64,000 nt of DNA from Streptomyces sp. NBC_01478. Its GTDB lineage: Bacteria > Actinomycetota > Actinomycetes > Streptomycetales > Streptomycetaceae. The stretch lies in contig NZ_CP109444.1 of NCBI RefSeq assembly GCF_036227225.1, positions 7,917,501-7,981,500 of the forward strand, in the 5' to 3' direction. This document shows, piece after piece, positions 1-64,000 of this stretch. A model generated the notes under the pieces. It had not been told where the DNA came from. It saw nothing but the letters and a program-made list of their open reading frames with translations, and made no database searches. A program made the translations under genes and the position numbers. Positions within the stretch are counted from its first letter, which is position 1. Each line of letters opens with the position of its first letter.

Positions 1-140
1 GCGCTCAACGCTCCTCCGTCCAGGCGGTGTTCGGCGCGGTGGGGCCGTACTCCTCCTCGACGGTCAGGTGGAGCCGGTCGGCGTTCAACGCTCCTCCACC
101 CAGGCCGCGTTCAGCGCCGCGAGCCCATACTCCTCCTCGA
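1..140. repeat. Diverged 80-bp-period duplication of the mcrB-like 3' end
   Basis: Bases 1-60 and 81-140 line up without gaps at about 82 percent identity (11 mismatches by eye). Copy two is the real 3' end of the McrB-like gene. Copy one, read on the minus strand, still encodes a tail with VEEEYG and a final EER before a stop, but in another frame. It looks like a tandem or recombined duplicate of the gene's tail, and the window edge hides how far it extends. Confidence 0.7.
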
Positions 141-2268
141 CGTCGATGCCCGTGCCGTAGAGCTGGTCCTCCAGGAGGGGCAGGATCTGGGTGCGCCAGA
201 TGAGGTCGAGGCCCTCCGGGCGGGCCGCGGCCGGTTTCATCAGGTACGACGGTCCGATGGCGCGGTCGGCGTCGCCGAGGCGGGAGTTGAGCGCGTCCAG
301 CAGACGGGCCGCCGTGTCGGGCAGGCCGCGGGCGCGCAGCCAGCGCTCCAACAGGCCGCGCACCGGCGGCAGTTCGGGGGACAGCCGGCGGAACGCGAAG
401 CGGCGGCGCATCGCCGCGTCCACGAGCGCGATCGAACGGTCGGCGGTGTTCATCGTGCCGATGACGAAGAGATTGCCCGGCAGATGGAACGGGTCGTGTG
501 GGCTGTACTGCGTGGTGACCGGCTCCTCACGGTACTCCAGCAGGAAGTACAGCTCGCCGAACACCTTCGCCAGATTGGCCCGGTTGATCTCGTCGATGAT
601 CAGGATGTACGCGTTCGACGGGTCCGTACGGGCTCGCTCGGCCAGCAGTTTCAGCGGGCCCGGCACCACGTCGAACACCACCGAGCCGTTCTCGCCCCGC
701 ACCGGACGGAAGCCCTCGAAGAAGTCCTCGTAGGTGTACGAGGGGTGGAACTGCACGAGTTCCACCCGGTCGGGACCGGCCAGGTGCCGGGCCAGCGCAC
801 GGGCGAGATACGTCTTGCCGGTGCCGGGCGGCCCGTGGAAGACCAACTGCCGCTGCTCCTGGAGCTGTTCGGCGGTCTCCCGCAACCAGTCCTGCGGCAT
901 CAGCAGCTGCGCCGCCAACTCCTCGGTCACAGAGGGCAGTTCGACCGGCTTGGTGACATCGGCCTCGATGAGCGGCTCGGCCACCACGTCCTCAAGCCCG
1001 GCCCGCTCGGCGAGTTCGGCGGCGACGCTGCTGATGTCGTAGACCGCGGGCGGCCGGGTCAACTGGGCCTGCACCGCCTCGGGGAGCTGGGCACGGTGCA
1101 GCGGCCGGTCGGCGGTGGCCCAACGCACCGGGCGGCGACGGGCGTTGTCGGGGCCGTCGGAGAGGTCGTACGACGGCGGGCCCTGGAGGGTGCCGACGTG
1201 GACGTCGTGCGGAGTGACGGTGACGATCACATCGCCGGGCTTCATCACCGAGAGGAACGCGTGCAGTTGGTAGGTGGCCTGGCCGCGGAGCTGGGCGCTG
1301 GCGTCGGGCATCGCCTCCGCGACCACGCGCTGCACCTGCGGCTTGGTGGAGTCGGCGGGGATGTCCGGCATCTCCAGCCAGGACAGCGAGCAGTAGCCCT
1401 GGGCGAGCCAGGACGGGACGAAGTTGGTGCCGTCCACGTTGTATCCGCGTATCAGCCAACCGCGTTGCGCGTGCTCGGCCGCGCGCCGCCGCCAACTGCC
1501 CTGCCAGGGCTCGGCGTAGAAGTCGACCGGGGCTCCCGACCGGGCCTCCAGGGTCTGGCGGAGGGTGAGCAGATCGCGGTCCTGGTCGCCGGTCGGCTCG
1601 GGCAGGTCGGCGGCGAAGGCCTTGAGGATCTCCTGCTTGTGATAGACGCTCGCGATGGGCTGGAACACGTCCGGGAAGAGCAGATACAGCAGGATGTGGA
1701 TCTGCGCGCGCCCCTTCTTGTGCCCCACCGACTCCTGGATCGCGAAGCACTCGGCGCGGAACCGCCACGGGTCGCCGAGGATCGACTCGCGCTCCGGCAG
1801 AGGCAGTCCGGCGAGCCGCTCCACCAGCAGGACCAGGATCTGGAACTGCGCCCAGCGGTAGTTCAGGAAACCCTGGCCTCCGTTGATGAACCCGCCTAGA
1901 CCGCTCTCCAGATCGGCGGGAATCGCCACCGTCCGGTCGGCCCAGGACAGCACCCCGTCGATGATCTCCCGCTTCTTGGGCAGCCCTATCTGCTCGGGCA
2001 CCAGCGGCGCCATGTTCGCGAACAGCAGCTCGCCCGCCAGCGCGATCGTGTCGTCCGGCGCGCCGTCGAGCTGACGGCTCAGCTTGACCAGGAACGTGTC
2101 CGACGACTCGTCGAGGTGGTCCACGAAACGGGCGCGCAGATCGGCGGCGGTCCGCTCGGTCCACGCGTCCCACGCGGGCACGAACGCGGACTTCCCGCTC
2201 AGCAGCCCGTCCCGGAACACCCGCTGCACCGCCGCCACGACCTCGGCGCCTTCGGGTCGTTCTGCCAC
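85..2268 (-). CDS. McrB-like type IV restriction AAA+ GTPase with EVE-like reader domain
   Basis: Predicted motor subunit of a McrBC-type system that cuts modified DNA. In that family McrB binds the modified site and hydrolyses GTP, and a separate McrC nuclease cuts. Of 727 residues, about 270-410 look like an EVE fold (WLIRG, then SWLAQGY and MKPGDVIV), a fold used to read modified bases. The AAA+ core follows: Walker A GPPGTGKT near 476, Walker B ILIIDEIN near 556 and the McrB signature MNTADRS near 603. The N-terminal 260 residues are unassigned. I chose GTG at 2268 rather than GTG at 2277 because AGGGGGTGA sits 5 nt before it. The mcrC partner would be downstream on this strand, beyond base 1, so the system is only half visible. 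Family call firm; the modification it reads cannot be told. Confidence 0.85.
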   Translation of the reverse strand: MAERPEGAEVVAAVQRVFRDGLLSGKSAFVPAWDAWTERTAADLRARFVDHLDESSDTFLVKLSRQLDGAPDDTIALAGELLFANMAPLVPEQIGLPKKREIIDGVLSWADRTVAIPADLESGLGGFINGGQGFLNYRWAQFQILVLLVERLAGLPLPERESILGDPWRFRAECFAIQESVGHKKGRAQIHILLYLLFPDVFQPIASVYHKQEILKAFAADLPEPTGDQDRDLLTLRQTLEARSGAPVDFYAEPWQGSWRRRAAEHAQRGWLIRGYNVDGTNFVPSWLAQGYCSLSWLEMPDIPADSTKPQVQRVVAEAMPDASAQLRGQATYQLHAFLSVMKPGDVIVTVTPHDVHVGTLQGPPSYDLSDGPDNARRRPVRWATADRPLHRAQLPEAVQAQLTRPPAVYDISSVAAELAERAGLEDVVAEPLIEADVTKPVELPSVTEELAAQLLMPQDWLRETAEQLQEQRQLVFHGPPGTGKTYLARALARHLAGPDRVELVQFHPSYTYEDFFEGFRPVRGENGSVVFDVVPGPLKLLAERARTDPSNAYILIIDEINRANLAKVFGELYFLLEYREEPVTTQYSPHDPFHLPGNLFVIGTMNTADRSIALVDAAMRRRFAFRRLSPELPPVRGLLERWLRARGLPDTAARLLDALNSRLGDADRAIGPSYLMKPAAARPEGLDLIWRTQILPLLEDQLYGTGIDVEEEYGLAALNAAWVEER

Positions 2269-2374
2269 GACATTCACCCCCTGGTACTGGAACTGCCCAC
2301 AGTAGAAGGCGTCCTGGCGGCCTCGGTCGACGAAAATATCACTCCCGCTTCAGGAGCATTGTGTTCTGCTGATC

Positions 2375-2389
2375 GAGAACAATATTCTC
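2375..2389. promoter_or_regulatory. Small AT-rich inverted repeat upstream of the McrB-like gene
   Basis: GAGAA and TTCTC flank five bases in an AT-rich patch that stands out from the GC-rich surroundings. It lies about 110 bases before the McrB-like start and just before the luciferase-family remnant. It could be an operator for either; nothing else supports it. Confidence 0.25.
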
Positions 2390-2394
2390 CAATC

Positions 2395-2639
2395 ATGACG
2401 ACAACGAGACGACACTGAATCGTCCTGGTACGGCGTTCGCTCTTCAATTCGACTTCGGCAACCCCGAGTCCGCCGGTACGGCCATGGCGGACCGGTACGC
2501 CGCCGCCCTCGACATGGCCGAGTGGGCCGACGGGCTCGGCTGTGCGCGGATCACCGTCTCCGAGCACCATGGTTCGCCGGACGGCTATCTGCCCAGCCCG
2601 GTCCAGATGCTGCGGGCGTCGGCCGGTCTGTTGAGGTGA
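2395..2639 (+). pseudogene. 5' remnant of a luciferase-like (LLM) flavin monooxygenase
   Basis: A short frame gives the N-terminal part of an LLM-class oxidoreductase: FALQFDFGNP, then RYAAALDMAEWADGLG, ITVSEHHGSPDGYLPSP, ending at TGA 2637-2639. The family is normally about 300 or more residues, so roughly three quarters is missing. The ATG at 2395 runs into a stop after seven codons, and a one-base loss between 2395 and about 2420 would restore the frame. The 3' break lies where the phosphotransferase reading frame on the other strand enters, which suggests a deletion junction near 2635. Confidence 0.7.
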
Positions 2640-3624
2640 CGCCCGTGTGCTCGGTGAGGACCTCGGTGAGCTGGCGGGCGCTCTGCCGGGCGACCCGGGG
2701 GTCGGTGGCCGCGTAACTCGTGTACGCGTTCAGGCCGGTGGTCAGGGCCCAGCCCATGCCGCGTGTCCAGGTGGCGTCGTCCAGGGCGAGCGCGGCGCGG
2801 AAGAGCGGGCGGGTCGTGGCCGACAACAGGGTGTAGGCGATGGCCAGGTCGCAGGCCGGATCGCCCATGCCCAGGCCGCCGAAGTCGATGACGGCGGAGA
2901 GCCGGCCGTCCACGGTGAGCAGGTTGCCGGTGTGGAAGTCCCCGTGGCACCAGACCGGTTCGCGGTCCCAGGCGGGGGCGTCGAGCGCGTTGTCCCAGAC
3001 CTCGGTCAGGGCGGCGGTGTCGAAGACTCCGTCCACGGCCGCGATCGCCTCCCGGGTCGCGCGGTCGCGGGTGGCCAGCGGGGCGCGGGTCAGTTCGGGG
3101 TGCGGTCCGGGGCGCAGCGTGTCGGCGGCCGGGGCTGTCTGCAACGACCGTAGAAACTCGGCTAGTTGACGGGCAGTCAGGTCTGGGTCGGTGAGGCCGT
3201 CCGCGGTGGCCGTCGTGCCGTCCAGCCAGCGAGTGATGGACCAGTGCCAGGCATAGCCGCAGCCGGGGGCGCCGAGGGCCAGTGGTTCCGGTACGGCGAG
3301 CGGCAGTTGGGGTGCGAGGAGGGGGAGCCAGGCGTGTTCCTTGGCGGCCTCGCCGTCCGCCCAGTCGCTGCGGGGCAGCCGTACGGACATGGTGTCGCCG
3401 AGGCGGTGGATGACGTGGTCCGAACCGGCGGGTTCCAGGAGGGTCAGGGGGAGGTGGGACCAGTGCGGGTACTGCGTGGTGAGGAGTCGGCGGACGAGTG
3501 TGGAGTCGATGGTCGTCTTTCCCTTTCCCTGCGGTTGCCGCGCCGGGGCGGACCTGGGGTGACGGCTCCGATGGGGGGTACCCGGAGCACGAGAACCGTA
3601 CAGAAGGAGAAGGCCATGATTCAT
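2551..3624 (-). CDS. Aminoglycoside phosphotransferase (APH) family protein
   Basis: Kinase-like small-molecule phosphotransferase; the substrate cannot be told. The catalytic loop reads WCHGDFHTGNLL (HGDxxxxN) and the metal-binding segment AVIDFGGLGMGDP, both intact. The family-like part starts at IDSTLVRRLL. ATG 3624 is the only usual start codon before it, but it adds about 35 unusual residues and overlaps the divergent PRC-barrel start. A purine-rich GGGAAAGGGAAAG lies just before the ATC of that IDST segment, so the true start is uncertain. The last 25 or so residues are antisense to the LLM remnant and unlike the family, so the natural C-terminus was probably replaced by read-through at a deletion junction near 2635. 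The core looks active. Confidence 0.8.
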   Translation of the reverse strand: MNHGLLLLYGSRAPGTPHRSRHPRSAPARQPQGKGKTTIDSTLVRRLLTTQYPHWSHLPLTLLEPAGSDHVIHRLGDTMSVRLPRSDWADGEAAKEHAWLPLLAPQLPLAVPEPLALGAPGCGYAWHWSITRWLDGTTATADGLTDPDLTARQLAEFLRSLQTAPAADTLRPGPHPELTRAPLATRDRATREAIAAVDGVFDTAALTEVWDNALDAPAWDREPVWCHGDFHTGNLLTVDGRLSAVIDFGGLGMGDPACDLAIAYTLLSATTRPLFRAALALDDATWTRGMGWALTTGLNAYTSYAATDPRVARQSARQLTEVLTEHTGVTSTDRPTPAASGPGWADSRPANHGARRR

Positions 3625-3972
3625 CCAGCGGATGTACGGGAGTGGCGTGAGTGCGCCGTCGTGGACCCGGAGTCGCACAAGATCGGTGTCCTGGAGGCCG
3701 TCTACGTCGACACCGCCACCGACGAACCGGCCATGGCCACGGTCCGCACCGGGCTGCCCACGCGGCACCGGCTGCTCTTCGTCCCCCTGGACGACGCGAT
3801 CGTGGGCCCGGACTACGTCAAGGTCGGCTACGCCAAGGCGCTGGTGAAGGAGGCCCCGTCGATCGGCACCGACGACGTACTGCCCGCCGACCAGGAGGAA
3901 GCGATCTTCAAGCACTACGGTCTGCCCTACCGGCCCGGTGCGGGCGGTGAGCGCCAACTGGCCCGCCGTTGA
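3616..3972 (+). CDS. PRC-barrel domain protein
   Basis: A 118-residue soluble protein. The segment DPESHKIGVLEAVYVD and the later FVPLDDAIVGPDYVKVGY follow the PRC-barrel pattern of short beta strands, found in RimM and in small stand-alone proteins of actinobacteria whose role is mostly unknown. AGAAGGAGAAGG ends three bases before the ATG and fixes the start. It is divergent from the phosphotransferase and followed by a small membrane protein on the same strand, probably co-transcribed. No catalytic residues are expected. Confidence 0.75.
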   Translation: MIHPADVREWRECAVVDPESHKIGVLEAVYVDTATDEPAMATVRTGLPTRHRLLFVPLDDAIVGPDYVKVGYAKALVKEAPSIGTDDVLPADQEEAIFKHYGLPYRPGAGGERQLARR

Positions 3973-4025
3973 CGGCACCGGACGCCGAGAGGTTTCAACT
4001 CGGCGTTCCGGGCCACCCGTTGTAC

Positions 4026-4313
4026 ATGTCCAGACGCTACGGCGGAAGCCCCGCGGGGACGGTCATCTCCGTCATCGCGGATATCGCGGCACTGATCCTG
4101 ATCCTGTGGATCGCCCTCTATCTGTTCAACGCCAACGGCGCGAACAGCTCGGTCGACTGGGTCCACGACGCGGCCAACTGGCTGTCGGGCTGGTCGCACA
4201 ACCTGTTCACCATCCACTCGGCGGACTGGCGCACCGTGGTCAACTACGGCCTGCCCGCCCTTGTCTATCTCTTCATCGGCCACGCGGTGGCCACCGGCGT
4301 CAGCCGGGGTTAG
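4026..4313 (+). CDS. Small membrane protein, two predicted helices
   Basis: 95 residues with one strong hydrophobic helix (TVISVIADIAALILILWIAL) and a second near the C-terminus (YGLPALVYLFIGHAVA), separated by an amphipathic, Trp-rich loop. I do not know a function. The frame opens earlier at TTG 3969, overlapping the previous stop, but the ATG before SRRYGGSP is where I expect such proteins to begin. The ribosome site is weak for both, so the start is uncertain. The 3' end overlaps the convergent next gene by four bases. Confidence 0.6.
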   Translation: MSRRYGGSPAGTVISVIADIAALILILWIALYLFNANGANSSVDWVHDAANWLSGWSHNLFTIHSADWRTVVNYGLPALVYLFIGHAVATGVSRG

Positions 4314-5521
4314 ACCACCACCGGGCCCTCGACCGCCCTGCCGTCAGGCCGCCTCACCTCATGACCTTCGGGCCTTCGGGCCTCAAGGCCGTGCGGGTAG
4401 GCGGCCGACCGGTGCTGGAAGGTGAGGATCTTCGGGTTCTGGACGACCCCGTCCCGGATCTCGATGGCCTTCCGCACGGTGACGTCGCCGTCCCACTCGG
4501 TGGGGCCGCCCATGACCGTGCGCAGGTACGGCAGCAGCGCCTCGCTGATCTCCCAGGTCGCCGAGTTCCACAGGTGCGACGGGCTGTGGTCGACCGCGTA
4601 GTAGTGGCAGCCCGGTCCGACCGTGGCCATGGGGTCCTCGAAGCCGCTCGGCCGGGCCCAGGCGAAGCCCATGCCCTCGTCGCAGGCCACGTCGATGAAG
4701 AAGGTCCCCGGCTGGAACAGCGCGAGTTCCTCGTTGGTGACGAACATGAGCGGCGCGTCGGTGTCCTGGAGGACGCAGTTGACGACGATGTCGAACCCGG
4801 CCAGATACTGCGCGAGCGGCACAGGACCGAGCCCGGTGACGGCCTCCAGGCGGGTGGGGTCGTCCTCCCGCTCCTGGAAGTGCCCCATCACGACCGACGG
4901 CATCGGCGACGCCACGGCCGCCGCGGCGCGCTGGGTGAGCACCGTGACGTCGGAGACGCCCATCGCGCCCAGACCCGTGACCGCGCCGCGTGCCGTGGCG
5001 CCGAAGCTGATGACCGCCGCGCGCAGCCGGCGGCCGTAGCTCCCGGTCAGCCCGCCGAGCTGGAGCGCGTGCAGTACCGAGCAGTACCCGGCCAGCTCGT
5101 TGTTCTTGTGGAACACATGGACGCTGAAGGCGCCCGTGGAGGTCCAGTGGTTCATGGCCTCCCAGGCGATCAGGGTCAGCCGCCGGTCGATGCCGAGCTG
5201 CGTCGTCTTCTCGTCCTGCACACAGTGCGGCCAGCCCCACAGCACCTGGCCCTCGCGCAGTTCGGCGAGGTCCTCGTGCATGGGCTTGGGCAGCAGCATG
5301 ATGTCGCACTCCGCGACCAGGCGCTCACGGGAACGGAGGCCGCCGACGAGCGGGCGCAGCGCCTCGTCGGCGATCCCGAACCGTTCGCCGTAGCCCTGTT
5401 CGAGGAAGATGCGCTCTCGGATGTCCGGGGCGATCCGGTCGAGGTGGCGGGGGTGCAGCGGCAGACGGAACTCGTTCTCCTTGCGGGAGGAGTGCAGTAC
5501 TCCGAGACTCATGAGGCTCAT
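4310..5521 (-). CDS. N5-(carboxyethyl)ornithine synthase-like dehydrogenase
   Basis: A 403-residue protein of the alanine dehydrogenase/PNT superfamily, in the branch annotated as N5-(1-carboxyethyl)ornithine synthase, which reductively couples ornithine with pyruvate using NADPH. Visible family segments are SSRKENEFRLPLHP at the N-terminus, LLPKPMHEDL, VLWGWPHCVQDEK, then an NAD-binding portion with GATARGAVTGLGAMGV. ATG 5521 gives the usual N-terminus. A GTG at 5629 has TGGAG before it and would add 36 residues, so it cannot be excluded. It stands alone, convergent with the gene before it and outside the operon that ends at 5758. The substrate is inferred from family only. Confidence 0.65.
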   Translation of the reverse strand: MSLMSLGVLHSSRKENEFRLPLHPRHLDRIAPDIRERIFLEQGYGERFGIADEALRPLVGGLRSRERLVAECDIMLLPKPMHEDLAELREGQVLWGWPHCVQDEKTTQLGIDRRLTLIAWEAMNHWTSTGAFSVHVFHKNNELAGYCSVLHALQLGGLTGSYGRRLRAAVISFGATARGAVTGLGAMGVSDVTVLTQRAAAAVASPMPSVVMGHFQEREDDPTRLEAVTGLGPVPLAQYLAGFDIVVNCVLQDTDAPLMFVTNEELALFQPGTFFIDVACDEGMGFAWARPSGFEDPMATVGPGCHYYAVDHSPSHLWNSATWEISEALLPYLRTVMGGPTEWDGDVTVRKAIEIRDGVVQNPKILTFQHRSAAYPHGLEARRPEGHEVRRPDGRAVEGPVVV

Positions 5522-5757
5522 GTGGGGCGGCTCATTTCCGGCCGGACACCTGGTGCTCCGGCGTTGCCGTTCCCCGAGGGCGACGCCGAAACGGCTGACG
5601 GCGTGCGAGGTGCGCTCGGTAACAGCCACGTTACTCCAGTGCGGAAACGGCCGGATTCCGTCGGCGGCAGTACGCCGGCTCGGTGCCGGCCGGGATCTCC
5701 CGCGCCCCTGTACAGCGCTGGGACGACGCCGTGATCACCGCCCGCCTCCGGCCCGCC

Positions 5758-6333
5758 TCATACGGCGGCGGCGTGTGCCCCCGCGAACACTCCCGCCGAC
5801 CCCACCCCGCGCAGCGCCATCCGCTCGACCCGCCGCGCCCGGTCCAGCCCGCCCCCGTCGACGTAGGTGAAGGGCGTCGCCGAGCACAGCCCCAGGAACG
5901 TCCGTTTCGCCGCTGCGTCGTCGGAGATCACGTGGATGTCGGGGACGGACGGGTCGGGCGTGCCGTCGAACCCCTCCCACCACACGTTCTTGAAGGCGCC
6001 CACCAGTCGCGCCTCGGGGAACGCGACGGCGAGGTCCGCCGCGTTGCCGGTGGCCCAGGGGCCCACGAAGTCGACATGGCCGCCGGTGAACGGGTTGGTG
6101 ATGTCCACCAGGATCTTCCCGGCCAACCCGCCGCGCCAGGGCCGGAGTTGCTGCACCGCTCCCTGCACGCCCAGCATGGCGGGGATCACCACCGAGGACT
6201 CCGCCACGACCTCTTCGTAGGACCCGCCGGCGCGTACCTGGTGCCCGGCACGGGCGAACATCGTCGCGAGTGCGACGGCGATGCCGCCCGTGCCCAGGAC
6301 GCCGATCGTCGGCGGGCTCAACTCCCGGTTCAT
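5758..6333 (-). CDS. NADP-binding reductase, F420H2:NADP oxidoreductase-like
   Basis: 191 residues with one N-terminal Rossmann fold (IGVLGTGGIAVALATMF) of the type seen in F420-dependent NADP reductases and ketopantoate-like folds, then DITNPFTGGHVDFVGP and AFKNVWWEGF. It probably reduces a carbonyl or shuttles hydride between NADP and a deazaflavin. Its ATG overlaps the stop of the upstream ketosynthase as ATGA, so it is translated with the biosynthetic operon and is its last gene. An alternative role is general cofactor supply. Family firm, reaction unknown. Confidence 0.65.
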   Translation of the reverse strand: MNRELSPPTIGVLGTGGIAVALATMFARAGHQVRAGGSYEEVVAESSVVIPAMLGVQGAVQQLRPWRGGLAGKILVDITNPFTGGHVDFVGPWATGNAADLAVAFPEARLVGAFKNVWWEGFDGTPDPSVPDIHVISDDAAAKRTFLGLCSATPFTYVDGGGLDRARRVERMALRGVGSAGVFAGAHAAAV

Positions 6334-7565
6334 GACGTCCGCTTCAGGACCAGGCTGACGTTGTGGCCGCCGAAGCCGAAGGAGTTGGCCAGCGCCGCGT
6401 CCCAACTGCCCTCGCGGTTCTCGCCGTTGACCACGTCCAGGTGGACCTGCGGGTCGAGCGCGTCGAGGTTGCGGGTGGCCGGGACCACTCCGTGGCGCAG
6501 CGACAGCAGGGCGGACATGGCGCCGAACGCCCCGGACGCGCCCAGCATGTGGCCCGTCATCGACTTGGTCGCGGTCACCACCGGGTGCGTGCCCAGCGCC
6601 TTCGCCACCGCGTCGGCCTCCGCGAGGTCGCCGCCCGGGGTCGAGGTGGCGTGGGCGTGCACATGGCCGATGTCGGAGGGCTCCAACTCCGCGTCCCGCA
6701 GGGCCCCTTGGATCGCGAGGACCTGCCCCTCGGTGTCGGACGCCGAGATGTGCCGGGCGCTGGAGGTGACGGCCGCGCCGGCCACCGCGCCGTAGATCCG
6801 GGCGCCCCGGGCACGGGCGAACTCGGCGCGTTCCAGGACCAGTACGGCCGCCCCCTCGGCGATCACGAACCCGTCGCGGCCCGCGTCGAACGGCCGGGAC
6901 ACGGCGGCCGGGTCGCCCTCCCGCCGGGAGAGCGCCTTCATCTGCGCGAACGCGGCGACCATGAGCGGATGCAGACTCGCCTCGGTGCCCCCGGCCACCA
7001 CGACATCGGCGCGGCCGAGGCGGATCAGGTCCAGTGCCAGGGCGATCGCCTCGGCCCCCGAGGCACAGGCACTGGCCGGGGAGCGGGCGCCCGCCCGGGC
7101 GCCGAGGTCGATGCTGACCCAGGCCGCCGGGCCGTTCGGCATCAGCATCGGGACGGCGTACGAGGACAACTTCCGCATGCCCGACCGCTCGTAGACCTCG
7201 TTCTGGCCGAGCGTGCTCAGCACGCCCCCGATGCCGGTGCCGACCACCACCGCGAGCCGCTCGGGTTCGACCGGTGGCCGGCCCGCGTCCTGGAACGCCT
7301 CCCGGGCCGCGACCACGGCCAGTTGCTCGCCCCGGTCCAGCTTGCGGGCCTGCACCCGGCCGAGGATCTCGACCGGGTCGGCGGGCACCGTGCCCGCGAT
7401 GCCGACCGGTAACTCCTCGGGCCAGGAGCCGTGTTCGTCATGCAGGGTGCGCACGCCGGAGCGTCCGTCGAGCAGCCCCTGCCATGATGCGGGCGCCGTC
7501 GAGCCGAGCGGGGTCATGGCACCGAGGCCGGTCACGAGGACGTCCGCGTCTCTGGGGTGGGTCAT
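6330..7565 (-). CDS. Beta-ketoacyl-ACP synthase, complete Cys-His-His triad
   Basis: A 411-residue KAS II/FabF-type condensing enzyme that extends an acyl chain on a carrier protein with a malonyl unit. The nucleophile lies in SACASGAEAI (Cys near residue 165). The two active-site histidines lie in HAHATSTPGGD and TKSMTGHMLGASG, and the C-terminal glycine loop is NSFGFGGHNV. It is in the minus-strand biosynthetic operon, 52 bases after PurU and ATGA-coupled to the next reductase. The second ketosynthase of the operon lacks one histidine, so the two may form a pair with this one catalysing condensation. Confidence 0.88.
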   Translation of the reverse strand: MTHPRDADVLVTGLGAMTPLGSTAPASWQGLLDGRSGVRTLHDEHGSWPEELPVGIAGTVPADPVEILGRVQARKLDRGEQLAVVAAREAFQDAGRPPVEPERLAVVVGTGIGGVLSTLGQNEVYERSGMRKLSSYAVPMLMPNGPAAWVSIDLGARAGARSPASACASGAEAIALALDLIRLGRADVVVAGGTEASLHPLMVAAFAQMKALSRREGDPAAVSRPFDAGRDGFVIAEGAAVLVLERAEFARARGARIYGAVAGAAVTSSARHISASDTEGQVLAIQGALRDAELEPSDIGHVHAHATSTPGGDLAEADAVAKALGTHPVVTATKSMTGHMLGASGAFGAMSALLSLRHGVVPATRNLDALDPQVHLDVVNGENREGSWDAALANSFGFGGHNVSLVLKRTS

Positions 7566-7617
7566 CGCCGTGCCCTCCTTCCTGTTTCCGTGTGTCGGCT
7601 TCCGGTCCGGCGGGCGC

Positions 7618-8541
7618 TCATGCGAAGACGATCGTGTGGTTGCCGTGCCGGATCACGCGGTCCTCGCCGTGCCACCGCACGGCCCGGGTGAGCACCGCCC
7701 GTTCCACGTCCGCGCCGCGTCGTTGCAGCTCGGCGGCGGTGTCCGCGTGGCTGACCCGGACCACGTCCTGCTCGATGATCGGGCCCTCGTCGAGGTTCTC
7801 GGTGACGTAGTGGGCCGTGGCGCCGACGAGTTTCACCCCGCGTTCCTTCGCCCTGGCGTAGGGACCCGCGCCGATGAAGGCCGGCAGGAAGGAGTGGTGG
7901 ATGTTGATGATCGGCACGCCGAGTTGCCTGATGAAGTCCCCGGAGAGGATCTGCATGTAGCGGGCCAGCACGACGAAGTCGACGTTGCCCAGCAGCAGCC
8001 GCAACTGCTCCGCTTCCGCCGCCGACTTGTCGGGTCCCGACGTCGGTACGTGGAAGAAGGGGATGCCGAACGACCGCACCTCCTCGGCCGTGTCCGGGTG
8101 ATTGGAGATCACCATCGCGACGGTGACGGGGAGTTGACCGCGCCGGTGCCGCCACAGCAGGTCCAGCAGACAGTGGTCGGACTTCGAGGCGAACACCGCC
8201 ACCCGCTGGGGCACCGACAGGTCCCGCAGCGTGAACTCCAACTCGAAGTCCCCGGCCAGTCGTTGCCGCAGTCCGTCCTCGATCGCGGGCAGTGCCACCC
8301 CGAGACGGTCGTGGCCGAACACCGTGCGCTGGAAGAACGCGCCGCCCTGCGGATTGTCGGAGTACTGGTCGAGGGAGACGATGTTGGCGCCGTGCTCACC
8401 GAGCAGCGCGCCGACGGTCGCGACGATGCCGGGCCGGTCCTTGCCCCGGACGGTGAGGGAGGCGTGGCGGTGCCCGGTGCGGGCGGTCGCGGTGGGAGTC
8501 GCAGCGCGAACCGGCTTGTGGGCCTCCAGGGTTGACGGCAC
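7618..8541 (-). CDS. purU: Formyltetrahydrofolate deformylase (PurU-like)
   Basis: A 307-residue enzyme that hydrolyses 10-formyltetrahydrofolate to formate and tetrahydrofolate. An ACT domain comes first (LTVRGKDRPGIVATVGALL), then the formyltransferase fold with NIHHSFLPAF (Asn and His) and the later Asp in LDEGPIIEQD, so the catalytic set is complete. The GTG start lies one base after the stop of the upstream ketosynthase. The gene is deep inside a biosynthetic operon, so it may be a dedicated copy serving that pathway through formate release, folate recycling or a repurposed formyl transfer. Family assignment is strong; the pathway role is inference. Confidence 0.88.
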   Translation of the reverse strand: MPSTLEAHKPVRAATPTATARTGHRHASLTVRGKDRPGIVATVGALLGEHGANIVSLDQYSDNPQGGAFFQRTVFGHDRLGVALPAIEDGLRQRLAGDFELEFTLRDLSVPQRVAVFASKSDHCLLDLLWRHRRGQLPVTVAMVISNHPDTAEEVRSFGIPFFHVPTSGPDKSAAEAEQLRLLLGNVDFVVLARYMQILSGDFIRQLGVPIINIHHSFLPAFIGAGPYARAKERGVKLVGATAHYVTENLDEGPIIEQDVVRVSHADTAAELQRRGADVERAVLTRAVRWHGEDRVIRHGNHTIVFA

Positions 8542-8542
8542 G

Positions 8543-9811
8543 TCACTTGCCCTTCTCGGCGCGGAAGGTCAGTGCCACGTTGTGGCCGCCGAACCCGGCC
8601 GAGTTCTTCACGGCGACGGTCTGCTCGGGGCCGAGCTTGAGCGGGTTGCCGTGCACCACGTCGACGGAGAGTCCCTCGTCGAGGCGGGTGAAGTTGCGGG
8701 TCGGCGGTACCAGGCCGTGGTGGAGCGCGAGGACGGTGCTGATCGACTCGATCGCGCCCGCCGCGCCGAGGCTGTGCCCCGTCATCGACTTGTTCGCGGA
8801 GACCGCCGGGCCCTGTTCCGCGGTGCCGAACACCGCCATCACCGCGCGTGCTTCGGCCGCGTCGCCGGGCGCGGTCGCGGTGCCGTTGGCGTTGAAGTGG
8901 GCGACCTCGGCAGGGGTCACGCCCGCGTCGGCGAGAGAGGCGCGGACGGCCGCGGCGGTGCCGGTGCCGTTCGGCTCCGGCTGGACCATGTGGTAGGCGT
9001 CGGAGGTGATGCCGACTCCCGCCAGTTCCGCGTAGATCCGGGCGCCGCGCTCGCGTGCGTGCCGCTCCGACTCCAGGACGAGGATGCCGGCGCCCTCGCC
9101 GAGGACCATCCCGTCGCGGTCCGCGTCGTAGGGACGGCACGCGGACGCGGGGTCGTCGAACCGCTGCGACAGCGCCCGCATGGCCGCGAACGAGGACAGG
9201 ACCATGGGGTGCAGGGGCGCCTCCGCGCCGCCCGCCACCACGACGTCCGCCTCCCCGCGCCGGATCAACTCGGCCGCGGTGACCAGGGCTTGGGTCCCGG
9301 AGGAGCAGGCGTTGACGGTGGCGTGCACGCCGAGGCGCGCGTTCACCAGCAGCGCCACGGCCGCCGCCGAGCCGTTGCCCATCGACATCGGCACGGTCAT
9401 CGGCGGAACACGCCGCCAGCCCCGCGTCTTCAGGGTCTCCCAGCCGTCGATGATCGAGGTCATGTCGCCGAGCGCGGCCGAGACGACCACGGCGACTCGG
9501 CTCGGGGCCGCGGTGCTGTCGTCGAGGCCCGCGTCGGCCCAGGCCTCCGCCGCCGCCGTCACCGCGAACTGGGCGGAGCGGCTGAGGCGTCGGCGCTGCT
9601 GGTGCTCAAGTCCCGTACCGGGGTCGACCTTTGCCCGGCCGCCGAGCAGGGGCGGGAGGTCCTTGGCCCACGACTCGTCCTCCAGCAGGCTCAGTCCGCT
9701 CTCGCCGCGCAGCATCGCGTCCCAGGTGGCGGCGACACTCCCGCCGAGCGGGGTGGTCTCGCCGAGACCGGTCACGACGACGTTGTGGTTCTCTTCCTGA
9801 CGGTTCTTCAT
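8543..9811 (-). CDS. Beta-ketoacyl synthase with one active-site His replaced by Asn
   Basis: A 422-residue FabF-like protein. The nucleophile is kept (TVNACSSGTQAL, Cys near 168) and so is the second histidine (NKSMTGHSLGAAG). The family NAHGT motif reads NANGT, with Asn at residue 309 (codon 8885-8887). This histidine takes part in decarboxylation, so the protein may condense poorly, transfer chains without decarboxylation, or act as a partner to the other ketosynthase. It is not a classical chain-length factor, because those lose the cysteine. ATG 9811 overlaps the stop of the SRPBCC gene as ATGA. Coding looks intact over the full length. Confidence 0.85.
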   Translation of the reverse strand: MKNRQEENHNVVVTGLGETTPLGGSVAATWDAMLRGESGLSLLEDESWAKDLPPLLGGRAKVDPGTGLEHQQRRRLSRSAQFAVTAAAEAWADAGLDDSTAAPSRVAVVVSAALGDMTSIIDGWETLKTRGWRRVPPMTVPMSMGNGSAAAVALLVNARLGVHATVNACSSGTQALVTAAELIRRGEADVVVAGGAEAPLHPMVLSSFAAMRALSQRFDDPASACRPYDADRDGMVLGEGAGILVLESERHARERGARIYAELAGVGITSDAYHMVQPEPNGTGTAAAVRASLADAGVTPAEVAHFNANGTATAPGDAAEARAVMAVFGTAEQGPAVSANKSMTGHSLGAAGAIESISTVLALHHGLVPPTRNFTRLDEGLSVDVVHGNPLKLGPEQTVAVKNSAGFGGHNVALTFRAEKGK

Positions 9812-10272
9812 CGGTTGCGCGCTCCCTGTCCGAGCTGTGCGGCGAGCTTTCCGGAGTCCTTCTTGACCGAGTTGACGAGGACCTTGCGGAGCAGGGACTT
9901 CGGCATGATCCCGAAGTAGTCCCCGGGGTCCACCTCGAACGTCCAGTCCACGGTGGTGGTGCCGTCCTCGCGCTCGGTGTACTCGTAGGTGCCGACGTAG
10001 TGGAACGGCCCCTGGAGGGTGTGGAACTTCGAGCGCCGGCCGGGCTCGAACTCGGTGATCTCCACGGTGAATTCCATCCGCTTGCCGATCAACTGGAACG
10101 TGATCTCGTACTGACCGCCCGGCCGCGCCTCGCCGTTCAGCAGCGTCACGTCCACGCAGGCCGCCTGCCACACCGGGTCCTGGACGGGGTCGGAGATCAG
10201 GGCGAACGCCTCGTCGGGCGGCACCGGGAGGTGGAACGCGTACTCGGCCTTGACCTGTTCAGGCTTGGTCAT
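9808..10272 (-). CDS. SRPBCC (START-like) protein, polyketide cyclase family
   Basis: A 154-residue helix-grip protein with the usual start VKAEYAFHLPVPPDEAFALI and a C-terminal helix after VDWTFEVDPGDYFG. This fold binds hydrophobic ligands, and in polyketide clusters it includes cyclase/aromatases. It overlaps the upstream NRPS by 14 bases and is ATGA-coupled to the ketosynthase downstream. That places it between chain building and release, so handling or cyclising of an acyl intermediate is likely. No specific catalytic residues can be picked out. Confidence 0.75.
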   Translation of the reverse strand: MTKPEQVKAEYAFHLPVPPDEAFALISDPVQDPVWQAACVDVTLLNGEARPGGQYEITFQLIGKRMEFTVEITEFEPGRRSKFHTLQGPFHYVGTYEYTEREDGTTTVDWTFEVDPGDYFGIMPKSLLRKVLVNSVKKDSGKLAAQLGQGARNR

Positions 10273-13200
10273 CGTCGGTCGGTCCTTCCATGTGGGGGGC
10301 GATGGCGCGGGCCGCCAGCTCCGCGTGCGGCGGGTACATCACCGAGTTGTGGTCCCCGGAGACGTCGATGACGTGCAACTCGCCCTTGATCAGGGCCTCC
10401 CAGCCCAACTTCGGGCCGTAGTCGGCCTGTTCGTCGGCCGCGCGCAGCAGCACCAGGTCGAGGTCGCCCGGTTCGGGGAGGTAGGTCTGCAGGGCGATGC
10501 CGTTGGCGAGGTAGGCCTCGAAGTAGCGCAGGATCGTCGCGCGGTCCGCGTCCTCGGCCAGCACGCCGATGGCGGCGGCCTGTTGGAGGATGTGGTCGAA
10601 GGCCGCGTCGCCGCCCAGCGCCCGCAGCTCGTCCGCCGGGATGTCCAGGGTCTTTCCGGCGGGTACGGCGAGGTCGCGGGCGAACCAGGACAGGATCGTC
10701 GAGTCGTCCGCGGACTCCGGGATGTTCTCCTCGATCGGCGCCCGGCTGTCGATGCCGACGATGAACTCGATCTCCTCGCCGAGCGCGCGCAGTTGACCGG
10801 CGACCTCGTAGGAGATGACCCCGCCGAAGCACCAACCGCCCAGCGCGTACGGCCCGTTGGGCTGGACCTCCCTGAGGAGTTCGATGTAGCGGGTGGCCAT
10901 GGCCTCCACGCTGATCTCGGCCTCGCCCTCGTTCTGGATGCCGGGCGCCTCGATCGCCAGCACCGGCCTGCCGGGCGGGAGATGACGGGTCAGCTCGACG
11001 TAGCAGAAGACGGTGCCGCCGAAGGGGTGGAACAGGAACACCGGGCGCCGCTCCGGCTCACCCTCGCGCAGGACGACCAGTGGGCCGCGCGTGGTCTCCT
11101 GGCCGCCGGACCGGACGATCGCGGCGAGTTCGGCGACGGTGCCCTGCCGGCCGAGCATCACGGAGATCGGGATCTCCACGTCCCACTCGGCGCGGATCGC
11201 CGAACTGAGCCGGACGGCGAGCAGGGAGTGGCCGCCCACGTCGAAGAAGTGGTCGTGGACGCCGACTTGGGACAGCCCGAGGATCTCGGTCCACATCCGC
11301 GCGAGGGTGATCTCGGTGGCGTCGCGCGGCTTCTCGAACCCGGCGTCCGAAGCGACGACGGGCTCCGGCAGCCGGTTGCGGTCGATCTTCTTGTTCGCCG
11401 TCAGCGGCAGCTCGTCCAGCACCATCACGATGCCGGGCACCATGTACGGCGGCAGGGACACCCCCGCCGCGGACCTGACGTCGGACGCCTTCAACTCCGC
11501 GCTGTTCTCCGCCAGCAGATAGGCCACCAGGCGGTCCTCGCGGACCACGACGACGGCTGTGGAGACCCCCTCGACCGCTTCCAGGACCGTCTCGACCTCG
11601 GAGAGTTCGATGCGGTAGCCGCGCAGCTTGACCTGGTTGTCCAGCCGCCCGTGGTGCAGCAGCCGCCCGGCGCTGCTCCAGCGCGCCCGGTCACCCGTGC
11701 GGTACAGCCGCCGCGTCGGCGCGGCCGGCAGCCCGGTCACGAACCGCTCCTCGGTCAACTCCGGCCGGTCCCAGTACCCGACGGCCAGACCGTCCCCGCC
11801 GATCCACAGCTCGCCCGGGAAGCTCGGCTCCACGGCACGGCCCTGCGGATCGAGGACGTAGAGCTGCGTGTTGTCGAGGGGAGCGCCGATGTCGATGCCG
11901 GACGCGGGCTCCACCACCCCGGCCGTGGACCAGATGGTCGTCTCGGTCGGCCCGTACACATTGCGCAGGCTCGCCGCCCGCGAGGACAGGAACTCGGCCA
12001 GATCCAGGGGGAGTTCCTCACCGCCGCACAGCACGTTCAGGCGCGGCGCGCCCGTCCAGCCGGCGTCGCGCAGCATCCGCCAGGAGGTGGGCGTCGCCTG
12101 CATCCAGGTGGCACCGGACTCCTCGATCCGCACCGCGAGAGCGGCACCGTCGGCGGCCGTGGAGCTGTCGCACACGACGACCCGGCCCCCGGTCAGGAGC
12201 GGCAGATACAGCTCGAGTCCCGCGATGTCGAAGGAGATCGTGGTGACCGCGAGCAGACTGTCCGACGCGTCGAACCCGGTGGTCTCCCGCATCGAGAGCA
12301 GCAGGTTCGTCAGCGCGTGATGCGGGATCGACACGCCCTTGGGGCGGCCGGTGGAGCCCGAGGTGTAGAGGATGTACGCCAGGTCGGCGGGGCCGGTGGC
12401 CGGGGCGGGACCGAGGGCGACACCGGCCGGCAGGCCGTCCAGGTCCAGCACCGGAAGGCCGGGCAACTGGCCGCTGTGCAGGCCGGTTTGACCGATCAGC
12501 AGCCGGGCCTGCGAGTCCTCGGCCATGTAGGTCAGCCGCTCGGCGGGCAGGTTGGGGTCGAGCGGGACGTACGCCGCCCCGGCCTCCAGCACCCCCAGCA
12601 GCGCGGCCACCAGCGGCGCACCGCGGTCCACCATCACCGCGACCCGGTCGCCCGGGGCGATCCCGGCCGTCCGCAGCGCCGTCGCGATCTCCTCGACGGA
12701 CGTGAGGAGACGGCCGTAGCTCCACTCCTCGCCGTCCGCGACCAGCGCGACCGCGTCGGGCGTCCGGCGCACCTGCTCGCGGAAGAGCTGCGGCAACCGG
12801 GCGGCGGGCAGGGCGCGTTCGGGCCCGGAACCCCACTCGGTGAGCCGCGTCCGCTGCCGTTCGTCACCGCGCGGCAGGTCGCGCAGCGGCTCGTCCGGGC
12901 GGTCGACCAGGGTCTCCACCGTGGTGACGAAGGCTGCGGCCACCTCCCGTGCCGTGTCCGCCCCGAAGACGTCGGTGTTGTAGCGCAGCACCCCCGCGAA
13001 GGCACCGTCGCGCTCCGCGCCCATCTCGACCCACAGATCGGTCTGGCCCTCTTGCTGCGGCAGCGGATACGGCCGCAGCGTCGCGCCCGCGATCGCCAAC
13101 TCGGCGCCGGGGCCCGGCTCCAGGAGGAAGAAGGCGTCCATGTCGTTGAGGAACGGCAGCCGGTCCCAGGCGAAACCGGCCTGGTACAACGGCGTCCGGC

Positions 13201-14212
13201 TCGGGTCGCGCGGCGGCGCCAACTCCCGTACCAGCCAAGGGAAGGGCAGCTCCTGCGCCCGCATCGCCTCCGACACCCGCTCGCGCGAGGCCGCCAGCGA
13301 CTGACGGTACGTCAACTCCTCGTCCACCTCGCCCCGTACGACCACGGTGTTGACGAAGTTGCCGAGCGCGTCCCGGAACTGGCGGTGCAGCCGTCCCGAG
13401 GTCGGGGTGCCGACGACGATCTCCGACTGCCCGCTCAACCGGCTCAGCAGCACGAAGTACGCGGACAGCAGCACCGTGTACGGCGTCGACGAGGTCTCCC
13501 GCGCCAGCCGCCGTACCGCCTCGGTCGCGGCGACGGACAGCGCGAAGGGCGCCGAACCGCCGTCGTAGGACGGCACGGGCGGGCGCGTCCGGTCGCCGTA
13601 CAGATCCAGCGCGGGCGGTACGTCCGCCAGCCGCTTGGCCTCGGCGTCGAGCAGCGCCTGCGCGTGCTCACCGGCCAGGAAGGCCTGTTGGCGCTCGGCG
13701 TACGCGGCGAAGGCGGTGCCGTCGAGCGTGAACCGGTTCGGTGTGCCCTCCAGCCGGCTGCGCACCTCGGAGAGCAGCAGGGCCAGCGACCAGAAGTCGG
13801 CCGCGATGTGGTGCATCACCACGGTGAACACCCAGGTGCGCTCACCGGTGCGGTACAAGTGCACGCGCCACAAAGGGGGTTGGGACAGGTCGAAGGGCGT
13901 ACGGCTGTCCGTACGGACCAGGTCGCGCAGCGCCTCCGGGTCCGTCTCCCGTGCGTCGGTGTGGCGGATGTCGAGCGGTAAGGCGTCCTGTGTGAACTGC
14001 TCCGGACCCTCGGGGCCGGCGCGGAAGCCGACCCGAAGGGCGTCGTGCTCACGGGTCAAGTCCCCGAGGATGTCCCGGACTTGAGTGCCGAGCTCGGCGT
14101 CGGCGGTGACCTCCGCGCCGAACACGATGTGGTAGGCGGAGCACCCCGGGTCGCTCTCGTGGATGAACCAGAGACCGGCCTGCTGGGCGTTCACCGAGGT
14201 GGTCGTCGTCAT
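10259..14212 (-). CDS. Single-module NRPS: C-A(Gly-like)-T-TE with Cys nucleophile
   Basis: 1317 residues. The condensation domain (about 1-430) has HHIAADFW near 132. The adenylation domain (about 450-960) has YTSGSTGRPKG near 614 and NGKIDR-like NKKIDRNRLP at its end. The carrier has FFDVGGHSLL near 992. The C-terminal thioesterase (about 1080-1310) carries GWCFGG with Cys at residue 1128 where most have Ser, and a late SGDHNSV histidine. Reading the A-domain pocket against GrsA gives D-I-L-Q-L-G-V-I-W-K, one change from the glycine code I know. The simplest reading is condensation of an ACP-bound acyl chain with glycine, then release by the Cys thioesterase. ATG 14212 overlaps the ACP stop as ATGA. 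Confidence 0.9.
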   Translation of the reverse strand: MTTTTSVNAQQAGLWFIHESDPGCSAYHIVFGAEVTADAELGTQVRDILGDLTREHDALRVGFRAGPEGPEQFTQDALPLDIRHTDARETDPEALRDLVRTDSRTPFDLSQPPLWRVHLYRTGERTWVFTVVMHHIAADFWSLALLLSEVRSRLEGTPNRFTLDGTAFAAYAERQQAFLAGEHAQALLDAEAKRLADVPPALDLYGDRTRPPVPSYDGGSAPFALSVAATEAVRRLARETSSTPYTVLLSAYFVLLSRLSGQSEIVVGTPTSGRLHRQFRDALGNFVNTVVVRGEVDEELTYRQSLAASRERVSEAMRAQELPFPWLVRELAPPRDPSRTPLYQAGFAWDRLPFLNDMDAFFLLEPGPGAELAIAGATLRPYPLPQQEGQTDLWVEMGAERDGAFAGVLRYNTDVFGADTAREVAAAFVTTVETLVDRPDEPLRDLPRGDERQRTRLTEWGSGPERALPAARLPQLFREQVRRTPDAVALVADGEEWSYGRLLTSVEEIATALRTAGIAPGDRVAVMVDRGAPLVAALLGVLEAGAAYVPLDPNLPAERLTYMAEDSQARLLIGQTGLHSGQLPGLPVLDLDGLPAGVALGPAPATGPADLAYILYTSGSTGRPKGVSIPHHALTNLLLSMRETTGFDASDSLLAVTTISFDIAGLELYLPLLTGGRVVVCDSSTAADGAALAVRIEESGATWMQATPTSWRMLRDAGWTGAPRLNVLCGGEELPLDLAEFLSSRAASLRNVYGPTETTIWSTAGVVEPASGIDIGAPLDNTQLYVLDPQGRAVEPSFPGELWIGGDGLAVGYWDRPELTEERFVTGLPAAPTRRLYRTGDRARWSSAGRLLHHGRLDNQVKLRGYRIELSEVETVLEAVEGVSTAVVVVREDRLVAYLLAENSAELKASDVRSAAGVSLPPYMVPGIVMVLDELPLTANKKIDRNRLPEPVVASDAGFEKPRDATEITLARMWTEILGLSQVGVHDHFFDVGGHSLLAVRLSSAIRAEWDVEIPISVMLGRQGTVAELAAIVRSGGQETTRGPLVVLREGEPERRPVFLFHPFGGTVFCYVELTRHLPPGRPVLAIEAPGIQNEGEAEISVEAMATRYIELLREVQPNGPYALGGWCFGGVISYEVAGQLRALGEEIEFIVGIDSRAPIEENIPESADDSTILSWFARDLAVPAGKTLDIPADELRALGGDAAFDHILQQAAAIGVLAEDADRATILRYFEAYLANGIALQTYLPEPGDLDLVLLRAADEQADYGPKLGWEALIKGELHVIDVSGDHNSVMYPPHAELAARAIAPHMEGPTDDDQA

Positions 14213-14517
14213 CGCTGACCGTCCGCTGCGGCGGTGGCGGCGAGGGGCTCGGTGTTCAGCAGTTTCCACAGCGCCTCGGCCAGCGTGTCCACCGTGGGGT
14301 GGTCCCAGAGCAGGTCCACCGGCGGGTCGGTGAGACCGCAGACGTCCTCGATCTCCATGCCCACGGAGAGCGCGGCCATGGAGTCCAGGCCGTAGTCGGT
14401 GAAGGGCCGGTCGGTCGCCAACTCCTCGGGTGCGACGCCCGCTTCGGCGGCGACCGCCGCGACGAGGACCTTCTTCACGTCGTCGAACGTCAGGGTGCTG
14501 GTGCTGGTGGTGTTCAT
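14209..14517 (-). CDS. Freestanding acyl carrier protein
   Basis: 102 residues with the phosphopantetheine site in DYGLDSMAAL and the usual four-helix length. It would hold the growing acyl chain for the dehydrogenase before it, the two ketosynthases and the NRPS condensation domain. ATG 14517 has GGAAGG 12 bases upstream. ATG 14571 overlaps the stop of the dehydrogenase as ATGA, like the other junctions here, and would add 18 residues, so it is a real alternative. The 3' end is ATGA-coupled to the NRPS. Confidence 0.85.
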   Translation of the reverse strand: MNTTSTSTLTFDDVKKVLVAAVAAEAGVAPEELATDRPFTDYGLDSMAALSVGMEIEDVCGLTDPPVDLLWDHPTVDTLAEALWKLLNTEPLAATAAADGQR

Positions 14518-14567
14518 CGCAGATCGATACCTTCCGGCCGGTTTGGTGTGGTGGTCAGGGATGATGG

Positions 14568-16400
14568 TCATGCGGCGGTCGTGGACTCCTCGTCGTCCCG
14601 GCCCGTCTCGCGCGCTCCGGGCTCGGCCATCCGCACCGGGCGGACCGAGAAGAACTCGTGGTCGGCGCGCTGCTCGTTCATCCGGGTGAACAGCCGCTGG
14701 GCGGTGGCCTGTTCGAGGTCGCCGACCTCGTACTGGTGGACCTGGCGACGGGCCAGCGCGGCCCGCAGCCACTCGCCGTCGGCGAAGAACCCGTCGAGGT
14801 GGTCCCGGTTGAACAGCCAGACGCCGAAGGCCGCGACCTTGGCGTGCAGGGAGCCGAGTTCCTCCGCCACCCGGATCAGCCGGGGATCGGTGGACTTGGT
14901 CGACGTGCCGGCCCTGGCGGGCGAGGACTGGCCGGCCGTCGAGCGCCGGATCTCGTTCACCCGGGCCAGCAGCGCCGCCAACTCGCCCTGGAGTTCGGTG
15001 GCTTGGCCGCGCAGTACGGCCAGCCGGTCCTCGTCGAGGCCCTCGGACGGCGCCAGTTCGGCGAGGCGGTCGATCAGCGCGGGGAGGCTGGCGAACGTGG
15101 CGTCCCGGCCGCGCCCGAACACGCTCACCCGGTGCGGTGCGAAGGCGGGCAGCTCGGCCCGCAGGTCGTACAGCGGACGCCAGTCCGTGTCCCCGTCGTG
15201 CCCATGTGCCTTGGCCAGCGCGGGGAGTTGGAGCGCGAGACTGTCCAGGCAGACCGGCTCGCTGCCGTCGAAGACCGAGACGACGGCACCGTCCCGGAGC
15301 ATCTTCTGGAACGTGCCCACGTGTTCGGCGGCCCGCAGGAAGTACCGGGCGCCCAGCGTGCGGGCCAGCACCTTGCTGTTGGTGTCGACCAGCCGGGCCA
15401 CCTGCACCTTCGCGAGGTTCCCCCAGATGCTGAACTGCTCGGTGTACAGGTGCAGTCCGCGCATCGCCACGAGGCTCTCGCACTCCGCGACCAGCAGGCT
15501 CAGATAGGCGTTCGCGAGGGATTCGGTGACGTACGGGATCTCGTTCGCGGGACCGTCGTAGAGGATCCGGCCGGAGAGGAAGTCGGCGACGGTCCGCAGC
15601 ATGGTGTCGCCGGTGCCCAGGGAGAGGCCGGTGCAGAAGGTGCGGGTGATCAGCAGGCCGCGCAGGGCGAGTTCGAGGCCCTCGCCCTCGGCGCCGAGCC
15701 GGGCCGAGGTGTCCACGCGGGCGTTGTCGAAGGCGACTCCGCTGATGTCGCAGCCGCGCAGACCGTAGGTCGGGACGCGCGGGACGCCCGTCACCTCGCC
15801 GGAGATGACCTGCGAGCGGTCCACGAGGAACATGGACTGCTGCCGCTTGGCCGGGGTGTGCTCGTCGCCGGTGATGCCGAGCAGGACCACATGAGTGGAG
15901 GTGCGGCCCCGGTTGATGGGCCACTTCTCGCCGGACAGGACGTACTGGTCGCCGTCCGGGGCGGCCGTGAACCGGTTGGCGGCCAGGTCGGCGCCGTGCC
16001 CCGGCTCGGAGTAGGCCAGACACGGGACGACCCCGCCGCGCAGCACCGTGGCCGCGTACTTCTCCTGCTGCTCGGCGTCGCCGCCGATCCACGCGAGCAT
16101 CATCCACACCTGGGTGCTCTCGCTCACCGCGACGTTCATGTCCCGGCGGGCGATCACCCGGGTCAGCATCAGGATGTCCTCGGCGGCCCGGAGATCACCG
16201 CCGAGCCGCTCCGGCACGAAATACCGGTTGAACCCGAAGGCGCGGACCTGGTCGATACCGGCGGACGGGAGCTCGTCCCGCTCGTCGAGCGCCAGCGCCC
16301 CGGCGAACGACAAGGCGTTGGATTCCACTTCCGGGTCACCGAGCCAGCCCTCCAGAGCCTCCGCGAGGGCAGTGCTCGACTGCTTCCTTGAGCTTTCCAT
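14568..16400 (-). CDS. Acyl-CoA (acyl-ACP) dehydrogenase, long form
   Basis: A 610-residue flavoprotein; typical members have about 380. The dehydrogenase core is clear: FVPERLGGDL, YSEPGHGADLAANRF, the flavin segment LSGEKWPINRG and FDNARVD. About 200 extra C-terminal residues follow, rich in Arg and Ala. With an ACP right behind it, the likely job is to desaturate a chain on the carrier protein. It is the first gene of the operon. ATG 16400 follows GGAAAG; the longer open frame to 16568 adds residues with no family look. Possible substrates are short or branched acyl-ACPs; nothing in the sequence decides. Confidence 0.82.
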   Translation of the reverse strand: MESSRKQSSTALAEALEGWLGDPEVESNALSFAGALALDERDELPSAGIDQVRAFGFNRYFVPERLGGDLRAAEDILMLTRVIARRDMNVAVSESTQVWMMLAWIGGDAEQQEKYAATVLRGGVVPCLAYSEPGHGADLAANRFTAAPDGDQYVLSGEKWPINRGRTSTHVVLLGITGDEHTPAKRQQSMFLVDRSQVISGEVTGVPRVPTYGLRGCDISGVAFDNARVDTSARLGAEGEGLELALRGLLITRTFCTGLSLGTGDTMLRTVADFLSGRILYDGPANEIPYVTESLANAYLSLLVAECESLVAMRGLHLYTEQFSIWGNLAKVQVARLVDTNSKVLARTLGARYFLRAAEHVGTFQKMLRDGAVVSVFDGSEPVCLDSLALQLPALAKAHGHDGDTDWRPLYDLRAELPAFAPHRVSVFGRGRDATFASLPALIDRLAELAPSEGLDEDRLAVLRGQATELQGELAALLARVNEIRRSTAGQSSPARAGTSTKSTDPRLIRVAEELGSLHAKVAAFGVWLFNRDHLDGFFADGEWLRAALARRQVHQYEVGDLEQATAQRLFTRMNEQRADHEFFSVRPVRMAEPGARETGRDDEESTTAA

Positions 16401-16802
16401 GAGCTTTCCATTCCATGCCTGAGAGGGCAGTGGCGTGATGGCACAGCCCTGCCCGATAAACGGACGTGAAAGCGGACATGCGCATGTGATGAATGGGCAC
16501 ACATGAATGCACATCGCGATGGAGAATGCAGGCGAAAAGAGCGCACGGCGTGGCTGTGCAAAAACCACAGAGCTGTGCGAAAGAGTCAGTTGACTAGTGT
16601 CTGAACTGCACCGATGGGTGCTTTTGCCGTGTCGTCAGCGTTGCCTGATAGGACGGCTGATCGAAAGTTGAACCATTTTGAAACCCCCGTTGCGCAAAGC
16701 GCGGTTTCGTCCCCGTGTTCTTCCCCGTGTGCCACCCGGTCGCAGAGTGCAATGTTCTGGCCAGGCGCTTCGAGAGCGTAGCAGGCGCGCTACTTGGTGC
16801 CA

Positions 16803-16818
16803 CGTGACTCAGGTCACG
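16803..16818. promoter_or_regulatory. Palindrome CGTGAC-TCAG-GTCACG
   Basis: A perfect six-base inverted repeat with four central bases, in the control region between the biosynthetic operon and the MarR gene. Size and symmetry suit a dimeric repressor site. Which protein binds is unknown; MarR is the nearest candidate. Confidence 0.4.
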
Positions 16819-16854
16819 CGGTGTTTCCGTTTCTCCGGTTGAGCGTTTGGTTCT

Positions 16855-16866
16855 GTGATCGATCAC
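16855..16866. promoter_or_regulatory. Perfect palindrome GTGATCGATCAC
   Basis: Twelve bases with perfect twofold symmetry, 37 bases right of the previous palindrome and in the same intergenic stretch. It is a second candidate operator for the divergent promoters. Confidence 0.35.
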
Positions 16867-17107
16867 CGGGTGGCTGACCTCGATGATCGCTGGAGAACGA
16901 CTCATTCCATTTCACGGGATACGGAGGACTTCATTCCGTCGGATTTTGCAACGGGATAACCGTCCGGGGACTTGCCAAGGGCGGCGGACCGGTGAATTCC
17001 GTATGGCCCGAAGATCTCCGCGGGGCGACCGGAGCCGTGGGTCGGCGGCTCGCGGCCGGGTCGATTCCCCTGGCGGACGGGGGTTCGGCCGTGGAGGAAC
17101 GTTGTAT

Positions 17108-17137
17108 CTTCGATGGTGGAGATTGCAACGATCGAAG
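17108..17137. promoter_or_regulatory. Inverted repeat CTTCGAT...ATCGAAG over the MarR ribosome site
   Basis: Seven-base perfect arms at 17108-17114 and 17131-17137 with 16 bases between. The right arm includes part of the GAAGGAG ribosome site of the MarR gene. GTTG at 17101 and CAAC at 17126 form a second, nested symmetry. Position and symmetry fit a self-operator of MarR or a translational hairpin. Confidence 0.45.
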
Positions 17138-17147
17138 GAGCCGGCTC

Positions 17148-17654
17148 ATGGTGCGCAGCAGTGGCAGCGGCAGTGTCGCCGTGGAGCAGAACGGGGCGTC
17201 CCCCCGGAAGGACTTCCTCATCGCCGAGCGTCCCGGCTATCTGCTCCACAAGGCGGGGCTGGTACTGGTCGAGGACGTGGAGAAGGCGCTGGGCGCGGTC
17301 GGTATGCGCATCCGCTACTTCTTCGTGCTGGCCGCGCTGGCCGGCGGGCCCGAGCTCTCCCAGCAGGACCTGAGCCGGCTGCTCAACCTCGATCCGACCA
17401 CGGTCGTGACGGTGATCGACGAGATGGAGCGCAACGCGCACGTCGAGCGCCGCCGCAACCCCGCCGACCGCCGGCGCTACAACCTGATCCTCACCGAGAC
17501 CGGCCGCGAGGCGCTCGCGACGGCGGACCGGGTGGCCACGGAGGTCGAATCGGCCTTCTTCGGCGCCCTCTCGGAGGACGAGCGCGGGGTGCTGCGCAAG
17601 ATGCTGGGCACGCTGATGGCCGGCCGCTGGCCCGCGTCGGTCTGCTCTGACTGA
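17148..17654 (+). CDS. MarR-family transcriptional regulator
   Basis: 168 residues with the MarR winged helix: LSQQDLSRLLNLDPTTVVTV is the DNA-reading helix region, and the wing is VERRRNPADRRRYNLILT with the conserved DRR. Such dimers usually repress exporters or oxidative pathways and let go on binding a small molecule. GAAGGAG ends seven bases before the ATG. The gene lies between the divergent biosynthetic operon and the MFS exporter, so it probably controls one or both. An inverted repeat over its own ribosome site suggests autoregulation. Confidence 0.88.
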   Translation: MVRSSGSGSVAVEQNGASPRKDFLIAERPGYLLHKAGLVLVEDVEKALGAVGMRIRYFFVLAALAGGPELSQQDLSRLLNLDPTTVVTVIDEMERNAHVERRRNPADRRRYNLILTETGREALATADRVATEVESAFFGALSEDERGVLRKMLGTLMAGRWPASVCSD

Positions 17655-17757
17655 CGTGGGGCAGGCGTGAGTTGACGTGGAGCAGGCGTGAGTTGACGTA
17701 GAACGCCCGTCAACTCACGTAGAACGTCCGCGAGTTGACGTAGAACACCTTCGAACT
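17652..17757. repeat. Five tandem ~21-bp repeats after the MarR gene
   Basis: Units start at 17652, 17673, 17694, 17716 and 17736 with lengths 21, 21, 22, 20 and 22. Each has a core (TG)ACGTRGRRC and ends in GAGT or AACT. The first begins inside the MarR stop codon. The spacing is close to two helical turns, so identical faces of the DNA repeat; protein binding sites or slippage products are both possible. The segment ends six bases before a hairpin terminator. Confidence 0.7.
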
Positions 17758-17763
17758 CGCACA

Positions 17764-17797
17764 AGCCCGTGGTGCCGACCGGTGCCGCGGGCTTTGT
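17764..17797 (+). terminator. Hairpin terminator after the MarR gene
   Basis: AGCCCGTGG pairs with CCGCGGGCT (nine pairs, one of them G-T) around a 12-base loop, and TTTGT follows. It lies downstream of MarR and before the MFS promoter. Confidence 0.65.
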
Positions 17798-17854
17798 CGT
17801 GCCCGGTGGTCGTCACTCCGGGTGAGCGTGTTCGCCGCGCCGGTCGTGACGGCA

Positions 17855-17900
17855 TTGACTCACGGCTTTCCAATCATCTAGATTTCCATCATCTATAGAT
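17855..17900 (+). promoter_or_regulatory. MFS promoter with operator-like palindromes
   Basis: TTGACT at 17855 and CTAGAT at 17878 are 17 bases apart. The -10 lies in the palindrome ATCTAGAT, and a second one, ATCTATAGAT (17891-17900), follows; both are preceded by ATC in near-direct repeats. A repressor bound here would cover the promoter and start point. CCAATCA before and TGATTGG after add an outer symmetry. Confidence 0.55.
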
Positions 17901-17939
17901 CCCAAGGTCCAGAGTTCCTGTTGATTGGAAGGTCCCCGC

Positions 17940-19553
17940 ATGTCCGCAGAACGCGCACCCTCTCCCACTAGGTGGTGGACACTCGGGATCGTGGCGTTGG
18001 GCTCGTTCATGCTGATGCTCGATCTCAGCGTGGTCTCCATCGCGCTGCCGCAGATCCACAAGTCCCTGGGCAGCAGCTTCGCCGACCTGCAGTGGGTGTT
18101 CGACGCCTACGCCCTCACGCTGGCGATCTTCCTGGTCGCGGCGGGCTCGCTCGCCGACCGGATCGGCCGCAAGAAGGTCTTCCAGGTCGGCTTCGCCATC
18201 TTCACCGCCGCCTCGCTGGCCTGCGGACTGGCCGACGGAGCAGGGGAGTTGAGCTGGTTCCGGGCCATCCAGGGGGTCGGCGCCGCCATCATGTTCGCGG
18301 TCGGACCCGCCATGCTCAGCCATGAGTTCCACGGCAAGGAACGGGCCACCGCGTTCACCGCGTTCGGCGCCGCCGTCGGCCTCGCCGTCGCCACCGGCCC
18401 GCTCATCGGCGGCTCGCTGATCAACGCGCTGTCCTGGCGCTGGATCTTCTACATCAACGTCCCGGTCGGCGTGCTCGCCATCCTCATCGGCGCGCTGCGC
18501 GTCCGCGAGTCCCTCAACAAGCGCGCCCACCCCACCGACTGGGCCGGCCTCGGCACCTTCAGCCTCGCGCTCGGCGCCCTCGTCTACGCCACCATCCGTG
18601 GCCCGGTGGAGGGTTGGACCAGCGGCAACACGCTCGGCCTCTACGCGGCGAGCGTCCTCTTCCTGGTCGTCTTCGTCGCCATCGAGCGCCGGCTCGGTGA
18701 ACGCGCCCTGATCGACCCGGCGTTCTTCCGCAGCCCCACCTTCGTCGGCATCTCCCTCGTCGCCATGATCGGCAACGCGGGCGCCCTGCCCTCGGTGTTC
18801 TTCGAGACCAGCTACCTGGAGAACATGCTGCACGTCGACGCGTGGGGGACAGGGCTACGGTTCCTGCCGCTGACCGGCGCGATGTTCGTCGCCGGTGCCC
18901 TCGGCGGCGGCCTCATCGGCAAGGTCCCCTTCCGGATCCTGCTCGGCGGCTCGACCCTGGTCATGGCCATCGGCATCCTGTGCCTGAACCTGACCGAGGC
19001 CGACTCGTCCTGGACCGTGCTCGTCCCGGCGCTGGTCATCTCCGGCCTCGGCATGGGCGCCTTCAACCCGGCCCGCGCCGCGCTGGCCATCGGGGTCGCC
19101 GAACCGGCCAAGTCCGGTGTCGCGTCCGGCATCAACGAGACCTTCCAGCAGGTCGGCATCGCGGTCGGCATCGCCGGCATCGGCGCGTACTTCCAGCACA
19201 CCGTGTCCCAGGACTTCACCTCCTCGGCCGTCGGCAAGCAGCTCGGCGACGACGCCGCGGAGAGTGCCGCGCACGGCATCAGCGCCGGCGGCCTCGACGC
19301 CGTCGCCCAGGCCGCGGGCCCGCTGCGCGAGAAGGTACTGGCCGCCGGGCAGGACGCGTTCATGAACGCCTTCCACGGAGCGATGACGCTCAGCGCGATC
19401 CTCGGCTTCGTCGCCGCGATCATCGGCTTCACGATGCTGCGCACGAAGGACCTGCACGCCAGCGCCCTGTCGACGATCCCGCCGGACGTCGACGAGGACG
19501 GCGAGGTACGCCCCGACGACGCGTCGGACCTCCCGGTCGGCGCCCCGGCCTGA
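17940..19553 (+). CDS. MFS drug exporter, DHA2 (EmrB/QacA) family
   Basis: 537 residues with about 14 membrane helices, exporting small molecules with proton exchange. Motif A is GSLADRIGRKKVFQ, and the helix 5 motif is seen in GPLIGGSLINALSWRWIFYI. ATG 17940 follows GGAAGG; an in-frame TTG at 17925 is that same ribosome site. It is divergent from the biosynthetic operon and next to the MarR gene, so export of the operon's product or self-resistance is the likely job. The promoter overlaps two palindromes that could be MarR sites. Confidence 0.88.
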   Translation: MSAERAPSPTRWWTLGIVALGSFMLMLDLSVVSIALPQIHKSLGSSFADLQWVFDAYALTLAIFLVAAGSLADRIGRKKVFQVGFAIFTAASLACGLADGAGELSWFRAIQGVGAAIMFAVGPAMLSHEFHGKERATAFTAFGAAVGLAVATGPLIGGSLINALSWRWIFYINVPVGVLAILIGALRVRESLNKRAHPTDWAGLGTFSLALGALVYATIRGPVEGWTSGNTLGLYAASVLFLVVFVAIERRLGERALIDPAFFRSPTFVGISLVAMIGNAGALPSVFFETSYLENMLHVDAWGTGLRFLPLTGAMFVAGALGGGLIGKVPFRILLGGSTLVMAIGILCLNLTEADSSWTVLVPALVISGLGMGAFNPARAALAIGVAEPAKSGVASGINETFQQVGIAVGIAGIGAYFQHTVSQDFTSSAVGKQLGDDAAESAAHGISAGGLDAVAQAAGPLREKVLAAGQDAFMNAFHGAMTLSAILGFVAAIIGFTMLRTKDLHASALSTIPPDVDEDGEVRPDDASDLPVGAPA

Positions 19554-19593
19554 CCACACCGAAACCGCGCGGCTGAGAAGCCCGCCGAGTTCA

Positions 19594-19630
19594 CCGTCCC
19601 GGTGGCCAATCCCCCGCGCCACCGGGACGG
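19594..19630. terminator. Perfect 13-bp hairpin after the MFS gene
   Basis: CCGTCCCGGTGGC and its exact complement (19618-19630) surround an 11-base loop. It starts 41 bases after the exporter stop. There is no T tract, as is common in this kind of genome. Confidence 0.75.
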
Positions 19631-19727
19631 TTCAGTCGTGTCCGGCGGTGGTCGGCCGGGGTGTGGGGCGAGCGGTCGGGGTTGGAGCCGGCGGGGCCGG
19701 GCGATGCGTGAGCTCGGCCGACCGGAG

Positions 19728-19970
19728 TCACCCGGTGGCGCCCTGGTTCTTGCTTCTCATCGCGCTGACCGTCTGGCCGGCCATGAGGAGGCATGCGATC
19801 AGGGCGAAGGGCCAGATCCAGAGGGGGGCGTCGGCGTTGTAGAGGGGGGTGAGGGCCGACAGCAGGGACAGGGCGGCCCAGACGGCGAGTCGTGCGGAGA
19901 GGAGTGCCCAGGGGTTGGTGGGGCGTGCGAAGAGAATGCGTGCGCGCACCGAGTCCGGGGGGATGGCCAT
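19728..19970 (-). CDS. Small hypothetical membrane protein
   Basis: 80 residues with two hydrophobic segments (LSARLAVWAALSLLSAL and PLWIWPFALIACLLMAG) and a basic C-terminus. GGAGA seven bases before the ATG supports the start. It lies just past the terminator of the RHS unit and so has its own promoter. I do not recognise the family. Confidence 0.6.
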   Translation of the reverse strand: MAIPPDSVRARILFARPTNPWALLSARLAVWAALSLLSALTPLYNADAPLWIWPFALIACLLMAGQTVSAMRSKNQGATG

Positions 19971-20010
19971 ACGTGTCTCCGCGTGTGTGATGCGACTCCG
20001 CGATCGGGTG

Positions 20011-20045
20011 CGGCCCCCGGCGAAGGACAGATTCGCCGGGGGCCG
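20011..20045 (-). terminator. Perfect 14-bp hairpin ending the RHS unit
   Basis: CGGCCCCCGGCGAA pairs exactly with 20032-20045 around a seven-base loop. It lies 15 bases past the stop of the small gene at 20060-20245, so that gene and the RHS gene before it end at one terminator. Confidence 0.75.
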
Positions 20046-20059
20046 CTCGTGCCGGTTCG

Positions 20060-20245
20060 CTACAGGTTTCTCTTCGGCCTGCGCACCGCTATCGCGATGG
20101 CTGTCCCGAGGAGAATCCCGGGAATGACCAGGTATCCGAGTGCCAGTTTCGGCATCGCGAGGTGAGCCAGACAGATACTGCTCACGCTGGCGACGGCAGC
20201 GATAGTGGACCCGATACGGTCGGGTTTACGATCCTGGGAACGCAT
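20060..20245 (-). CDS. Small two-helix membrane protein, candidate RHS immunity
   Basis: 61 residues: a short charged N-terminus, helix one (IAAVASVSSICLAHLAM), helix two (ALGYLVIPGILLGTAIAIAV) and a basic tail. The ATG at 20245 lies seven bases after AAAGG; a GTG three codons earlier touches that ribosome site. It starts 15 bases after the stop of the giant RHS gene and shares its terminator. That is where the immunity gene of an RHS toxin usually sits, and a membrane immunity protein would suit a membrane-acting tip. No similarity is known to me; the role is inferred from position only. Confidence 0.6.
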   Translation of the reverse strand: MRSQDRKPDRIGSTIAAVASVSSICLAHLAMPKLALGYLVIPGILLGTAIAIAVRRPKRNL

Positions 20246-20260
20246 TTGTGTCACCTTTTT

Positions 20261-23200
20261 TTAACCCCATCGGTAACTGCCCATTCCGGCTGCACAGCCG
20301 AAGGCGCCATTGAATCCTGCCGCGGCCCAGTCGACCGGCCCAGCCCACCAGCCATACGCGAGAGTCGCTCCACCTGCACCTCCACCCCACCACGCGCACT
20401 GTCTGACGTAGTGGTTGCGCGACACGCGGCCGCCCCAGTGCCGGAGAGCGTAGTAGGTGTGACGCACCACGGGGTGACGTCTCCCCCAGCGACTGAGCGC
20501 TCGGTGTACGTGGCGATAGTAACGGTGCCAGTGCCACCAATTGCCGTCGAGGTCATAGTGGTTGATCGGGTCCCCGTTGCAGTAGTCGTAGGCGTTGGCG
20601 CTGCCTCCGGGGACGGGGTCGACGGACAGGAAGCGTCCGGTGGTCGGGTCGTAGAGGCGTACTCCCATGAGGACGGCGCCGGTTGCTGTCTCGCCGGAGC
20701 GCTGCTTGCCGCCGAGCCAGCCGTAGCGGACCGCGGTGGCGTCGCCTTCGGCGATGCCGTACTCGTCGTAGGCGAGTGCGGTGACGGCCTGGGAGGTGTC
20801 CAGCGGCAGTTGGACCGTCACGTCGCCGTGGACGTCCGTGAGTTGGAGGACGGTGTCGCCCGTGGCGCTGGTGATCGCCTCCAGGTCGCCGCTGCTGCCT
20901 TGGACGTCGCGGGTGAGGGTGCTGCTGGTCTCCTGGGTCCAGTCGGGGCTGTCGCCGTCGGCGCCGTAGTGGTTGGTCCTGGATCCGGTCTGGGTCCAGG
21001 TGCCGCTGCTGTCGGACTCGGTGGTCCAGGTGGCGAGGCGGCCGGCCGCGTCCAGGTTCCAGGTCTGCCGGCTGATGCCGGAGGTCTCCTGCTGGACGAG
21101 GTTGTTGGCGTAGTAGCCGATGGTCGCGCCGGAGGCCTGGGTGGTGGTGCGGCCGAAGGCGTCGTAGACCGTGCCCGAGGTGGTCAGACGGTCGGCGCTG
21201 TCGTAGGAGTACGACGTCGTCGTCGCCCCCGTGGACGTGCAGGCCGCGCCGATGTCGGCGGTCTCGGTGGCGAGGGCGGTGCGGTTGGTGTTGTTGTCGA
21301 AGGTGTAGTCGCGGCGGGTGCAGGCGCCGTACGGGTCGGTGTCGTCCGCCCTCGTGAGGCGCCCGGCCGCGTCGTAGGTGTAGTCGCGGCTGCGGGTCTG
21401 GCCGGCGGTGTCGGTGTCGTCGACGACCTGGCCTTGGACGCTTTCGTCGGTGCTGTCGGAGGCGACGACGGTGCCGTCGCTGTCCTGGGTGTAGACCTTG
21501 GACGTCTCGGCGCCGGTCTCGTCCTGGCCGATGGTCAGGGTGTAGCCGCCGGGCAGGGACTCGGTGGCGAGGTCGCCGTCCGCGTCGTAGGTGGCGGCGA
21601 AGGTGCCGGCGACCGAGTCGGTGCGGGAGGTCTCCACACCGCGCGGGTCCTTGGTGGTGTCGTAGGTGTAAGTGGTGGTGGACGGGGCGGAGTCGGTGGT
21701 CTTCACCTTGCGCCCGAGCGCGTCGTACTGGGTGGCGGTGGTGTTGCCCGCGCCGTCGTTGTAGGAGATCTCCCGTCCGAGCTGGTCGGTGGTGTGGGTG
21801 ACGGTCTGGCCGTTGGAGGTGACCGTGGCCACGTCGCCGCTGTCGGCGTCGTAGGTCGTGGTCGTGTCCGGTACCGCGGTGCCCACTCCGCCGCTGACCG
21901 CGGTGGTCGTCAACCGGCCTGCCGCGTCATAGGAGTTGGTGGTGGTGCGGGTGACGGAGTTCGCCGTCTCGGTGGTCTTGGCGGTGTTGCCCCACCGGTC
22001 GTACTCGGTGGTCTTGGTGGGCAGTTGGGTGGGGTTGGAGCCGCCGCCGGTGATCGCGCCGGCCGGGCCGGTGGAGCAGACCAGGTCGGCCCATTCCGGC
22101 TTGGCGTTGCACGCGCCGGTGCCGGTGGCCGCGTAGTAGGTGGTGACCGTGGCTCCGGCGTCCGAGCCGGACGACTTCGGCAGGGTGGTCTTGGTGACCC
22201 GGCCCTGGGAGTCGTACGACGTGGTCTTGGTCAGCGCGAGACCTGACGGGTCGGTGATGACCGAAGTCGGCAGGCCCTTGACCCAGTCGTACTGGGTGGT
22301 CGTGGTGCGGGTGTCCGCGTCGGAGGGATATCCGTCCACGTAGGCGCCCACCGTGGTGGTGGTGACCTGGTTGGCGACGGTGGCGGTGCCGTCGGTCGGG
22401 CGGCCCTCGTCGTAGGTGTTGACGGTGTGCTGCCGGGCCGGAACGTCGGTGCCGACTGCCAGGTCCGTGCCACCGGTACCGGCCTTGAGCGCCGAGGTGA
22501 GGGTCACCTGGTGCAGGGGCCCGTACTCGTCGGTCTCACGCAGACCGTCGGAGGAGTACACCGAGCGGGTCGACAGCAGGTCGGCGCGGTCGGCGGAGCT
22601 CATCTGGTCGATGCTCAGCGCGACCTGCTCGGCCTGGCCGTCGCCGCTGGTGGCGAGCGCCAACTCGCGGTTGGAGGCGGTCAGTTGGCGCACCGTGTTG
22701 CCGAACTGGTCGTATCCGGTGGTGGTGATGTGCCCACCGGGTGTGGCCGTGTTGACCTCCCGTCCGGAGTTGTCCGTGTAGGTGATCGTCGCCCGCTTGT
22801 AGTCGGTCGCGGCCAGGTCGCTGCCCGTGTGCGACGCCGGTACGGAGTCGGCGGGGAAGACGGCGGTCGCGTCCGTGGGGACGTCGTCCTGGGCCCAGGC
22901 GGCCACGTCCGAGGTGCCCATGGCGTTGGGGGCCGTGCTGCCGGTCAGCGGCACGTCGTAGACGACGCCGGTGGTCGCGGTGGTGCCGTCGGTGGTGCTC
23001 TTGGTGCCCGCCGTCAGGTTCGGGCGGGAGGCCGACAGGAGCATGCCCGCACCGGCGGTGGCGGCGTTTCCGGCCTGGCCGTAGGTGAAGGTCCACGGCA
23101 GTTGGCCGGGCGGGGTGAGGGTGATGACGTGGCCGGCGCTGTCGTAGGTGTAGGCGGTCTTCAGCGCGGGGCTGATCCGCGGGTCCCACTGCTCGCGCAG

Positions 23201-26200
23201 ATGGCCGGTGGTGTCGTAGGAGTACTGCGAGACCACGGTGGCGGTCGCCGCCGAGGCGCCCGGATCGGTGGCCCACTGCTTGATCTGCTTGACCTGCCCG
23301 GTGTAGTCGCCCAGGGCGGAGCTGGTGGCGGTGGTGGAGGTCGCGTAGACGAACTCCAGCAGCCGGCAGCCCTTCGTGGACGGCGTGGTCCCGCAGGTGG
23401 CGGCCGACACCGCCGAGGTGGGGGCGATCACGTACTTCGGACGGGCGAGCGTGCTGGTGGTGGAGGGCTTCTCCGAGACCACCTTGGTGGTGGAGTTGTC
23501 GGTGGGCAGGTAGGTGCTGGACACCTGCCAGGTCGTCGAGGCCGAGTCCACCTTGGCGAATGCGGTGGCGGTGCCCTCGTCGTCCTTCAGGGTGAAGGCC
23601 GACACCGTGGTCAGGTCGTTCGTCGTGGTGCCGGAGCTGTTCGTGCTGGTCAGTGTCAGGTCTTCGGAGCCGGGCTCGGGCTTCCAGCCGCCGGAGCTGG
23701 TGGCGGTGAACCCGGTCTCGTTGCCGTCCACGTCGACCAGGGCGACCGAGGTGGCCGAGGTCTTGCGGATGTCCACCCAGTCGGAGTCGGTGATCTCCGC
23801 GGTCGTGCCCGAGGTCCACTGCGGACCGAAGATGGCCACCTGGCCGTCGGCGTCGGACCCGACGGTCGGGCGGCGGGAGGACGCGGTGCGCGACACCGAG
23901 AGGTCGAAGCCGGAGGCGTCGGTGGCGGACAACGTGAAGTCACCGGTGAGGGTGTTCACCGAGCCGGGGCCGACGCTCGCGCTCGGGGCGGTGCCGGCGT
24001 TGCGGTCCACCGTGATGGTGTGCGGCTGGGAGTAGGCGGTCGTCGTACCGTCGGTGAAGGCCGCCCGGATGTCGAGAGAACCGTCCTGTGACAGGGAGTT
24101 GGTGACACTCCACGTCAGCGCCGCGGGCGAGCCGCCCGACACGGCGAGTGGCCAGGCCGAGACCGCCGAGCCGTCGGAGGACTTGGTGACGTCCGCGACC
24201 GGGACACTGGTCCAGGAGTCGGTCTCGCCGCGCCGGTACTGGTAAGTGACCCCGGTGTACGTGGACTTGCCGGTGGACGTCAGGCTGACCCGGCGGGCCG
24301 CGCTGTTGCCCGCGGCCGGGGTGAGCAGACCCGCGCCCCCACCGACACCGAACGCGTAGGTGGTGGTGGCCGTGGACACGTTGCCGCCGGAGTCGACGGT
24401 CTTGGCGTACAGCTTGTGCCAGTCCTCACCCGGGTTGATCGTGATGGTGAGGGCGTCGCCGCCGTTGCCGTCGGTGGTGTCGTAGACCCGCTGGGGCACC
24501 GTCGAGTCGTCCAGGCCCCAGTAGAAGCCCATGCCGTCGGTCGAGGTGGTGTCCAGGGTGCAGGTGGCACCGCCGGTCGCCGTCGCCGTCCAGGTGCTGG
24601 CCGTGTACGGGTCGCAGGAGATCGTCGGCGCGGCCGGCAGGGCCGTGTTCATCACGAACGTGGTGTAGCCGGACCAGGCCCCGTAGTCGGTGCCGTCGTA
24701 GCCGCGCACCCGGAACCGCAGGTGCGTGCCCGCCGGGAACGCGGAAGCGGACGGGATGGTCAGCTTCGCCGTCGAACCCGAGGCCACGGAGGCGGAGGTG
24801 GCGGTGTAGGTGTACGTGGTGTCCGCGTACGCCGGGTCCGCCGTGACCTCGAACTGGCCCTTGACCGTGGAGCCGTCGGCGTCGGTGACCTTCGCCGACA
24901 GCGTCGGGGTCAGCGAGGTCGCGTACCGCTTGCCGTTGTAGGCGTTGACCGCGCTCGGCGAGATCGCCGACGCGCTCGTCGTCGCGTACGAGTTGTAGGT
25001 CACGACCAGCTTCGGCGCGTAGCCGGCGGTCGTGTAGTTCGCCGAACGGAAGCGGCGCCAGGTGGTGGAGTCGGTCTCGCTGTCGGCGCGGACCTGGAGG
25101 CCGTAGTTGGCCGAACCGTCCGCCCATGCCTGGGTGATGGTCTGGAGGCTCCAGTTCGACCAGTTCGCGGCGCAGGTGGAGCCGCCCCAGTGGCCGGTGT
25201 TGCTCGCCTGACCGGTCGTGGTCGTCGTCGGCTGCGCACCCCAGGTGATGGCCGAGGACGTCCAGGTCGAGGTGATGCGCTTGGCGAGAGTGGGCGAGCC
25301 GGTGGTGTCGCAGGTCGCCGAATAGTAGTTGTACAGCGACATCGTCGCCGCGGTGATGTGCTTGCCGGCGAACTTCGACACGTCGAACTTCAGGTACGAG
25401 CGGGCGGTGTCCGTCCCCGCGTCGTACGTGCCCGACTTCAGTTCCTCCGAGGAGATCTGCGAGTCGGGGTAGTCCGGGTTCTGCACCCAGGTGTCGGTGG
25501 TGACGGCCAGGGTGGTGGTCGGGTCGACCGTCACCGGGTAGGTCGCGGTGGCCAGGAAGTCCTTGTCCGGGGTGAGGACGAGGGTCTGCGCGCCGTCCGC
25601 GGCGGTCTCGACCTTCGTCGCCACCTGCTGCTGGTGCGCGGACTCGCCCGACGCCTTGTCCTTGCTGGCGTCCCACATCATCGGGGCGGGTGCCTCGGCG
25701 ACCAGTTTGCCGGTGGAGTCCTTGAGCAGCAGGTGCCCGGAGGCGGCCTGGGAGAGCTTCAGCCCGTCCAGGTTCAGCGGGATGCGGTACGACACCGCGT
25801 CACCCGTCGGCTGCTGAGCGAGCCGGATGTTCTCCGAGAAGCCCTGCGCGAGCGCGGTGACCGACAGGGTCTGGCCGCCGCCCAGGTCGTAGGAGGCGGC
25901 GTTGTTCTTCACCTCGGGGGTGGGCAGCTTGTCCTGCCAGCCCAGCCCGAAGGACTCCTTGCCCTTCGTCACCGACGCCAGGTCCGTGTCCCCGCCGTCG
26001 GAGACCGCGATGTCCGCGGCCGCGGCGGCGGGCGTGAGGTCGGCGCCGGTGTCGGACAGCGCGGTGTCGATGTTCTTCCACTTGCCGTCGACCTTGGTCC
26101 GGACCGGTCCGGCGTACGCGGCTGTCTCCAGCTCCCCACTGGGCAGCGCGTACGTCGTCGAGTCCGTGGTCCGGGCCGACAGCACCTCGATCTTCCGGTT

Positions 26201-26476
26201 CTGCAACCGGGCCATCAGCACTGCCGACGCCTCGTCCTGCGCCTGGGCAGGACCCAGCGTTTTACTCGTGTCGGACGACGTGGAAATGGACGACGTGGTC
26301 GTCGCGGGTTCCGCACTCGTCGTGCTCTCGGCGAATGCGAGTCCGCTGCTCTCGGCCACCAGAGCCGTCTCGGCGGCCATGAGCAGTACGACGCCGATGG
26401 CTATCTGTCGCAGCCGTCGCGCCTGGTGCGCGCGGCCCTTTCCTGATCTGTGGTGGGTCACGGGTCTGTGACGCAC
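20261..26476 (-). CDS. Secreted RHS/YD-repeat polymorphic toxin-like protein
   Basis: 2071 residues. GTG 26476 follows GGGAGGGAG and gives a basic leader with a hydrophobic core (IAIGVVLLMAAETALVA) and an AFA cleavage site. A DNRLRE-type carbohydrate-binding-like domain covers about 320-495, then fibronectin-like segments, then YD repeats from about 1015. The RHS core closes near 1955 with LYDPTTGRFLSVDPV and AYDYCNGDPINHYDLDG. After it comes a 95-residue tip: a His/Trp/Arg-rich half (WWHWHRYYRHVHRALSRWG) and a Gly/Ala-rich hydrophobic half. In this family the core is a shell that encloses the C-terminal toxin. No nuclease motif is seen in this tip, and a membrane-active one is my guess. It is in one unit with the small membrane gene behind it. 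Confidence 0.88.
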   Translation of the reverse strand: MRHRPVTHHRSGKGRAHQARRLRQIAIGVVLLMAAETALVAESSGLAFAESTTSAEPATTTSSISTSSDTSKTLGPAQAQDEASAVLMARLQNRKIEVLSARTTDSTTYALPSGELETAAYAGPVRTKVDGKWKNIDTALSDTGADLTPAAAAADIAVSDGGDTDLASVTKGKESFGLGWQDKLPTPEVKNNAASYDLGGGQTLSVTALAQGFSENIRLAQQPTGDAVSYRIPLNLDGLKLSQAASGHLLLKDSTGKLVAEAPAPMMWDASKDKASGESAHQQQVATKVETAADGAQTLVLTPDKDFLATATYPVTVDPTTTLAVTTDTWVQNPDYPDSQISSEELKSGTYDAGTDTARSYLKFDVSKFAGKHITAATMSLYNYYSATCDTTGSPTLAKRITSTWTSSAITWGAQPTTTTTGQASNTGHWGGSTCAANWSNWSLQTITQAWADGSANYGLQVRADSETDSTTWRRFRSANYTTAGYAPKLVVTYNSYATTSASAISPSAVNAYNGKRYATSLTPTLSAKVTDADGSTVKGQFEVTADPAYADTTYTYTATSASVASGSTAKLTIPSASAFPAGTHLRFRVRGYDGTDYGAWSGYTTFVMNTALPAAPTISCDPYTASTWTATATGGATCTLDTTSTDGMGFYWGLDDSTVPQRVYDTTDGNGGDALTITINPGEDWHKLYAKTVDSGGNVSTATTTYAFGVGGGAGLLTPAAGNSAARRVSLTSTGKSTYTGVTYQYRRGETDSWTSVPVADVTKSSDGSAVSAWPLAVSGGSPAALTWSVTNSLSQDGSLDIRAAFTDGTTTAYSQPHTITVDRNAGTAPSASVGPGSVNTLTGDFTLSATDASGFDLSVSRTASSRRPTVGSDADGQVAIFGPQWTSGTTAEITDSDWVDIRKTSATSVALVDVDGNETGFTATSSGGWKPEPGSEDLTLTSTNSSGTTTNDLTTVSAFTLKDDEGTATAFAKVDSASTTWQVSSTYLPTDNSTTKVVSEKPSTTSTLARPKYVIAPTSAVSAATCGTTPSTKGCRLLEFVYATSTTATSSALGDYTGQVKQIKQWATDPGASAATATVVSQYSYDTTGHLREQWDPRISPALKTAYTYDSAGHVITLTPPGQLPWTFTYGQAGNAATAGAGMLLSASRPNLTAGTKSTTDGTTATTGVVYDVPLTGSTAPNAMGTSDVAAWAQDDVPTDATAVFPADSVPASHTGSDLAATDYKRATITYTDNSGREVNTATPGGHITTTGYDQFGNTVRQLTASNRELALATSGDGQAEQVALSIDQMSSADRADLLSTRSVYSSDGLRETDEYGPLHQVTLTSALKAGTGGTDLAVGTDVPARQHTVNTYDEGRPTDGTATVANQVTTTTVGAYVDGYPSDADTRTTTTQYDWVKGLPTSVITDPSGLALTKTTSYDSQGRVTKTTLPKSSGSDAGATVTTYYAATGTGACNAKPEWADLVCSTGPAGAITGGGSNPTQLPTKTTEYDRWGNTAKTTETANSVTRTTTNSYDAAGRLTTTAVSGGVGTAVPDTTTTYDADSGDVATVTSNGQTVTHTTDQLGREISYNDGAGNTTATQYDALGRKVKTTDSAPSTTTYTYDTTKDPRGVETSRTDSVAGTFAATYDADGDLATESLPGGYTLTIGQDETGAETSKVYTQDSDGTVVASDSTDESVQGQVVDDTDTAGQTRSRDYTYDAAGRLTRADDTDPYGACTRRDYTFDNNTNRTALATETADIGAACTSTGATTTSYSYDSADRLTTSGTVYDAFGRTTTQASGATIGYYANNLVQQETSGISRQTWNLDAAGRLATWTTESDSSGTWTQTGSRTNHYGADGDSPDWTQETSSTLTRDVQGSSGDLEAITSATGDTVLQLTDVHGDVTVQLPLDTSQAVTALAYDEYGIAEGDATAVRYGWLGGKQRSGETATGAVLMGVRLYDPTTGRFLSVDPVPGGSANAYDYCNGDPINHYDLDGNWWHWHRYYRHVHRALSRWGRRHPVVRHTYYALRHWGGRVSRNHYVRQCAWWGGGAGGATLAYGWWAGPVDWAAAGFNGAFGCAAGMGSYRWG

Positions 26477-27000
26477 GATCAGCTCCCTCCCTGACACTCC
26501 GCACCGCGGAGCCAACAGAAACGAACTGATCTTCACGGAAGGTTCGCGACGCCCTCATGGGAGTCACAGGAAACACTCAACCGAAACCCCGGAAACGATC
26601 AAGGAATAACAAAGGGAGGGTTGTGGTGCGGTAGCCCGGCTGGACCCCAATTGGATGTCTTTGCGCGCTTCAACCCGTGCGTTGCCGATGGGTGAGTCCG
26701 TAATCGAGTTCTCTGAATCGCTCCAGGTTTTTCCCAAGAGATGGGAGAAGAAGTGGATCAATCGGCAAGAACTCGGCAAGTGTCCTGCGAGGTCGCTGAT
26801 AGCGCCCTGTGTGATTGATTGTCCATGGTTGTCGAGCAGTTCACCTGAGGGTTGCCCGGCCGACCCGGTCATGGTGATAAGTGCCGTGGAGCGTCATGGG
26901 CCGAGCGGAGCGCGGCACCAAAGTTCTCGATCCTTATGCTCATGCTCTGCTCTTGCCCACACCTCACGCTCGAAGTCGGCCGATTCTCCGGGGGACCAAC
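26477..27000. other. Intergenic region between RHS and the secreted protein
   Basis: About 520 bases holding the divergent promoters of the RHS gene (minus) and of the secreted protein (plus). It is clearly lower in GC than its flanks at 26550-26870. Open frames here have no family look and no ribosome site. I could not assign firm promoter boxes. Confidence 0.5.
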
Positions 27001-28674
27001 TTGAGACGCAGCACTTTCCTGGCGGCAGCCACGGCGACCACTCTGTCCGCCACCCTGTTCACGGGCCTTTCCCCGGCCCACGCGGACAGCGCCAGCGGCG
27101 GTCCCGTCCTGTCCGACGCGGACGGCTGGTACGAGCCCGGGCTGATCTTCGTGAGTGCGCACTCGGACCGTCCCCTCACGCACATCACGGCGCACTTCTA
27201 CCCGCTGGACGCACCGGCCGGGGGACCGGAAGCCGGATCGACCGAGGACTTCACCCAGTACACCGGACAGGACGCGACCTCCGGCACCTGGCGGGCGCCG
27301 GTCCACCTGGCCGATCTCGGCGACTACCGGGTGACCGTCGACCTGGAGGACGCCTCCGGCGCCACCGTCACCGGCGCGCTCTCGCCCCACACGCTGCGGT
27401 ACCGGACGCTCATCACGATCCCCGGCCTGACCGCCACCCCCGCCGTGCCGGACTACCTCCACCAGCAGGTCACCGTCAGCGGCACCGCCCTCGCCACGGA
27501 CCCCCGCCACCCGGACACCTCCACGCCCGCCGCCGGCGTACCCGTCGACATCGAGACCGGGCGCGGCCGGGTGGACGCGACCACCACGGCCGACGGTCGC
27601 TTTACCGCCGCCTTCGTCCCCGTCCGGACGTCCGTCGACCTGACCGCCGCACCCGAGGAATCCGTCAACTACCCGGGCGCGATCGGCCTGTTGAGCCCCA
27701 AGCAGCACCTGCACACCACGCAGGCACCGGTCCGCCTCACCGCGAGCACCCACGCCCTGAACCTGAAACAGGGCGCCACCGGCACCGTCACCGGCCGCGC
27801 CGAGATCCAGACAACCTCAGGCTGGCAGCCACTGCCGCACACCAGTGTCGAGCTCTTCGGTACCGCCCCCACCGGCTCGGGCATCGTCGCCGGTCAGACC
27901 ACCACCGACAGCCAGGGCGCCTACACGCTGCACGTCTCCTCCGACAACGCCGCCCCGGCGGCCCAACTCGTGGCCGGCACGGACGACTTGCCCTTCCAGC
28001 AGGTCGCCACCGAACCCTTCGGCCTCCACGTCGCGTACACGACCCACATGGACATGAGCGCGGAGCTCACCGACACCTCGTCCCTCAAGGTCTCCGGCTA
28101 CGTCTACTACGAGGACGCACGCGCGCACTGGCCGACCAAGCCCACCGTCACCCTGCAGTACTCCAAGGACGGCAAGAGCGGCTGGAAGAACGCCGCCACC
28201 GTCCCCGTCAAGATCCGCTACAACAAGCCCCTGTTCGAGGAGGAGTTCGCCCGCTCCCTCACCACGACGAACACCAACGTGTACTGGCGCGCCCAGTTCA
28301 ACGGCAACCCGGACCTGGCGACCAGCACCACCAAGCCCGTCCACCTCTACCGCTACGCCACCCGCGTCACCGGCTTCCACGCCACCCCCGACCCGGTCCG
28401 CAAGAACCAGCCGATCCGGTTCGCCGGCACGCTCCAGTACAAGAACGGCACCACCTGGAAACCGCTCGACGGCGGTTCCCCCACCCTCTACTTCAAGCCC
28501 CGCGGCTCCACCACCTACCACTACGTCAGCGAGCTGGGCACCGACAAGCACGGTCACCTCGTCGGCACGGAGACCGCCCACCAGGACGGCACCTGGGCCG
28601 TCTCCCTCAGCCGCGAGACCGAAAACCACTACCTGAAGAGCGCCCAGGTCACCGACTACGTCGACGTCCGGTGA
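27001..28674 (+). CDS. Large secreted protein with Ig-like segments
   Basis: 557 residues. TTG 27001 follows GGGGGACC and gives a clean signal peptide: RRSTFLAAATATTLSATLF, then SPAHA before the mature chain. The rest is beta-rich with repeated patterns of Ig-like or bacterial surface domains: PVDIETGRGRVDATTTADG, SVELFGTAPTGSG with TTDSQGAYTLHV, and VTGFHATPDPVRKNQPIRF near the end. An exported surface or matrix protein is likely. The longer open frame to 26881 is not needed. Function unknown; it neighbours the RHS gene but is transcribed away from it. Confidence 0.75.
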   Translation: MRRSTFLAAATATTLSATLFTGLSPAHADSASGGPVLSDADGWYEPGLIFVSAHSDRPLTHITAHFYPLDAPAGGPEAGSTEDFTQYTGQDATSGTWRAPVHLADLGDYRVTVDLEDASGATVTGALSPHTLRYRTLITIPGLTATPAVPDYLHQQVTVSGTALATDPRHPDTSTPAAGVPVDIETGRGRVDATTTADGRFTAAFVPVRTSVDLTAAPEESVNYPGAIGLLSPKQHLHTTQAPVRLTASTHALNLKQGATGTVTGRAEIQTTSGWQPLPHTSVELFGTAPTGSGIVAGQTTTDSQGAYTLHVSSDNAAPAAQLVAGTDDLPFQQVATEPFGLHVAYTTHMDMSAELTDTSSLKVSGYVYYEDARAHWPTKPTVTLQYSKDGKSGWKNAATVPVKIRYNKPLFEEEFARSLTTTNTNVYWRAQFNGNPDLATSTTKPVHLYRYATRVTGFHATPDPVRKNQPIRFAGTLQYKNGTTWKPLDGGSPTLYFKPRGSTTYHYVSELGTDKHGHLVGTETAHQDGTWAVSLSRETENHYLKSAQVTDYVDVR

Positions 28675-28784
28675 ACCTGCCTGGCTTCATGAAAGTGTGA
28701 GGAGTGCTGCGCTCCGTGTGCGGGTGACGGGATCCGGCAGCCGACGTCCAGACGTCCAGTGGACACCGACCGGAGAGAGACGTG

Positions 28785-29714
28785 ATGTCCCCAACGATTC
28801 GCAGGGCCGTGATCCCCGCCGCGGGGCTCGGCTCCCGGCTGCTGCCCCTGACGAAGGCGACCCCGAAGGAGATGCTGCCGGTCGGCGACAAGCCGGTCAT
28901 CGAGCACACCGTGCGCGAACTGGTGGACTCCGGCATCACCGACATCACCATCGTCGTCTCGGGCGGCAAGTCCCTGATCCAGGAGCACTTCCGCCCCAAC
29001 CCCGCCCTCGTCGAGCAACTCCGCGAAGACGGCAAGACGGCCTACGCGGACGCCGTGGAGGAGGTCGCGGAGCTGGCCCGGCAGGGGCACATCACCTACC
29101 TCGACCAGTACGGCCCCTACGGCAACGGCACCCCCGTGCTCAACGCCGCCCGGGCCTTCGGCGACGAACCGGTGCTCGTGCTGTGGCCCGACGACGTCTT
29201 CGTGGCCGAGGTCCCGCGTGCCCAGCAGTTGATCCGCGCCTACGAGCAGACCGGCTGCCCGGTGCTGGCCCTCATGCCGATGGACCCCGTCGACTCCCAG
29301 CGCTACGGCGTGCCCGTGGTCAAGGAGGACCTCGGGGACGGTCAACTGCGCATCACCGGCCTGGTCGAGAAGCCCGAGCCCACCGACGCGCCGTCGGCGT
29401 ACGCGGCCATCGGCGGCTACGTCGTCACGCCCGGGATCATCGACGAACTGCGCGAGCAGACCCGCCGCTGGTACGAGGTCAGGACCGGCGAGGTCTATCT
29501 GACCGACGCCATCAACGCCTACGCCGCCTCCCGCGCGGTGTACGGGCAGGTCATCCAGGGCCGCTGGTACGACACCGGCAATCCGGCCGACTACATGGTC
29601 GCCCAGATGGCGTTCGCGCTCGCCCACCCCCAGTACGGCCCCATCCTGCGCGGCCTGGTCGCCGAGCTCGACGTCGACCGTGCGGCCGCGCTCCCGGCGA
29701 CGACCGGCACCTGA
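28785..29714 (+). CDS. galU: UTP-glucose-1-phosphate uridylyltransferase
   Basis: A 309-residue enzyme making UDP-glucose for envelope glycans and sugar nucleotides. The nucleotide-binding start is IPAAGLGSRLLPLTKATPKE, followed by MLPVGDKPVIEHTVRE, the metal site WPDDVFV and VEKPEP. ATG 28785 lies seven bases after GGAGAG; a GTG one codon earlier is closer than usual. It has its own leader, with a short tandem GACGTCCA upstream. It is probably not part of the sigma-factor island that follows. Confidence 0.9.
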   Translation: MSPTIRRAVIPAAGLGSRLLPLTKATPKEMLPVGDKPVIEHTVRELVDSGITDITIVVSGGKSLIQEHFRPNPALVEQLREDGKTAYADAVEEVAELARQGHITYLDQYGPYGNGTPVLNAARAFGDEPVLVLWPDDVFVAEVPRAQQLIRAYEQTGCPVLALMPMDPVDSQRYGVPVVKEDLGDGQLRITGLVEKPEPTDAPSAYAAIGGYVVTPGIIDELREQTRRWYEVRTGEVYLTDAINAYAASRAVYGQVIQGRWYDTGNPADYMVAQMAFALAHPQYGPILRGLVAELDVDRAAALPATTGT

Positions 29715-29842
29715 CCCGCCACCCGCCGCCCGTCCCGGCCGCACGACCCGCAGAGCCGTGACCTGCGGTGCCGGGCCGCGCACCGCCCGCCGTAGCATGG
29801 ACGGGCGCTTGCGCGAACCGGGTCGGAACGAAGGCGGCACGC

Positions 29843-30757
29843 ATGGATATCGGGGACGACACGGACTCCCTCGACGAGGCGACGAACGTGTTCATGGCGG
29901 CGCGTCCCCAGCTCTTCGGCATCGCCTACCGCGTGCTCGGCAGTGCCACGGAGGCCGAGGACGTACTACAGGAGGCGTGGCTGCGGTGGCAGCACACCGA
30001 CCGTGACGTGGTCCGCGAGCCCAAGGCGTTCCTCGCCACCGTCACCGCCCGGCTGGCGCTCAACGTCGCCCAGTCCGCCCGGGTCCGCCGCGAGTCGTAC
30101 ATCGGGCCCTGGCTGCCGGAGCCGGTCGACACGCGCGCGGATCCGCAGTTGGGCGCCGAGCGGGCCGAGGCGCTCGACACGGCGGTGCTCCTCCTGCTGG
30201 AGCGGCTCAACCCCGTGGAGCGGGCGGCCTATGTGCTGCGGGAGGCCTTCGACTACCCCTACGGGCAGATCGCGGACATGCTGGAGACCAGCGAGACCAA
30301 CACGCGCCAGTTGGTGAGCCGCGCGCGCAAGCACCTCGCGTCGGAGCGCCGCAAGCCCGTCGACGCCACCGAGCACCGACGGCTGATGGAGGTGTTCCTC
30401 ACCGCGGCACAGACCGGCGATCTGGCCGTGCTCGAAGGCATCCTCGCCCAGGACGTGGTCAGCTACACCGACGGGAACGGACTGCGCGGGGCGTCCAGGT
30501 TCCCGGTCGTCGGCCTGGTGCACGTCTCCCGGTACCTGGCCGCGTTCGCGCCGCGCTTCTGGCCGGGCAAGGAGATCCACTGGGTCGAGGCCAACGGCGG
30601 CCCGGCCGCCCTCGTCACGGCCGAGGGGACGCCGGTGGTGCTGCTGACCCTCGACATCTCGGAGCGCGGCATCGAGCGGGCCATGTGGGTCATGAACCCG
30701 GAGAAACTGGCCCCCTACGTGGCCTCCCTGGACGGCGGCGGCACGCCCTCCTCCTGA
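29843..30757 (+). CDS. ECF41-type (SigJ-like) RNA polymerase sigma factor
   Basis: 304 residues. Region sigma-2 (FGIAYRVLGSATEAEDVLQE) comes first, then sigma-4 (LNPVERAAYVLREAFDYPYG), then a SnoaL-like C-terminal domain. The linker motif WLPEP is present. The C-terminal motifs read DGNGL and NPEKL where the group has DGGGK and NPDKL. In ECF41 proteins this tail tunes activity and replaces an anti-sigma factor. ATG 29843 follows GAAGGCGG. Five genes downstream have a TGTCACA-N16-GGTC start region close to the known ECF41 promoter, so this is their probable regulator. Its own upstream region lacks the motif. Confidence 0.9.
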   Translation: MDIGDDTDSLDEATNVFMAARPQLFGIAYRVLGSATEAEDVLQEAWLRWQHTDRDVVREPKAFLATVTARLALNVAQSARVRRESYIGPWLPEPVDTRADPQLGAERAEALDTAVLLLLERLNPVERAAYVLREAFDYPYGQIADMLETSETNTRQLVSRARKHLASERRKPVDATEHRRLMEVFLTAAQTGDLAVLEGILAQDVVSYTDGNGLRGASRFPVVGLVHVSRYLAAFAPRFWPGKEIHWVEANGGPAALVTAEGTPVVLLTLDISERGIERAMWVMNPEKLAPYVASLDGGGTPSS

Positions 30758-30771
30758 GCGCCTCCCCGAGC

Positions 30772-30798
30772 TGTCACAGATCGCGGGGCCACCCGGTC
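30772..30798 (+). promoter_or_regulatory. ECF41-type promoter of the flavoprotein
   Basis: TGTCACA at 30772-30778 and GGTC at 30795-30798 are separated by 16 bases. It lies 36 bases before the GTG start. The same spacing occurs at four other sites in the island. Confidence 0.75.
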
Positions 30799-30833
30799 GT
30801 ACTGGACGAAGACCCCAGTGATCGGAGTGGACC

Positions 30834-32564
30834 GTGGCTGTCACCGAACAACGTCTCGCCACCATGGTGCTGGTGATCGGCACCGGAGGGGCCGGCCTGC
30901 GGGCGGCGATCGAACTGGCCGAGGCCGGCGTCGACGTCCTCGCCGTCGGCAAGCGCCCCAAGGACGACGCCCATACGGCACTGGCGGCCGGCGGCATCAA
31001 CGCGGCACTGGCCACCATGGACCCCGAGGACAGTTGGCAGCAGCACGCCGCCGACACCCTCAAGGAGAGCTACCTCCTCGCCGATCCGCGCACCGTGGAG
31101 ATCGTCACCCGGGGCGCCGCCCGCGGCATCGAGGACCTGGAGCGCTACGGCATGGCCTTCGCCCGCGAGGAGGACGGCCGCATCTCGCAGCGCTTCTTCG
31201 GCGCGCACACGTTCCGCAGGACCGCCTTCGCCGGCGACTACACCGGCCTGGAGATCCAGCGCACCCTCGTCCGGCGCGCCGAGCAACTGGACATCCCGGT
31301 GCTGGAGGGGGTGTACATCACGCGGCTGCTGGTGCACGAGGGTGCCGTGTTCGGCGCGTACGGCTTCGACCTCACGAGCGGACGGCGCTACGTCATCCAC
31401 GCCGACGCGGTCGTCCTGGCCGCCGGCGGTCACACCCGCATCTGGCGGCGCACCTCCTCGCGGCGCGACGAGAACACCGGGGACTCCTTCCGCCTGGCCG
31501 TGGAGGCCGGGGCCCGGCTGCGCGACGCCGAGCTGGTGCAGTTCCACCCCTCCGGCATCATCGAACCGGAGAGCGCCGCCGGCACCCTGGTCAGCGAGGC
31601 CGCCCGCGGCGAGGGCGGCATCCTGCGCAACGCGCTCGGGGAACGCTTCATGGCCCGCTACGACCCCGAGCGCATGGAGCTCTCCACCCGCGACCGCGTG
31701 GCCCTGGCCGCGTACACGGAGATCAAGGAAGGGCGCGGCACGCCCGCCGGCGGGGTCTGGCTCGACGTCTCCCACCTGCCCCGGCAGACGATCATGACGC
31801 GGCTGCCCCGTGTCCACCAGACCCTGATGGACCTGCAGATGCTGGACATCACCCGGGATCCGATCGAGATCGCGCCCACCGCGCACTACTCGATGGGCGG
31901 TGTGTGGGTGCGCCCTGAGGACCACAGCACCGACGTACGCGGCCTGTACGCGATCGGCGAGGCGTCGAGCGGGCTGCACGGAGCCAACCGGCTCGGCGGC
32001 AACAGCCTCGTCGAACTGCTGGTGTTCGGCCGTCTCACCGGCCGGGCCGCCGCGGCGTACTCGCAGTCCCTGACGGCCCAGCCGCGCTCCGCGTCGGCCG
32101 TCGCGGCGGCCCGCGCGGAGCTCGACGGACTCCTCGCCGCCGACGGGCCCGAGAACGTGCGAGCCCTGCAACGCGCGATCCGCGACACCATGACCGAGCA
32201 CGCGGGCGTCGTACGCGACGAGGACGGACTGCGCGCGGGCCTCGCGGAACTCGCGGTGATCGAGAAGCGCATGGAGGCCGTCGGCATCCACCCGGACATC
32301 GCGGGCTATCAGGATCTGGCGCACGCCCTCGACCTCAAGTCGGCGGCCCTCGCGGCCCGGGCCACTCTCGAATCGGCGCTGGAGCGCCGTGAGACGCGGG
32401 GCTGCCACAACCGCAGCGATTATCCCGGCCTGGATTCCGCACTGCGGGTGAATCTCGTGTGGTCCCCGACGACGGGCGTCACCCGCGAGGACATTCCGGC
32501 GGTCCCCGACGAGATCTCCGCCCTGATGCGGGACGTGTCGACCGCGGGAAAACTCGTCGAATAG
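30834..32564 (+). CDS. Fumarate reductase/succinate dehydrogenase-type flavoprotein
   Basis: 576 residues. FAD-binding start VIGTGGAGLRAAIELAEAG, and AHTALAAGGINAAL with the histidine to which SdhA/FrdA enzymes bind FAD covalently. Active-site region QFHPSG, later HYSMGGV and GLHGANRLGGNSL, then the C-terminal helical domain. L-aspartate oxidase is a close relative but usually lacks that histidine. GTG 30834 follows GGAG. No iron-sulfur or membrane subunit is next to it, so electrons probably go to or from another carrier. It has an ECF41-type promoter just behind the sigma factor gene. Confidence 0.85.
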   Translation: MAVTEQRLATMVLVIGTGGAGLRAAIELAEAGVDVLAVGKRPKDDAHTALAAGGINAALATMDPEDSWQQHAADTLKESYLLADPRTVEIVTRGAARGIEDLERYGMAFAREEDGRISQRFFGAHTFRRTAFAGDYTGLEIQRTLVRRAEQLDIPVLEGVYITRLLVHEGAVFGAYGFDLTSGRRYVIHADAVVLAAGGHTRIWRRTSSRRDENTGDSFRLAVEAGARLRDAELVQFHPSGIIEPESAAGTLVSEAARGEGGILRNALGERFMARYDPERMELSTRDRVALAAYTEIKEGRGTPAGGVWLDVSHLPRQTIMTRLPRVHQTLMDLQMLDITRDPIEIAPTAHYSMGGVWVRPEDHSTDVRGLYAIGEASSGLHGANRLGGNSLVELLVFGRLTGRAAAAYSQSLTAQPRSASAVAAARAELDGLLAADGPENVRALQRAIRDTMTEHAGVVRDEDGLRAGLAELAVIEKRMEAVGIHPDIAGYQDLAHALDLKSAALAARATLESALERRETRGCHNRSDYPGLDSALRVNLVWSPTTGVTREDIPAVPDEISALMRDVSTAGKLVE

Positions 32565-32567
32565 CCA

Positions 32568-32603
32568 CTGTCATAGGCACTGTCGCAGGCGCTGTCACAA
32601 ACA
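32568..32603. repeat. Three tandem 12-bp copies containing the -35 element
   Basis: CTGTCATAGGCA, CTGTCGCAGGCG and CTGTCACAAACA follow one another with a 12-base period; the third holds the TGTCACA -35 element. The copies begin right after the flavoprotein stop. They may be extra sigma or repressor contacts, or slippage. Confidence 0.55.
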
Positions 32604-32619
32604 AAGCCGGTGCCCGGTC
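32593..32619 (+). promoter_or_regulatory. ECF41-type promoter of the NmrA-like gene
   Basis: TGTCACA at 32593-32599, 16 bases, GGTC at 32616-32619, 47 bases before the ATG. Confidence 0.75.
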
Positions 32620-32666
32620 ACTACTGATACAGGCAGGCATCAGGCAAACCCGAAAGGAATTCCGTC

Positions 32667-33413
32667 ATGAAGGTCGTAGTGATCGGTGGCACCGGGCTCA
32701 TCGGCTCGAAGGTGGTCGCCGGGCTCGGCGAGCACGGGCACGAGGTGGTCGCGGCGGCACCCAGCACCGGTGTCGACACGCTGACGGGCGAGGGACTGGC
32801 CGAGGTCCTGAAGGGCGCGTCGGTGGTGGTCGACGTGTCGAACTCGCCCTCGTTCGAGGACCAGGCGGTCATGGACTTCTTCCGCGTCTCGACGGCGAAT
32901 CTGCTGAAGGCGGAGACCGAGGCGGGCGTCGCGCATCACGTGGCGCTGTCCGTGGTCGGTACCGAACGCCTCCAGGGGAGCGGGTACTTCCGCGCCAAGC
33001 AGGCCCAGGAAGACCTGATCAAGGCGTCCGGCAACCCCTACTCCATCGTCCACGCCACCCAGTTCTTCGAGTTCGCGAAGGGACTCGCCGACGGGGTCAC
33101 CCAGGGCGACACCGTGCACCTGCCCGACGCGAAGATCCAGCCCATCGTCTCCGACGACGTGGCCGAGGCCGTCGCCCGCACGGCGGTCGGGGACCCGGTG
33201 GGCGGCGTGGTGGAGGTCGCCGGTCCCGAGGCGTTCCCGCTGGAGGAGTTCATCCGCATGGGACTCAGCGCCCAGGACGACCCCCGCAAGATCGTCACGG
33301 ACCCGCAGGCGACGTACTGGGGTGCGGAGTTGGAGGAGAACACACTCCTGCCGGGTCCGGACGCACACATCGCCGGGACACGGTTCGCCGACTGGCTCTC
33401 GCGGCAGAAGTAG
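32667..33413 (+). CDS. NmrA-like NAD(P)-binding protein (atypical SDR)
   Basis: 248 residues with an N-terminal Rossmann fold (VVVIGGTGLIGSKVVAGL), then DVSNSPSFED, HHVALSVVGTERLQ and YFRAKQAQEDLIK. This type includes sensors of NADP state and NADP-dependent reductases or isomerases of unknown substrate. A Tyr-x-x-x-Lys pair is not in the classical place (YFRAK has the right spacing and could serve). AAAGGAA before the ATG fixes the start. It has its own ECF41-type promoter, so it belongs to the island's redox set. A strong terminator follows. Confidence 0.82.
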   Translation: MKVVVIGGTGLIGSKVVAGLGEHGHEVVAAAPSTGVDTLTGEGLAEVLKGASVVVDVSNSPSFEDQAVMDFFRVSTANLLKAETEAGVAHHVALSVVGTERLQGSGYFRAKQAQEDLIKASGNPYSIVHATQFFEFAKGLADGVTQGDTVHLPDAKIQPIVSDDVAEAVARTAVGDPVGGVVEVAGPEAFPLEEFIRMGLSAQDDPRKIVTDPQATYWGAELEENTLLPGPDAHIAGTRFADWLSRQK

Positions 33414-33435
33414 CGCTCGGCTGAGACCGTCGGTT

Positions 33436-33469
33436 CCGGGTGGCCCTTTCCTCCGAAAGGGCCACCCGG
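33436..33469. terminator. Perfect 15-bp hairpin between convergent genes
   Basis: CCGGGTGGCCCTTTC pairs exactly with 33455-33469 around a four-base loop. It lies between the NmrA-like gene and the converging nitroreductase remnant and would stop both transcripts. Confidence 0.8.
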
Positions 33470-33515
33470 GCTGTTGGGGAGACAGTTCGCCGGACCGGCG
33501 GCGATCGCGGTACTG

Positions 33516-34109
33516 GCACTCGACGAACGTGACCGTCTCGTCGAGCGGGGCCCTGCCCGTGCGGGGGTGGTCGACCGTGACGTCCTCGTATCCGATCGAC
33601 ATGCCGCAGAAGAGCGTGAGCTCGTCCGGGGGCGACAGGATCTCCGCCACGCTCCTGCGGAACTTCGCCCAGGCCATCTGCGGGTAGCTGTGCAGCCCTT
33701 CGTCGCGCAGCAACAGCATGACGGTCTGCAGGAACATGCAGGTGTCGGACCACTGGGCCGGCCCCGGATCGCGGTCGACGCAGCAGAACAGGGCGGTGGG
33801 CGCGCCGAAACAGTCCCGGTTCGCGGACGCGGCCAGCCGGCGTGCCTCCACGTCCTCGCGCGGGATGCCGAGTGCGCCGTAGCGCTGCTCGCCGAAGGCG
33901 GACCGGCGCTCGCGGTACGGGGATTTCAGCGCGGGCGGGTACTGCTCGTACTCCGGCTCGTCCCAGGGGTCACCCCGCGGCTGGATGTTCGATCCGGACG
34001 GCGCCCGGGCCGCGGCGGACAGCACACGCTCCATCACCTCCCTCGGGACCTCCCGGTCGGTGAGTCCGCGCACCGCCCGCCGGCTCGTGACCGCCTCATA
34101 GACGTCCAA
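33516..34109 (-). pseudogene. Nitroreductase with internal deletion and no natural stop
   Basis: TTG 34109 follows GGGAGAAGAG and opens a nitroreductase-family frame: VTSRRAVRGLTDREV, APSGSNIQP, GDPWDEPEYEQYPPALKSPY, MLLLRDEGL and LFCGMSIGYED. NIQP joins GDPW directly at 33974-33979; family members I recall have about 28 residues between, so an in-frame deletion is likely. After VTFVEC, where homologs end, no stop follows and the frame runs on to 32640 across the terminator and antisense to the NmrA-like gene. It lies behind the cytochrome b gene, in its operon. Probably inactive. Confidence 0.65.
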
Positions 34110-34176
34110 GGTCGCTCTTCTCCCTGTCTCCCTGTCTCCCCGATTCCCCAATTGCCCGTCCGCTCGACGGGCCTGG

Positions 34177-35766
34177 TCACCGGTGCACTTCTGTGGCCGG
34201 TATTTCCTTTTCCTCGAATTCCCGTGCCGTCGGTTTGGTGATCTGCGCGTTCTCGCCGTAGAGGCGCTCGCTGAGCCGGGCGCGCAGATTCCGGGTGCCG
34301 GGGGCGATCGGGCGGTACTGCTCGTGCTGGGTGAGGAGATGGAGCTGTTCCTGGTCGAGGGGCTCGTGCAGTTCGACGAACTCTCCGTCGGGCAGGCGTT
34401 TGATGATGCCGGTCTCGCGTCCGTGGAGCACTTTTTCGCGGTCGCCGCGCTGAAGTCCGAGTGCCCATCGTTTCGTCACGGAGTACGCCGCGACGGGCAC
34501 GACGAACAGACCGATGCGGACGGCCCACGTCACCGACTCGACCGGGACATGGAAGCGGACGGCGATGATGTCGTTCCCGGCGCCGATCAGGGCCACCGCG
34601 TAGAAACTGAGCCAGGAGACGCCAAGTGCCGTGCGCACCGGCCGATTTCGGGGTCGGTCCAGCAGGTTCTGCTCGCGTGCGTCCCGGGTCACCCAGGACT
34701 CGATGAACGGATACACGCCCAGGGCGAGGAAGAAGCCGACACCCGCGGTGAGCGGAATCAGGTTGTCGAGCGCCAGGGTGTGACCCCAGAAGGTGATCTC
34801 CCAGCCCGGCATCACCCGCAGCAGCCCGTCCGCCACGCCCATGTACCAGTCGGGCTGCGACCCGGCCGAGACCTGGTCGGCACGGTAAGGCCCGTACTGC
34901 CAGACGGGGTTGATCTGCGCGATCGCGGCGACGACGAAGACGGTGCCGGTCACCAGCAGGAAATACCCGGCGGACTTGACCGCACGTACCTTGGCCGGCA
35001 CGCCCACGACATTGCCGTTGGTGCGGCCACGGCCCGGGTACTGGGTGTGCCCGTGGTGGAGCACCAGGGCCAGATGCGCGGTCACGAGTGCCACCATGAG
35101 GGCGGGGATGAGCAGCACATGGATGGTGTTGAAGCGCGCCACCAGGTCATGGCCCGGGAACTCGCCCCCGAAGAGGAACATCGACAGATACGTTCCGACG
35201 ATGGGGACGGACAGGATCGTTCCGTTCACGACGGCGAGGCCGGTCCCGGAGAGCAGATCGTCCGGGAGGTCGTATCCCGTCAGTCCCGCGAACATGGCGA
35301 GGACCAACAGCAGGAATCCGAACAGCCAGTTGACCTCGCGCGGCTTGCGGAAGGCGCCCGTGAAGAACACCCGCATCATGTGCGCGAGCAGGGAGGCCAC
35401 GAAGACCAGCGCCGCCCAGTGGTGGGCCTGCCGGATCAGCAGACCGCCGCGCACGTCGAAGGAAATGCGCAGGGTCGACGCGAACGCCTCCGACATCATC
35501 TGGCCGCGCAGCGGTACGTAACTGCCGTCGTACCGCACCTCGTTCATCGAGGGATGGAAGTAGAAGGTCAGATACACGCCCGTGACGACGAGAACGACGA
35601 AGCTGTAGAGGCAGATCTCCCCGAGCAGGAACGACCAGTGGTCCGGAAAGACGCGTCGCGTTTTTCCGCGGATCAGGCGGCGGACACCCAGCCGTCCGTC
35701 GGCCCAGTCGGCCACCCTTTCGCCCTTTGTCCGTACGGCCTGTTCGTCCCCTCCGAGATCCTGCAT
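34177..35766 (-). CDS. Stand-alone cytochrome b subunit (QcrB-like)
   Basis: 529 residues, membrane-bound, normally the quinol-oxidising subunit of the actinobacterial bc1-aa3 complex. Helix pairs carry the haem histidines in RQAHHWAALVFVASLLAHM and in FNTIHVLL with TAHLALVLHHGHTQ. The quinol-site motif reads QPDWYMG. A charged C-terminal extension follows the helices. No qcrC or qcrA lies beside it, so this is a paralogue of the housekeeping gene. ATG 35766 is preceded by GGGG; a GTG two codons earlier is the alternative. Its promoter is of the ECF41 type, divergent from the truncated sigma gene. Confidence 0.88.
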   Translation of the reverse strand: MQDLGGDEQAVRTKGERVADWADGRLGVRRLIRGKTRRVFPDHWSFLLGEICLYSFVVLVVTGVYLTFYFHPSMNEVRYDGSYVPLRGQMMSEAFASTLRISFDVRGGLLIRQAHHWAALVFVASLLAHMMRVFFTGAFRKPREVNWLFGFLLLVLAMFAGLTGYDLPDDLLSGTGLAVVNGTILSVPIVGTYLSMFLFGGEFPGHDLVARFNTIHVLLIPALMVALVTAHLALVLHHGHTQYPGRGRTNGNVVGVPAKVRAVKSAGYFLLVTGTVFVVAAIAQINPVWQYGPYRADQVSAGSQPDWYMGVADGLLRVMPGWEITFWGHTLALDNLIPLTAGVGFFLALGVYPFIESWVTRDAREQNLLDRPRNRPVRTALGVSWLSFYAVALIGAGNDIIAVRFHVPVESVTWAVRIGLFVVPVAAYSVTKRWALGLQRGDREKVLHGRETGIIKRLPDGEFVELHEPLDQEQLHLLTQHEQYRPIAPGTRNLRARLSERLYGENAQITKPTAREFEEKEIPATEVHR

Positions 35767-35817
35767 GGTCACCCCGTTCGACGGTCAAGGGAAAGCGCGA
35801 TGCTGCCCTGCCTTTAA

Positions 35818-35844
35818 GACCGGGGGACCGCCGCATGTGTGACA
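35818..35844 (-). promoter_or_regulatory. ECF41-type promoter of the cytochrome b gene
   Basis: On the minus strand, TGTCACA (35844-35838), 16 bases, GGTC (35821-35818), 51 bases before ATG 35766. It is back to back with the next promoter; together the -35 parts form the inverted repeat TGTGACACG/CGTGTCACA. Confidence 0.75.
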
Positions 35845-35863
35845 CGCGGTCGCCGCGCACCCG

Positions 35864-35890
35864 TGTCACAGGGGCAGGGGGTTCCCGGTC
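35864..35890 (+). promoter_or_regulatory. ECF41-type promoter of the truncated sigma gene
   Basis: TGTCACA at 35864-35870, 16 bases, GGTC at 35887-35890. Only eight bases separate GGTC from ATG 35899, so the transcript would begin at or next to the start codon (leaderless). Confidence 0.72.
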
Positions 35891-35898
35891 TTCGGGGT

Positions 35899-36657
35899 AT
35901 GGACGAGGGCGCCGCGGTACCGATCGCCGAGCCGTGGGAAGAGCGTCGGTTCCTGCTCGATGTCGCCCACCGGATGCTGGGCGACCCGGGTGCGGCCGAG
36001 CGCGTCGTCGACGAGACCTATCAGCGCTGGTACGGCCTGTCCGACGCCGCGCGCCGACGGATCGCCGTCCCCCGGTCCTGGCTGGCGGAGACGGTCGGCG
36101 GGATCTGCTCGGGCCGGGGCGAGGCGGCGTACGGACAGCCGTCGGAGGCGGGGGAGGAGGCGGGGGAGGAGGCCGGCCGGACCGTACTGGACGCGCTGCG
36201 GTCGCGGCGCACCCGCGCGACAGCGCCGCACCGGCACGACGGCGTCGTCCGCGCCGTGTGCCGGGCCTGCGTCACCGAGGACGGCGAGCTGCTCACATCG
36301 CTGCTGTGCCCGGACGTCACGGCGTTCTTCGACGGCGGCGGCAAGGTACGCGCCCCGACCGGACCGGTGCACGGCAGCCGGCCGGTCGCCGACAGCCTGC
36401 TGACGCTCCTGCCCCGCCGCCCGCACACGACCCTGACCACCCACTCCGTCAACGGCCGCACCGGCCTCGTCGCCCGCTACGGCCACCAGGTCGCCGCCGT
36501 CATCAGCCTCGACGTCGCGCACGACCGGGTCGCCCGGTTCTGGGTCGTGCTCAACCCCGACAAACTCCGCTCCTGGAACCGGCCCCGCGCCGCGGTCACG
36601 CCGTGCTCCCCTCCTTCGTCCGGCCGGCCTCCGGGTCCTGGGTGCGCCCGTTCGTGA
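35899..36657 (+). CDS. Truncated ECF41-like protein: sigma-2 trace plus SnoaL tail
   Basis: 252 residues. The N-terminus resembles ECF sigma-2 (FLLDVAHRMLGDPGAAERVV). The sigma-4 helix-turn-helix and the WLPEP linker are missing, replaced by a short Glu-rich stretch (GEEAGEEAGR). The C-terminal SnoaL-like domain keeps the group motifs DGGGK and NPDKL better than the full-length sigma factor of this island. It cannot bind a -35 element in the usual way, so it may hold RNA polymerase, dampen the sigma factor, or be decaying. The last 62 bases overlap the convergent NADH dehydrogenase gene. The promoter implies a leaderless ATG at 35899. Confidence 0.65.
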   Translation: MDEGAAVPIAEPWEERRFLLDVAHRMLGDPGAAERVVDETYQRWYGLSDAARRRIAVPRSWLAETVGGICSGRGEAAYGQPSEAGEEAGEEAGRTVLDALRSRRTRATAPHRHDGVVRAVCRACVTEDGELLTSLLCPDVTAFFDGGGKVRAPTGPVHGSRPVADSLLTLLPRRPHTTLTTHSVNGRTGLVARYGHQVAAVISLDVAHDRVARFWVVLNPDKLRSWNRPRAAVTPCSPPSSGRPPGPGCARS

Positions 36658-37951
36658 CGAAGGCGTCCCGCGGATGCTGCACGGAGGCAAGGGAGACGAG
36701 GTCCCGGCCCGTCAGGGCCGCCGTGAGCCAGACCGCCAGGACGCGGATCTTCCGCTCCCAGCTGGGCACCGCCAGTACGTGGTAGCCGCGGTGCATCAGC
36801 CAGGCCGGGAAGCCCTTGATGACGATGCCCTTGTACTGGAAGATGCCCCGCCCGAGCCCCAGCGTCGCCACCACGCCCAGGCTGCCGTGGCGGTAGTCCC
36901 GCACGCGCCGCCCGCGCAGATCGGCCACGAGGTTCCTGGCGAGGAGCCTGCCCTGTCGTACGGCGTGCTGGGCGTTCGGCACCGTGCGGGCGCCCGGTAC
37001 CGGCGAGGCCAGGTCGGGCACGGTCGCGTCGTCCCCGGCCGCCCACACGTCCGGCACCGGTGCGCTGTCCGTGCCCACGCGCAGATCGGGCCGGACCAGC
37101 AGCAGGCCGCGCTCGTCGACCGGCAGGTCCGTGTGGTTGTGCACGACCGGGTTCGAGGCGTTGCCGGCGGCCCAGACGATCAGCGTGGAGTCGTACTCCT
37201 GGCCGTCGGAGAGGACGACGTGGCCGTCCTCGGCGGACAGCAACTGTGTGTTCAGGTGGACGTGCGCGCCACGGCGTTCCAGGTGGCGCACCACCCACGC
37301 ACCCGGCCTGTCGCTCACCTCGGGCAGGATGCGGCCGCGGGCCTCGACGAGGTGGAACGACAGGTCGTCCAGGGCCAGTTCGGGATAGGACTTGAGCATC
37401 GCGGTCGCCAGCGACAGCAGTTCGCCGAAGCCCTCGACGCCGGAGAACCCGCCTCCGACGAACGTGACGGTGAGCAGCTTTCGCCGCTCGGGGCCGGGCG
37501 GCAGCGACGCGGCCTGGTCGAACGCGGTCATCAGCCGGTCCCGGATCGCCACGGCCTCCTCCACGTGCTTGAGACCGATGGCCCGCTGCGCGAGTCCGGG
37601 GATCGGGAAGGTACGGGTCACGGCACCGGCGGTGACCACGAGGATGTCGTAGCGCAGCTCATAGGCGTCGCCGCGCACCGGGCGGACGGTCACCGTACGG
37701 TCCGCGTCACGGATCTCGGTCACGGTCCCCGCGATCAGCCGGGTACGGCCGAGATGGCGCCGCAGCGAGACGACGGCGTGCCGTGCCTCCACCGAACCGG
37801 CCGCCACCTCCGGCAGGAACGGCTGATAGGTCATGTACGGGCGCGGGTCGACGACCGTGACCCGCGCCTCACCCGGACGCAGCCTCTTCTGCAGACCCCA
37901 TGCGGTGTAGAAGCCCGCGTAGCCGCCGCCGACGATCAGAATCTGTCGCAT
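36596..37951 (-). CDS. Type II NADH dehydrogenase (NDH-2)
   Basis: A 451-residue single-subunit flavoprotein passing electrons from NADH to quinone without pumping protons. FAD site ILIVGGGYAGFYTAWGLQ, NADH site VTFVGGGFSGVEGFGEL, then VWAAGNASNP and PDVWAAGDDATVPD, with an amphipathic C-terminal part (GIVIKGFPAWLMHRGYH) that docks on the membrane. AGAGGGAATC just before ATG 37951 decides the start. With the cytochrome b gene it gives the island both an entry and a possible exit for quinol electrons. ECF41-type promoter upstream. Confidence 0.88.
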   Translation of the reverse strand: MRQILIVGGGYAGFYTAWGLQKRLRPGEARVTVVDPRPYMTYQPFLPEVAAGSVEARHAVVSLRRHLGRTRLIAGTVTEIRDADRTVTVRPVRGDAYELRYDILVVTAGAVTRTFPIPGLAQRAIGLKHVEEAVAIRDRLMTAFDQAASLPPGPERRKLLTVTFVGGGFSGVEGFGELLSLATAMLKSYPELALDDLSFHLVEARGRILPEVSDRPGAWVVRHLERRGAHVHLNTQLLSAEDGHVVLSDGQEYDSTLIVWAAGNASNPVVHNHTDLPVDERGLLLVRPDLRVGTDSAPVPDVWAAGDDATVPDLASPVPGARTVPNAQHAVRQGRLLARNLVADLRGRRVRDYRHGSLGVVATLGLGRGIFQYKGIVIKGFPAWLMHRGYHVLAVPSWERKIRVLAVWLTAALTGRDLVSLASVQHPRDAFVTNGRTQDPEAGRTKEGSTA

Positions 37952-37984
37952 GATTCCCTCTGCTTCGTTGTCCGTCACCAGGTG

Positions 37985-38011
37985 GACCGAGCAGCGGGGG
38001 CCGATGTGACA
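37985..38011 (-). promoter_or_regulatory. ECF41-type promoter of the NDH-2 gene
   Basis: On the minus strand, TGTCACA (38011-38005), 16 bases, GGTC (37988-37985), 33 bases before ATG 37951. It is the fifth site of the set. Confidence 0.75.
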
Positions 38012-38017
38012 CCCCGG

Positions 38018-38766
38018 TCACAGCAGGTCGACGAGCCCCGCCGTGAACGCGGACGTCGTCGCCGTGCCGCCGAGGTCCGGGGCGCGCAGCCGGGTCGTGG
38101 ACAGCAGCGTGGCGATCGCGTCGGTGACGGCACCGGCCGCCTCGGGGTGGCCGAGGTGGTCCAGCATCATCGCGGCGGACCAGATCACGCCGAGCGGGTC
38201 GGCCGTGCCGCGCCCGGCGATGTCGGGGGCCGAGCCGTGCACCGGCTCGAACATGGAGGGGAAGTCCCGCTCGGGGTTGAGGTCGGCGGCGGGGGCGATG
38301 CCGATGCCGCCGGCGATCGCCGCCGCGGCCCGGGTCCAGCACGAACTTCGCGGCCGGCGCGTCGATGTGCTCCTGGTCCCGCGCCACCCCCGGGTGCAGG
38401 GCGGCGCGTTCGGCGACGAGCTCGTCCCAGAAGGGCATCGTGTGCACGATCCCGTTGGACTTCGTCGCCGAGGTCAGCCGACCGGACCGGCTCGCGGCCG
38501 GCTCGAAGGCGTGGTCCACGATCCGGGTCACGCCCTTGCGCGTGAACACCGCCTCCTGCACGGCCGTCTCCTCCGGCAGCCCCCGGTACCGTCGCCCGCC
38601 GATCTCGCCGTACTCGCCCTCGACGTTCTCCCGTACGACGACGAAGTCCACCTCGCCCGGCCGGGCCTCGCGCAGCGGGCTGGGCACGCCGTCGAAGACG
38701 CGGATCGGGCGCAGGTTCACGTACTGCTGGAAGCCGCGCCGGATGGGGATCAGCAGGCCCCACAGC
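38018..38766 (-). pseudogene. Tartrate/isopropylmalate dehydrogenase remnant
   Basis: The right part reads LLIPIRRGFQQYVNLRPIR, VVVRENVEGEYGEIGG and TKSNGIVHTMPFWDEL of the beta-decarboxylating dehydrogenase family, then stops matching after KFVLDPG. In another frame the match resumes with AGGIGIAP and MFEPVHGSAPDIAGRG and ends normally at 38018. About 20 residues are missing at the break near 38325-38335, with a frame change. The N-terminus, about 100 residues, is gone at 38766, where a hydrolase fragment of the other strand begins. Not functional. Confidence 0.75.
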
Positions 38767-39114
38767 TTCGACCCGGACGCCCAGGCCGAGTACGTGCGCT
38801 GCTTCGCCGACCCGGCCGCGATCCACGCCTCCTGCGAGGACTGCCGAGCGGCCGGCTCGATCGACCTCGTGCACGACGAGGAGGACGCGGCGGCCGGACG
38901 CCGGCTCACCCAGCCGTTGCTCGCGCTCTGGGGCGAGCACAGCTTCGTCGGCCGCCACTACGACGTACCGGCCGTCTGGTCCGCGTACGCCGACGACGTC
39001 ACGGGCGCGGCGCTGCCCTGCGACCACTACGTCCCCGAGGAGGCCCCGGAGGAGACCCCGGAGGAGACCCTCGGCCACCTCCGGTCCTTCCTTACGGCTC
39101 ACAACACGCCCTGA
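38767..39114 (+). pseudogene. 3' fragment of an alpha/beta hydrolase (haloacetate dehalogenase-like)
   Basis: The C-terminal third of a family member: YVRCFADPAAIHASCEDCRA, HDEEDAAAGRRLTQPLLALW, then the loop before the catalytic His region and a normal stop at 39112. The nucleophile and N-terminal two thirds are absent. In-frame acidic repeats (EEAPEETPEETLG) precede the end. It is joined head to head with the dehydrogenase remnant, which marks a deletion or inversion joint at about 38766. Confidence 0.65.
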
Positions 39115-39157
39115 ATTCAGGGGAGTTGGCGCGGGACGACCGGCCCCTCGTCCCGGA

Positions 39158-41338
39158 TCAGGTCTGCTCGACCTTGTCGTAGCGGCCGAGGAAGCGCGGA
39201 CCGCCGTTCTCCACACGGTGCAGGAAGAGGCCGTCGGCCCAGTCGAACTGGTCGGTCGACGCCTCGAACCGGATGGTCTTGGCCAGCCCCTTGTAGGTGG
39301 ACGCACGGAGCCGCTGCACCATGGCGCCCCGCTCGACCCCGGCCGTGCCCAGCGCACGCAGCCCCTGGGCGACGAAGTTCAGGGCGTCGTAGGCCTCCAC
39401 GGCGAAGGGCTCGACGCTGCGCACCCCGAAGCGTTTCTCGTACGACGTCACGAAGCGCGCCGCGGCGGGCAGTTGGGCCGGGTCCACATAGGTCGTGCTG
39501 AACAGCCAGCCCTCGGCCGCCGTGCCCGCCTCCGTGAGGAACCCGGTCTCCAGGACGGGTTCCGGCGCCATGAGCGTGCCCTTGAAGCCCGCCCGTTCCA
39601 GCGCTCGGGCGCACAGTGCGCCCCGGTGCGGCGAGGCGCCGGCGTACACCACGCCCTGCGCCCCGGCGGCGAGTACGGCGGCGGCCGCGGGGCCGAAGTC
39701 CGCGTCGGCCGCCGGGACGACATGGCTGGTGGTCCTGCCTTCGGCCGGCGGCCACTCGGTGAGGTCCTTGACGATCTCCCAGCCCAAGCGGCCCGCCGCC
39801 CTGTCGTCGATCACGGACGTCCGGACGCTCTTCGCGTTGTGGGTGAGGTAGTGGATGAAGGCCGTCGACAGAACACTCTCGTCGGGCCTGAGCTGGAAGA
39901 AGACCCGGTCGATCGCGGCGGTGAACGCGTCGGTGCCGGCCGAGACGGTCACGAGGGGCAGCAGCGCCTTCTCGTAGCGGGCGACGACGGCCTCGGTCGA
40001 ACTGGCGTCGCCGGTCGGGCCGATGACGGCGTAGACGGTGCGGTCCGCGATGAACGCGGCGGCCACCTGCTGCGCCCGCGTCGCCCTGCCGCCGTCGTCC
40101 CGCACCTTCAGGGTCAGGTCGAAGGCGCGGTCGGCGCGGGAGTTGAAGTCCGCGACGGCCAGTCGCACGCCCCGCTCCTGGGCCCGGCCCACCGCCTTGC
40201 CGGTTCCCGACAGGTCCGCGTGCAGACCGATGGCGTACCGGGGCAGTGGTTCGCCCGCCGTGCCGCCGTCGCCGTTCCCGCGTCTGCCGGCGGCCCAGGC
40301 GGCCAGGCCGCCGCCGGTCACGACCACCGCGGCCGCCGAGCCCAGCGTCAGGAGGCGGCGGCGGGAGAGGGCGGGCGGTTCCGGCGTCGACAGGAGCGTG
40401 GCCGTGTCGGGTTCGGGGTCGGGCAGGGCCAGGACGGCGGCCGAGCGTTCCGCGATCAGCCGGGGCAGCGCGGGCGGCAGCCATGCGCCCTCCCGCTCAC
40501 TCCCGCCGGCCAGGGCGTCGCACACCTCCCGCGCGGTGGGCCTGGCCTCCGGGTCCTTGGCGAGGCAGTCGGTCAGCAGCGGGACCAGGGCCCACGGCAC
40601 GGCGTCCAGGTCCGGTTCCTCGTGCACCGTGCGGAAGACGACCGCGGCCGGAGTGCCGGTGCCGAACGGGCGGCGGCCGGTCGCCGCGTACGCCAGGACG
40701 CAGCCCAGCGAGAAGACGTCACTCGGCGGGCCGACATCCCCGGCCCCGGCCCGCGCCTGCTCGGGCGAAAGGTAGCCGGGCGAGCCGATCACCACATCGC
40801 TCGCGGTGAGCGCGGTGGCGCCGGTGGAACGCGCGATGCCGAAGTCGATCAGCCGGGGCCCGTCCAGCGCGAGCAGGACGTTGCCGGGCTTGACGTCCCG
40901 GTGCACCAGGCCCGCGGCGTGCACCTCGACGAGCGCCTCGGCCAGCCTGGCGCCCAGCACCCGCACCGTACGGTCCGGCAGCGGCCCGTGCAGCGTGACG
41001 GCCTCGGCCAGCGACGGGCCCGGCACGAAGGCGGTCGCCAGCCAGGGCTCGGCGGCCCCCGGGTCCGCCGCGACGACCGGCACCAGCCACTGCCCGGTGA
41101 GCCCCTCCGCCGCCTCGGCCTCGCGCCGGAACCGCACCCGGAAGCCGTGGTCGGCCGCGTACTCGGCGCGGATCACCTTCAGCGCGGCCAGCGCCCCGCC
41201 CGTCGAGCGGGCCAGATAGACCACGCCCATGCCGCCCGAACCGAGCCGGCCGAGCAGCCGGTAGCCGCCGACGAAGGGCGGGTCGCCCGCCTTGAGCGCG
41301 TGCACTCCCGCGCTCGCCGCCGAGTCCGCCCCGCCCAC
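39158..41338 (-). CDS. Ser/Thr kinase with extracellular amino-acid-receptor-like domain (copy 2)
   Basis: 726 residues: kinase domain (about 15-275) with GSGGMGVVYLA, HRDVKPGNVLL, DFGIA and GSPGYLSPEQ; a membrane segment after SRRRLLTLGSAAAVVVTGGG (about 330-350); then a Peripla_BP_6/LivJ-like domain outside (YAIGLHADLSGTGKA, VYAVIGPTGDASSTEAV, FVTSYEKRFG). The design is a receptor kinase that may sense an amino acid or similar ligand. GTG 41338 lies two bases after the stop of the preceding paralogue. The much longer open frame is antisense read-through of that paralogue and is not coding. No PASTA repeats. Confidence 0.88.
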   Translation of the reverse strand: MGGADSAASAGVHALKAGDPPFVGGYRLLGRLGSGGMGVVYLARSTGGALAALKVIRAEYAADHGFRVRFRREAEAAEGLTGQWLVPVVAADPGAAEPWLATAFVPGPSLAEAVTLHGPLPDRTVRVLGARLAEALVEVHAAGLVHRDVKPGNVLLALDGPRLIDFGIARSTGATALTASDVVIGSPGYLSPEQARAGAGDVGPPSDVFSLGCVLAYAATGRRPFGTGTPAAVVFRTVHEEPDLDAVPWALVPLLTDCLAKDPEARPTAREVCDALAGGSEREGAWLPPALPRLIAERSAAVLALPDPEPDTATLLSTPEPPALSRRRLLTLGSAAAVVVTGGGLAAWAAGRRGNGDGGTAGEPLPRYAIGLHADLSGTGKAVGRAQERGVRLAVADFNSRADRAFDLTLKVRDDGGRATRAQQVAAAFIADRTVYAVIGPTGDASSTEAVVARYEKALLPLVTVSAGTDAFTAAIDRVFFQLRPDESVLSTAFIHYLTHNAKSVRTSVIDDRAAGRLGWEIVKDLTEWPPAEGRTTSHVVPAADADFGPAAAAVLAAGAQGVVYAGASPHRGALCARALERAGFKGTLMAPEPVLETGFLTEAGTAAEGWLFSTTYVDPAQLPAAARFVTSYEKRFGVRSVEPFAVEAYDALNFVAQGLRALGTAGVERGAMVQRLRASTYKGLAKTIRFEASTDQFDWADGLFLHRVENGGPRFLGRYDKVEQT

Positions 41339-41340
41339 CG

Positions 41341-43509
41341 CTACACCTTGGAGGGGGCGTCGCCCAGGAAGCGGAACCGGCCGCCGTCCACCTGGTGCAG
41401 GAAGACCCCCCAGCCTGCGAACGTGCCGTCCGCCGGTTTGAAGGCGAAGTCCTTGGTGATGCCCTTGTACCGGCTCTTGCGCAACAGGGTCACCAACTCC
41501 CGCCGTTTCGGCGGCTGTCCGCCCTTCGTCGCCTTGACCAGTTCCTGGATGACGAGGTTGACGGTGTCGTACGCCTCGGCCGCGTAGTAGCCGGGAGCGG
41601 AGCCGAAGCGCTTGCGGAAGGCGGCGGTGAACGCCGCCGCCGCGGGCACGGCGGAGGGATCGATGAAGGAGGCGGTCACCAGCCAGCCCTCGGCCGCGTC
41701 CCCGGCCGCCTCGAGGAACTCCGGGTCGAGTACGGCCTGCGGCGCGAGGCGCGGCCCGTCGAAGCCGGCCGTCGCCAGCTCGCGGGCCACCCGGGCCGCG
41801 CCCGGTGCGTAACCGGCGTAGACGAAGGAGTCGATGCCGGCCCGCAGCATGTCGGCGACGACGGGCTGGACGTCCTGGGTGTTCGCCGGGATCACCCGGG
41901 GGTAGGGCGGGATGCCGTACCCGCGCAGCATCATGGTGGTGCCCTGGGCGCAGTCCCAGCCGTACGTCTGCGCGGTGCGGTCCTCGAGCAGCCCGGGCCG
42001 GCGCGTGCCCTTCCGCTGCGCGAGACGGACGGCGAGCGGGAAGGACATGAGCGCGTCGGAGGCACGGCACTGGAGGTAGGACCGGTGCTCCTGCGAGGTC
42101 AGCAGCAGCGCTCCGGACGAGACGGACAGCAGCGGCAGGAAAGCCCCGTCGTACGCGGGGAGGACCTTGACGGCGGTCTCGTCGTTGGACGGGCCGAGCA
42201 CGGCCAGCACGTCCGTGTCCTGGATCAGTCGCGCGGCCGCGGCCGGTGCGCGCGCCTCGCTGCCGGCGTCGTCCGCGGTCTTCACGGCGAGCGTGAAAGG
42301 CTTGTTCCTAAGGGAGTTGAACTGCTCGACCGCCAGCCGCGCACCGCGCTCCTGCGCCTGTCCGGCCGCTCGCTGCGGCCCGCTGAGATCCGCCTGCACG
42401 CCTATCGCCCAGTGCGGAGCGGACGGTGCCGCGGTGCTCGGGCTGTCGTCGTCGCGCAGGGCGGCCCAGGCCGCGGTTCCGCCCGCGGCCAGGAGCAGTG
42501 CCGCGCCGGAGGCCAGGAGCAGCCGCCGCCGGCCGGGCGACGCCGGTTCCGGGTCGCCGGGCGCGTCGGCGACGGTCGGCTCGATGTCGGGCAGCGCCAG
42601 CATCTCGGCGGAGCGGTCGGCGATTCCCCGTACGACGTCGTCGGGCAGCCAGTCGATCCGCCCGCCGTCGGGGACGGCGTCCTCGGCCAGCAGTACGGTG
42701 CAGATCTGCTCGGCCGTCGGACGGTCCGACGGGTCCTTCGCCAGGCACAGGTGCAGCAGCGTCAATAGATCGGTGCCCGATCCCTCCTCCCCGGCCTCGA
42801 TGCCGGCCAGGTCGGGTTCGTCGTGGACCGTGCGGTAGAGCAGGGCGTCGACCGCCCCGCTGCCGAACGGCGGACGACCGCTCACCGCGTACGCCAGCAG
42901 ACAGCCCAGCGAGAAGACGTCGCTCGGCGGGCCCATCTCGGCGCCGCGCGCCTCGGCCTGCTCGGGGGAGAGGAAACCGGGCGTGCCCACGACCAGGTCG
43001 GTCGAGGTGATCGCGGTGTCGTCGGCCGCCCGCGCGATCCCGAAGTCGATCAGCCGCGGACCGTCCACGGCGAGCAGGACGTTGGCGGGCTTCACGTCCC
43101 GGTGGACGAGACCGACGGCGTGCACCTCGCGCAGCGCCCCGGCGAGCATCCTGCCCAGGACCCGCACGCTCCGCGCGGGCAGCGGACCGTGCCGTACGAC
43201 CGCCTCCCCGAGCGAGGGGCCGGGCACGAAGGCGGTGGCCAGCCAGGGGGCCGCCGCGTCCGGGTCGGCGCCGGTGACCGGCACCGCCCAGGGGCTGGTC
43301 ACCCGGCGGGCCGCCTCGACCTCGCGGCGGAACCGGGCGCGGAACTCCGGCTCGTCGGCGTACTCGGCCTGGATCACCTTGACCGCGGCCAGCGTTCCGG
43401 CCTCCGTACGGCCGAGGTAGACCACGCCCATGCCGCCCGCGCCGAGCCGGGCCAGCAGCCGGTGTCCGCCGATCGAGGCGGGGTCGGTGGGGAGCAGCGG
43501 CCCGCTCAT
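41341..43509 (-). CDS. Ser/Thr kinase with extracellular amino-acid-receptor-like domain (copy 1)
   Basis: 722 residues with the same plan as the next gene: kinase (GAGGMGVVYLG, HRDVKPANVLL, DFGIA, GTPGFLSPEQ), a membrane helix at RRRLLLASGAALLLAAGG, and an outside LivJ-like domain (WAIGVQADLSGPQRAAGQ, VLAVLGPSNDETAVK, AAFRKRFGSAPGYYA). The ligand domain has diverged more than the kinase half, so the pair may respond to different ligands. ATG 43509 overlaps the lipoprotein stop as ATGA, and the stop is two bases from the next start, which makes a three-gene operon. Confidence 0.88.
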   Translation of the reverse strand: MSGPLLPTDPASIGGHRLLARLGAGGMGVVYLGRTEAGTLAAVKVIQAEYADEPEFRARFRREVEAARRVTSPWAVPVTGADPDAAAPWLATAFVPGPSLGEAVVRHGPLPARSVRVLGRMLAGALREVHAVGLVHRDVKPANVLLAVDGPRLIDFGIARAADDTAITSTDLVVGTPGFLSPEQAEARGAEMGPPSDVFSLGCLLAYAVSGRPPFGSGAVDALLYRTVHDEPDLAGIEAGEEGSGTDLLTLLHLCLAKDPSDRPTAEQICTVLLAEDAVPDGGRIDWLPDDVVRGIADRSAEMLALPDIEPTVADAPGDPEPASPGRRRLLLASGAALLLAAGGTAAWAALRDDDSPSTAAPSAPHWAIGVQADLSGPQRAAGQAQERGARLAVEQFNSLRNKPFTLAVKTADDAGSEARAPAAAARLIQDTDVLAVLGPSNDETAVKVLPAYDGAFLPLLSVSSGALLLTSQEHRSYLQCRASDALMSFPLAVRLAQRKGTRRPGLLEDRTAQTYGWDCAQGTTMMLRGYGIPPYPRVIPANTQDVQPVVADMLRAGIDSFVYAGYAPGAARVARELATAGFDGPRLAPQAVLDPEFLEAAGDAAEGWLVTASFIDPSAVPAAAAFTAAFRKRFGSAPGYYAAEAYDTVNLVIQELVKATKGGQPPKRRELVTLLRKSRYKGITKDFAFKPADGTFAGWGVFLHQVDGGRFRFLGDAPSKV

Positions 43510-44327
43510 TCCGTGGCCTCCAGTTCGCTCTTGACGCGGCTGATCATGGCGCCCGCGCCCTGCTGAAGGGCGGCACTGACCTCGTCCACGGAGCGGCCCT
43601 CGGAGCCCTTGCCGACGGCGGCGACGGTGACCGGGCCCAGTCGGCTCTGCATCCAGTAGTAGGAGTAGGGGCCGCCGAGTTCGTCGCTGTAGTACTTGCC
43701 GCCCTCGGTGAGCATGTCCTCGGCGGCCAGGTTGCCCAGGGTGCCGAAGTCCGAGCCCTGGGACGTCAGTCCGGTGATCCGCTCATCCTGGCGGAGCTGC
43801 TGGTCGGGGCAGCGCAGGGCTTCCTCGAGGGTCTCGGACATCTCCCAGTCGGCTTCGTTCACGGTGCGGTGCACGGTGACGACGGCGGCGACACGGATCG
43901 GGCCCTTGCCGCTCTCGGCCGGCAGTTCGCTGTACCGCGTGAGGGTGGCGAGCACCGTCGCGGGCTGCGGCTCGCGCTGCCATACGCAGTCCGCGTCGAG
44001 CACGGGCCAGAAGCCCGGGGCACTCTCGTACGGAGTGCGCTTCACGAAGCCGGGACCCCAGTTGACGGGCACCGCCGCGACGGCGCGGGCGAGCCGTTCG
44101 GCGGCCGCGGAGGTCTTCGGCGCGCGGCCGGGATCGGAGGTGAAGTCGAGGCCGGTGGCGCTGGGGGTCGGGGTGGGGGAGGAGCGTGTGCCACTGTCCG
44201 TGGTCGACGCGCCCTTGGAACTCGCCGGCGCGGCCGTCCCACCTCCCGCGGCCCCCGAACAGCCGGCCAGTAACAGCCCGGTGGCCAAGGCACCGCACCA
44301 TAACCGCGACGGTCTCCGATGCACCAT
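43506..44327 (-). CDS. Lipoprotein, first gene of the kinase operon
   Basis: 273 residues. Signal and lipobox LATGLLLAGCSG, then a Ser/Thr/Pro-rich spacer (SSPTPTPSATG) and a folded domain with two cysteines (LDADCVWQ, LRCPDQ) that could pair. Anchored outside the membrane. GGGGGAAG lies just before the start; TTG, ATG and GTG follow one another, and I chose the ATG. ATGA coupling to the first receptor kinase suggests it takes part in the same signalling, as ligand modulator or co-receptor. Family unknown to me. Confidence 0.72.
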   Translation of the reverse strand: MVHRRPSRLWCGALATGLLLAGCSGAAGGGTAAPASSKGASTTDSGTRSSPTPTPSATGLDFTSDPGRAPKTSAAAERLARAVAAVPVNWGPGFVKRTPYESAPGFWPVLDADCVWQREPQPATVLATLTRYSELPAESGKGPIRVAAVVTVHRTVNEADWEMSETLEEALRCPDQQLRQDERITGLTSQGSDFGTLGNLAAEDMLTEGGKYYSDELGGPYSYYWMQSRLGPVTVAAVGKGSEGRSVDEVSAALQQGAGAMISRVKSELEATE

Positions 44328-44465
44328 CAACTTCCCCCACCCGTAAGCCAGTTGCCCCCGCGGGGAGCGTAGCGACTATGCCAGCGGCGCACTACGGACG
44401 TGTCGGAGTCCGTCCTCCGTGCTTCTCGGCGGATCAGGTGCCCGCCGGGACCGAGGCCCTGGCGC

Positions 44466-45509
44466 TCACTGGGCCAGTTCGATGTGGGGATGGTCCGGGG
44501 AGGCCGGGCAGACGTGGAGTTGCAGGTTGTAGCCGCCGAGGATGTCGATCAAGGTGAAGTTGCCGTCCTGGGCGCCCAGGGGAGGTGGGGCCGGGCTCGT
44601 TCGTTCCTCCTCGGCGATCCAGGTCCCGCTGCCGCCGTCCCATTCCAAGGAGGCGATGGTGAGGAGCGGGACCTGCTCGGTGCCGCATTCGGGGCAGGGG
44701 CGGGGCATGGGGTCCATGCGGTCCCAGAGGGTCCAGCCGCCGGTCTTCCAGCCGGGGGCGTGGCAGAGGTTGCTCAGGTAGAGCTCGCCCGGGTCGTACG
44801 CATACGTGTTGTACCGCGCGGGGTCGATCGTCTCCCAGCGGCTCATGTCGTCCAGTTGGCCCCGGAGTTCCTCGCTCAGCTCCCTGGGGTTGGGGTACTC
44901 GGTGACCTGCTCCGGTGAGAACAGGCACGGTTCCGGGAGGTAGTGGCCGAGCTGGACGATCGGCGGCTCGGGCGGTGCGTCGAGGACGTCGGTGACGGTG
45001 GCGGAGGAGCGCCAGAAGAGGGCTGTTCGGGGGTGGGCGGTCTCCTTGTGGTCGAAGGGGCACCAGAGGACCTGGAGGAGGTCCGCGTCGGGCGGGCACG
45101 GGAAGGGGATGTCGCGGGCGTAGAGCTGGGCGACGGGGAGGAGGGCGATCGGGCCGTCGAACCACGGGCGGCCCGCGCCGATCCGCTCCAAGGTCTCCCG
45201 TTCCTCGGGGGTCCACTGGGCTGCCTGAGGGTCGAGGTGCAGCCGCTCGGCCGATGCGGCGCAGACGCGGCGGTGGAGCCGGATGTCGTCCGGTGAGTGG
45301 ACCACCGGCGCCGCGTGCCTGTTGTGCGGCTCGTCGCAGTGCGGCCACGGCTCGTCGGCGGGCCACAGGAGCGGCCCGCCGACGGAGCTGTCGTGCACGG
45401 TCGGCGACCCCGGCCGCGGGTGCAGCCGGGTCGCCGTGCGCGCCAGCGGGGCCAGTTGAGGGAAGAGCGCGGTGATGTCGAACGGCCGCGGTGGGGTGGT
45501 GAAACTCAT
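44466..45509 (-). CDS. DUF1963 (YwqG-like) protein, candidate immunity
   Basis: 347 residues, no signal peptide. The DUF1963 pattern is seen in GGPLLWPADEPWPHC, LLPVAQLYARDIPFPCP and LLQVLWCPFDH, with CPECGTEQ, a possible zinc knuckle, later. B. subtilis ywqG of this family lies by a toxin/immunity operon, but its role is not settled. GGGAG five bases before the ATG fixes the start. It begins 31 bases after the stop of a secreted nuclease on the same strand, so an immunity role is plausible, though unproven. Confidence 0.68.
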   Translation of the reverse strand: MSFTTPPRPFDITALFPQLAPLARTATRLHPRPGSPTVHDSSVGGPLLWPADEPWPHCDEPHNRHAAPVVHSPDDIRLHRRVCAASAERLHLDPQAAQWTPEERETLERIGAGRPWFDGPIALLPVAQLYARDIPFPCPPDADLLQVLWCPFDHKETAHPRTALFWRSSATVTDVLDAPPEPPIVQLGHYLPEPCLFSPEQVTEYPNPRELSEELRGQLDDMSRWETIDPARYNTYAYDPGELYLSNLCHAPGWKTGGWTLWDRMDPMPRPCPECGTEQVPLLTIASLEWDGGSGTWIAEEERTSPAPPPLGAQDGNFTLIDILGGYNLQLHVCPASPDHPHIELAQ

Positions 45510-45540
45510 GCCGGCTCCCGTTGGCGCGAACTGGGTGGGA

Positions 45541-47496
45541 TCAGTTACCGAGGTTGTACAACCCAGTGTCCGTATAGGTGTTGGTGACGTAGACGTTGGG
45601 GAACAGTTCCTCGGTTGTCCCGTTCACCCGTTGGATACTGGCGCTCATCGTGACGCCCAACGGGATGGTGCTGTTCGCGTCCTTGTAGACGGGTGTCACC
45701 TGATAGAAGACCGCGTCGTTCGCTCCGAGACCGGAGGCGGGGTCCTTGATCATGTTCTGCGCGATGGTCTCGTAGGTCCGCATGCTGGGCGTGCCCGTGT
45801 TCATCCCGCTCTGCCAGCAGGGGACGAGGTTGCTCCGCGTGAGCGCACTCGTGCCCTGTCCGCCGAGGATGCTCGCGATGAGATGGCACCGGGACTGGCC
45901 GTAGGTGAGGTTGTTCGCCTTCTTGAACGCCTCCGCGTCCTTCATGCCGGTGACGGGATCGCTGGTTCCCTTCCCCCCGCCGGTCTTCCGCCCCAGGCAT
46001 GCCTGCGCCTGGGTCGGCCGCTGTCCGCCCCCGCCCGCCGGGTCGCTCTGGTTGACGAGAGGAACCGGCTCGGTGGTGTTGTAGAACCAGCCGTCGCCGT
46101 TGGGAATCGAGTTGATCGGTCCGGGGTTGTTCAGGCAACTGGCCTGCGGGCCGGTGTCCGGCAACGAGAACGTCAGCTCGAACTGGTCGGCGTCGATCAC
46201 CCGCTGGTCCGTGAAGCCGTCGGCGAGCTGGGTGTCGGCGAACTGCTTCTCGGCGGGCGTGACATGGGCCTGCACGCAGGGCGAGGCGGGGTCCAGGACA
46301 TGGGCGTCGTTCAGGACGTAGGTGTCCCACTCGTCGTTGCCGAGATTGGGGATCACCTGGACGCACTGCGCGCCGGCGGCACCGCCTTCCTTCGCCTCGC
46401 CGAAGGGGAAGTCACCGCAGGAGTCGTTGTCGACGAGCTCCGTCTGGGCCGTGAAGCCGCCGCACGTGCTGGCGGTGCGGTCGGCGACGCCGTTCGTCGA
46501 CCTGGTCAGGGGGCTGCCCTCCTTGCCCCAGGCGCCGTTGAGGTTGTTCTGGGCCCACGCGTAGGCGGCGACGCCGCCGCCCGGGTCCGATGCCGTTGCG
46601 CTCATCGGCACGACCGGCATGACCGAGGGGACGGCACAGCCCGCCGACGAGGTGCCCCCGACCGCGTTGTCGCAGCGGATCTTGCGCGGGTTGTCCCACG
46701 AGGCGTTCGGGTCGACGGCCGTGGCACCCGGGGAGGTCACGTACAGCTTGTACGAGGTGGTGAAGTCGACGCTGCTGTTCAGGGCGGGCGCCGAGGAGTA
46801 GGCGACGGTGCCGCTGAGGGACTGGCCCAGGGTCAGGTCGCCGCCGTACCAGGGCGCGGTCTTCGTCGCCGTGCAGCCGGTGGTGCAGGCGGCGCGGAAC
46901 TTGGCGTTGAGGGCGGTGACCTCGCCGCTCGCGGCGGCCATCGTCACCGTGACCTGCTCGCTCCACGTCGTGCCCGCCTTGGGCAGGGTCGCGCTGGTCG
47001 AGATCTCCAGGGTGCCGCGCCCGAGCTCCTTGCCGTTGCTGTCACGCAGGATGTAGACGACGCTCACCCCGGTCACGCAGTACCCGAAGCGCTCGTAGGA
47101 GTAGGTGCCGGGGCTGGTGATGTCGCAGCCACCGGCGACCGCTGCCGCGGCGAGGGTCCGCTGTTGTGCCACCGTGCTCTTTGCCGGGGCGGGGCTCGTG
47201 CGCACACATGCCTCGGCGGCGCCCGCCCGGCGTTCCTTCGAGCCGGCCCGCGTGGGCCGGCAGTGCTCCGCGGAGTCCGCCGGGAAAGCGCTGGTCGCGG
47301 TGAGGGGCGCGGCCGTCGGCGGGTTCGCCGGATCGGTCTGGCCCACCTGGACCGGCGTCGCTTCCGTCCCCTGCTGCGCATAGCTCACGCCGGGCGTGCC
47401 GAGCCCCAGCGTCACCACGGTCAGCAGGGCCAGTACGGCCGATCTGACCCGTATGCGTCCAGGCCGTTCGGGTCGTGTCGCGTGCTTGATCGTCAT
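45541..47496 (-). CDS. Secreted DNA/RNA non-specific nuclease-type toxin
   Basis: 651 residues. AGGAGAGG before the ATG, then a signal peptide (RSAVLALLTVVTLGLG, VSYA). A long Cys-containing middle part (about 100-480) has no family I know. The C-terminal 130 residues resemble the toxin-type DNA/RNA non-specific endonucleases: CHLIASILGGQG with the catalytic His, then NLVPCWQSGMN. An exported nuclease with a large delivery region suits contact or environmental competition. The following gene (DUF1963) may protect the producer. The nuclease call rests on a short motif. Confidence 0.7.
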   Translation of the reverse strand: MTIKHATRPERPGRIRVRSAVLALLTVVTLGLGTPGVSYAQQGTEATPVQVGQTDPANPPTAAPLTATSAFPADSAEHCRPTRAGSKERRAGAAEACVRTSPAPAKSTVAQQRTLAAAAVAGGCDITSPGTYSYERFGYCVTGVSVVYILRDSNGKELGRGTLEISTSATLPKAGTTWSEQVTVTMAAASGEVTALNAKFRAACTTGCTATKTAPWYGGDLTLGQSLSGTVAYSSAPALNSSVDFTTSYKLYVTSPGATAVDPNASWDNPRKIRCDNAVGGTSSAGCAVPSVMPVVPMSATASDPGGGVAAYAWAQNNLNGAWGKEGSPLTRSTNGVADRTASTCGGFTAQTELVDNDSCGDFPFGEAKEGGAAGAQCVQVIPNLGNDEWDTYVLNDAHVLDPASPCVQAHVTPAEKQFADTQLADGFTDQRVIDADQFELTFSLPDTGPQASCLNNPGPINSIPNGDGWFYNTTEPVPLVNQSDPAGGGGQRPTQAQACLGRKTGGGKGTSDPVTGMKDAEAFKKANNLTYGQSRCHLIASILGGQGTSALTRSNLVPCWQSGMNTGTPSMRTYETIAQNMIKDPASGLGANDAVFYQVTPVYKDANSTIPLGVTMSASIQRVNGTTEELFPNVYVTNTYTDTGLYNLGN

Positions 47497-47563
47497 ACCT
47501 CTCCTCTTGGCCGGGGCCACCGGACAACTGCCGATGTCTCAGGGGACCTTGACCGGTTACGAC

Positions 47564-47604
47564 GGCGGCACCACCCCGATGCGGAGCGCCGGGGTGGTGC
47601 CGCC
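47564..47604. terminator. 15-bp perfect hairpin after the FG-GAP gene
   Basis: GGCGGCACCACCCCG pairs exactly with 47590-47604 around 11 bases. It is downstream of the FG-GAP gene on the minus strand and upstream of the nuclease gene. Confidence 0.75.
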
Positions 47605-47608
47605 GGAC

Positions 47609-47648
47609 GAGCCCCCGGGGACCGGCCGGAGCCGGCTCCCGGGGGCTC
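47609..47648. terminator. Second hairpin next to the FG-GAP stop
   Basis: GAGCCCCCGGG pairs with 47638-47648; the loop holds a smaller CCGG symmetry. With the previous hairpin it makes a tandem terminator five bases past the stop codon. Confidence 0.7.
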
Positions 47649-47653
47649 AGGGG

Positions 47654-49867
47654 TCACCGTGCCGCGTAGCCGAAGTCGGTGTCGGCGGCGGGGAGGCCGC
47701 CCGCGCCCGGCTGGTACGTGGTCACCGCGGCGACCGTGCCGCCGGCGGTCACGTTGGACAGCGGCAGCGCGTACAAGGTGCCGTAGGCCGAGGGGCCGTT
47801 GGGCATGCCGACGTACAGGTGGCTGCCGGTGTAGTGGAGGCTGCTGCCCATGTGCTGGTTCGCGCCCGGGGTGCCGGGGATGCCGTCGCCGTCGCCGGCC
47901 TCCAGCCAGCGGTCGTTCGCGCCCGGGGTGCCGAGGAGCGAGAAGGTCTGCACGGCGCCCGAGGCGGTGGCGGTGCCGACGGCCTCGTCCGGGATGCCGA
48001 CGGCCAGCTTGAGGGTGGCGGTCGAACTCACCGAGCGCGGTGCGGTGTTCACCGCGGCCAGGGTCTGGCCGAAGTGGTCCCCGGCCTCGGAGGTGCCGGA
48101 GACGTCGTCGGCGGCGGTGCCCGAGGAGTAGCCCTGCAACTGGCTGAAGGTACCTGCGGCGGTGATCCGGAAGGTCAGGACCCAGCCCGTTTCGGCCTTG
48201 TTCACGCCGTCGACGGCCAGGGTCTCGCCGGGTGAGCCGACCGCGAGGATCGACTCCGTGGCCGCGGCGGTCGCCGAGGGACGGTAGGGGATCAGCGCCA
48301 GGGACTGGCCGAAGAGGTCGCCGGCCTCGGCCGCGCCGGAGACGGTGTCGAGGTCCTGGTCCAGGCCGAACAGCGGGGTGGGACGGTTCTCGGAGTTCAG
48401 CGTGTGGGAGAAGACCGCCAGGTTGCCCGCGTTGGCGTTGGTGCCGATGGCGTCGCCGGGCGCGCCGACGGCGATGTGGTTGGCGTCGGCGGCGACGCTG
48501 GTGCCGAAGCCGTCACCCGCCTCCGCGGCGCCGCCCACACCGGTGGCGTCCTGGTTGACGGCGATGTTGGTGGTGCCGTGCAGGTAGATCACGTTGCCGG
48601 CCTTGGCGAGGGAGCCGAGGGCCTCGCCGGGCACGCCGATCACCAGGAACGGCTCGCCGGTGCTGGTGGCACCCGCGGCCAGGGCGTGGCCCATGAGGTC
48701 GCCGGCCTCGCTCGCGGAGGCGGCCAACGAGCCGGTGCCCGCGCCCTGTTCGAGGTGGGTGTCCTTCGTCGTGCCGGTGCCGAGGCCGCCGGTCGCGCCG
48801 TGCAGGATGTCGACCATGCCGGCGTCGGCGACGGTGCCGATGTCCTCGGACGGGGTGCCGACGGCCAGGTCGGTGCAGCCGTCCTCGTCGTAGTCGAAGG
48901 TGGCGATGGAGTCGCCGAACCGGTCGCCCGCCTCGGCGCCGCCGGACACCCAGTCGAGGTCCTGGTTGATCTCGGCGGTGCCCTTGCCGCCGCCGTAGAC
49001 GATCCGCACCAGGCCCGCACCGGCGTCGCCGCCCACGGTGGCCGCGGGGTCGGAGACCGCGATGTCCGCCAGGCCGTCGCAGTTGAAGTCGGTGGCGGGC
49101 ACCGCGTCGACGGTGGCGCTCACCCAGGAGGCGAGGTCGTCCACGCGGGTGACGACACCGTCGGTGCTGGTCACGCCGGCGTCGATGCCGTAGCAGCCGC
49201 CCTGGTACGACTGGCTGGCGAGGGCGGCCAGTTGGGCGGTGCCGCTGCCGCCCCGGACCAGCGGGCCGCCGGTGTCGCCCATGCAGGCGGCGATGCCGCT
49301 CGTGCCGGTGACCGAGGCGCTCGTGGTGGCGGCGGAGTTCACGGTGAAGGCGCCGGTGTGCAGGTTCAGCGGGGCCCATTCGCTCGCGGTGCGGCCGTAG
49401 CCGGCGAGGGTGAGGGTCTCGCCGGCGGTGGGCGCGGCGGTGGCCAGGGCGATCGGGTTGACGCCCGTGACCGGCCGGTCGAGGCGGGCCAGGACCGCGT
49501 CGCGGTCGGTGCGCGGGACCAGTTGGACGATCTCGCGGGCCGCGCCCGCGGTGCCGGTCAGGTCGGAGCGGCCGATGACGGCGGTGGTCGTCACGGCCGG
49601 CTTGCCCGCGGGCACGCTCAGGCTGGTGGCCGGGTCGGCGGCGAAGCAACTGGCCGCGGTCAGCAGCCACTCGGCGTCCACGAGGACGCCGGAGCAGCCG
49701 CGGTCGTGATCGCCGAGGGTGATCTGCGCGGTGTAGGCGTAGGTGGTGTCGGCGGCGGCGACCGCGGGGCCGGTGACGGCGGTGGCGGGGGCGGCCGCGA
49801 GCACGGCGGAGCCGAGGGTCAGGGCGGCGCCCAGTGCGGCGAGGCGCACAGGTCTGGCGTAGGTCAT
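47654..49867 (-). CDS. Secreted trypsin-like pseudoprotease with FG-GAP repeats
   Basis: 737 residues: signal peptide (LAALGAALTLGSAVLAAAPA), a chymotrypsin-fold domain to about 245, then FG-GAP/integrin-like repeats (DFNCDGLADIAVSDP, DYDEDGCTDLAVGTP, and several GIPDEAVG or GVPGEALG units). The histidine motif TAAHC reads TAASC, the aspartate is kept in DAVLARLD, and the serine motif GDSGGP reads GDTGGP, so two of three catalytic residues are changed. It probably binds rather than cuts. AGGGAACC before the ATG decides the start. FG-GAP blades usually bind calcium. Two strong hairpins follow the gene. Confidence 0.82.
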   Translation of the reverse strand: MTYARPVRLAALGAALTLGSAVLAAAPATAVTGPAVAAADTTYAYTAQITLGDHDRGCSGVLVDAEWLLTAASCFAADPATSLSVPAGKPAVTTTAVIGRSDLTGTAGAAREIVQLVPRTDRDAVLARLDRPVTGVNPIALATAAPTAGETLTLAGYGRTASEWAPLNLHTGAFTVNSAATTSASVTGTSGIAACMGDTGGPLVRGGSGTAQLAALASQSYQGGCYGIDAGVTSTDGVVTRVDDLASWVSATVDAVPATDFNCDGLADIAVSDPAATVGGDAGAGLVRIVYGGGKGTAEINQDLDWVSGGAEAGDRFGDSIATFDYDEDGCTDLAVGTPSEDIGTVADAGMVDILHGATGGLGTGTTKDTHLEQGAGTGSLAASASEAGDLMGHALAAGATSTGEPFLVIGVPGEALGSLAKAGNVIYLHGTTNIAVNQDATGVGGAAEAGDGFGTSVAADANHIAVGAPGDAIGTNANAGNLAVFSHTLNSENRPTPLFGLDQDLDTVSGAAEAGDLFGQSLALIPYRPSATAAATESILAVGSPGETLAVDGVNKAETGWVLTFRITAAGTFSQLQGYSSGTAADDVSGTSEAGDHFGQTLAAVNTAPRSVSSTATLKLAVGIPDEAVGTATASGAVQTFSLLGTPGANDRWLEAGDGDGIPGTPGANQHMGSSLHYTGSHLYVGMPNGPSAYGTLYALPLSNVTAGGTVAAVTTYQPGAGGLPAADTDFGYAAR

Positions 49868-49922
49868 GAATGCGGTTCCCTGGTGGATGGTGGCGGATCG
49901 GGCAGGAGGGTTCGGCAGGGCG

Positions 49923-50465
49923 CTACTTGGCGGTCCGAAGCTCCAGGAGCGTCCACTCACGGGCCTGGTCGTCCGCGCTCTCGCCCACCGGGGTCCAGGC
50001 GTTCTTGGTGATGTCGTACGACTGCTCCTCGGTGCCGACCGTCATCTCCGCCTCGGTCGTGTAGTCGTTGCCGCGGATGAGGTAGACCGACGGCAGCTCC
50101 AGGGTCAGCCAGCCGGAGTTGCCCTTGACGTCGAAGCAGACCTTGCTCTTGTCCCGCGCCTGGACCTCCAGTTGGCCGGTGCCGGTCACGCAGTCGGCGA
50201 GCGTGATGTGACCGTCACCCCGCTTGAGCACGATGTTCTTCTCCGCGAGGATCTTGTCCGCCTGCGGGTAGTCGAAGTTCTCGACCGCGTAGCCGGGGGC
50301 GCTGTCCGCGACGGCCGCGGCCGGGCCGGCCTCGGCGTGGGAGCCGCCGGGGAGACCGACCGCCAGGGCGGCCCACGCGAGGGCGCCGGCCGCCGCCGTA
50401 CCCAGGGTGCGGGCCAGAAATCTATTGCGTCGCGGCTGTGCCGCAAATGTGGTACGCGACTTCAT
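49923..50465 (-). CDS. Secreted hypothetical protein
   Basis: 180 residues. AGGAAAGTG just before the ATG, then a basic signal peptide (RTLGTAAAGALAWAALAVG, SHAEA). The mature part has two cysteines (LADCVTG, KVCFDVKG) and beta-rich sequence. It ends 55 bases before the FG-GAP gene on the same strand and may be co-transcribed with it. Family not recognised. Confidence 0.65.
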   Translation of the reverse strand: MKSRTTFAAQPRRNRFLARTLGTAAAGALAWAALAVGLPGGSHAEAGPAAAVADSAPGYAVENFDYPQADKILAEKNIVLKRGDGHITLADCVTGTGQLEVQARDKSKVCFDVKGNSGWLTLELPSVYLIRGNDYTTEAEMTVGTEEQSYDITKNAWTPVGESADDQAREWTLLELRTAK

Positions 50466-50753
50466 CACTTTCCTAAACTCGTTGCTTCCGAATTGATCCA
50501 AGTAGCGTGGTTCAAGGCAAACGTGAAGGAAATAGCCAAAGCCGCAAGTGCTTCCACATCGTTTTCCCCCGCCTAGATGCCACATCGCTTCCTCGGGTTT
50601 GTCCACTCCTCAAAACCCTTAAAAAGGACGGCAGTTGGCGCTTTGATGTGACGCTCACCACACCCGAGAAGGGTTGTACGGCTTCTATAACGAAGAGATA
50701 AAGATAGCTTTCGGTGTCGGATTCCGGCCTCTTCTTCAATTCACGACGGCGCA

Positions 50754-50782
50754 TTGATTGCTCTGCGAACCTGCGTTTGTAT
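50754..50782 (+). promoter_or_regulatory. Possible promoter of the ALF-repeat gene
   Basis: TTGATT, 17 bases, TTGTAT, about 70 bases before the start codon. It lies in the AT-richer 388-base divergent stretch 50466-50853, which otherwise holds no gene. An alternative pair is TTGTAC with a TAAAGAT-like box near 50676-50700. Confidence 0.35.
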
Positions 50783-50853
50783 GGTCACGTCATCGCGCAG
50801 GCAACACATACGCCCCCACAGGGGTCACACAGAAACCACGGGGAAAAATCCAC

Positions 50854-53800
50854 ATGCAGACGATCTTCTGGAGCCGCAGACGAGTCCTCGGCTCGCTCGC
50901 GGCCGTCACGGCCGCCGCCGCCACGCCCCTGACGTGGGCGCCCGTGGCCCGAGCGGCCGACGCGACGACGACGACCGATCCGCTTACGCTGCCCGACACC
51001 CAGCGGGCGAAGGTGGTCAAGGCCTGGATGACGGGTGGCAAGGCCACCAAGGCGGCAGCGGCCGACGCGCTGTTCGGCACCGACGCCGACATCACCACCT
51101 TCCTCACCCAGACGCTGCCGACGGTGACGACGGAGGACAACCGCGTCGCGATCGCCAGCTACCTCGCCCGCTCCGGCAAGGGCCTGCGCCGCGAGGCCGT
51201 CGCCGCTCTCGACAACGGCGACAGCTCCATCGCCGCCTTCCTGCAGGGCGGTTACGAGCCGGCTCTCCTGGAAGACCTCCAGGTGGCGACCGCCATCCTG
51301 TCGGCCACCGGCGGAACGGCACTCCAGCGCAAGGCGTCCGCCGCCCTGGACACGGGCACCCGGACGGCGCTGGAGGCCTTCCTGACGGAGGGTCAGTACG
51401 CCGCCCGCCTGGAGGACGCGCAGGTCCAGGTCGCCGCCATGCTGGTCAAGGCGGGGCCCGAGGTGCAGAAGTACGCGAACCGCGCCCTGGACGGCACCTC
51501 GACGGACATCCAGTGGTTCCTCGACACCGGCCAGCACATCGCCCGCGCCCGCGACCAGGAGGCGGCGACCATCGAGGAACTCGTCGCGGTCGTCGACCGG
51601 GAGGGCAAGCGCGCCCAGGCCGAGACCGACCTGGCCGTCGAGGCGTCGGAGCGGGCCCTGGCCGCCGCGGCGGCGGCGAAGGCGGCGGCGGAGAAGGCCG
51701 CGGCCGAGGCGGCGGCCGCCAAGGACGACGTACAGAAGTCCGCGGCGGCGGCCCGCAAGGCGGCCAGCGCGGCCACGGGCGCGGCGAACGCCGCCCGGAT
51801 CGCCATCAACGCCTCCAACGCGGCCGTGAACGCCTCCCGCCGCGCCTCCATGGCGGCCACCGCCGCCAGCGGGGCCGCGGCCGTCGCCGGCGGGGCCGCG
51901 TCCCGTGCCTACAACGCGGCCATCGCCGCCTCCAAGGACGCGAGCAAGACCCAGGCGGCCAAGGACGCGGCGGTCGCCGCCCGCAACTCCGCCGCCAAGG
52001 CCCGTACCGCGGCCAAGGCGGCCGACTACGCGCGGGCCGCCTGCGCGCAGTCCGTCACCGCCAGTTCCTCGGCCGCCTCCGCCGCCCGCAACTCCGCGGC
52101 CGCCGCCACCTCCGCCGCGCAGGCCGCCGCCGCGTCCGGAGTCGCCCAGTCGCAGGCAGCCGAGGCCAAGCGGCAGGCCGCCATCGCCACCACCGCCGCC
52201 AACCGCGCCACCAACGCCGCCTCCACCGCCCAGGCCCTCAACAACACGGCGGCCGCGGCCGCCGCCGCGGCGCGGGACGCCGCCAACTCCGCCGCCGATC
52301 ACGCCGAGAAGGCGGCCGCCGCCGTCGACGAGGCCGTGGCGAACGCGGGCAAGGCCATCGACTTCGCGAACAAGTCCACCGCCCACGCCGGCGAGGCCGT
52401 CAAGGCCGCCGACACCGCCACCAAGGCCGTGACGGACGCCATGGCGGTCGCCAAGGCGGCCCGGGACGCGGAGCTCGCGCGCCTGGAGCAGGAGCGGCTC
52501 CAAGGCGTGGACGAGGCCCGGCTGCTGGCCGAGATCGAGACGCAGGAACTGGCCGAGTACGCGAACAAGCGGGCCCAGGAAGCGCAGACCGATCAGTCGA
52601 CCAAGGACCTGATCAGCGGCGCCGAGAAGGCCCTCTTCACGGACGGCGACCTGTCGCTCGCCGCCACGCTGGGCCGCAAGGCCGCCACCGCGCTGCTGGA
52701 GGCCAAGGGCGCCTGGACGCGGGAGGCCGCCCAGTTCGCGCTGTCCGGCAGCGACGACGACATGTTCTCCTGGATCGACCTCGACCGGGGCGTCGCCCAG
52801 GGCCAGGACGACCGGGAGACCGTCCTCTACATCGCCCAGGTGTCCAACCCCGCCATCGCCAGGGCGGCACTGGCCGCGCTGGAGAGCACCAGCTCCACGG
52901 CCGTGGGCGACTTCCTCACCTCCGGGGTGATCAAGGCCTCGCAGGACGACAACCGGGTGCAGATCGGCAAGATCCTCGACCAGAAGCCGGGCAAGGCCGT
53001 CACCGAGGCGGCCAACGACGCGCTGGACGAGAACACCCCGGAGGCGTTGCAGGACTTCTTCGACCGCACCTACCCCGCCGCCGTGCGGGAGGACGACGCC
53101 GTCGAGACCGCGACCTCGGTGGCGAACGGCGGCGACTACACCAAGGCCTACGGCGATGTCGCCCTGGAGGGGCCGACGTGGATGCGCCGGAACTTCGTCC
53201 AGGTCGTGCAGCACTCCTCGGACCAGCTCGACCACGACTCCGCCACCCATGTCGCGGCGATCCAGGGGGCGATCGCCGCGGCGGCCAAGACCGCCTACGC
53301 GGCGCAGCAGACCGCGGCGCAGGCGTCACAGGTGGCGGCGACCGCCCGCGAAGCCGCCACGGAGGCCCAGGAGTGGGCGGACAAGGCCGTCGCCGCGGGG
53401 ACGAAGGCCGGCCAGTACTCCGACCAGGCCCGGCAGAACGCCGACGCGGCGGACAAGTCGGCCGCGGACGCGCAGGCTTCGGCGGCCAAGGCCTCGGCCG
53501 CCGCGACGACGGCGCGCACCGCCTCCCGCTCGGCCAACTACTCCGCGAACAAGGCGATCGACGCGGCCCGTTCGGCCCTGGCCTCCTCCTACAGCGCCCA
53601 GGCGTCCGCGGCCGACGCGCGCGCGTCCGAGCTCGAAGCGGGCCGGGACGCGGCCACGGCGGCCACCGCGGCGAACCAGGCACGCGCCATCGTCATCGAG
53701 AAGCGCCAGGCCGAGGCCCGCGAGGCAGCCCGCGAGGCCGCCGAGGAGGCGCAGGAGAACCGGAACAACGGCACCAACCCGGCCGACAACGGCACCAACG

Positions 53801-54222
53801 ACGAGGTCAACCAGAACGGCAGCGGCTCCGACAACGACGCGTGGTACTCGGACGCCGGCTGGTGGGCCGACGCCTTCAACTACGTCAGCATCGGAGCGGG
53901 ATTCGTCTCCGCCGGCCTCGGGGTCGCCAGCCTCGTCTTTCCCCCGTTCGCCGTCGTCGGCCTCCCGGCCGCGGCGGTCTTCGCCGACATAGCGATGGGA
54001 GCCGGCGCGCTGAGCACCCTGTTCACCGGCATCGAATACGGCTTCACCAGCGGCGAGTTCGGCTGGGCCGCGGCGGGCACCGCGCTGAGCCTGGTCACCT
54101 ACGGCCAGTCCAAGTGGATCACCCCGGTCGCCAAGCGGGTGGCTCCCGCGGTGAAGCAGGTCGCGGAGGAGGGCAAGGAACTCGTCTCCTCGATCACCAG
54201 CGGCCTGTCGTCGATGTTCTGA
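50854..54222 (+). CDS. Tat-secreted ALF-repeat polymorphic toxin-like protein
   Basis: 1122 residues. Twin-arginine signal (SRRRVLGSLAAV, then ARAAD). ALF repeats at about 30-260 (ADALFGTDADITTFL and following) and again at about 590-780. Between and after them are Ala-rich coiled-coil stretches of several hundred residues, and an Asn/Gly linker near 970. The C-terminus is a Gly/Ala-rich hydrophobic stretch (VSIGAGFVSAGLGVASLVF, AAVFADIAMGAGALSTLF). In this family a nuclease or peptidase often follows that stretch; here the protein simply ends. No immunity-like gene follows, only a hairpin and an integrase remnant. It may have lost its tip, or the hydrophobic part is the tip. Confidence 0.82.
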   Translation: MQTIFWSRRRVLGSLAAVTAAAATPLTWAPVARAADATTTTDPLTLPDTQRAKVVKAWMTGGKATKAAAADALFGTDADITTFLTQTLPTVTTEDNRVAIASYLARSGKGLRREAVAALDNGDSSIAAFLQGGYEPALLEDLQVATAILSATGGTALQRKASAALDTGTRTALEAFLTEGQYAARLEDAQVQVAAMLVKAGPEVQKYANRALDGTSTDIQWFLDTGQHIARARDQEAATIEELVAVVDREGKRAQAETDLAVEASERALAAAAAAKAAAEKAAAEAAAAKDDVQKSAAAARKAASAATGAANAARIAINASNAAVNASRRASMAATAASGAAAVAGGAASRAYNAAIAASKDASKTQAAKDAAVAARNSAAKARTAAKAADYARAACAQSVTASSSAASAARNSAAAATSAAQAAAASGVAQSQAAEAKRQAAIATTAANRATNAASTAQALNNTAAAAAAAARDAANSAADHAEKAAAAVDEAVANAGKAIDFANKSTAHAGEAVKAADTATKAVTDAMAVAKAARDAELARLEQERLQGVDEARLLAEIETQELAEYANKRAQEAQTDQSTKDLISGAEKALFTDGDLSLAATLGRKAATALLEAKGAWTREAAQFALSGSDDDMFSWIDLDRGVAQGQDDRETVLYIAQVSNPAIARAALAALESTSSTAVGDFLTSGVIKASQDDNRVQIGKILDQKPGKAVTEAANDALDENTPEALQDFFDRTYPAAVREDDAVETATSVANGGDYTKAYGDVALEGPTWMRRNFVQVVQHSSDQLDHDSATHVAAIQGAIAAAAKTAYAAQQTAAQASQVAATAREAATEAQEWADKAVAAGTKAGQYSDQARQNADAADKSAADAQASAAKASAAATTARTASRSANYSANKAIDAARSALASSYSAQASAADARASELEAGRDAATAATAANQARAIVIEKRQAEAREAAREAAEEAQENRNNGTNPADNGTNDEVNQNGSGSDNDAWYSDAGWWADAFNYVSIGAGFVSAGLGVASLVFPPFAVVGLPAAAVFADIAMGAGALSTLFTGIEYGFTSGEFGWAAAGTALSLVTYGQSKWITPVAKRVAPAVKQVAEEGKELVSSITSGLSSMF

Positions 54223-54238
54223 CCACCGACACGGCCCC

Positions 54239-54290
54239 GGCCGTCCTTCACGCTTCGAGGCGTCGGCCCACGTCGCGTGAGGGAACGGCC
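54239..54290 (+). terminator. Imperfect hairpin after the ALF-repeat gene
   Basis: GGCCGT plus TCACGC on the left pair with GCGTGA plus ACGGCC on the right, with a small bulge and a loop of about 20 bases. It starts 17 bases past the stop. Confidence 0.45.
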
Positions 54291-54312
54291 GCGGGGGAGG
54301 AGCCCCACGCCC

Positions 54313-54374
54313 TCAGCACTCGATGATGTTCACCGCGAGGCCGCCGCGAGCCGTCTCCTTGTACTTCACGTTCA
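54313..54374 (-). other. Putative attachment-site half: sdaA 3' end
   Basis: The last 20 codons of the integrase frame (ATMNVKYKETARGGLAV and on to the stop) look like the tail of an L-serine dehydratase gene. Elements that integrate in a protein gene usually copy its 3' end as the att core. The rest of sdaA is not in this window. Confidence 0.5.
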
Positions 54375-54828
54375 TGGTGGCCCCGGATGCGATCAGTTCC
54401 TTGACCTGCGGATTCGGGGTCAGCTTCTTGATCCATCCGGTGAGTAGGGACTTCTCAGGGACAATCTGCGGCTGGTCCTGTCCCAGCCACGAATCCATGG
54501 CGGCCAGGCCGCGTCGACCGGCACCCGGCATGAAGTGAGCGTAGTGGTCGAGCGTGATCTTCGGTGAGGCGTGCCCGAGCCACACGGACAGACTCACGAC
54601 CGACTCGCCAGCCTCCAACTGCACACTGGCGTAGGTGTGCCGCAGGACATGGAACATGTCCTCGCGCGGCGCTGCGTAGATCGGAGTCCGCCGGATCCGG
54701 CCGCCGTCCCGGCGGACCTTCTCGCCGATGGCCTGGATGAGACCAGCTCCTGCCAGCGCGGGTTTCCAGCTCTTGTCGTTCCACGTCCGGCCGCAGGGAA
54801 CGCGTTCGGAGGCCTGCCGTACGGAGGA
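54313..54828 (-). pseudogene. Tyrosine integrase 3' fragment fused to an sdaA-like tail
   Basis: The C-terminal catalytic part of a phage-type integrase: HVLRHTYASVQLEAGES (His and Arg), VWLGHASPKITLDHYAHF (second His and the nucleophile Tyr). The N-terminal DNA-binding part and the first catalytic Arg are missing, and before about 54828 the frame no longer resembles an integrase. After the normal integrase end the frame continues into KYKETARGGLAVNIIEC, which matches the end of L-serine ammonia-lyase (SdaA) as I recall it. That suggests an element once integrated at the 3' end of sdaA. Confidence 0.65.
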
Positions 54829-55025
54829 ATCGCACTCCGCGCGGTCGTTGCCGGTCAGCGCTGCCGAATACGTCCGTGGCTCCCACTGTGGCGGAAGGTC
54901 TGTCGACCCGGTGACGCAACAGAGATAACGGCTGACACGCTTGTCCGTACCCGGGAATGAAGTCCGCCGGGAATGCAACGAAAACTAAGGATGCGCGAAG
55001 TGGAAGCCAAGCACCGCTGACGTGG

Positions 55026-55055
55026 TTGAACGCGTGCTCAGGCTGCTGCTACGGT
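55026..55055 (+). promoter_or_regulatory. Possible promoter before a small frame
   Basis: TTGAAC at 55026, 18 bases, TACGGT at 55050. A T run follows. It is 44 bases before the small frame starting at 55099. Confidence 0.35.
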
Positions 55056-55098
55056 TTTTTCGGTCACGAGATCTGCGTCACCATCTTGAAGGAAGGAG

Positions 55099-55191
55099 AT
55101 GTCCGTGCATATCCGACCGGCTTGTCTCCTTCGCTCGCCCCAGTGTGCGTTCGGTGTCCCGGTCATTCGCCACGCCTTCGGATGGAGTTAG
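55099..55191 (+). CDS. Possible 30-residue leader or small protein
   Basis: GGAAGGAG directly precedes ATG, or GTG two codons on, and the frame ends in TAG at 55189. It has two cysteines (RPACLLRSPQCAFGV). A candidate promoter lies upstream. It could be a leader peptide for the aldo/keto reductase region or chance. The rest of 54829-55383 holds nothing I recognise. Confidence 0.3.
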   Translation: MSVHIRPACLLRSPQCAFGVPVIRHAFGWS

Positions 55192-55383
55192 CCGATCCAT
55201 TGGGCAGCAGCCCGCAGAGCGTCAGGTCCGCAACACCGTGGTGTTTCGGCGGGTGACGTCGTTAGGCGACAGGCTCCCCAGAGGATCGCAATCGCCACCC
55301 CTTCGCGCGCCTCACGACGTTCTCCCGTGCCTTGGGCACGCCGTCACCGGGACCCGCGTAATCCAGCGGATCGAGTCCTTCTC

Positions 55384-56230
55384 ATGCCCCCTGCACCGCT
55401 TGTACCGCTTCATGCGTTGAACGATGGCCATATTGTTCCCGCCATCGGTCTGTGCACCGCGCCCATGGACGACGCACAGTCAGAGGACGCCGTCCGGCAC
55501 GCTCTGCGGGCCGGCTACCGCCTGATCGACACCGGCGCTGCCTACCGCAACGAGCAGGACGTCGGCCTGGCCGTCGCCACTGCGGGAGTCCCCCGAGAGG
55601 AGATCTGTGTCCTGACCGAGCTGCCCGGCCGGGACCACGGCTTCGAGGAGACTCTCGCGTCCTTCGAGCAGGCCCGCCGACGGCTGGCCCTCGACTACGT
55701 CGACCTCTACCTCTACCTCATCCACTGGCCCCTGCCCCTGATGGACCGCTACCCGGACTCCTGGCGGGCGATGATCAGACTCCCTGAGGGGGAGCTGGTC
55801 CGCTCGGTCGGGGTGTCCCACTTCACCGCGGCACACATCCGGCGGCTGGAGCGGGAGACCGGCGTGGTGCCCGCGCTCAACCAGGTCGAGATGCACCCCC
55901 GCGTACCCGCAGGACGACCTGCGGGCCGAGCACGCCGAGCACGGCATCCTCACCGTGGCCCACAGCCCTCTCGGCCGGGGGAACGGCCTGGTCGAGGACC
56001 CGGCTGTACTGGCCGTCGCCCGCGCCCACGAGGTCACCCCGGCCCAGGTGGTGCTTCGATGGCACGTGCAGCTGGGTGTGGTCCCCCTGCCCGGATCAGG
56101 TGATCCGGGGCGACGGCTGGAGAACCTGGACGTGTTCGGCTTCGAACTGGCGCAGGACGATATGGCCAGGATCACGGACCGCCCACGAGGCCGTATCGGA
56201 CACGATCCCGGGACCCACGAAGAACTCTGA
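55384..56230 (+). pseudogene. Aldo/keto reductase broken by a one-base insertion
   Basis: Frame one has LIDTGAAYRNEQDVG (Asp, Tyr), YLIHWPLPLMDRYPDSW (His) and NQVEMHPR. The frame shifts at 55901-55903 by one extra G (CGCGTAC for CGCTAC), and frame two goes on with QDDLRAEHAEHGILT, HSPLGRGNG, VVLRWHVQLGVVPLPGSGDP and ends at 56230. The catalytic Lys is also gone: the TTKLPGR-type motif reads LTELPGRDHG. A six-base tandem duplication adds LY before LIHW. Three separate lesions show a gene no longer selected. Confidence 0.82.
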
Positions 56231-56343
56231 CCGCGCAGCCGACCGAGCCCGGTACCCGGGCATCCCACCTCCGGGTACCGACAACCACTTCCTGCAAGAC
56301 CACGCCCTATTTCCCCCACCGGTGAAGAACAAGGACCGCATAC

Positions 56344-57228
56344 ATGACCGCGCCCACCGCACACACCCCAGAGCACATCCCGGAATACACCCCGGAAGAA
56401 CTCGCCGTCTTCGAACAGCAGTGGATCGACACCGTCCAGGAGGACCAGGAGCTCACCCGGTTCGGCCTCTACCCACAGGGATCGCGCGACCGCGGCAAGG
56501 GGGAGCTCCAGGGCAGCTACCAGATCTACCTGCCGCCCGCCTACGAAGACGATCCGGATGCCCGCTTCCCGGTCGTCTACTGGCTGCACGGCGGCTTCGG
56601 CAACGCCCGCCAGGGCGGCGCCGCGGTGCAGCGGATCGACGCCGCGATCCGCGTCGGCGCCATGCCGCCGACCATCGTGGTGCTGCCGCAAGCCTTGCCC
56701 ATCGGTTGGTACGTCGACTCCAAGGACGGCGCGCGCCCGGTGGAGCAGACGATCGCCGGCGACCTGGTCAACCATGTCGACGCCACCTACCGGACGATCC
56801 CCGGGCCGTGGGCGAGAACGATCGAGGGCTTCTCGATGGGAGGCTTCGGCGCACTCCACATCGGCTTCAAGTACCCCAAGATCTTCGGCCGGGTGTCAGC
56901 CATCGCACCGCCCCTGTTGAAAGACCTCTCGCTGGAGCCCGACGAGCGGGTCGCCAACACGTTCTTCGGAGACCAGGCGTACTACGACGCGGTCAGCCCC
57001 TGGACGCTGCTTCTCGCCAACTCCCCGGAGATCAGGAACCACTCGAAGGTCCGGCTGATGGTCGGCTCCCGGGACGAGCGCCTGGTCGGCGTCGTCCGTG
57101 AGATGGACGAGATGCTCGCCACGCTCGGGGTCGAGCACGAGTACCACGTGGTGGCAGGGGCCGACCACGACTATCCCGTACTCCTCGATGGTCTCGGCGA
57201 GCGGTACGCCGCCTTCTGGCGGAAGTGA
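56344..57228 (+). CDS. Alpha/beta hydrolase, putative esterase (EstD/mycolyl type)
   Basis: A 294-residue enzyme of the esterase family with S-formylglutathione hydrolase and antigen 85. LPPAYEDDPDARFPVVYWLH gives the oxyanion strand, GFSMGGFGALH the nucleophile Ser; Asp is likely in RDERLVGV and His in ADHDYPV. No signal peptide, so probably cytosolic. AAGGA lies about 10 bases before the ATG. Intact, although surrounded by broken genes. Substrate unknown. Confidence 0.82.
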   Translation: MTAPTAHTPEHIPEYTPEELAVFEQQWIDTVQEDQELTRFGLYPQGSRDRGKGELQGSYQIYLPPAYEDDPDARFPVVYWLHGGFGNARQGGAAVQRIDAAIRVGAMPPTIVVLPQALPIGWYVDSKDGARPVEQTIAGDLVNHVDATYRTIPGPWARTIEGFSMGGFGALHIGFKYPKIFGRVSAIAPPLLKDLSLEPDERVANTFFGDQAYYDAVSPWTLLLANSPEIRNHSKVRLMVGSRDERLVGVVREMDEMLATLGVEHEYHVVAGADHDYPVLLDGLGERYAAFWRK

Positions 57229-57232
57229 TCAC

Positions 57233-57440
57233 ATGACAGCTCCCAGCCTTCCCGTTCGGACCGAGCACGGCCAGGTGACGGGAGTGGTGTCCTAGCTGAC
57301 CTCGGCCACTGTCTGCAAGGGCATCCCCTGCGCCGCGTCCACGGCCGGCGACAACCGCTGCGCCAGCGTGTCTGGAAGGGCGTGCGCGCGGCGGGCCGCT
57401 TCGGCGACATCTGCCCGCAGCCGGACCCCGTGCCGGCATG
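57233..57440 (+). pseudogene. 5' remnant of a type-B carboxylesterase
   Basis: ATG 57233 opens TAPSLPVRTEHGQVTGVVS and ends in TAG 57293. Further on, CKGIPCAASTAGDNR resembles the esterase motif KGIPYA...NR, and in a shifted frame WKGVRAAGRFGDICPQPDP follows. The remaining 400 or so residues are missing. A stop, at least one frameshift and a 3' deletion make it non-functional. Confidence 0.6.
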
Positions 57441-57447
57441 TCGCTCA

Positions 57448-57912
57448 CCACTAGGCGGCCGACGAGATCCTCGCAGCCTGTGACGTCCGCGCCCGGGCCA
57501 TCGACAAGGCGACCGGCATCGCCGTCGTCGACGTCAACGGCTTCGTGTTGTGCGCCCGTCGTTCGGCGAACACCCGGCCCAACACCGTCGAACTGGCCAG
57601 CGCCAAGGCGTACACCGCGGCCGTGATGGGCTGCCCCACCCAGCTCCTGGAGCCCTGGGCGGACAGCAGGCCCGTGCTCTTCATGGAGCTCTCCCAGCTC
57701 GGCAAGTATCCGATCATGGCGACCGACGGCGGAGTGCCCGTCAAGCGGGATGCGAAGTCGTCGGCGGGCTCGGCTTCTCCGGTGCCACCGGCGCCGATGA
57801 CCAGCGGATCTGCGAGGAGGTACTGGCCGCACTCGGGTACGAACAACTGGACTTCGTCCCGCCCAAGCCGAGCCTGGATGCCGCGAGGGCCAGGTTCGAA
57901 CAGCACGCCTGA
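57448..57912 (+). pseudogene. GlcG/HbpS-like haem-binding family remnant
   Basis: The frame behind an in-frame TAG at about 57451 reads AADEILAACDVRARAIDKAT, VAVVD-like IAVVDVNGFV, VELASAKAYTAAVM and PIMATDGGVPVKRD, then shifts by one missing base near 57751 to VVGGLGFSGATGADDQRICE, ending at 57912. This order fits the GlcG/HbpS (DUF336) family. A start codon is missing before the stop. Two lesions are visible, so it is inactive. Confidence 0.65.
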
Positions 57913-57969
57913 GTCCCGTCGCCCTTGCTCGCACCCCAGCCGCCACATCGCACAAGCCCAGGAGGCCCC

Positions 57970-58575
57970 ATGCGTCTGCCCCCGATATCTGAACCGACCC
58001 AGGACCAGGTCTCTCTCCACGCGCGGATCACGGACCGCCGCGGTGGGGTGCCGGGACCGTTCGCGGTGCTGCTGCACAGCCCTCACGCGGGCGACAAGCT
58101 GGAAGAGCTCGCCACAACCTGCATGCGCGACTCGCAACTCGTACCCCGGCTACGCGAGTTGACTCTGCTGATCGTCGCCCGCCGCCTCGACGCGCAGCAC
58201 TCGTGGAACGCCCACATCGACAAGGCCGTTGCGGCGGGAGTGGACCGGGAGGCACTGGACCGGCTGGCCCGCGGCGAGCAACCGCGGTTCCCCCGCCCCG
58301 ACGAAGATGTGCTCCACCAGTTCGTCACCCAGATCCTCGTAGAGCACTTCGCCGACGACGAGACATACGCGGCCGCCCTCGCGGAACTCGACGAGAGCTG
58401 CCTGGTCGAACTGGTCATCGCGCTCGGCACCTTCGCCACCTTGGCCATGCTCCTGAACGTCTTCGAGGTGGACCTGCCGCCCGGCAGCGATCCGCCCTTC
58501 CCCGACGTACGGGATTTCCAACGGGTGCTACGCCCTGACCACGCCGATTCCCCGAAGGCCGAGCCACCCCCGTAA
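57970..58575 (+). CDS. Carboxymuconolactone decarboxylase family protein
   Basis: 201 residues, an all-alpha AhpD-like fold: GVPGPFAVLLHSPHAGDKLE, LRELTLLIVARRLDAQHSWN, HIDKAVAAGVDREALDRLA. The CxxC of AhpD peroxidases is absent, so the protein is of the hydrolase/decarboxylase branch with unknown substrate. A perfect AGGAGG lies four bases before the ATG. It is intact and close to the broken esterase and GlcG genes, possibly left from one degradative cluster. Confidence 0.8.
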   Translation: MRLPPISEPTQDQVSLHARITDRRGGVPGPFAVLLHSPHAGDKLEELATTCMRDSQLVPRLRELTLLIVARRLDAQHSWNAHIDKAVAAGVDREALDRLARGEQPRFPRPDEDVLHQFVTQILVEHFADDETYAAALAELDESCLVELVIALGTFATLAMLLNVFEVDLPPGSDPPFPDVRDFQRVLRPDHADSPKAEPPP

Positions 58576-58913
58576 CGGAGGCCGCCCCACTGGTTCCGTC
58601 AGCTCCTGGCCCCACGGTGGATTCGTTCCGGGCCGGCGCCGGCATGGAGGTCCTAGACCCTCCCACTGCCTGGTCGTCGCGAGCCACGCGTTCTCAGCCC
58701 CGCACATCATGCCGCCGGAGCGTGTCCCGGTGCGACCAGCCGTCGGATGGAGGAGTCCGTGCTCCCGGCGTCACGGCCGGTACGGCAGGTCCTGAGTGCC
58801 ACATGGGCTTCCGCGCGATCGGCGCTGAGGAACCTCCGCGGTACGGATCGGCGCGGAGGCCTCGGCGTTGGCGGTGCGGCCGCACAGGAGTTGTGCATCC
58901 GCTTCGGTGTCCT
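58576..58913. other. Gap between CMD and the ABC operon, nothing recognised
   Basis: 338 bases with several short open frames on both strands but no family sequence, no good ribosome site and no strong hairpin. Tail-to-tail junction of two genes. Confidence 0.4.
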
Positions 58914-59894
58914 TCACCCGGGAGGTGAATACCCGGCCAACTCCTCTGCCCGGATACAGGCGACCTGGGTTCCTCCTGGCGCCGCCACGAGCGGCGGGCG
59001 TTCGCGCCGGCACGCGTCGATGACGTGGGGGCATCGCGCGGCGAAGGGGCAGCCGGAACCGGTCAGGGGCGCCGAGACATGCTCGGCGGGGGTCGCGACT
59101 GCCCGCCGGGCGGCCTGCCGGTCCGGGTCGGCGACCGGGACCGCTTGCAGCAGCGCGCGGGTGTACGGATGTCCGGGCTTGGTACAGACGGCTTCCGCCG
59201 GACCGGATTCCATGACCGTGCCGCGGTAGAGGACGACGATACGGTCCGAGATGTGGCGCACGACGGAGACGTTGTGGGCGACGAACAGGTAGCCGAGCCG
59301 GTACTCGCGCTGGAGGTCCCGCAGGAGGTTGAGGACCTGGGCCTGGACCGACAGGTCGAGCGCGCTGACGGCCTCGTCGCAGACGACCAGGCGCGGTGAG
59401 GGCATCAGGGCCCGGGCGATCGCGATGCGCTGGCGCTGCCCGCCGGAGAACTCCCGGGGGTACCGGCGCAGTGCGTCGGGTTCCAGGCCCACCCGGGCCA
59501 GCATGTCGGCTGCCTGGTCGTGTGCGGTCTGCCCGGACGCGAGCCGGTGTGCGAGCAGCGGCTCTGTCAGCGTCTGCGCGACTGTTCGGGTGGGGCTGAG
59601 GGAGCCGTAGGGGTCCTGGAAGACCACCTGCATGTCCCTGCTCAGCCGGCGCCGGTGCGCCTTGCCGGCATGCGTGATGTCCTCGTCATCGAAACGTATG
59701 GTGCCCGCACGGGCCTTGGCCAGGCCGAGCACGGCGCGGGCGATCGTGGTCTTGCCCGATCCGGATTCGCCGACCAGGCCGACGGTCTCGTCGGCTCCGA
59801 CGTCGAGGCTGACGTCTTCGACAGCGCATACGTGGCGCCGGCCGACGTGATAGTCGACGCTCAGTCCTTGGACCGAGAGCAAGTTCGTTGTCAT
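58914..59894 (-). CDS. Peptide ABC importer ATPase (DppF/OppF type)
   Basis: A 326-residue ATP-binding subunit powering uptake of a peptide or similar solute. Walker A GESGSGKTTI, signature FSGGQRQRIAIARAL, Walker B LVVCDEAVSALD, and the oligopeptide-type C-terminus with CPFAARCP that can bind an iron-sulfur cluster. ATG 59894 overlaps the previous stop as ATGA. It is the last gene of the operon. Confidence 0.88.
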   Translation of the reverse strand: MTTNLLSVQGLSVDYHVGRRHVCAVEDVSLDVGADETVGLVGESGSGKTTIARAVLGLAKARAGTIRFDDEDITHAGKAHRRRLSRDMQVVFQDPYGSLSPTRTVAQTLTEPLLAHRLASGQTAHDQAADMLARVGLEPDALRRYPREFSGGQRQRIAIARALMPSPRLVVCDEAVSALDLSVQAQVLNLLRDLQREYRLGYLFVAHNVSVVRHISDRIVVLYRGTVMESGPAEAVCTKPGHPYTRALLQAVPVADPDRQAARRAVATPAEHVSAPLTGSGCPFAARCPHVIDACRRERPPLVAAPGGTQVACIRAEELAGYSPPG

Positions 59895-61840
59895 GGTGTC
59901 CTCGCCGGTTGAACCTTCTGCCAGTTGACGCATCTGACCTGGTGGAGCCCGTCGTCGTCCGGTGCTGTGCTGAGGAGCGGGATCGGTTCGCGCGTGCACT
60001 CCGGGCCGGCCAGGTGGCAGCGCGGCTCGAAGCGGCAGGCCTTGGACCGGCGGCTCGGGGGCGGCACCATGCCCGGGATGGCCGGTAGTTCACCGATGCC
60101 GCTCCAGCGCTCCGGATTGCATTCCTGCAAGCCGAGTGTGTAGGGATGGTGCGGGTGGTGGAAGAGGTTGCGGATCGGTGCCTCCTCCACGATCTGGCCC
60201 GCGTACATGACGACGGCGCGGTCGCAGAGGTCGGCAACGACCCCCCAGTCGTGGGTGACGAGGATGACCGACATGCCTGTCTCGGCCTGCAAGGTGCGCA
60301 GCAGCGCGAGGATTTCGGCCTGCACCGTCACGTCGAGGGCGGTGGTGGGCTCGTCGGCGACAAGGATGCGGGGCCCGGTCGCGAGCGCTTGGGCGATGCA
60401 GACCCGCTGCGCCATGCCGCCGGACAGTTCGTGCGGGTAGCGGCGGTAGACGTCCGCGGGGTCTGGCAGGCGGACCTGCTCCAGCAACGTGAGGACCCTT
60501 TCGCGAGCCTCACGCCGTGACAGCTTCTCGTGTGCGCGGATCGTCTCCGCCAGCTGGGAGCCGACGCGGAACGACGGATCGAGACTGGACATCGGTTCCT
60601 GGAACACCATCGCGATCTCGCTGCCGCGGACATCGGCGAGCTGGCGTTCGGTCATCGCCGCGAGATCCCGGCCGCCCGACATGACGTGCCCGGAGCTGAT
60701 CCGTCCGTTTTCGGGCAGCAGGCCCAGCAGGGCCAGCGAGGTGACGGACTTGCCGCAGCCGGACTCGCCGACGAGGCCGAGCACCTCACCTGGACGCAGG
60801 GTGAAGGACACTCCGTCGACCACCGTGACCGGACCGTCCGGTGTGTCGAACTCGACGCTCAGTCCCCGCACGCTCAGCGCACCCGGTTCGGTGGCGTCCA
60901 GGGAATCCGGCGCGGCGGCCTCCGTCGGGCGTGTGCGCGGCGCCGCTGGGCGCCCGGTCTGCGCGGTCCCGGACCAGCGTTCCACGGCCGCGTCCCGCAC
61001 CGCGTCGCCCACCAGGCCGAACGCCATGATGGTGAGCGCGATGATGCCGCCGCTCGGGACCAGCAGCCAGGGGTCCTGGTTGATGGCGTCCGAGGCCTCC
61101 CCCACCATCCCGCCCCAGCTCGGGGCCGGGGACTGGATTCCCAGGCCGAGGAACGCCAGACCGCTTTGCAGTGCCAGCGCGATCCCGGCGTACAGCGAGG
61201 TCTGCACGATGACGGGGCCGGCGATGCGGGGGAGTACATGGCGGCTGACGATCCGAGGGTCGGTGACCCCGGACGTTCGGGCCGCCGCCACGTACAGCTC
61301 CTCGCGCACCGCGATGACCGCGCTGCGGATGACCCGGATGACTCCGGCGGAGCCGAGGATGCCGATGGTGATCATCGCCACCGTCATCGAGGAGCCGAAC
61401 ACCGACAGGACGGCGAGGGCCACGACGATGGTGGGCACCGAGAGCATCAGGTCTGTCACGTTGCTGACGACCCGGTCGGTCCAGCTGCCCAGGTAGCCGG
61501 CGGCCAGGCCGACGGGCAGGCTGATGGCCAGCAGCACCGCAACGCATTCCAGAACGCCGAGCAGGGTGTCCTGGCCGCCGTACAGCAGCCGGCTGAGCAC
61601 GTCACGGCCCAGCTCGTCGGTGCCGAGCAGGTTGGCTGAGCTCGGGGTGGCCAGGACGTGGTCGAGCTTCTGCGCAAGTGGCGGATAGGGCGCGACGACC
61701 GGGGCCAGTGCGCAGGCCAGGGCGAGCAGCAGGAGATACGCGGCGCTGATCACGCCGAGCGGTTTTCGCGCGACTCGCCGCAGGAAGGTGCTGGCGGCGA
61801 GTACGCCCGGCCGCTCGGCATGGTCGGTCTGGGTGGTCAC
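59891..61840 (-). CDS. Fused permease-ATPase (DppC-DppD) of the importer
   Basis: 649 residues joining two usually separate subunits. Residues 1-290 form a DppC-like permease: start helix ISAAYLLLLALACALAPVV, LLGTDELGRDVLSRLLYG, and the inner-membrane EAA loop around AARTSGVTDPRIVSRHVLP. After a Pro/Ala linker, 310-640 is a DppD-like ATPase: GESGCGKSVTS, LSGGMAQRVCIAQAL, ILVADEPTTALD, ending with CRFEPRCHLAGPEC. The GTG start overlaps the permease stop as GTGA. The fusion fixes the ratio of the two parts. Confidence 0.88.
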   Translation of the reverse strand: MTTQTDHAERPGVLAASTFLRRVARKPLGVISAAYLLLLALACALAPVVAPYPPLAQKLDHVLATPSSANLLGTDELGRDVLSRLLYGGQDTLLGVLECVAVLLAISLPVGLAAGYLGSWTDRVVSNVTDLMLSVPTIVVALAVLSVFGSSMTVAMITIGILGSAGVIRVIRSAVIAVREELYVAAARTSGVTDPRIVSRHVLPRIAGPVIVQTSLYAGIALALQSGLAFLGLGIQSPAPSWGGMVGEASDAINQDPWLLVPSGGIIALTIMAFGLVGDAVRDAAVERWSGTAQTGRPAAPRTRPTEAAAPDSLDATEPGALSVRGLSVEFDTPDGPVTVVDGVSFTLRPGEVLGLVGESGCGKSVTSLALLGLLPENGRISSGHVMSGGRDLAAMTERQLADVRGSEIAMVFQEPMSSLDPSFRVGSQLAETIRAHEKLSRREARERVLTLLEQVRLPDPADVYRRYPHELSGGMAQRVCIAQALATGPRILVADEPTTALDVTVQAEILALLRTLQAETGMSVILVTHDWGVVADLCDRAVVMYAGQIVEEAPIRNLFHHPHHPYTLGLQECNPERWSGIGELPAIPGMVPPPSRRSKACRFEPRCHLAGPECTREPIPLLSTAPDDDGLHQVRCVNWQKVQPARTP

Positions 61841-62778
61841 TGGTGTCTCACTTTCGGATTGAGCAGCCCGTAGAGCACGTCCAGGACCAGGTTCACGATG
61901 ACGACGAGGACGGTGAAGTACAGCACCGCCCCTTCGATGATCGGTATGTCGTGCTGGTTGGTCGCGTTGACGGCGATGCTGCCGAGCCCGGGGAGCACGA
62001 AGACCGCCTCGATGAACACCGAGGCACTCAGTGCGCTGACGAACGCCAGCCCGATCACGGTGACCACGGGAATGGCGCCGTTGCGCAGCGCGTGCTTCCA
62101 GATGATGGACCGGCGCGGGATGCCGTTGGCCCGTAGCGTGCGGATGTAGTTGCTGGCCAGTGCGTCCTTCATGGAGTCCCTGGTCTGCTTCGCGATACTC
62201 GCGATGCCGACGAGTCCGAGTGCGGTGACCGGCAGGCACAGCGCCCACAGCCAGGTGCCGAACGACTGCGTGGGCGAGATGTAGCCGGTGGCGGGAAAGG
62301 CGCGCAGCACGACAGCGAACGCCTCGACCAGGACCAGTGCCACCCAGAATCCGGGAAGAGCCAGGCCGACGAGGGACAGTGCTTCCACGAAACGCCCGAG
62401 CACTCCGCCCCGCACGGCGCTGACCACGCCGAGCAGGATTCCGACCACCGCGGCGAACACGGTGGCCAGCAGCACCAGGGAAAGCGTGACCGGGAGCCGC
62501 TGGTTCAGCGTCGCCGAAACCGGCTGGCCGGTGAAGACGGACGTGCCGAGACTCCCGTGGAGCAGGTTGTCGAGGTAGTGGCCGTACTGAGACCACAGGG
62601 GCTTGTCGAGGCCGAGTTGGTCCCGAAGCTTGTTGTAGGCCTCGGTGGACCCGCTCGCTCCGATGAGGGCGCGAGCGGTGTCACCGGGGACCAGCGATTC
62701 CAGCACGAACGTCACCGCGGTCACCATGACGAGCAGCGGGACCGACAGGGCGAGGCGCCGAGTTATCAGGGTCAGCAT
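61837..62778 (-). CDS. Peptide ABC importer permease (DppB type)
   Basis: 313 residues with six membrane helices: a first helix LALSVPLLVMVTAVTFVLE, LVPGDTA, a short outer domain, then LPVTLSLVLLATVFAAVVG and the EAA loop with YIRTLRANGIPRRSIIWKHA. ATG 62778 overlaps the upstream TAA by one base (TAATG), coupling it to the binding-protein gene. Confidence 0.9.
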   Translation of the reverse strand: MLTLITRRLALSVPLLVMVTAVTFVLESLVPGDTARALIGASGSTEAYNKLRDQLGLDKPLWSQYGHYLDNLLHGSLGTSVFTGQPVSATLNQRLPVTLSLVLLATVFAAVVGILLGVVSAVRGGVLGRFVEALSLVGLALPGFWVALVLVEAFAVVLRAFPATGYISPTQSFGTWLWALCLPVTALGLVGIASIAKQTRDSMKDALASNYIRTLRANGIPRRSIIWKHALRNGAIPVVTVIGLAFVSALSASVFIEAVFVLPGLGSIAVNATNQHDIPIIEGAVLYFTVLVVIVNLVLDVLYGLLNPKVRHQ

Positions 62779-64000
62779 TACGGATGCAGCTCTACGACGT
62801 TGAGATGGGCGCCGGGCAGCTGGCTCGGGATGCCGTTGACCCCGTGGGAGAACACCACCGTGTCGATCTGGACGACGGGGACGGTGTACGCCTGCTTGAC
62901 CGAGACCGCGGCGACGTCGGCCATCTGCGCGGCAAGCTGGGACTGCGAGGCCTTCGAGGCCTGGGCGAACTCGCTCAGGAACGAGGCATCGGTGGCGTGG
63001 TAGGGGTTGAGGCCCCCCTTGGCCGACCACAGCACGCCCACCTGGAGGAACATCGGCTGGCCGTTCCACGCCACGGACAGGGCGCCGGCCCGGTACATGT
63101 TGGTGGACATCGCCGGGTAGCTGGCTGACGACACCAGCTTGACCTTGACCCCGATGGCGGCCCACTGCTGGGCGATTGCCTGCACCATCTGCTTGGTCTG
63201 CGGATCGAACGACGTGTACGTCAGGGACGTGGAGAAGCCGTTCGGGTAGCCGGCCTGGGCCAGCAGCTGCTTCGCCTTGGCCGGGTCGTACGTGTAGTAG
63301 TTCGCCAGCGACGGCACGTACTCGTCGAAGCCCTTCGTTGTCGGCTGGTCGGTGGCCGAACCGAGCGCACCGTACACGGCCTTGGCGATGCCGGACCGGT
63401 CCACGGCGTAGTTCAGCGCCTGGCGGACCTGCGGGCTGGCCAGGGCCTTGGTCTTGGTCCCTTCGCGGTCGAGCAGGAAGACCCCGTTCCACTGCGTGGG
63501 ACCGGTGTTGGTGACGGTCAGTCCTGCGGACTTGGCAGTCGGCATCTGTTGCGCCGAGCCGAACATCAGGTCGACCTGACCGGTCTGCAGGGCCGACAGC
63601 TCAGCGGTCTGGTCGGCGATGACCTTGATGACGACCTTCTTGTAGTGGACGCTCGACTTGTCGTAGTAGGCGGGGTTGGCGGTGAACGTGTAGTGCTCCC
63701 CGGACACCGTCGCGCCGGAGTCCAGGACGTAGGGGCCCGCGCCGGACGGCTTGCTGGTCAGCGAGCTCTTCGCTTTCAGGCCGGCCGGGCTGATGATGTC
63801 GCCCGCCAGGAAGTTCTGGGACAGCAGGAGCGGGAACTCCGGGTTCGCCGTCTTGCTGGTCAGGGTGACCGTGTCGGCTCCGGAGGCGGTGACTTTCACG
63901 CCCGCCAGGTTGCCCGTCGTCGGGCCGAAGCCGGTGGTGAAGTAGTTGATCGAGTCGGCCACGGCCTGCGCGGTGACCGGTGAGCCGTCGGAGAACTTGA
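62778..64000 (-). CDS. Substrate-binding protein of the importer (SBP_bac_5), partial
   Basis: 407 codons are in the window and the N-terminus, with signal peptide and lipobox, lies beyond base 64000. Visible parts are KFSDGSPVTAQAVADSINYF (typical of the family), QVRQALNYAVDRSGIAKAVY and ANYYTYDPAKAKQLLAQAGY. The protein captures a peptide, nickel complex or other solute for the permeases behind it; the ligand cannot be read from sequence. It is first in the coupled operon as far as seen. Confidence 0.88.
   Translation of the reverse strand, partial: KFSDGSPVTAQAVADSINYFTTGFGPTTGNLAGVKVTASGADTVTLTSKTANPEFPLLLSQNFLAGDIISPAGLKAKSSLTSKPSGAGPYVLDSGATVSGEHYTFTANPAYYDKSSVHYKKVVIKVIADQTAELSALQTGQVDLMFGSAQQMPTAKSAGLTVTNTGPTQWNGVFLLDREGTKTKALASPQVRQALNYAVDRSGIAKAVYGALGSATDQPTTKGFDEYVPSLANYYTYDPAKAKQLLAQAGYPNGFSTSLTYTSFDPQTKQMVQAIAQQWAAIGVKVKLVSSASYPAMSTNMYRAGALSVAWNGQPMFLQVGVLWSAKGGLNPYHATDASFLSEFAQASKASQSQLAAQMADVAAVSVKQAYTVPVVQIDTVVFSHGVNGIPSQLPGAHLNVVELHP

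Follow-up and report, generated by a model that had tools for sequence, protein, structure and literature searches.

The question raised by this locus of Streptomyces sp. NBC_01478 is whether five very similar promoter-like sites are the mark of one regulon, and which sigma factors might read them. The window, the whole stretch of DNA analysed, has 64,000 nucleotides. A sequence-only reading had reported five TGTCACA-N16-GGTC sites in it: all are found in the places and strands claimed, and in each of them exactly 16 bases separate TGTCACA from GGTC. The pattern TGTCACA-N16-SGTC has 5 matches in the window against 0.12 expected, a number which none of 100 shuffles reaches. If two mismatches are allowed there are 13 matches against 19.9 expected; the window then has no enrichment, so the signal resides in the exact sites. 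Domain profiles agree with the genes described behind the sites (FrdA-like flavoprotein, NmrA-like protein, QcrB, an ECF41 remnant and an NDH-2-like protein) and with the full-length ECF41 at 29843 (TIGR02957 337.3 bits, cut-off 323.25; NF007214 272.6 bits, cut-off 271). No GGTC site was found before this ECF41 gene, and the nitroreductase-family remnant has no site of its own. All these features are given in Table 1.

Table 1. Genes and promoter-like sites in the window, numbered from its first nucleotide
Feature	Position	Strand	Remarks
ECF41 sigma factor, sub-clade A (SigJ/TIGR02957 type)	29843..30757	+	GPWLPEP linker, C-terminus DGNG...NPEKL
Promoter-like site TGTCACA-N15-CGGTC before FrdA-like gene	30772..30798	+	
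Stand-alone fumarate reductase/succinate dehydrogenase-type flavoprotein, 576 aa	30834..32564	+	FAD_binding_2/Succ_DH_flav_C
Promoter-like site before NmrA	32593..32619	+	All 27 bases identical in second cluster
NmrA-like NAD(P)-binding protein, 248 aa	32667..33413	+	NAD_binding_10
Nitroreductase-family gene remnant	33474..34112 (approximate boundaries)	-	Internal deletion relative to L021:2240-2983
QcrB-type cytochrome b, no QcrA/QcrC neighbours	34177..35772	-	bc1-type, NF050120 728 bits (cut-off 500)
Promoter-like site before qcrB	35818..35844	-	
Promoter-like site before degenerate ECF41	35864..35890	+	Divergent from qcrB site
Deletion derivative of the degenerate ECF41 (DEG) clade	35899..36657	+	ATG 8 nt after its -10
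Type II NADH dehydrogenase-like (NDH-2-like) protein	36596..37951	-	Pyr_redox_2
Promoter-like site before NDH-2-like gene	37985..38011	-	Site and gene 98.4% identical in second cluster

The short distances to start codons noted in the same reading hinge on the start which is chosen: the NDH-2 site lies 6 nt from a GTG at 37978 and about 33 nt from an ATG at 37951. In relatives a purine peak, similar to a transcription start, is found 10–11 nt after GGTC. The leader of the degenerate ECF41 in the window is suspiciously short, since its ATG comes after only 8 nt.

In the whole 12.1-Mb genome TGTCACA-N16-SGTC has 19 matches, against 2 for the reversed control, which agrees with the expectation that the motif is not a frequent chance word. 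GGTC accounts for 14 of them: five in the window, eight in a second cluster and a stray one. The second cluster covers 26 kb (C1:11351577-11377892), 3.4 Mb away from the window, and is partly duplicated relative to it, with some parts 98–99% identical in DNA. The base before GGTC is C at all 13 clustered sites and G at the stray one. The module had been called self-contained, a description which does not hold: the same genome has this second, larger cluster, and relatives have up to 25 GGTC sites per genome. Five of the six SGTC sites outside the clusters were inspected. One of them, in a terminal repeat, precedes a canonical ECF41 and its 27 bases are identical in the other terminal repeat; another, at 3458960, precedes a nadA-like gene, as judged by reading. 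By eye, in the first 120 residues per gene, no redox cluster was seen at the remaining ones.

The promoter variant and its redox targets also recur in related genomes; of 232 relatives the best 80 were retained. In 75 loci fetched by their DEG protein, not by the motif, there are 512 TGTCACA words: at N16 they are followed by GGTC in 316 cases, by TGTC in 61, by the canonical CGTC in 8 and by AGTC in 3. Spacings of 13–15 and 17–18 have 0–4 occurrences. A spacing of 11 gives TGTC 47 times, which is probably part of the spacer CTGTCCGGTC. The published ECF41 promoter has a TGTCACA -35, reported as specific for ECF41, and a CGTC -10 (PMC3426412). Our sites fit it in the -35 and the spacing and not in the -10, where GGTC or TGTC is found instead, so that the difference noticed in the window is borne out. 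A shift of the -10 to CGGTC rather than TCGTC is thus well supported by the sequences. Among 225 distinct sites from 34 genomes most of the spacer and the upstream flank carry low information; the fixed spacing and a preference for A/T after GTC resemble a promoter.

The abundance of these sites goes together with DEG. The mean number of GGTC sites per genome is 12.8 in 38 genomes which have a DEG of at least 50% identity and 1.63 in 257 others (p 2.8e-21), whereas CGTC sites number 4.0 and 3.4 (38 positives and 42 of the 257 negatives). In these protein searches at most 8 or 9 candidates were scored per genome and the best matches listed. A strict requirement for DEG was considered and rejected: CGGTC sites also cluster in G104 and G152, which have no DEG of 50% identity among the matches listed. 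G148 has a few such sites, also with no listed DEG of that identity, G164 has a DEG match and zero GGTC sites, and the GGTC sites of G074, G263 and G268 look like chance. G104 carries a divergent sigma of the C clade described below.

The recurrent targets are the degenerate ECF41, NmrA, WhiB, the FrdA-like flavoprotein, NDH-2, QcrB, ferredoxin and OsmC. In 23 loci, L020 and L021 included, a site precedes 11/11 members of NDH-2, 8/8 of QcrB, 14 of 16 of NmrA and 11 of 13 of the FrdA-like family. Target genes were chosen by a simple ORF score of our own and named by similarity, which left 47 of 383 sites without a named family. The loci come from three selections. L057-L076, L083-L085, L087-L096 and L117-L191 were picked by DEG protein matches; DEG is therefore over-represented among the targets and its frequency inflated. 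L020, L021, L077-L082 and L086 were picked by motif sites and enter the analysis of 225 sites and one target tally. L097-L116, picked at TCGTC sites, serve only as a picture of canonical ECF41. The two sets used for the target tallies share genomes. Motif and recurrent targets support, as a prediction, the ECF41-type regulon of redox genes which had been proposed: very probably a redox and respiratory regulon exists in Streptomycetaceae, and the window contains one of its two clusters in this genome. We recognised no description of the regulon, the promoter variant or the degenerate clade in titles and abstract starts of open-licence PMC papers.

More than one sigma factor belongs to this system. 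In a tree three clades separate: the regulon sigmas, with their sub-clades A, B and C; 16 canonical ECF41; and 41 DEG. The second cluster and this tree led us to abandon the idea of one sigma for five promoters: the system includes as many as three ECF41 sub-clades and a degenerate paralogue. The motif and residue counts leave out six ECF41-like rows whose place is unclear. In region 2.4 the regulon sigmas have N74 (49/50) and Q77 (47/50), against D74 and R77 in all 16 canonical ones; the sigma A of the window reads N74-A76-Q77, and L76 is retained in 3 of 10 sigma C. The change from TCGTC to CGGTC appears to go with the substitutions D74N and R77Q, to which L76A is added in A and B: such a shift with few residues would be a natural specificity switch open to testing. 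The WLPEP linker is present in 17/17 A and 22 of 23 B, and mostly retained in C. The extension of the window sigma A is present with DGNG and NPEKL; the exact NPDKL is found in one of 17 A and none of 23 B. In sigma C the SnoaL-like domain is gone in the ten proteins examined, with no remnant downstream. Matches to sigma C (E up to 1e-80) are listed in 18 of 295 genomes, and these 18 all belong to the 38 which have DEG.

DEG shows the opposite losses. Among 41 sequences, window copy included, WLPEP is found in none, NPDKL in all and DGGG in 39: DEG has NPDKL without WLPEP and sigma C the linker without the SnoaL-like domain, as in a mirror. D40 is kept in 7/41, Q43 and W46 in 0/41, against 65 of 66 sigmas for each residue, and R155 is mostly A. 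Residues for DNA and core binding appear lost, and DEG is probably no longer a sigma factor. The ratio pN/pS is 0.40 in sigma2, 1.11 in the linker, 0.40 in sigma4 and 0.345 in the C-terminus: DEG keeps its SnoaL-like C-terminus under purifying selection.

We lean towards an explanation in which the A, B and C sigmas read the variant promoters and DEG restrains them in trans. The sigmas (A in the window, B and C in the second cluster) would direct RNA polymerase to TGTCACA-N15-C(G/T)GTC. Their targets would comprise electron transfer (NDH-2, QcrB, the FrdA-like flavoprotein, ferredoxin, a rubredoxin-reductase-like protein), redox sensing and thiol/peroxide proteins (WhiB, OsmC, CMD) and the NmrA partner, so that respiratory and redox remodelling is a candidate physiological role. 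DEG, mostly behind such a site, would retain a SnoaL-like sensor. That it regulates the sigmas in trans is a prospect nearly as good as even. Its NPDKL domain would act on the WLPEP linker of these sigmas, especially sigma C, and keep them off until some signal alters DEG; its transcription from the promoter of the sigmas themselves would give a negative feedback. More tentatively, DEG may be a dead sigma which provides the NPDKL SnoaL-like key for a WLPEP lock, in the C sigmas that have lost this domain and also in A and B. If so, a one-protein switch would have become a two-protein sensor and anti-sigma, controlling a large respiratory regulon with feedback; sigma C would then be a natural counterpart of hyperactive laboratory truncations. 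The mirror-image losses would make this SnoaL-type lock, with a regulator born from a sigma factor, testable. One argument against action in trans is that A and B have each kept a C-terminal domain themselves. What the SnoaL domain does is also disputed: removing all of it is reported to abolish activity, and in SigJ it perhaps does not act as an antagonist (PMC7730460).

ECF41 is a large and widely spread group of ECF sigma factors, whose members generally control a single target according to the founding study (PMC3426412); here we find by motif about 13 sites per genome. The regulon shares with SigJ, Ecf41Bli and Ecf41Rsp of that study the sigma2 and sigma4 domains, the WLPEP linker, the SnoaL-like extension, TGTCACA, N16 and an epimerase/oxidoreductase-type partner gene, here NmrA. 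It differs from them by the C(G/T)GTC -10 instead of CGTC, by its many predicted targets, by the coexistence of A, B and C and by the absence of a SnoaL-like domain in C. The ECF56 system SigG1-RsfG of S. tsukubaensis also combines a SnoaL-type sigma with a distinct regulatory protein, and has wblC among the SigG1 targets; as described there, however, RsfG contains no conserved Pfam domain, nor is it a degenerate sigma, and SigG1 has no NPDKL (PMC7730460). In the PhyR type of mimicry a sigma-like protein which does not itself start transcription controls a real sigma, as DEG might; but PhyR carries a receiver domain and its binding partner is an anti-sigma (PMC8999054), whereas DEG has a SnoaL-like domain. 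In a Pfam scan of one DEG no receiver domain accompanied the sigma-like ones: only Sigma70_r4_2, Sigma70_r2 and a sub-threshold PhyR_sigma-like (22.4 bits, cut-off 27) appeared. We saw no NepR-type anti-sigma either. SigO-RsoA of Bacillus is a split sigma, with the promoter-binding regions divided between two proteins. It resembles our case by one sigma function over two proteins; unlike there, the regulatory contact appears to be split here.

Other explanations of the sites themselves have little weight. Chance, or copies of one duplicated block, has practically no probability and was rejected as a whole explanation: the two clusters do have parts with 98–99% identical DNA, but shuffles, the reversed control and scrambled words rule out chance, and the distinct sites of 34 genomes differ in most of spacer and upstream flank. 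It is also very improbable that another sigma reads the CGGTC sites, or another regulator binds them, with the ECF41 genes as mere neighbours. Binding by ECF41 is predicted and the -10 departs from its consensus, but the -35 is reported as ECF41-specific (PMC3426412), 12 of the 22 sigma B genes have a site before them, and the fixed spacing and A/T preference are promoter-like.

The role of DEG allows more competition. It could be simply a target, an enzyme or binding protein of the NTF2/SnoaL-like type with its sigma-like domains as an old non-regulatory scaffold, which we consider rather unlikely: DEG does lie behind a regulon site (strict and near the start in 28 of 41) and its C-terminus is the most constrained part, yet sigma2 and sigma4 are still under purifying selection, listed sigma C matches occur only in DEG genomes, and the losses of linker and NPDKL are complementary. 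These losses fit help as well as inhibition, and Ecf41 variants devoid of any extension lose activity (PMC3426412). A positive partner, co-sigma or chaperone, might thus lend its SnoaL-like domain so that sigma C folds or binds core. We find this unlikely: sigma C retains the first part of the extension, whose presence in Ecf41Bli-204 and Ecf41Rsp-206 was enough to raise activity 20- to 120-fold (PMC3426412), and a DEG gene behind the sigma's own promoter would suit feedback better.

The DEG copy of the window deserves a separate comment. It had been taken for a truncated ECF41: it is indeed an ECF41 remnant, but a deletion derivative of the separate DEG clade, whose intact members look incapable of acting as sigmas. 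We have rejected it as a typical DEG, as most relatives have both sigma-like parts. It has lost linker and sigma4 and retains DGGGK...NPDKLRSWN at the C-terminus. Since this copy is damaged, the window system must rely on the second cluster. Its sigma2 also changes faster, with pN/pS about 0.48 against L021, compared with about 0.10 between L021 and L057.

The five TGTCACA-N16-GGTC sites which a sequence-only reading had placed in the window were all found at the positions it claimed. For the SGTC form (CGTC or GGTC) the window has 5 matches versus 0.12 expected, and none of 100 shuffles gets to 5; with two mismatches allowed the window is not enriched (13 matches versus 19.9 expected). A genome-wide scan for the SGTC motif had been set beforehand as the test of chance occurrence: the genome, a single contig of 12,124,816 bases, has 19 sites versus 2 for the reversed control. 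Fourteen of the 19 have the GGTC form and 13 of these fall into two groups, one in the window and one in a second cluster; the base 5' of GGTC is C in all 13.

The second cluster (loci L020 and L021) holds a related copy of the window cluster. It also has an intact member of DEG, a degenerate ECF41 clade, two cupins and more, together with a full sub-clade B ECF41 that has a site of its own and a sub-clade C ECF41 without SnoaL-like domain. Relative to this copy, the window nitroreductase and the window DEG have deletions. In the window DEG the start is 8 nt from the -10 and sigma4 is missing, so the second-cluster DEG is probably the working copy. QcrB-like proteins are encoded at six places in this genome: the window, the second cluster (a 95% copy), two others (65% and 61%) and a pair near the two ends (57%) with identical scores.

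Positions of features (G000, genome of the window; C1, its contig; L, fetched locus; identities are for DNA)
Feature	Position	Observation
Window	G000:C1:7917501-7981500	Five GGTC sites
Second cluster	G000:C1:11351577-11377892	Eight GGTC sites
NmrA, its site and FrdA tail	Window vs second cluster	98.8% identity over 1058 bases
NDH-2 and its site	Window vs second cluster	98.4% over 1418
QcrB	Window vs second cluster	91.7% over 1804
Nitroreductase	Window vs second cluster	88.8% over 490
TGTCACA-N16-CGTC, 27 bases	G000:C1:187393 (L026) and 11937391 (L019)	Identical, near both chromosome ends
TGTCACA-N16-CGTC	G000:C1:3458960 (L023:2461)	About 50 bases upstream of a nadA-like gene (by eye)
Tandem 30-base repeats	G074:C6:518811-518957	Each with a TGTCACA-N16-GGTC match
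Protein of 159-220 aa	L021:7050-7529 and relatives	12 of 23 loci; close to NDH-2 in L021; own site in none
Small protein, about 100-130 aa	L071:8934-9323 and relatives	Coiled-coil-like (by eye), without Pfam match; all four members have a site
Pyruvate dehydrogenase E1-like (by eye)	L142:1347-4046, L083:14477-17164	Behind sites
Flavohaemoglobin-like (by eye)	L189:13013-14224	Single site
SigR-like sigma (by eye)	L180:968-1579	Single site
6-phosphogluconate dehydrogenase-like (by eye)	L179:16968-18407	Single site

The two terminal CGTC sites are probably part of terminal inverted repeats; in L026 the site precedes a canonical ECF41 gene, and a second ECF41-like gene adjoins. The site upstream of the nadA-like gene has closely similar 27-mers in three genomes (G018, G242 and G247); it looks conserved, yet may belong to another regulator.

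A profile search of genome contigs gave 75 loci, which were selected by protein; therefore their motif content is not circular. TGTCACA is found 522 times in them versus 50–126 for four scrambled words. After 512 distinct TGTCACA words, the four bases at N16 are GGTC in 316 cases, TGTC in 61, CGTC in 8 and AGTC in 3, and at spacings 13–15 and 17–18 there are 0–4 per count. TGTC also appears 47 times at spacing 11, apparently a word that recurs in the spacer shortly before CGGTC. In 225 distinct sites from 34 genomes, some of them from loci selected by motif, C is found just 5' of GGTC in 173 of 192 and of TGTC in 31 of 33. Downstream of GTC, A/T is preferred, with a purine peak at 10–11 nt; the chosen start codon lies at a median of 58 nt from the site and has at least four of the five bases of GGAGG upstream in 168/221. 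Canonical sites that recur, set in this register, read TG(T/C)CTCGTC; the promoter change is thus TC to C(G/T) directly before GTC.

Conservation in related genomes had also been proposed as a check. Out of 295 genomes from the genus, the matches listed include a DEG at 50% identity or more for 38. These have a mean of 12.8 TGTCACA-N16-GGTC sites (median 13) versus 1.63 (median 1) in the other 257 (Mann-Whitney p 2.8e-21), with CGTC means of 4.0 and 3.4, the latter from 42 of the 257. At least 8 GGTC sites are present in 26 of the 38 versus three of the 257: G104 and G152, with clusters, and G148, with a few cluster-like sites. G164 is DEG-positive with zero GGTC sites, and the tandem repeats of G074 inflate its count. 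The 75 loci, from the best 80 of 232 relatives, represent 66 assemblies counted by record name, all titled Streptomyces with the exception of one Streptacidiphilus and two Actinacidiphila. When 245 genomes from across the order were searched, every match of at least about 390 bits lay within the genus; 17 of 18 genomes of other genera have ordinary ECF41 scores only and one has no match. One Streptomyces plasmid record has a match of 57.8%.

In a midpoint-rooted tree of 113 ECF41-like proteins the regulon sigmas form one clade (17 A, 23 B, 10 C and one further row; support 100/99). Canonical proteins form another (16 rows, 100/100), with three more rows taken as canonical placed elsewhere. The third clade comprises the 41 DEG rows, on a stem of 1.24 (100/100). 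Region 2.4 reads the -10. There the regulon sigmas have N74 (49/50) and Q77 (47/50), the canonical ones D74 and R77 (16/16); position 76 is A in all of A and B, V, L or I in C and L in canonical proteins. Of the B genes 12 of 22 have a strict site near the start, of the A genes 1 of 17. Constraint in A and B is strongest on the linker (pN/pS 0.18 and 0.15) and weakest on the C-terminus (0.38 and 0.41). Matches to sigma C with E up to 1e-80 were obtained for 18 of the 295 genomes, all among the 38 with DEG (Fisher 1.3e-18); G104, with no DEG detected among the matches listed, has a divergent C-clade protein outside this cut. In nine of the 18 genomes and G104, all ten sigma C proteins examined stop shortly past the initial part of the extension, downstream there is no SnoaL-like remnant better than E 0.3, and none of the ten genes has the exact motif upstream. 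Their linker has WLPE in eight, SLPE and WLPD in the remaining two.

D40, Q43 and W46 occur in 65 of 66 sigmas each, versus 7, 0 and 0 of 41 DEG; R70, R82, R83 and R155 are mostly replaced. WLPEP is absent from all 41, NPDKL is present in 41 and DGGG in 39. Median pN/pS, from up to 106 pairs, is 0.40 in sigma2, 1.11 in the linker (91 pairs, gappy), 0.40 in sigma4 (99 pairs) and 0.345 in the C-terminus. Set against the constrained linker of A and B, this shows that DEG is being maintained as a protein while its linker has been freed. Strict sites are found near the start of 28 of the 41 DEG.

NPDKL of the ECF41 extension has been linked to the YVGPWLPEP linker in PMC7730460, and the extension is described as inhibitory via that linker in a passage of PMC8999054. 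As reported in part of PMC3426412, retaining only its first part gave about 20- and 120-fold higher activity, and no extension no activity. This regulon keeps the two halves of this contact on separate proteins. For that reason we propose that DEG may be a trans-acting regulator of the regulon sigmas, with feedback. A contrary view, also reported in PMC7730460, holds that in SigJ the SnoaL domain does not act as an antagonist. DEG may instead help its sigma, with no inhibition, or be a bystander.

ECF41 factors generally control a single target, according to a passage of PMC3426412, whose main text does not contain "cytochrome", "fumarate" or "NADH dehydrogenase". A wider role is not without precedent, because an ECF41 factor controls Azospirillum motility, as cited in PMC8999054. 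In the titles and abstract starts of the open-licence PMC papers found by searching, no description of the regulon, of its promoter variant or of the DEG clade was noticed.

Target families were named by Pfam. Behind sites of the 34 genomes we find DEG (26 genomes), NmrA (23), FrdA-like (19), WhiB (17), full ECF41 (15), NDH-2 and QcrB (12 each), a small protein without Pfam match (9), ferredoxin (8) and others. In both this set and the overlapping one of 66 named assemblies, the fetching of loci over-represents DEG. The 66 assemblies give DEG 51, NmrA 30, WhiB 28, ECF41 and FrdA-like 26 each, NDH-2 24, QcrB 21, CMD, OsmC and rubredoxin-reductase-like 10 each, YceI and methyltransferase 8 each and ferredoxin 6; for 47 of 383 sites no family was named. 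In a count of 23 loci by gene family, a site is upstream of NDH-2 in 11/11, QcrB 8/8, NmrA 14/16, FrdA-like 11/13, DEG 18/24 and full ECF41 9/27. QcrB aligns with actinobacterial QcrB over most of its length, and the FrdA-like protein with SdhA of 7d6v across flavin and substrate motifs, residues which we take to have these roles. From knowledge of the families, the set points to electron rerouting and thiol/peroxide control. The flavohaemoglobin-, SigR- and 6-phosphogluconate dehydrogenase-like targets fit a redox theme. The family of the small L071 protein has sites in 9 genomes of the 34-genome set and in 12 of the 66-assembly set.
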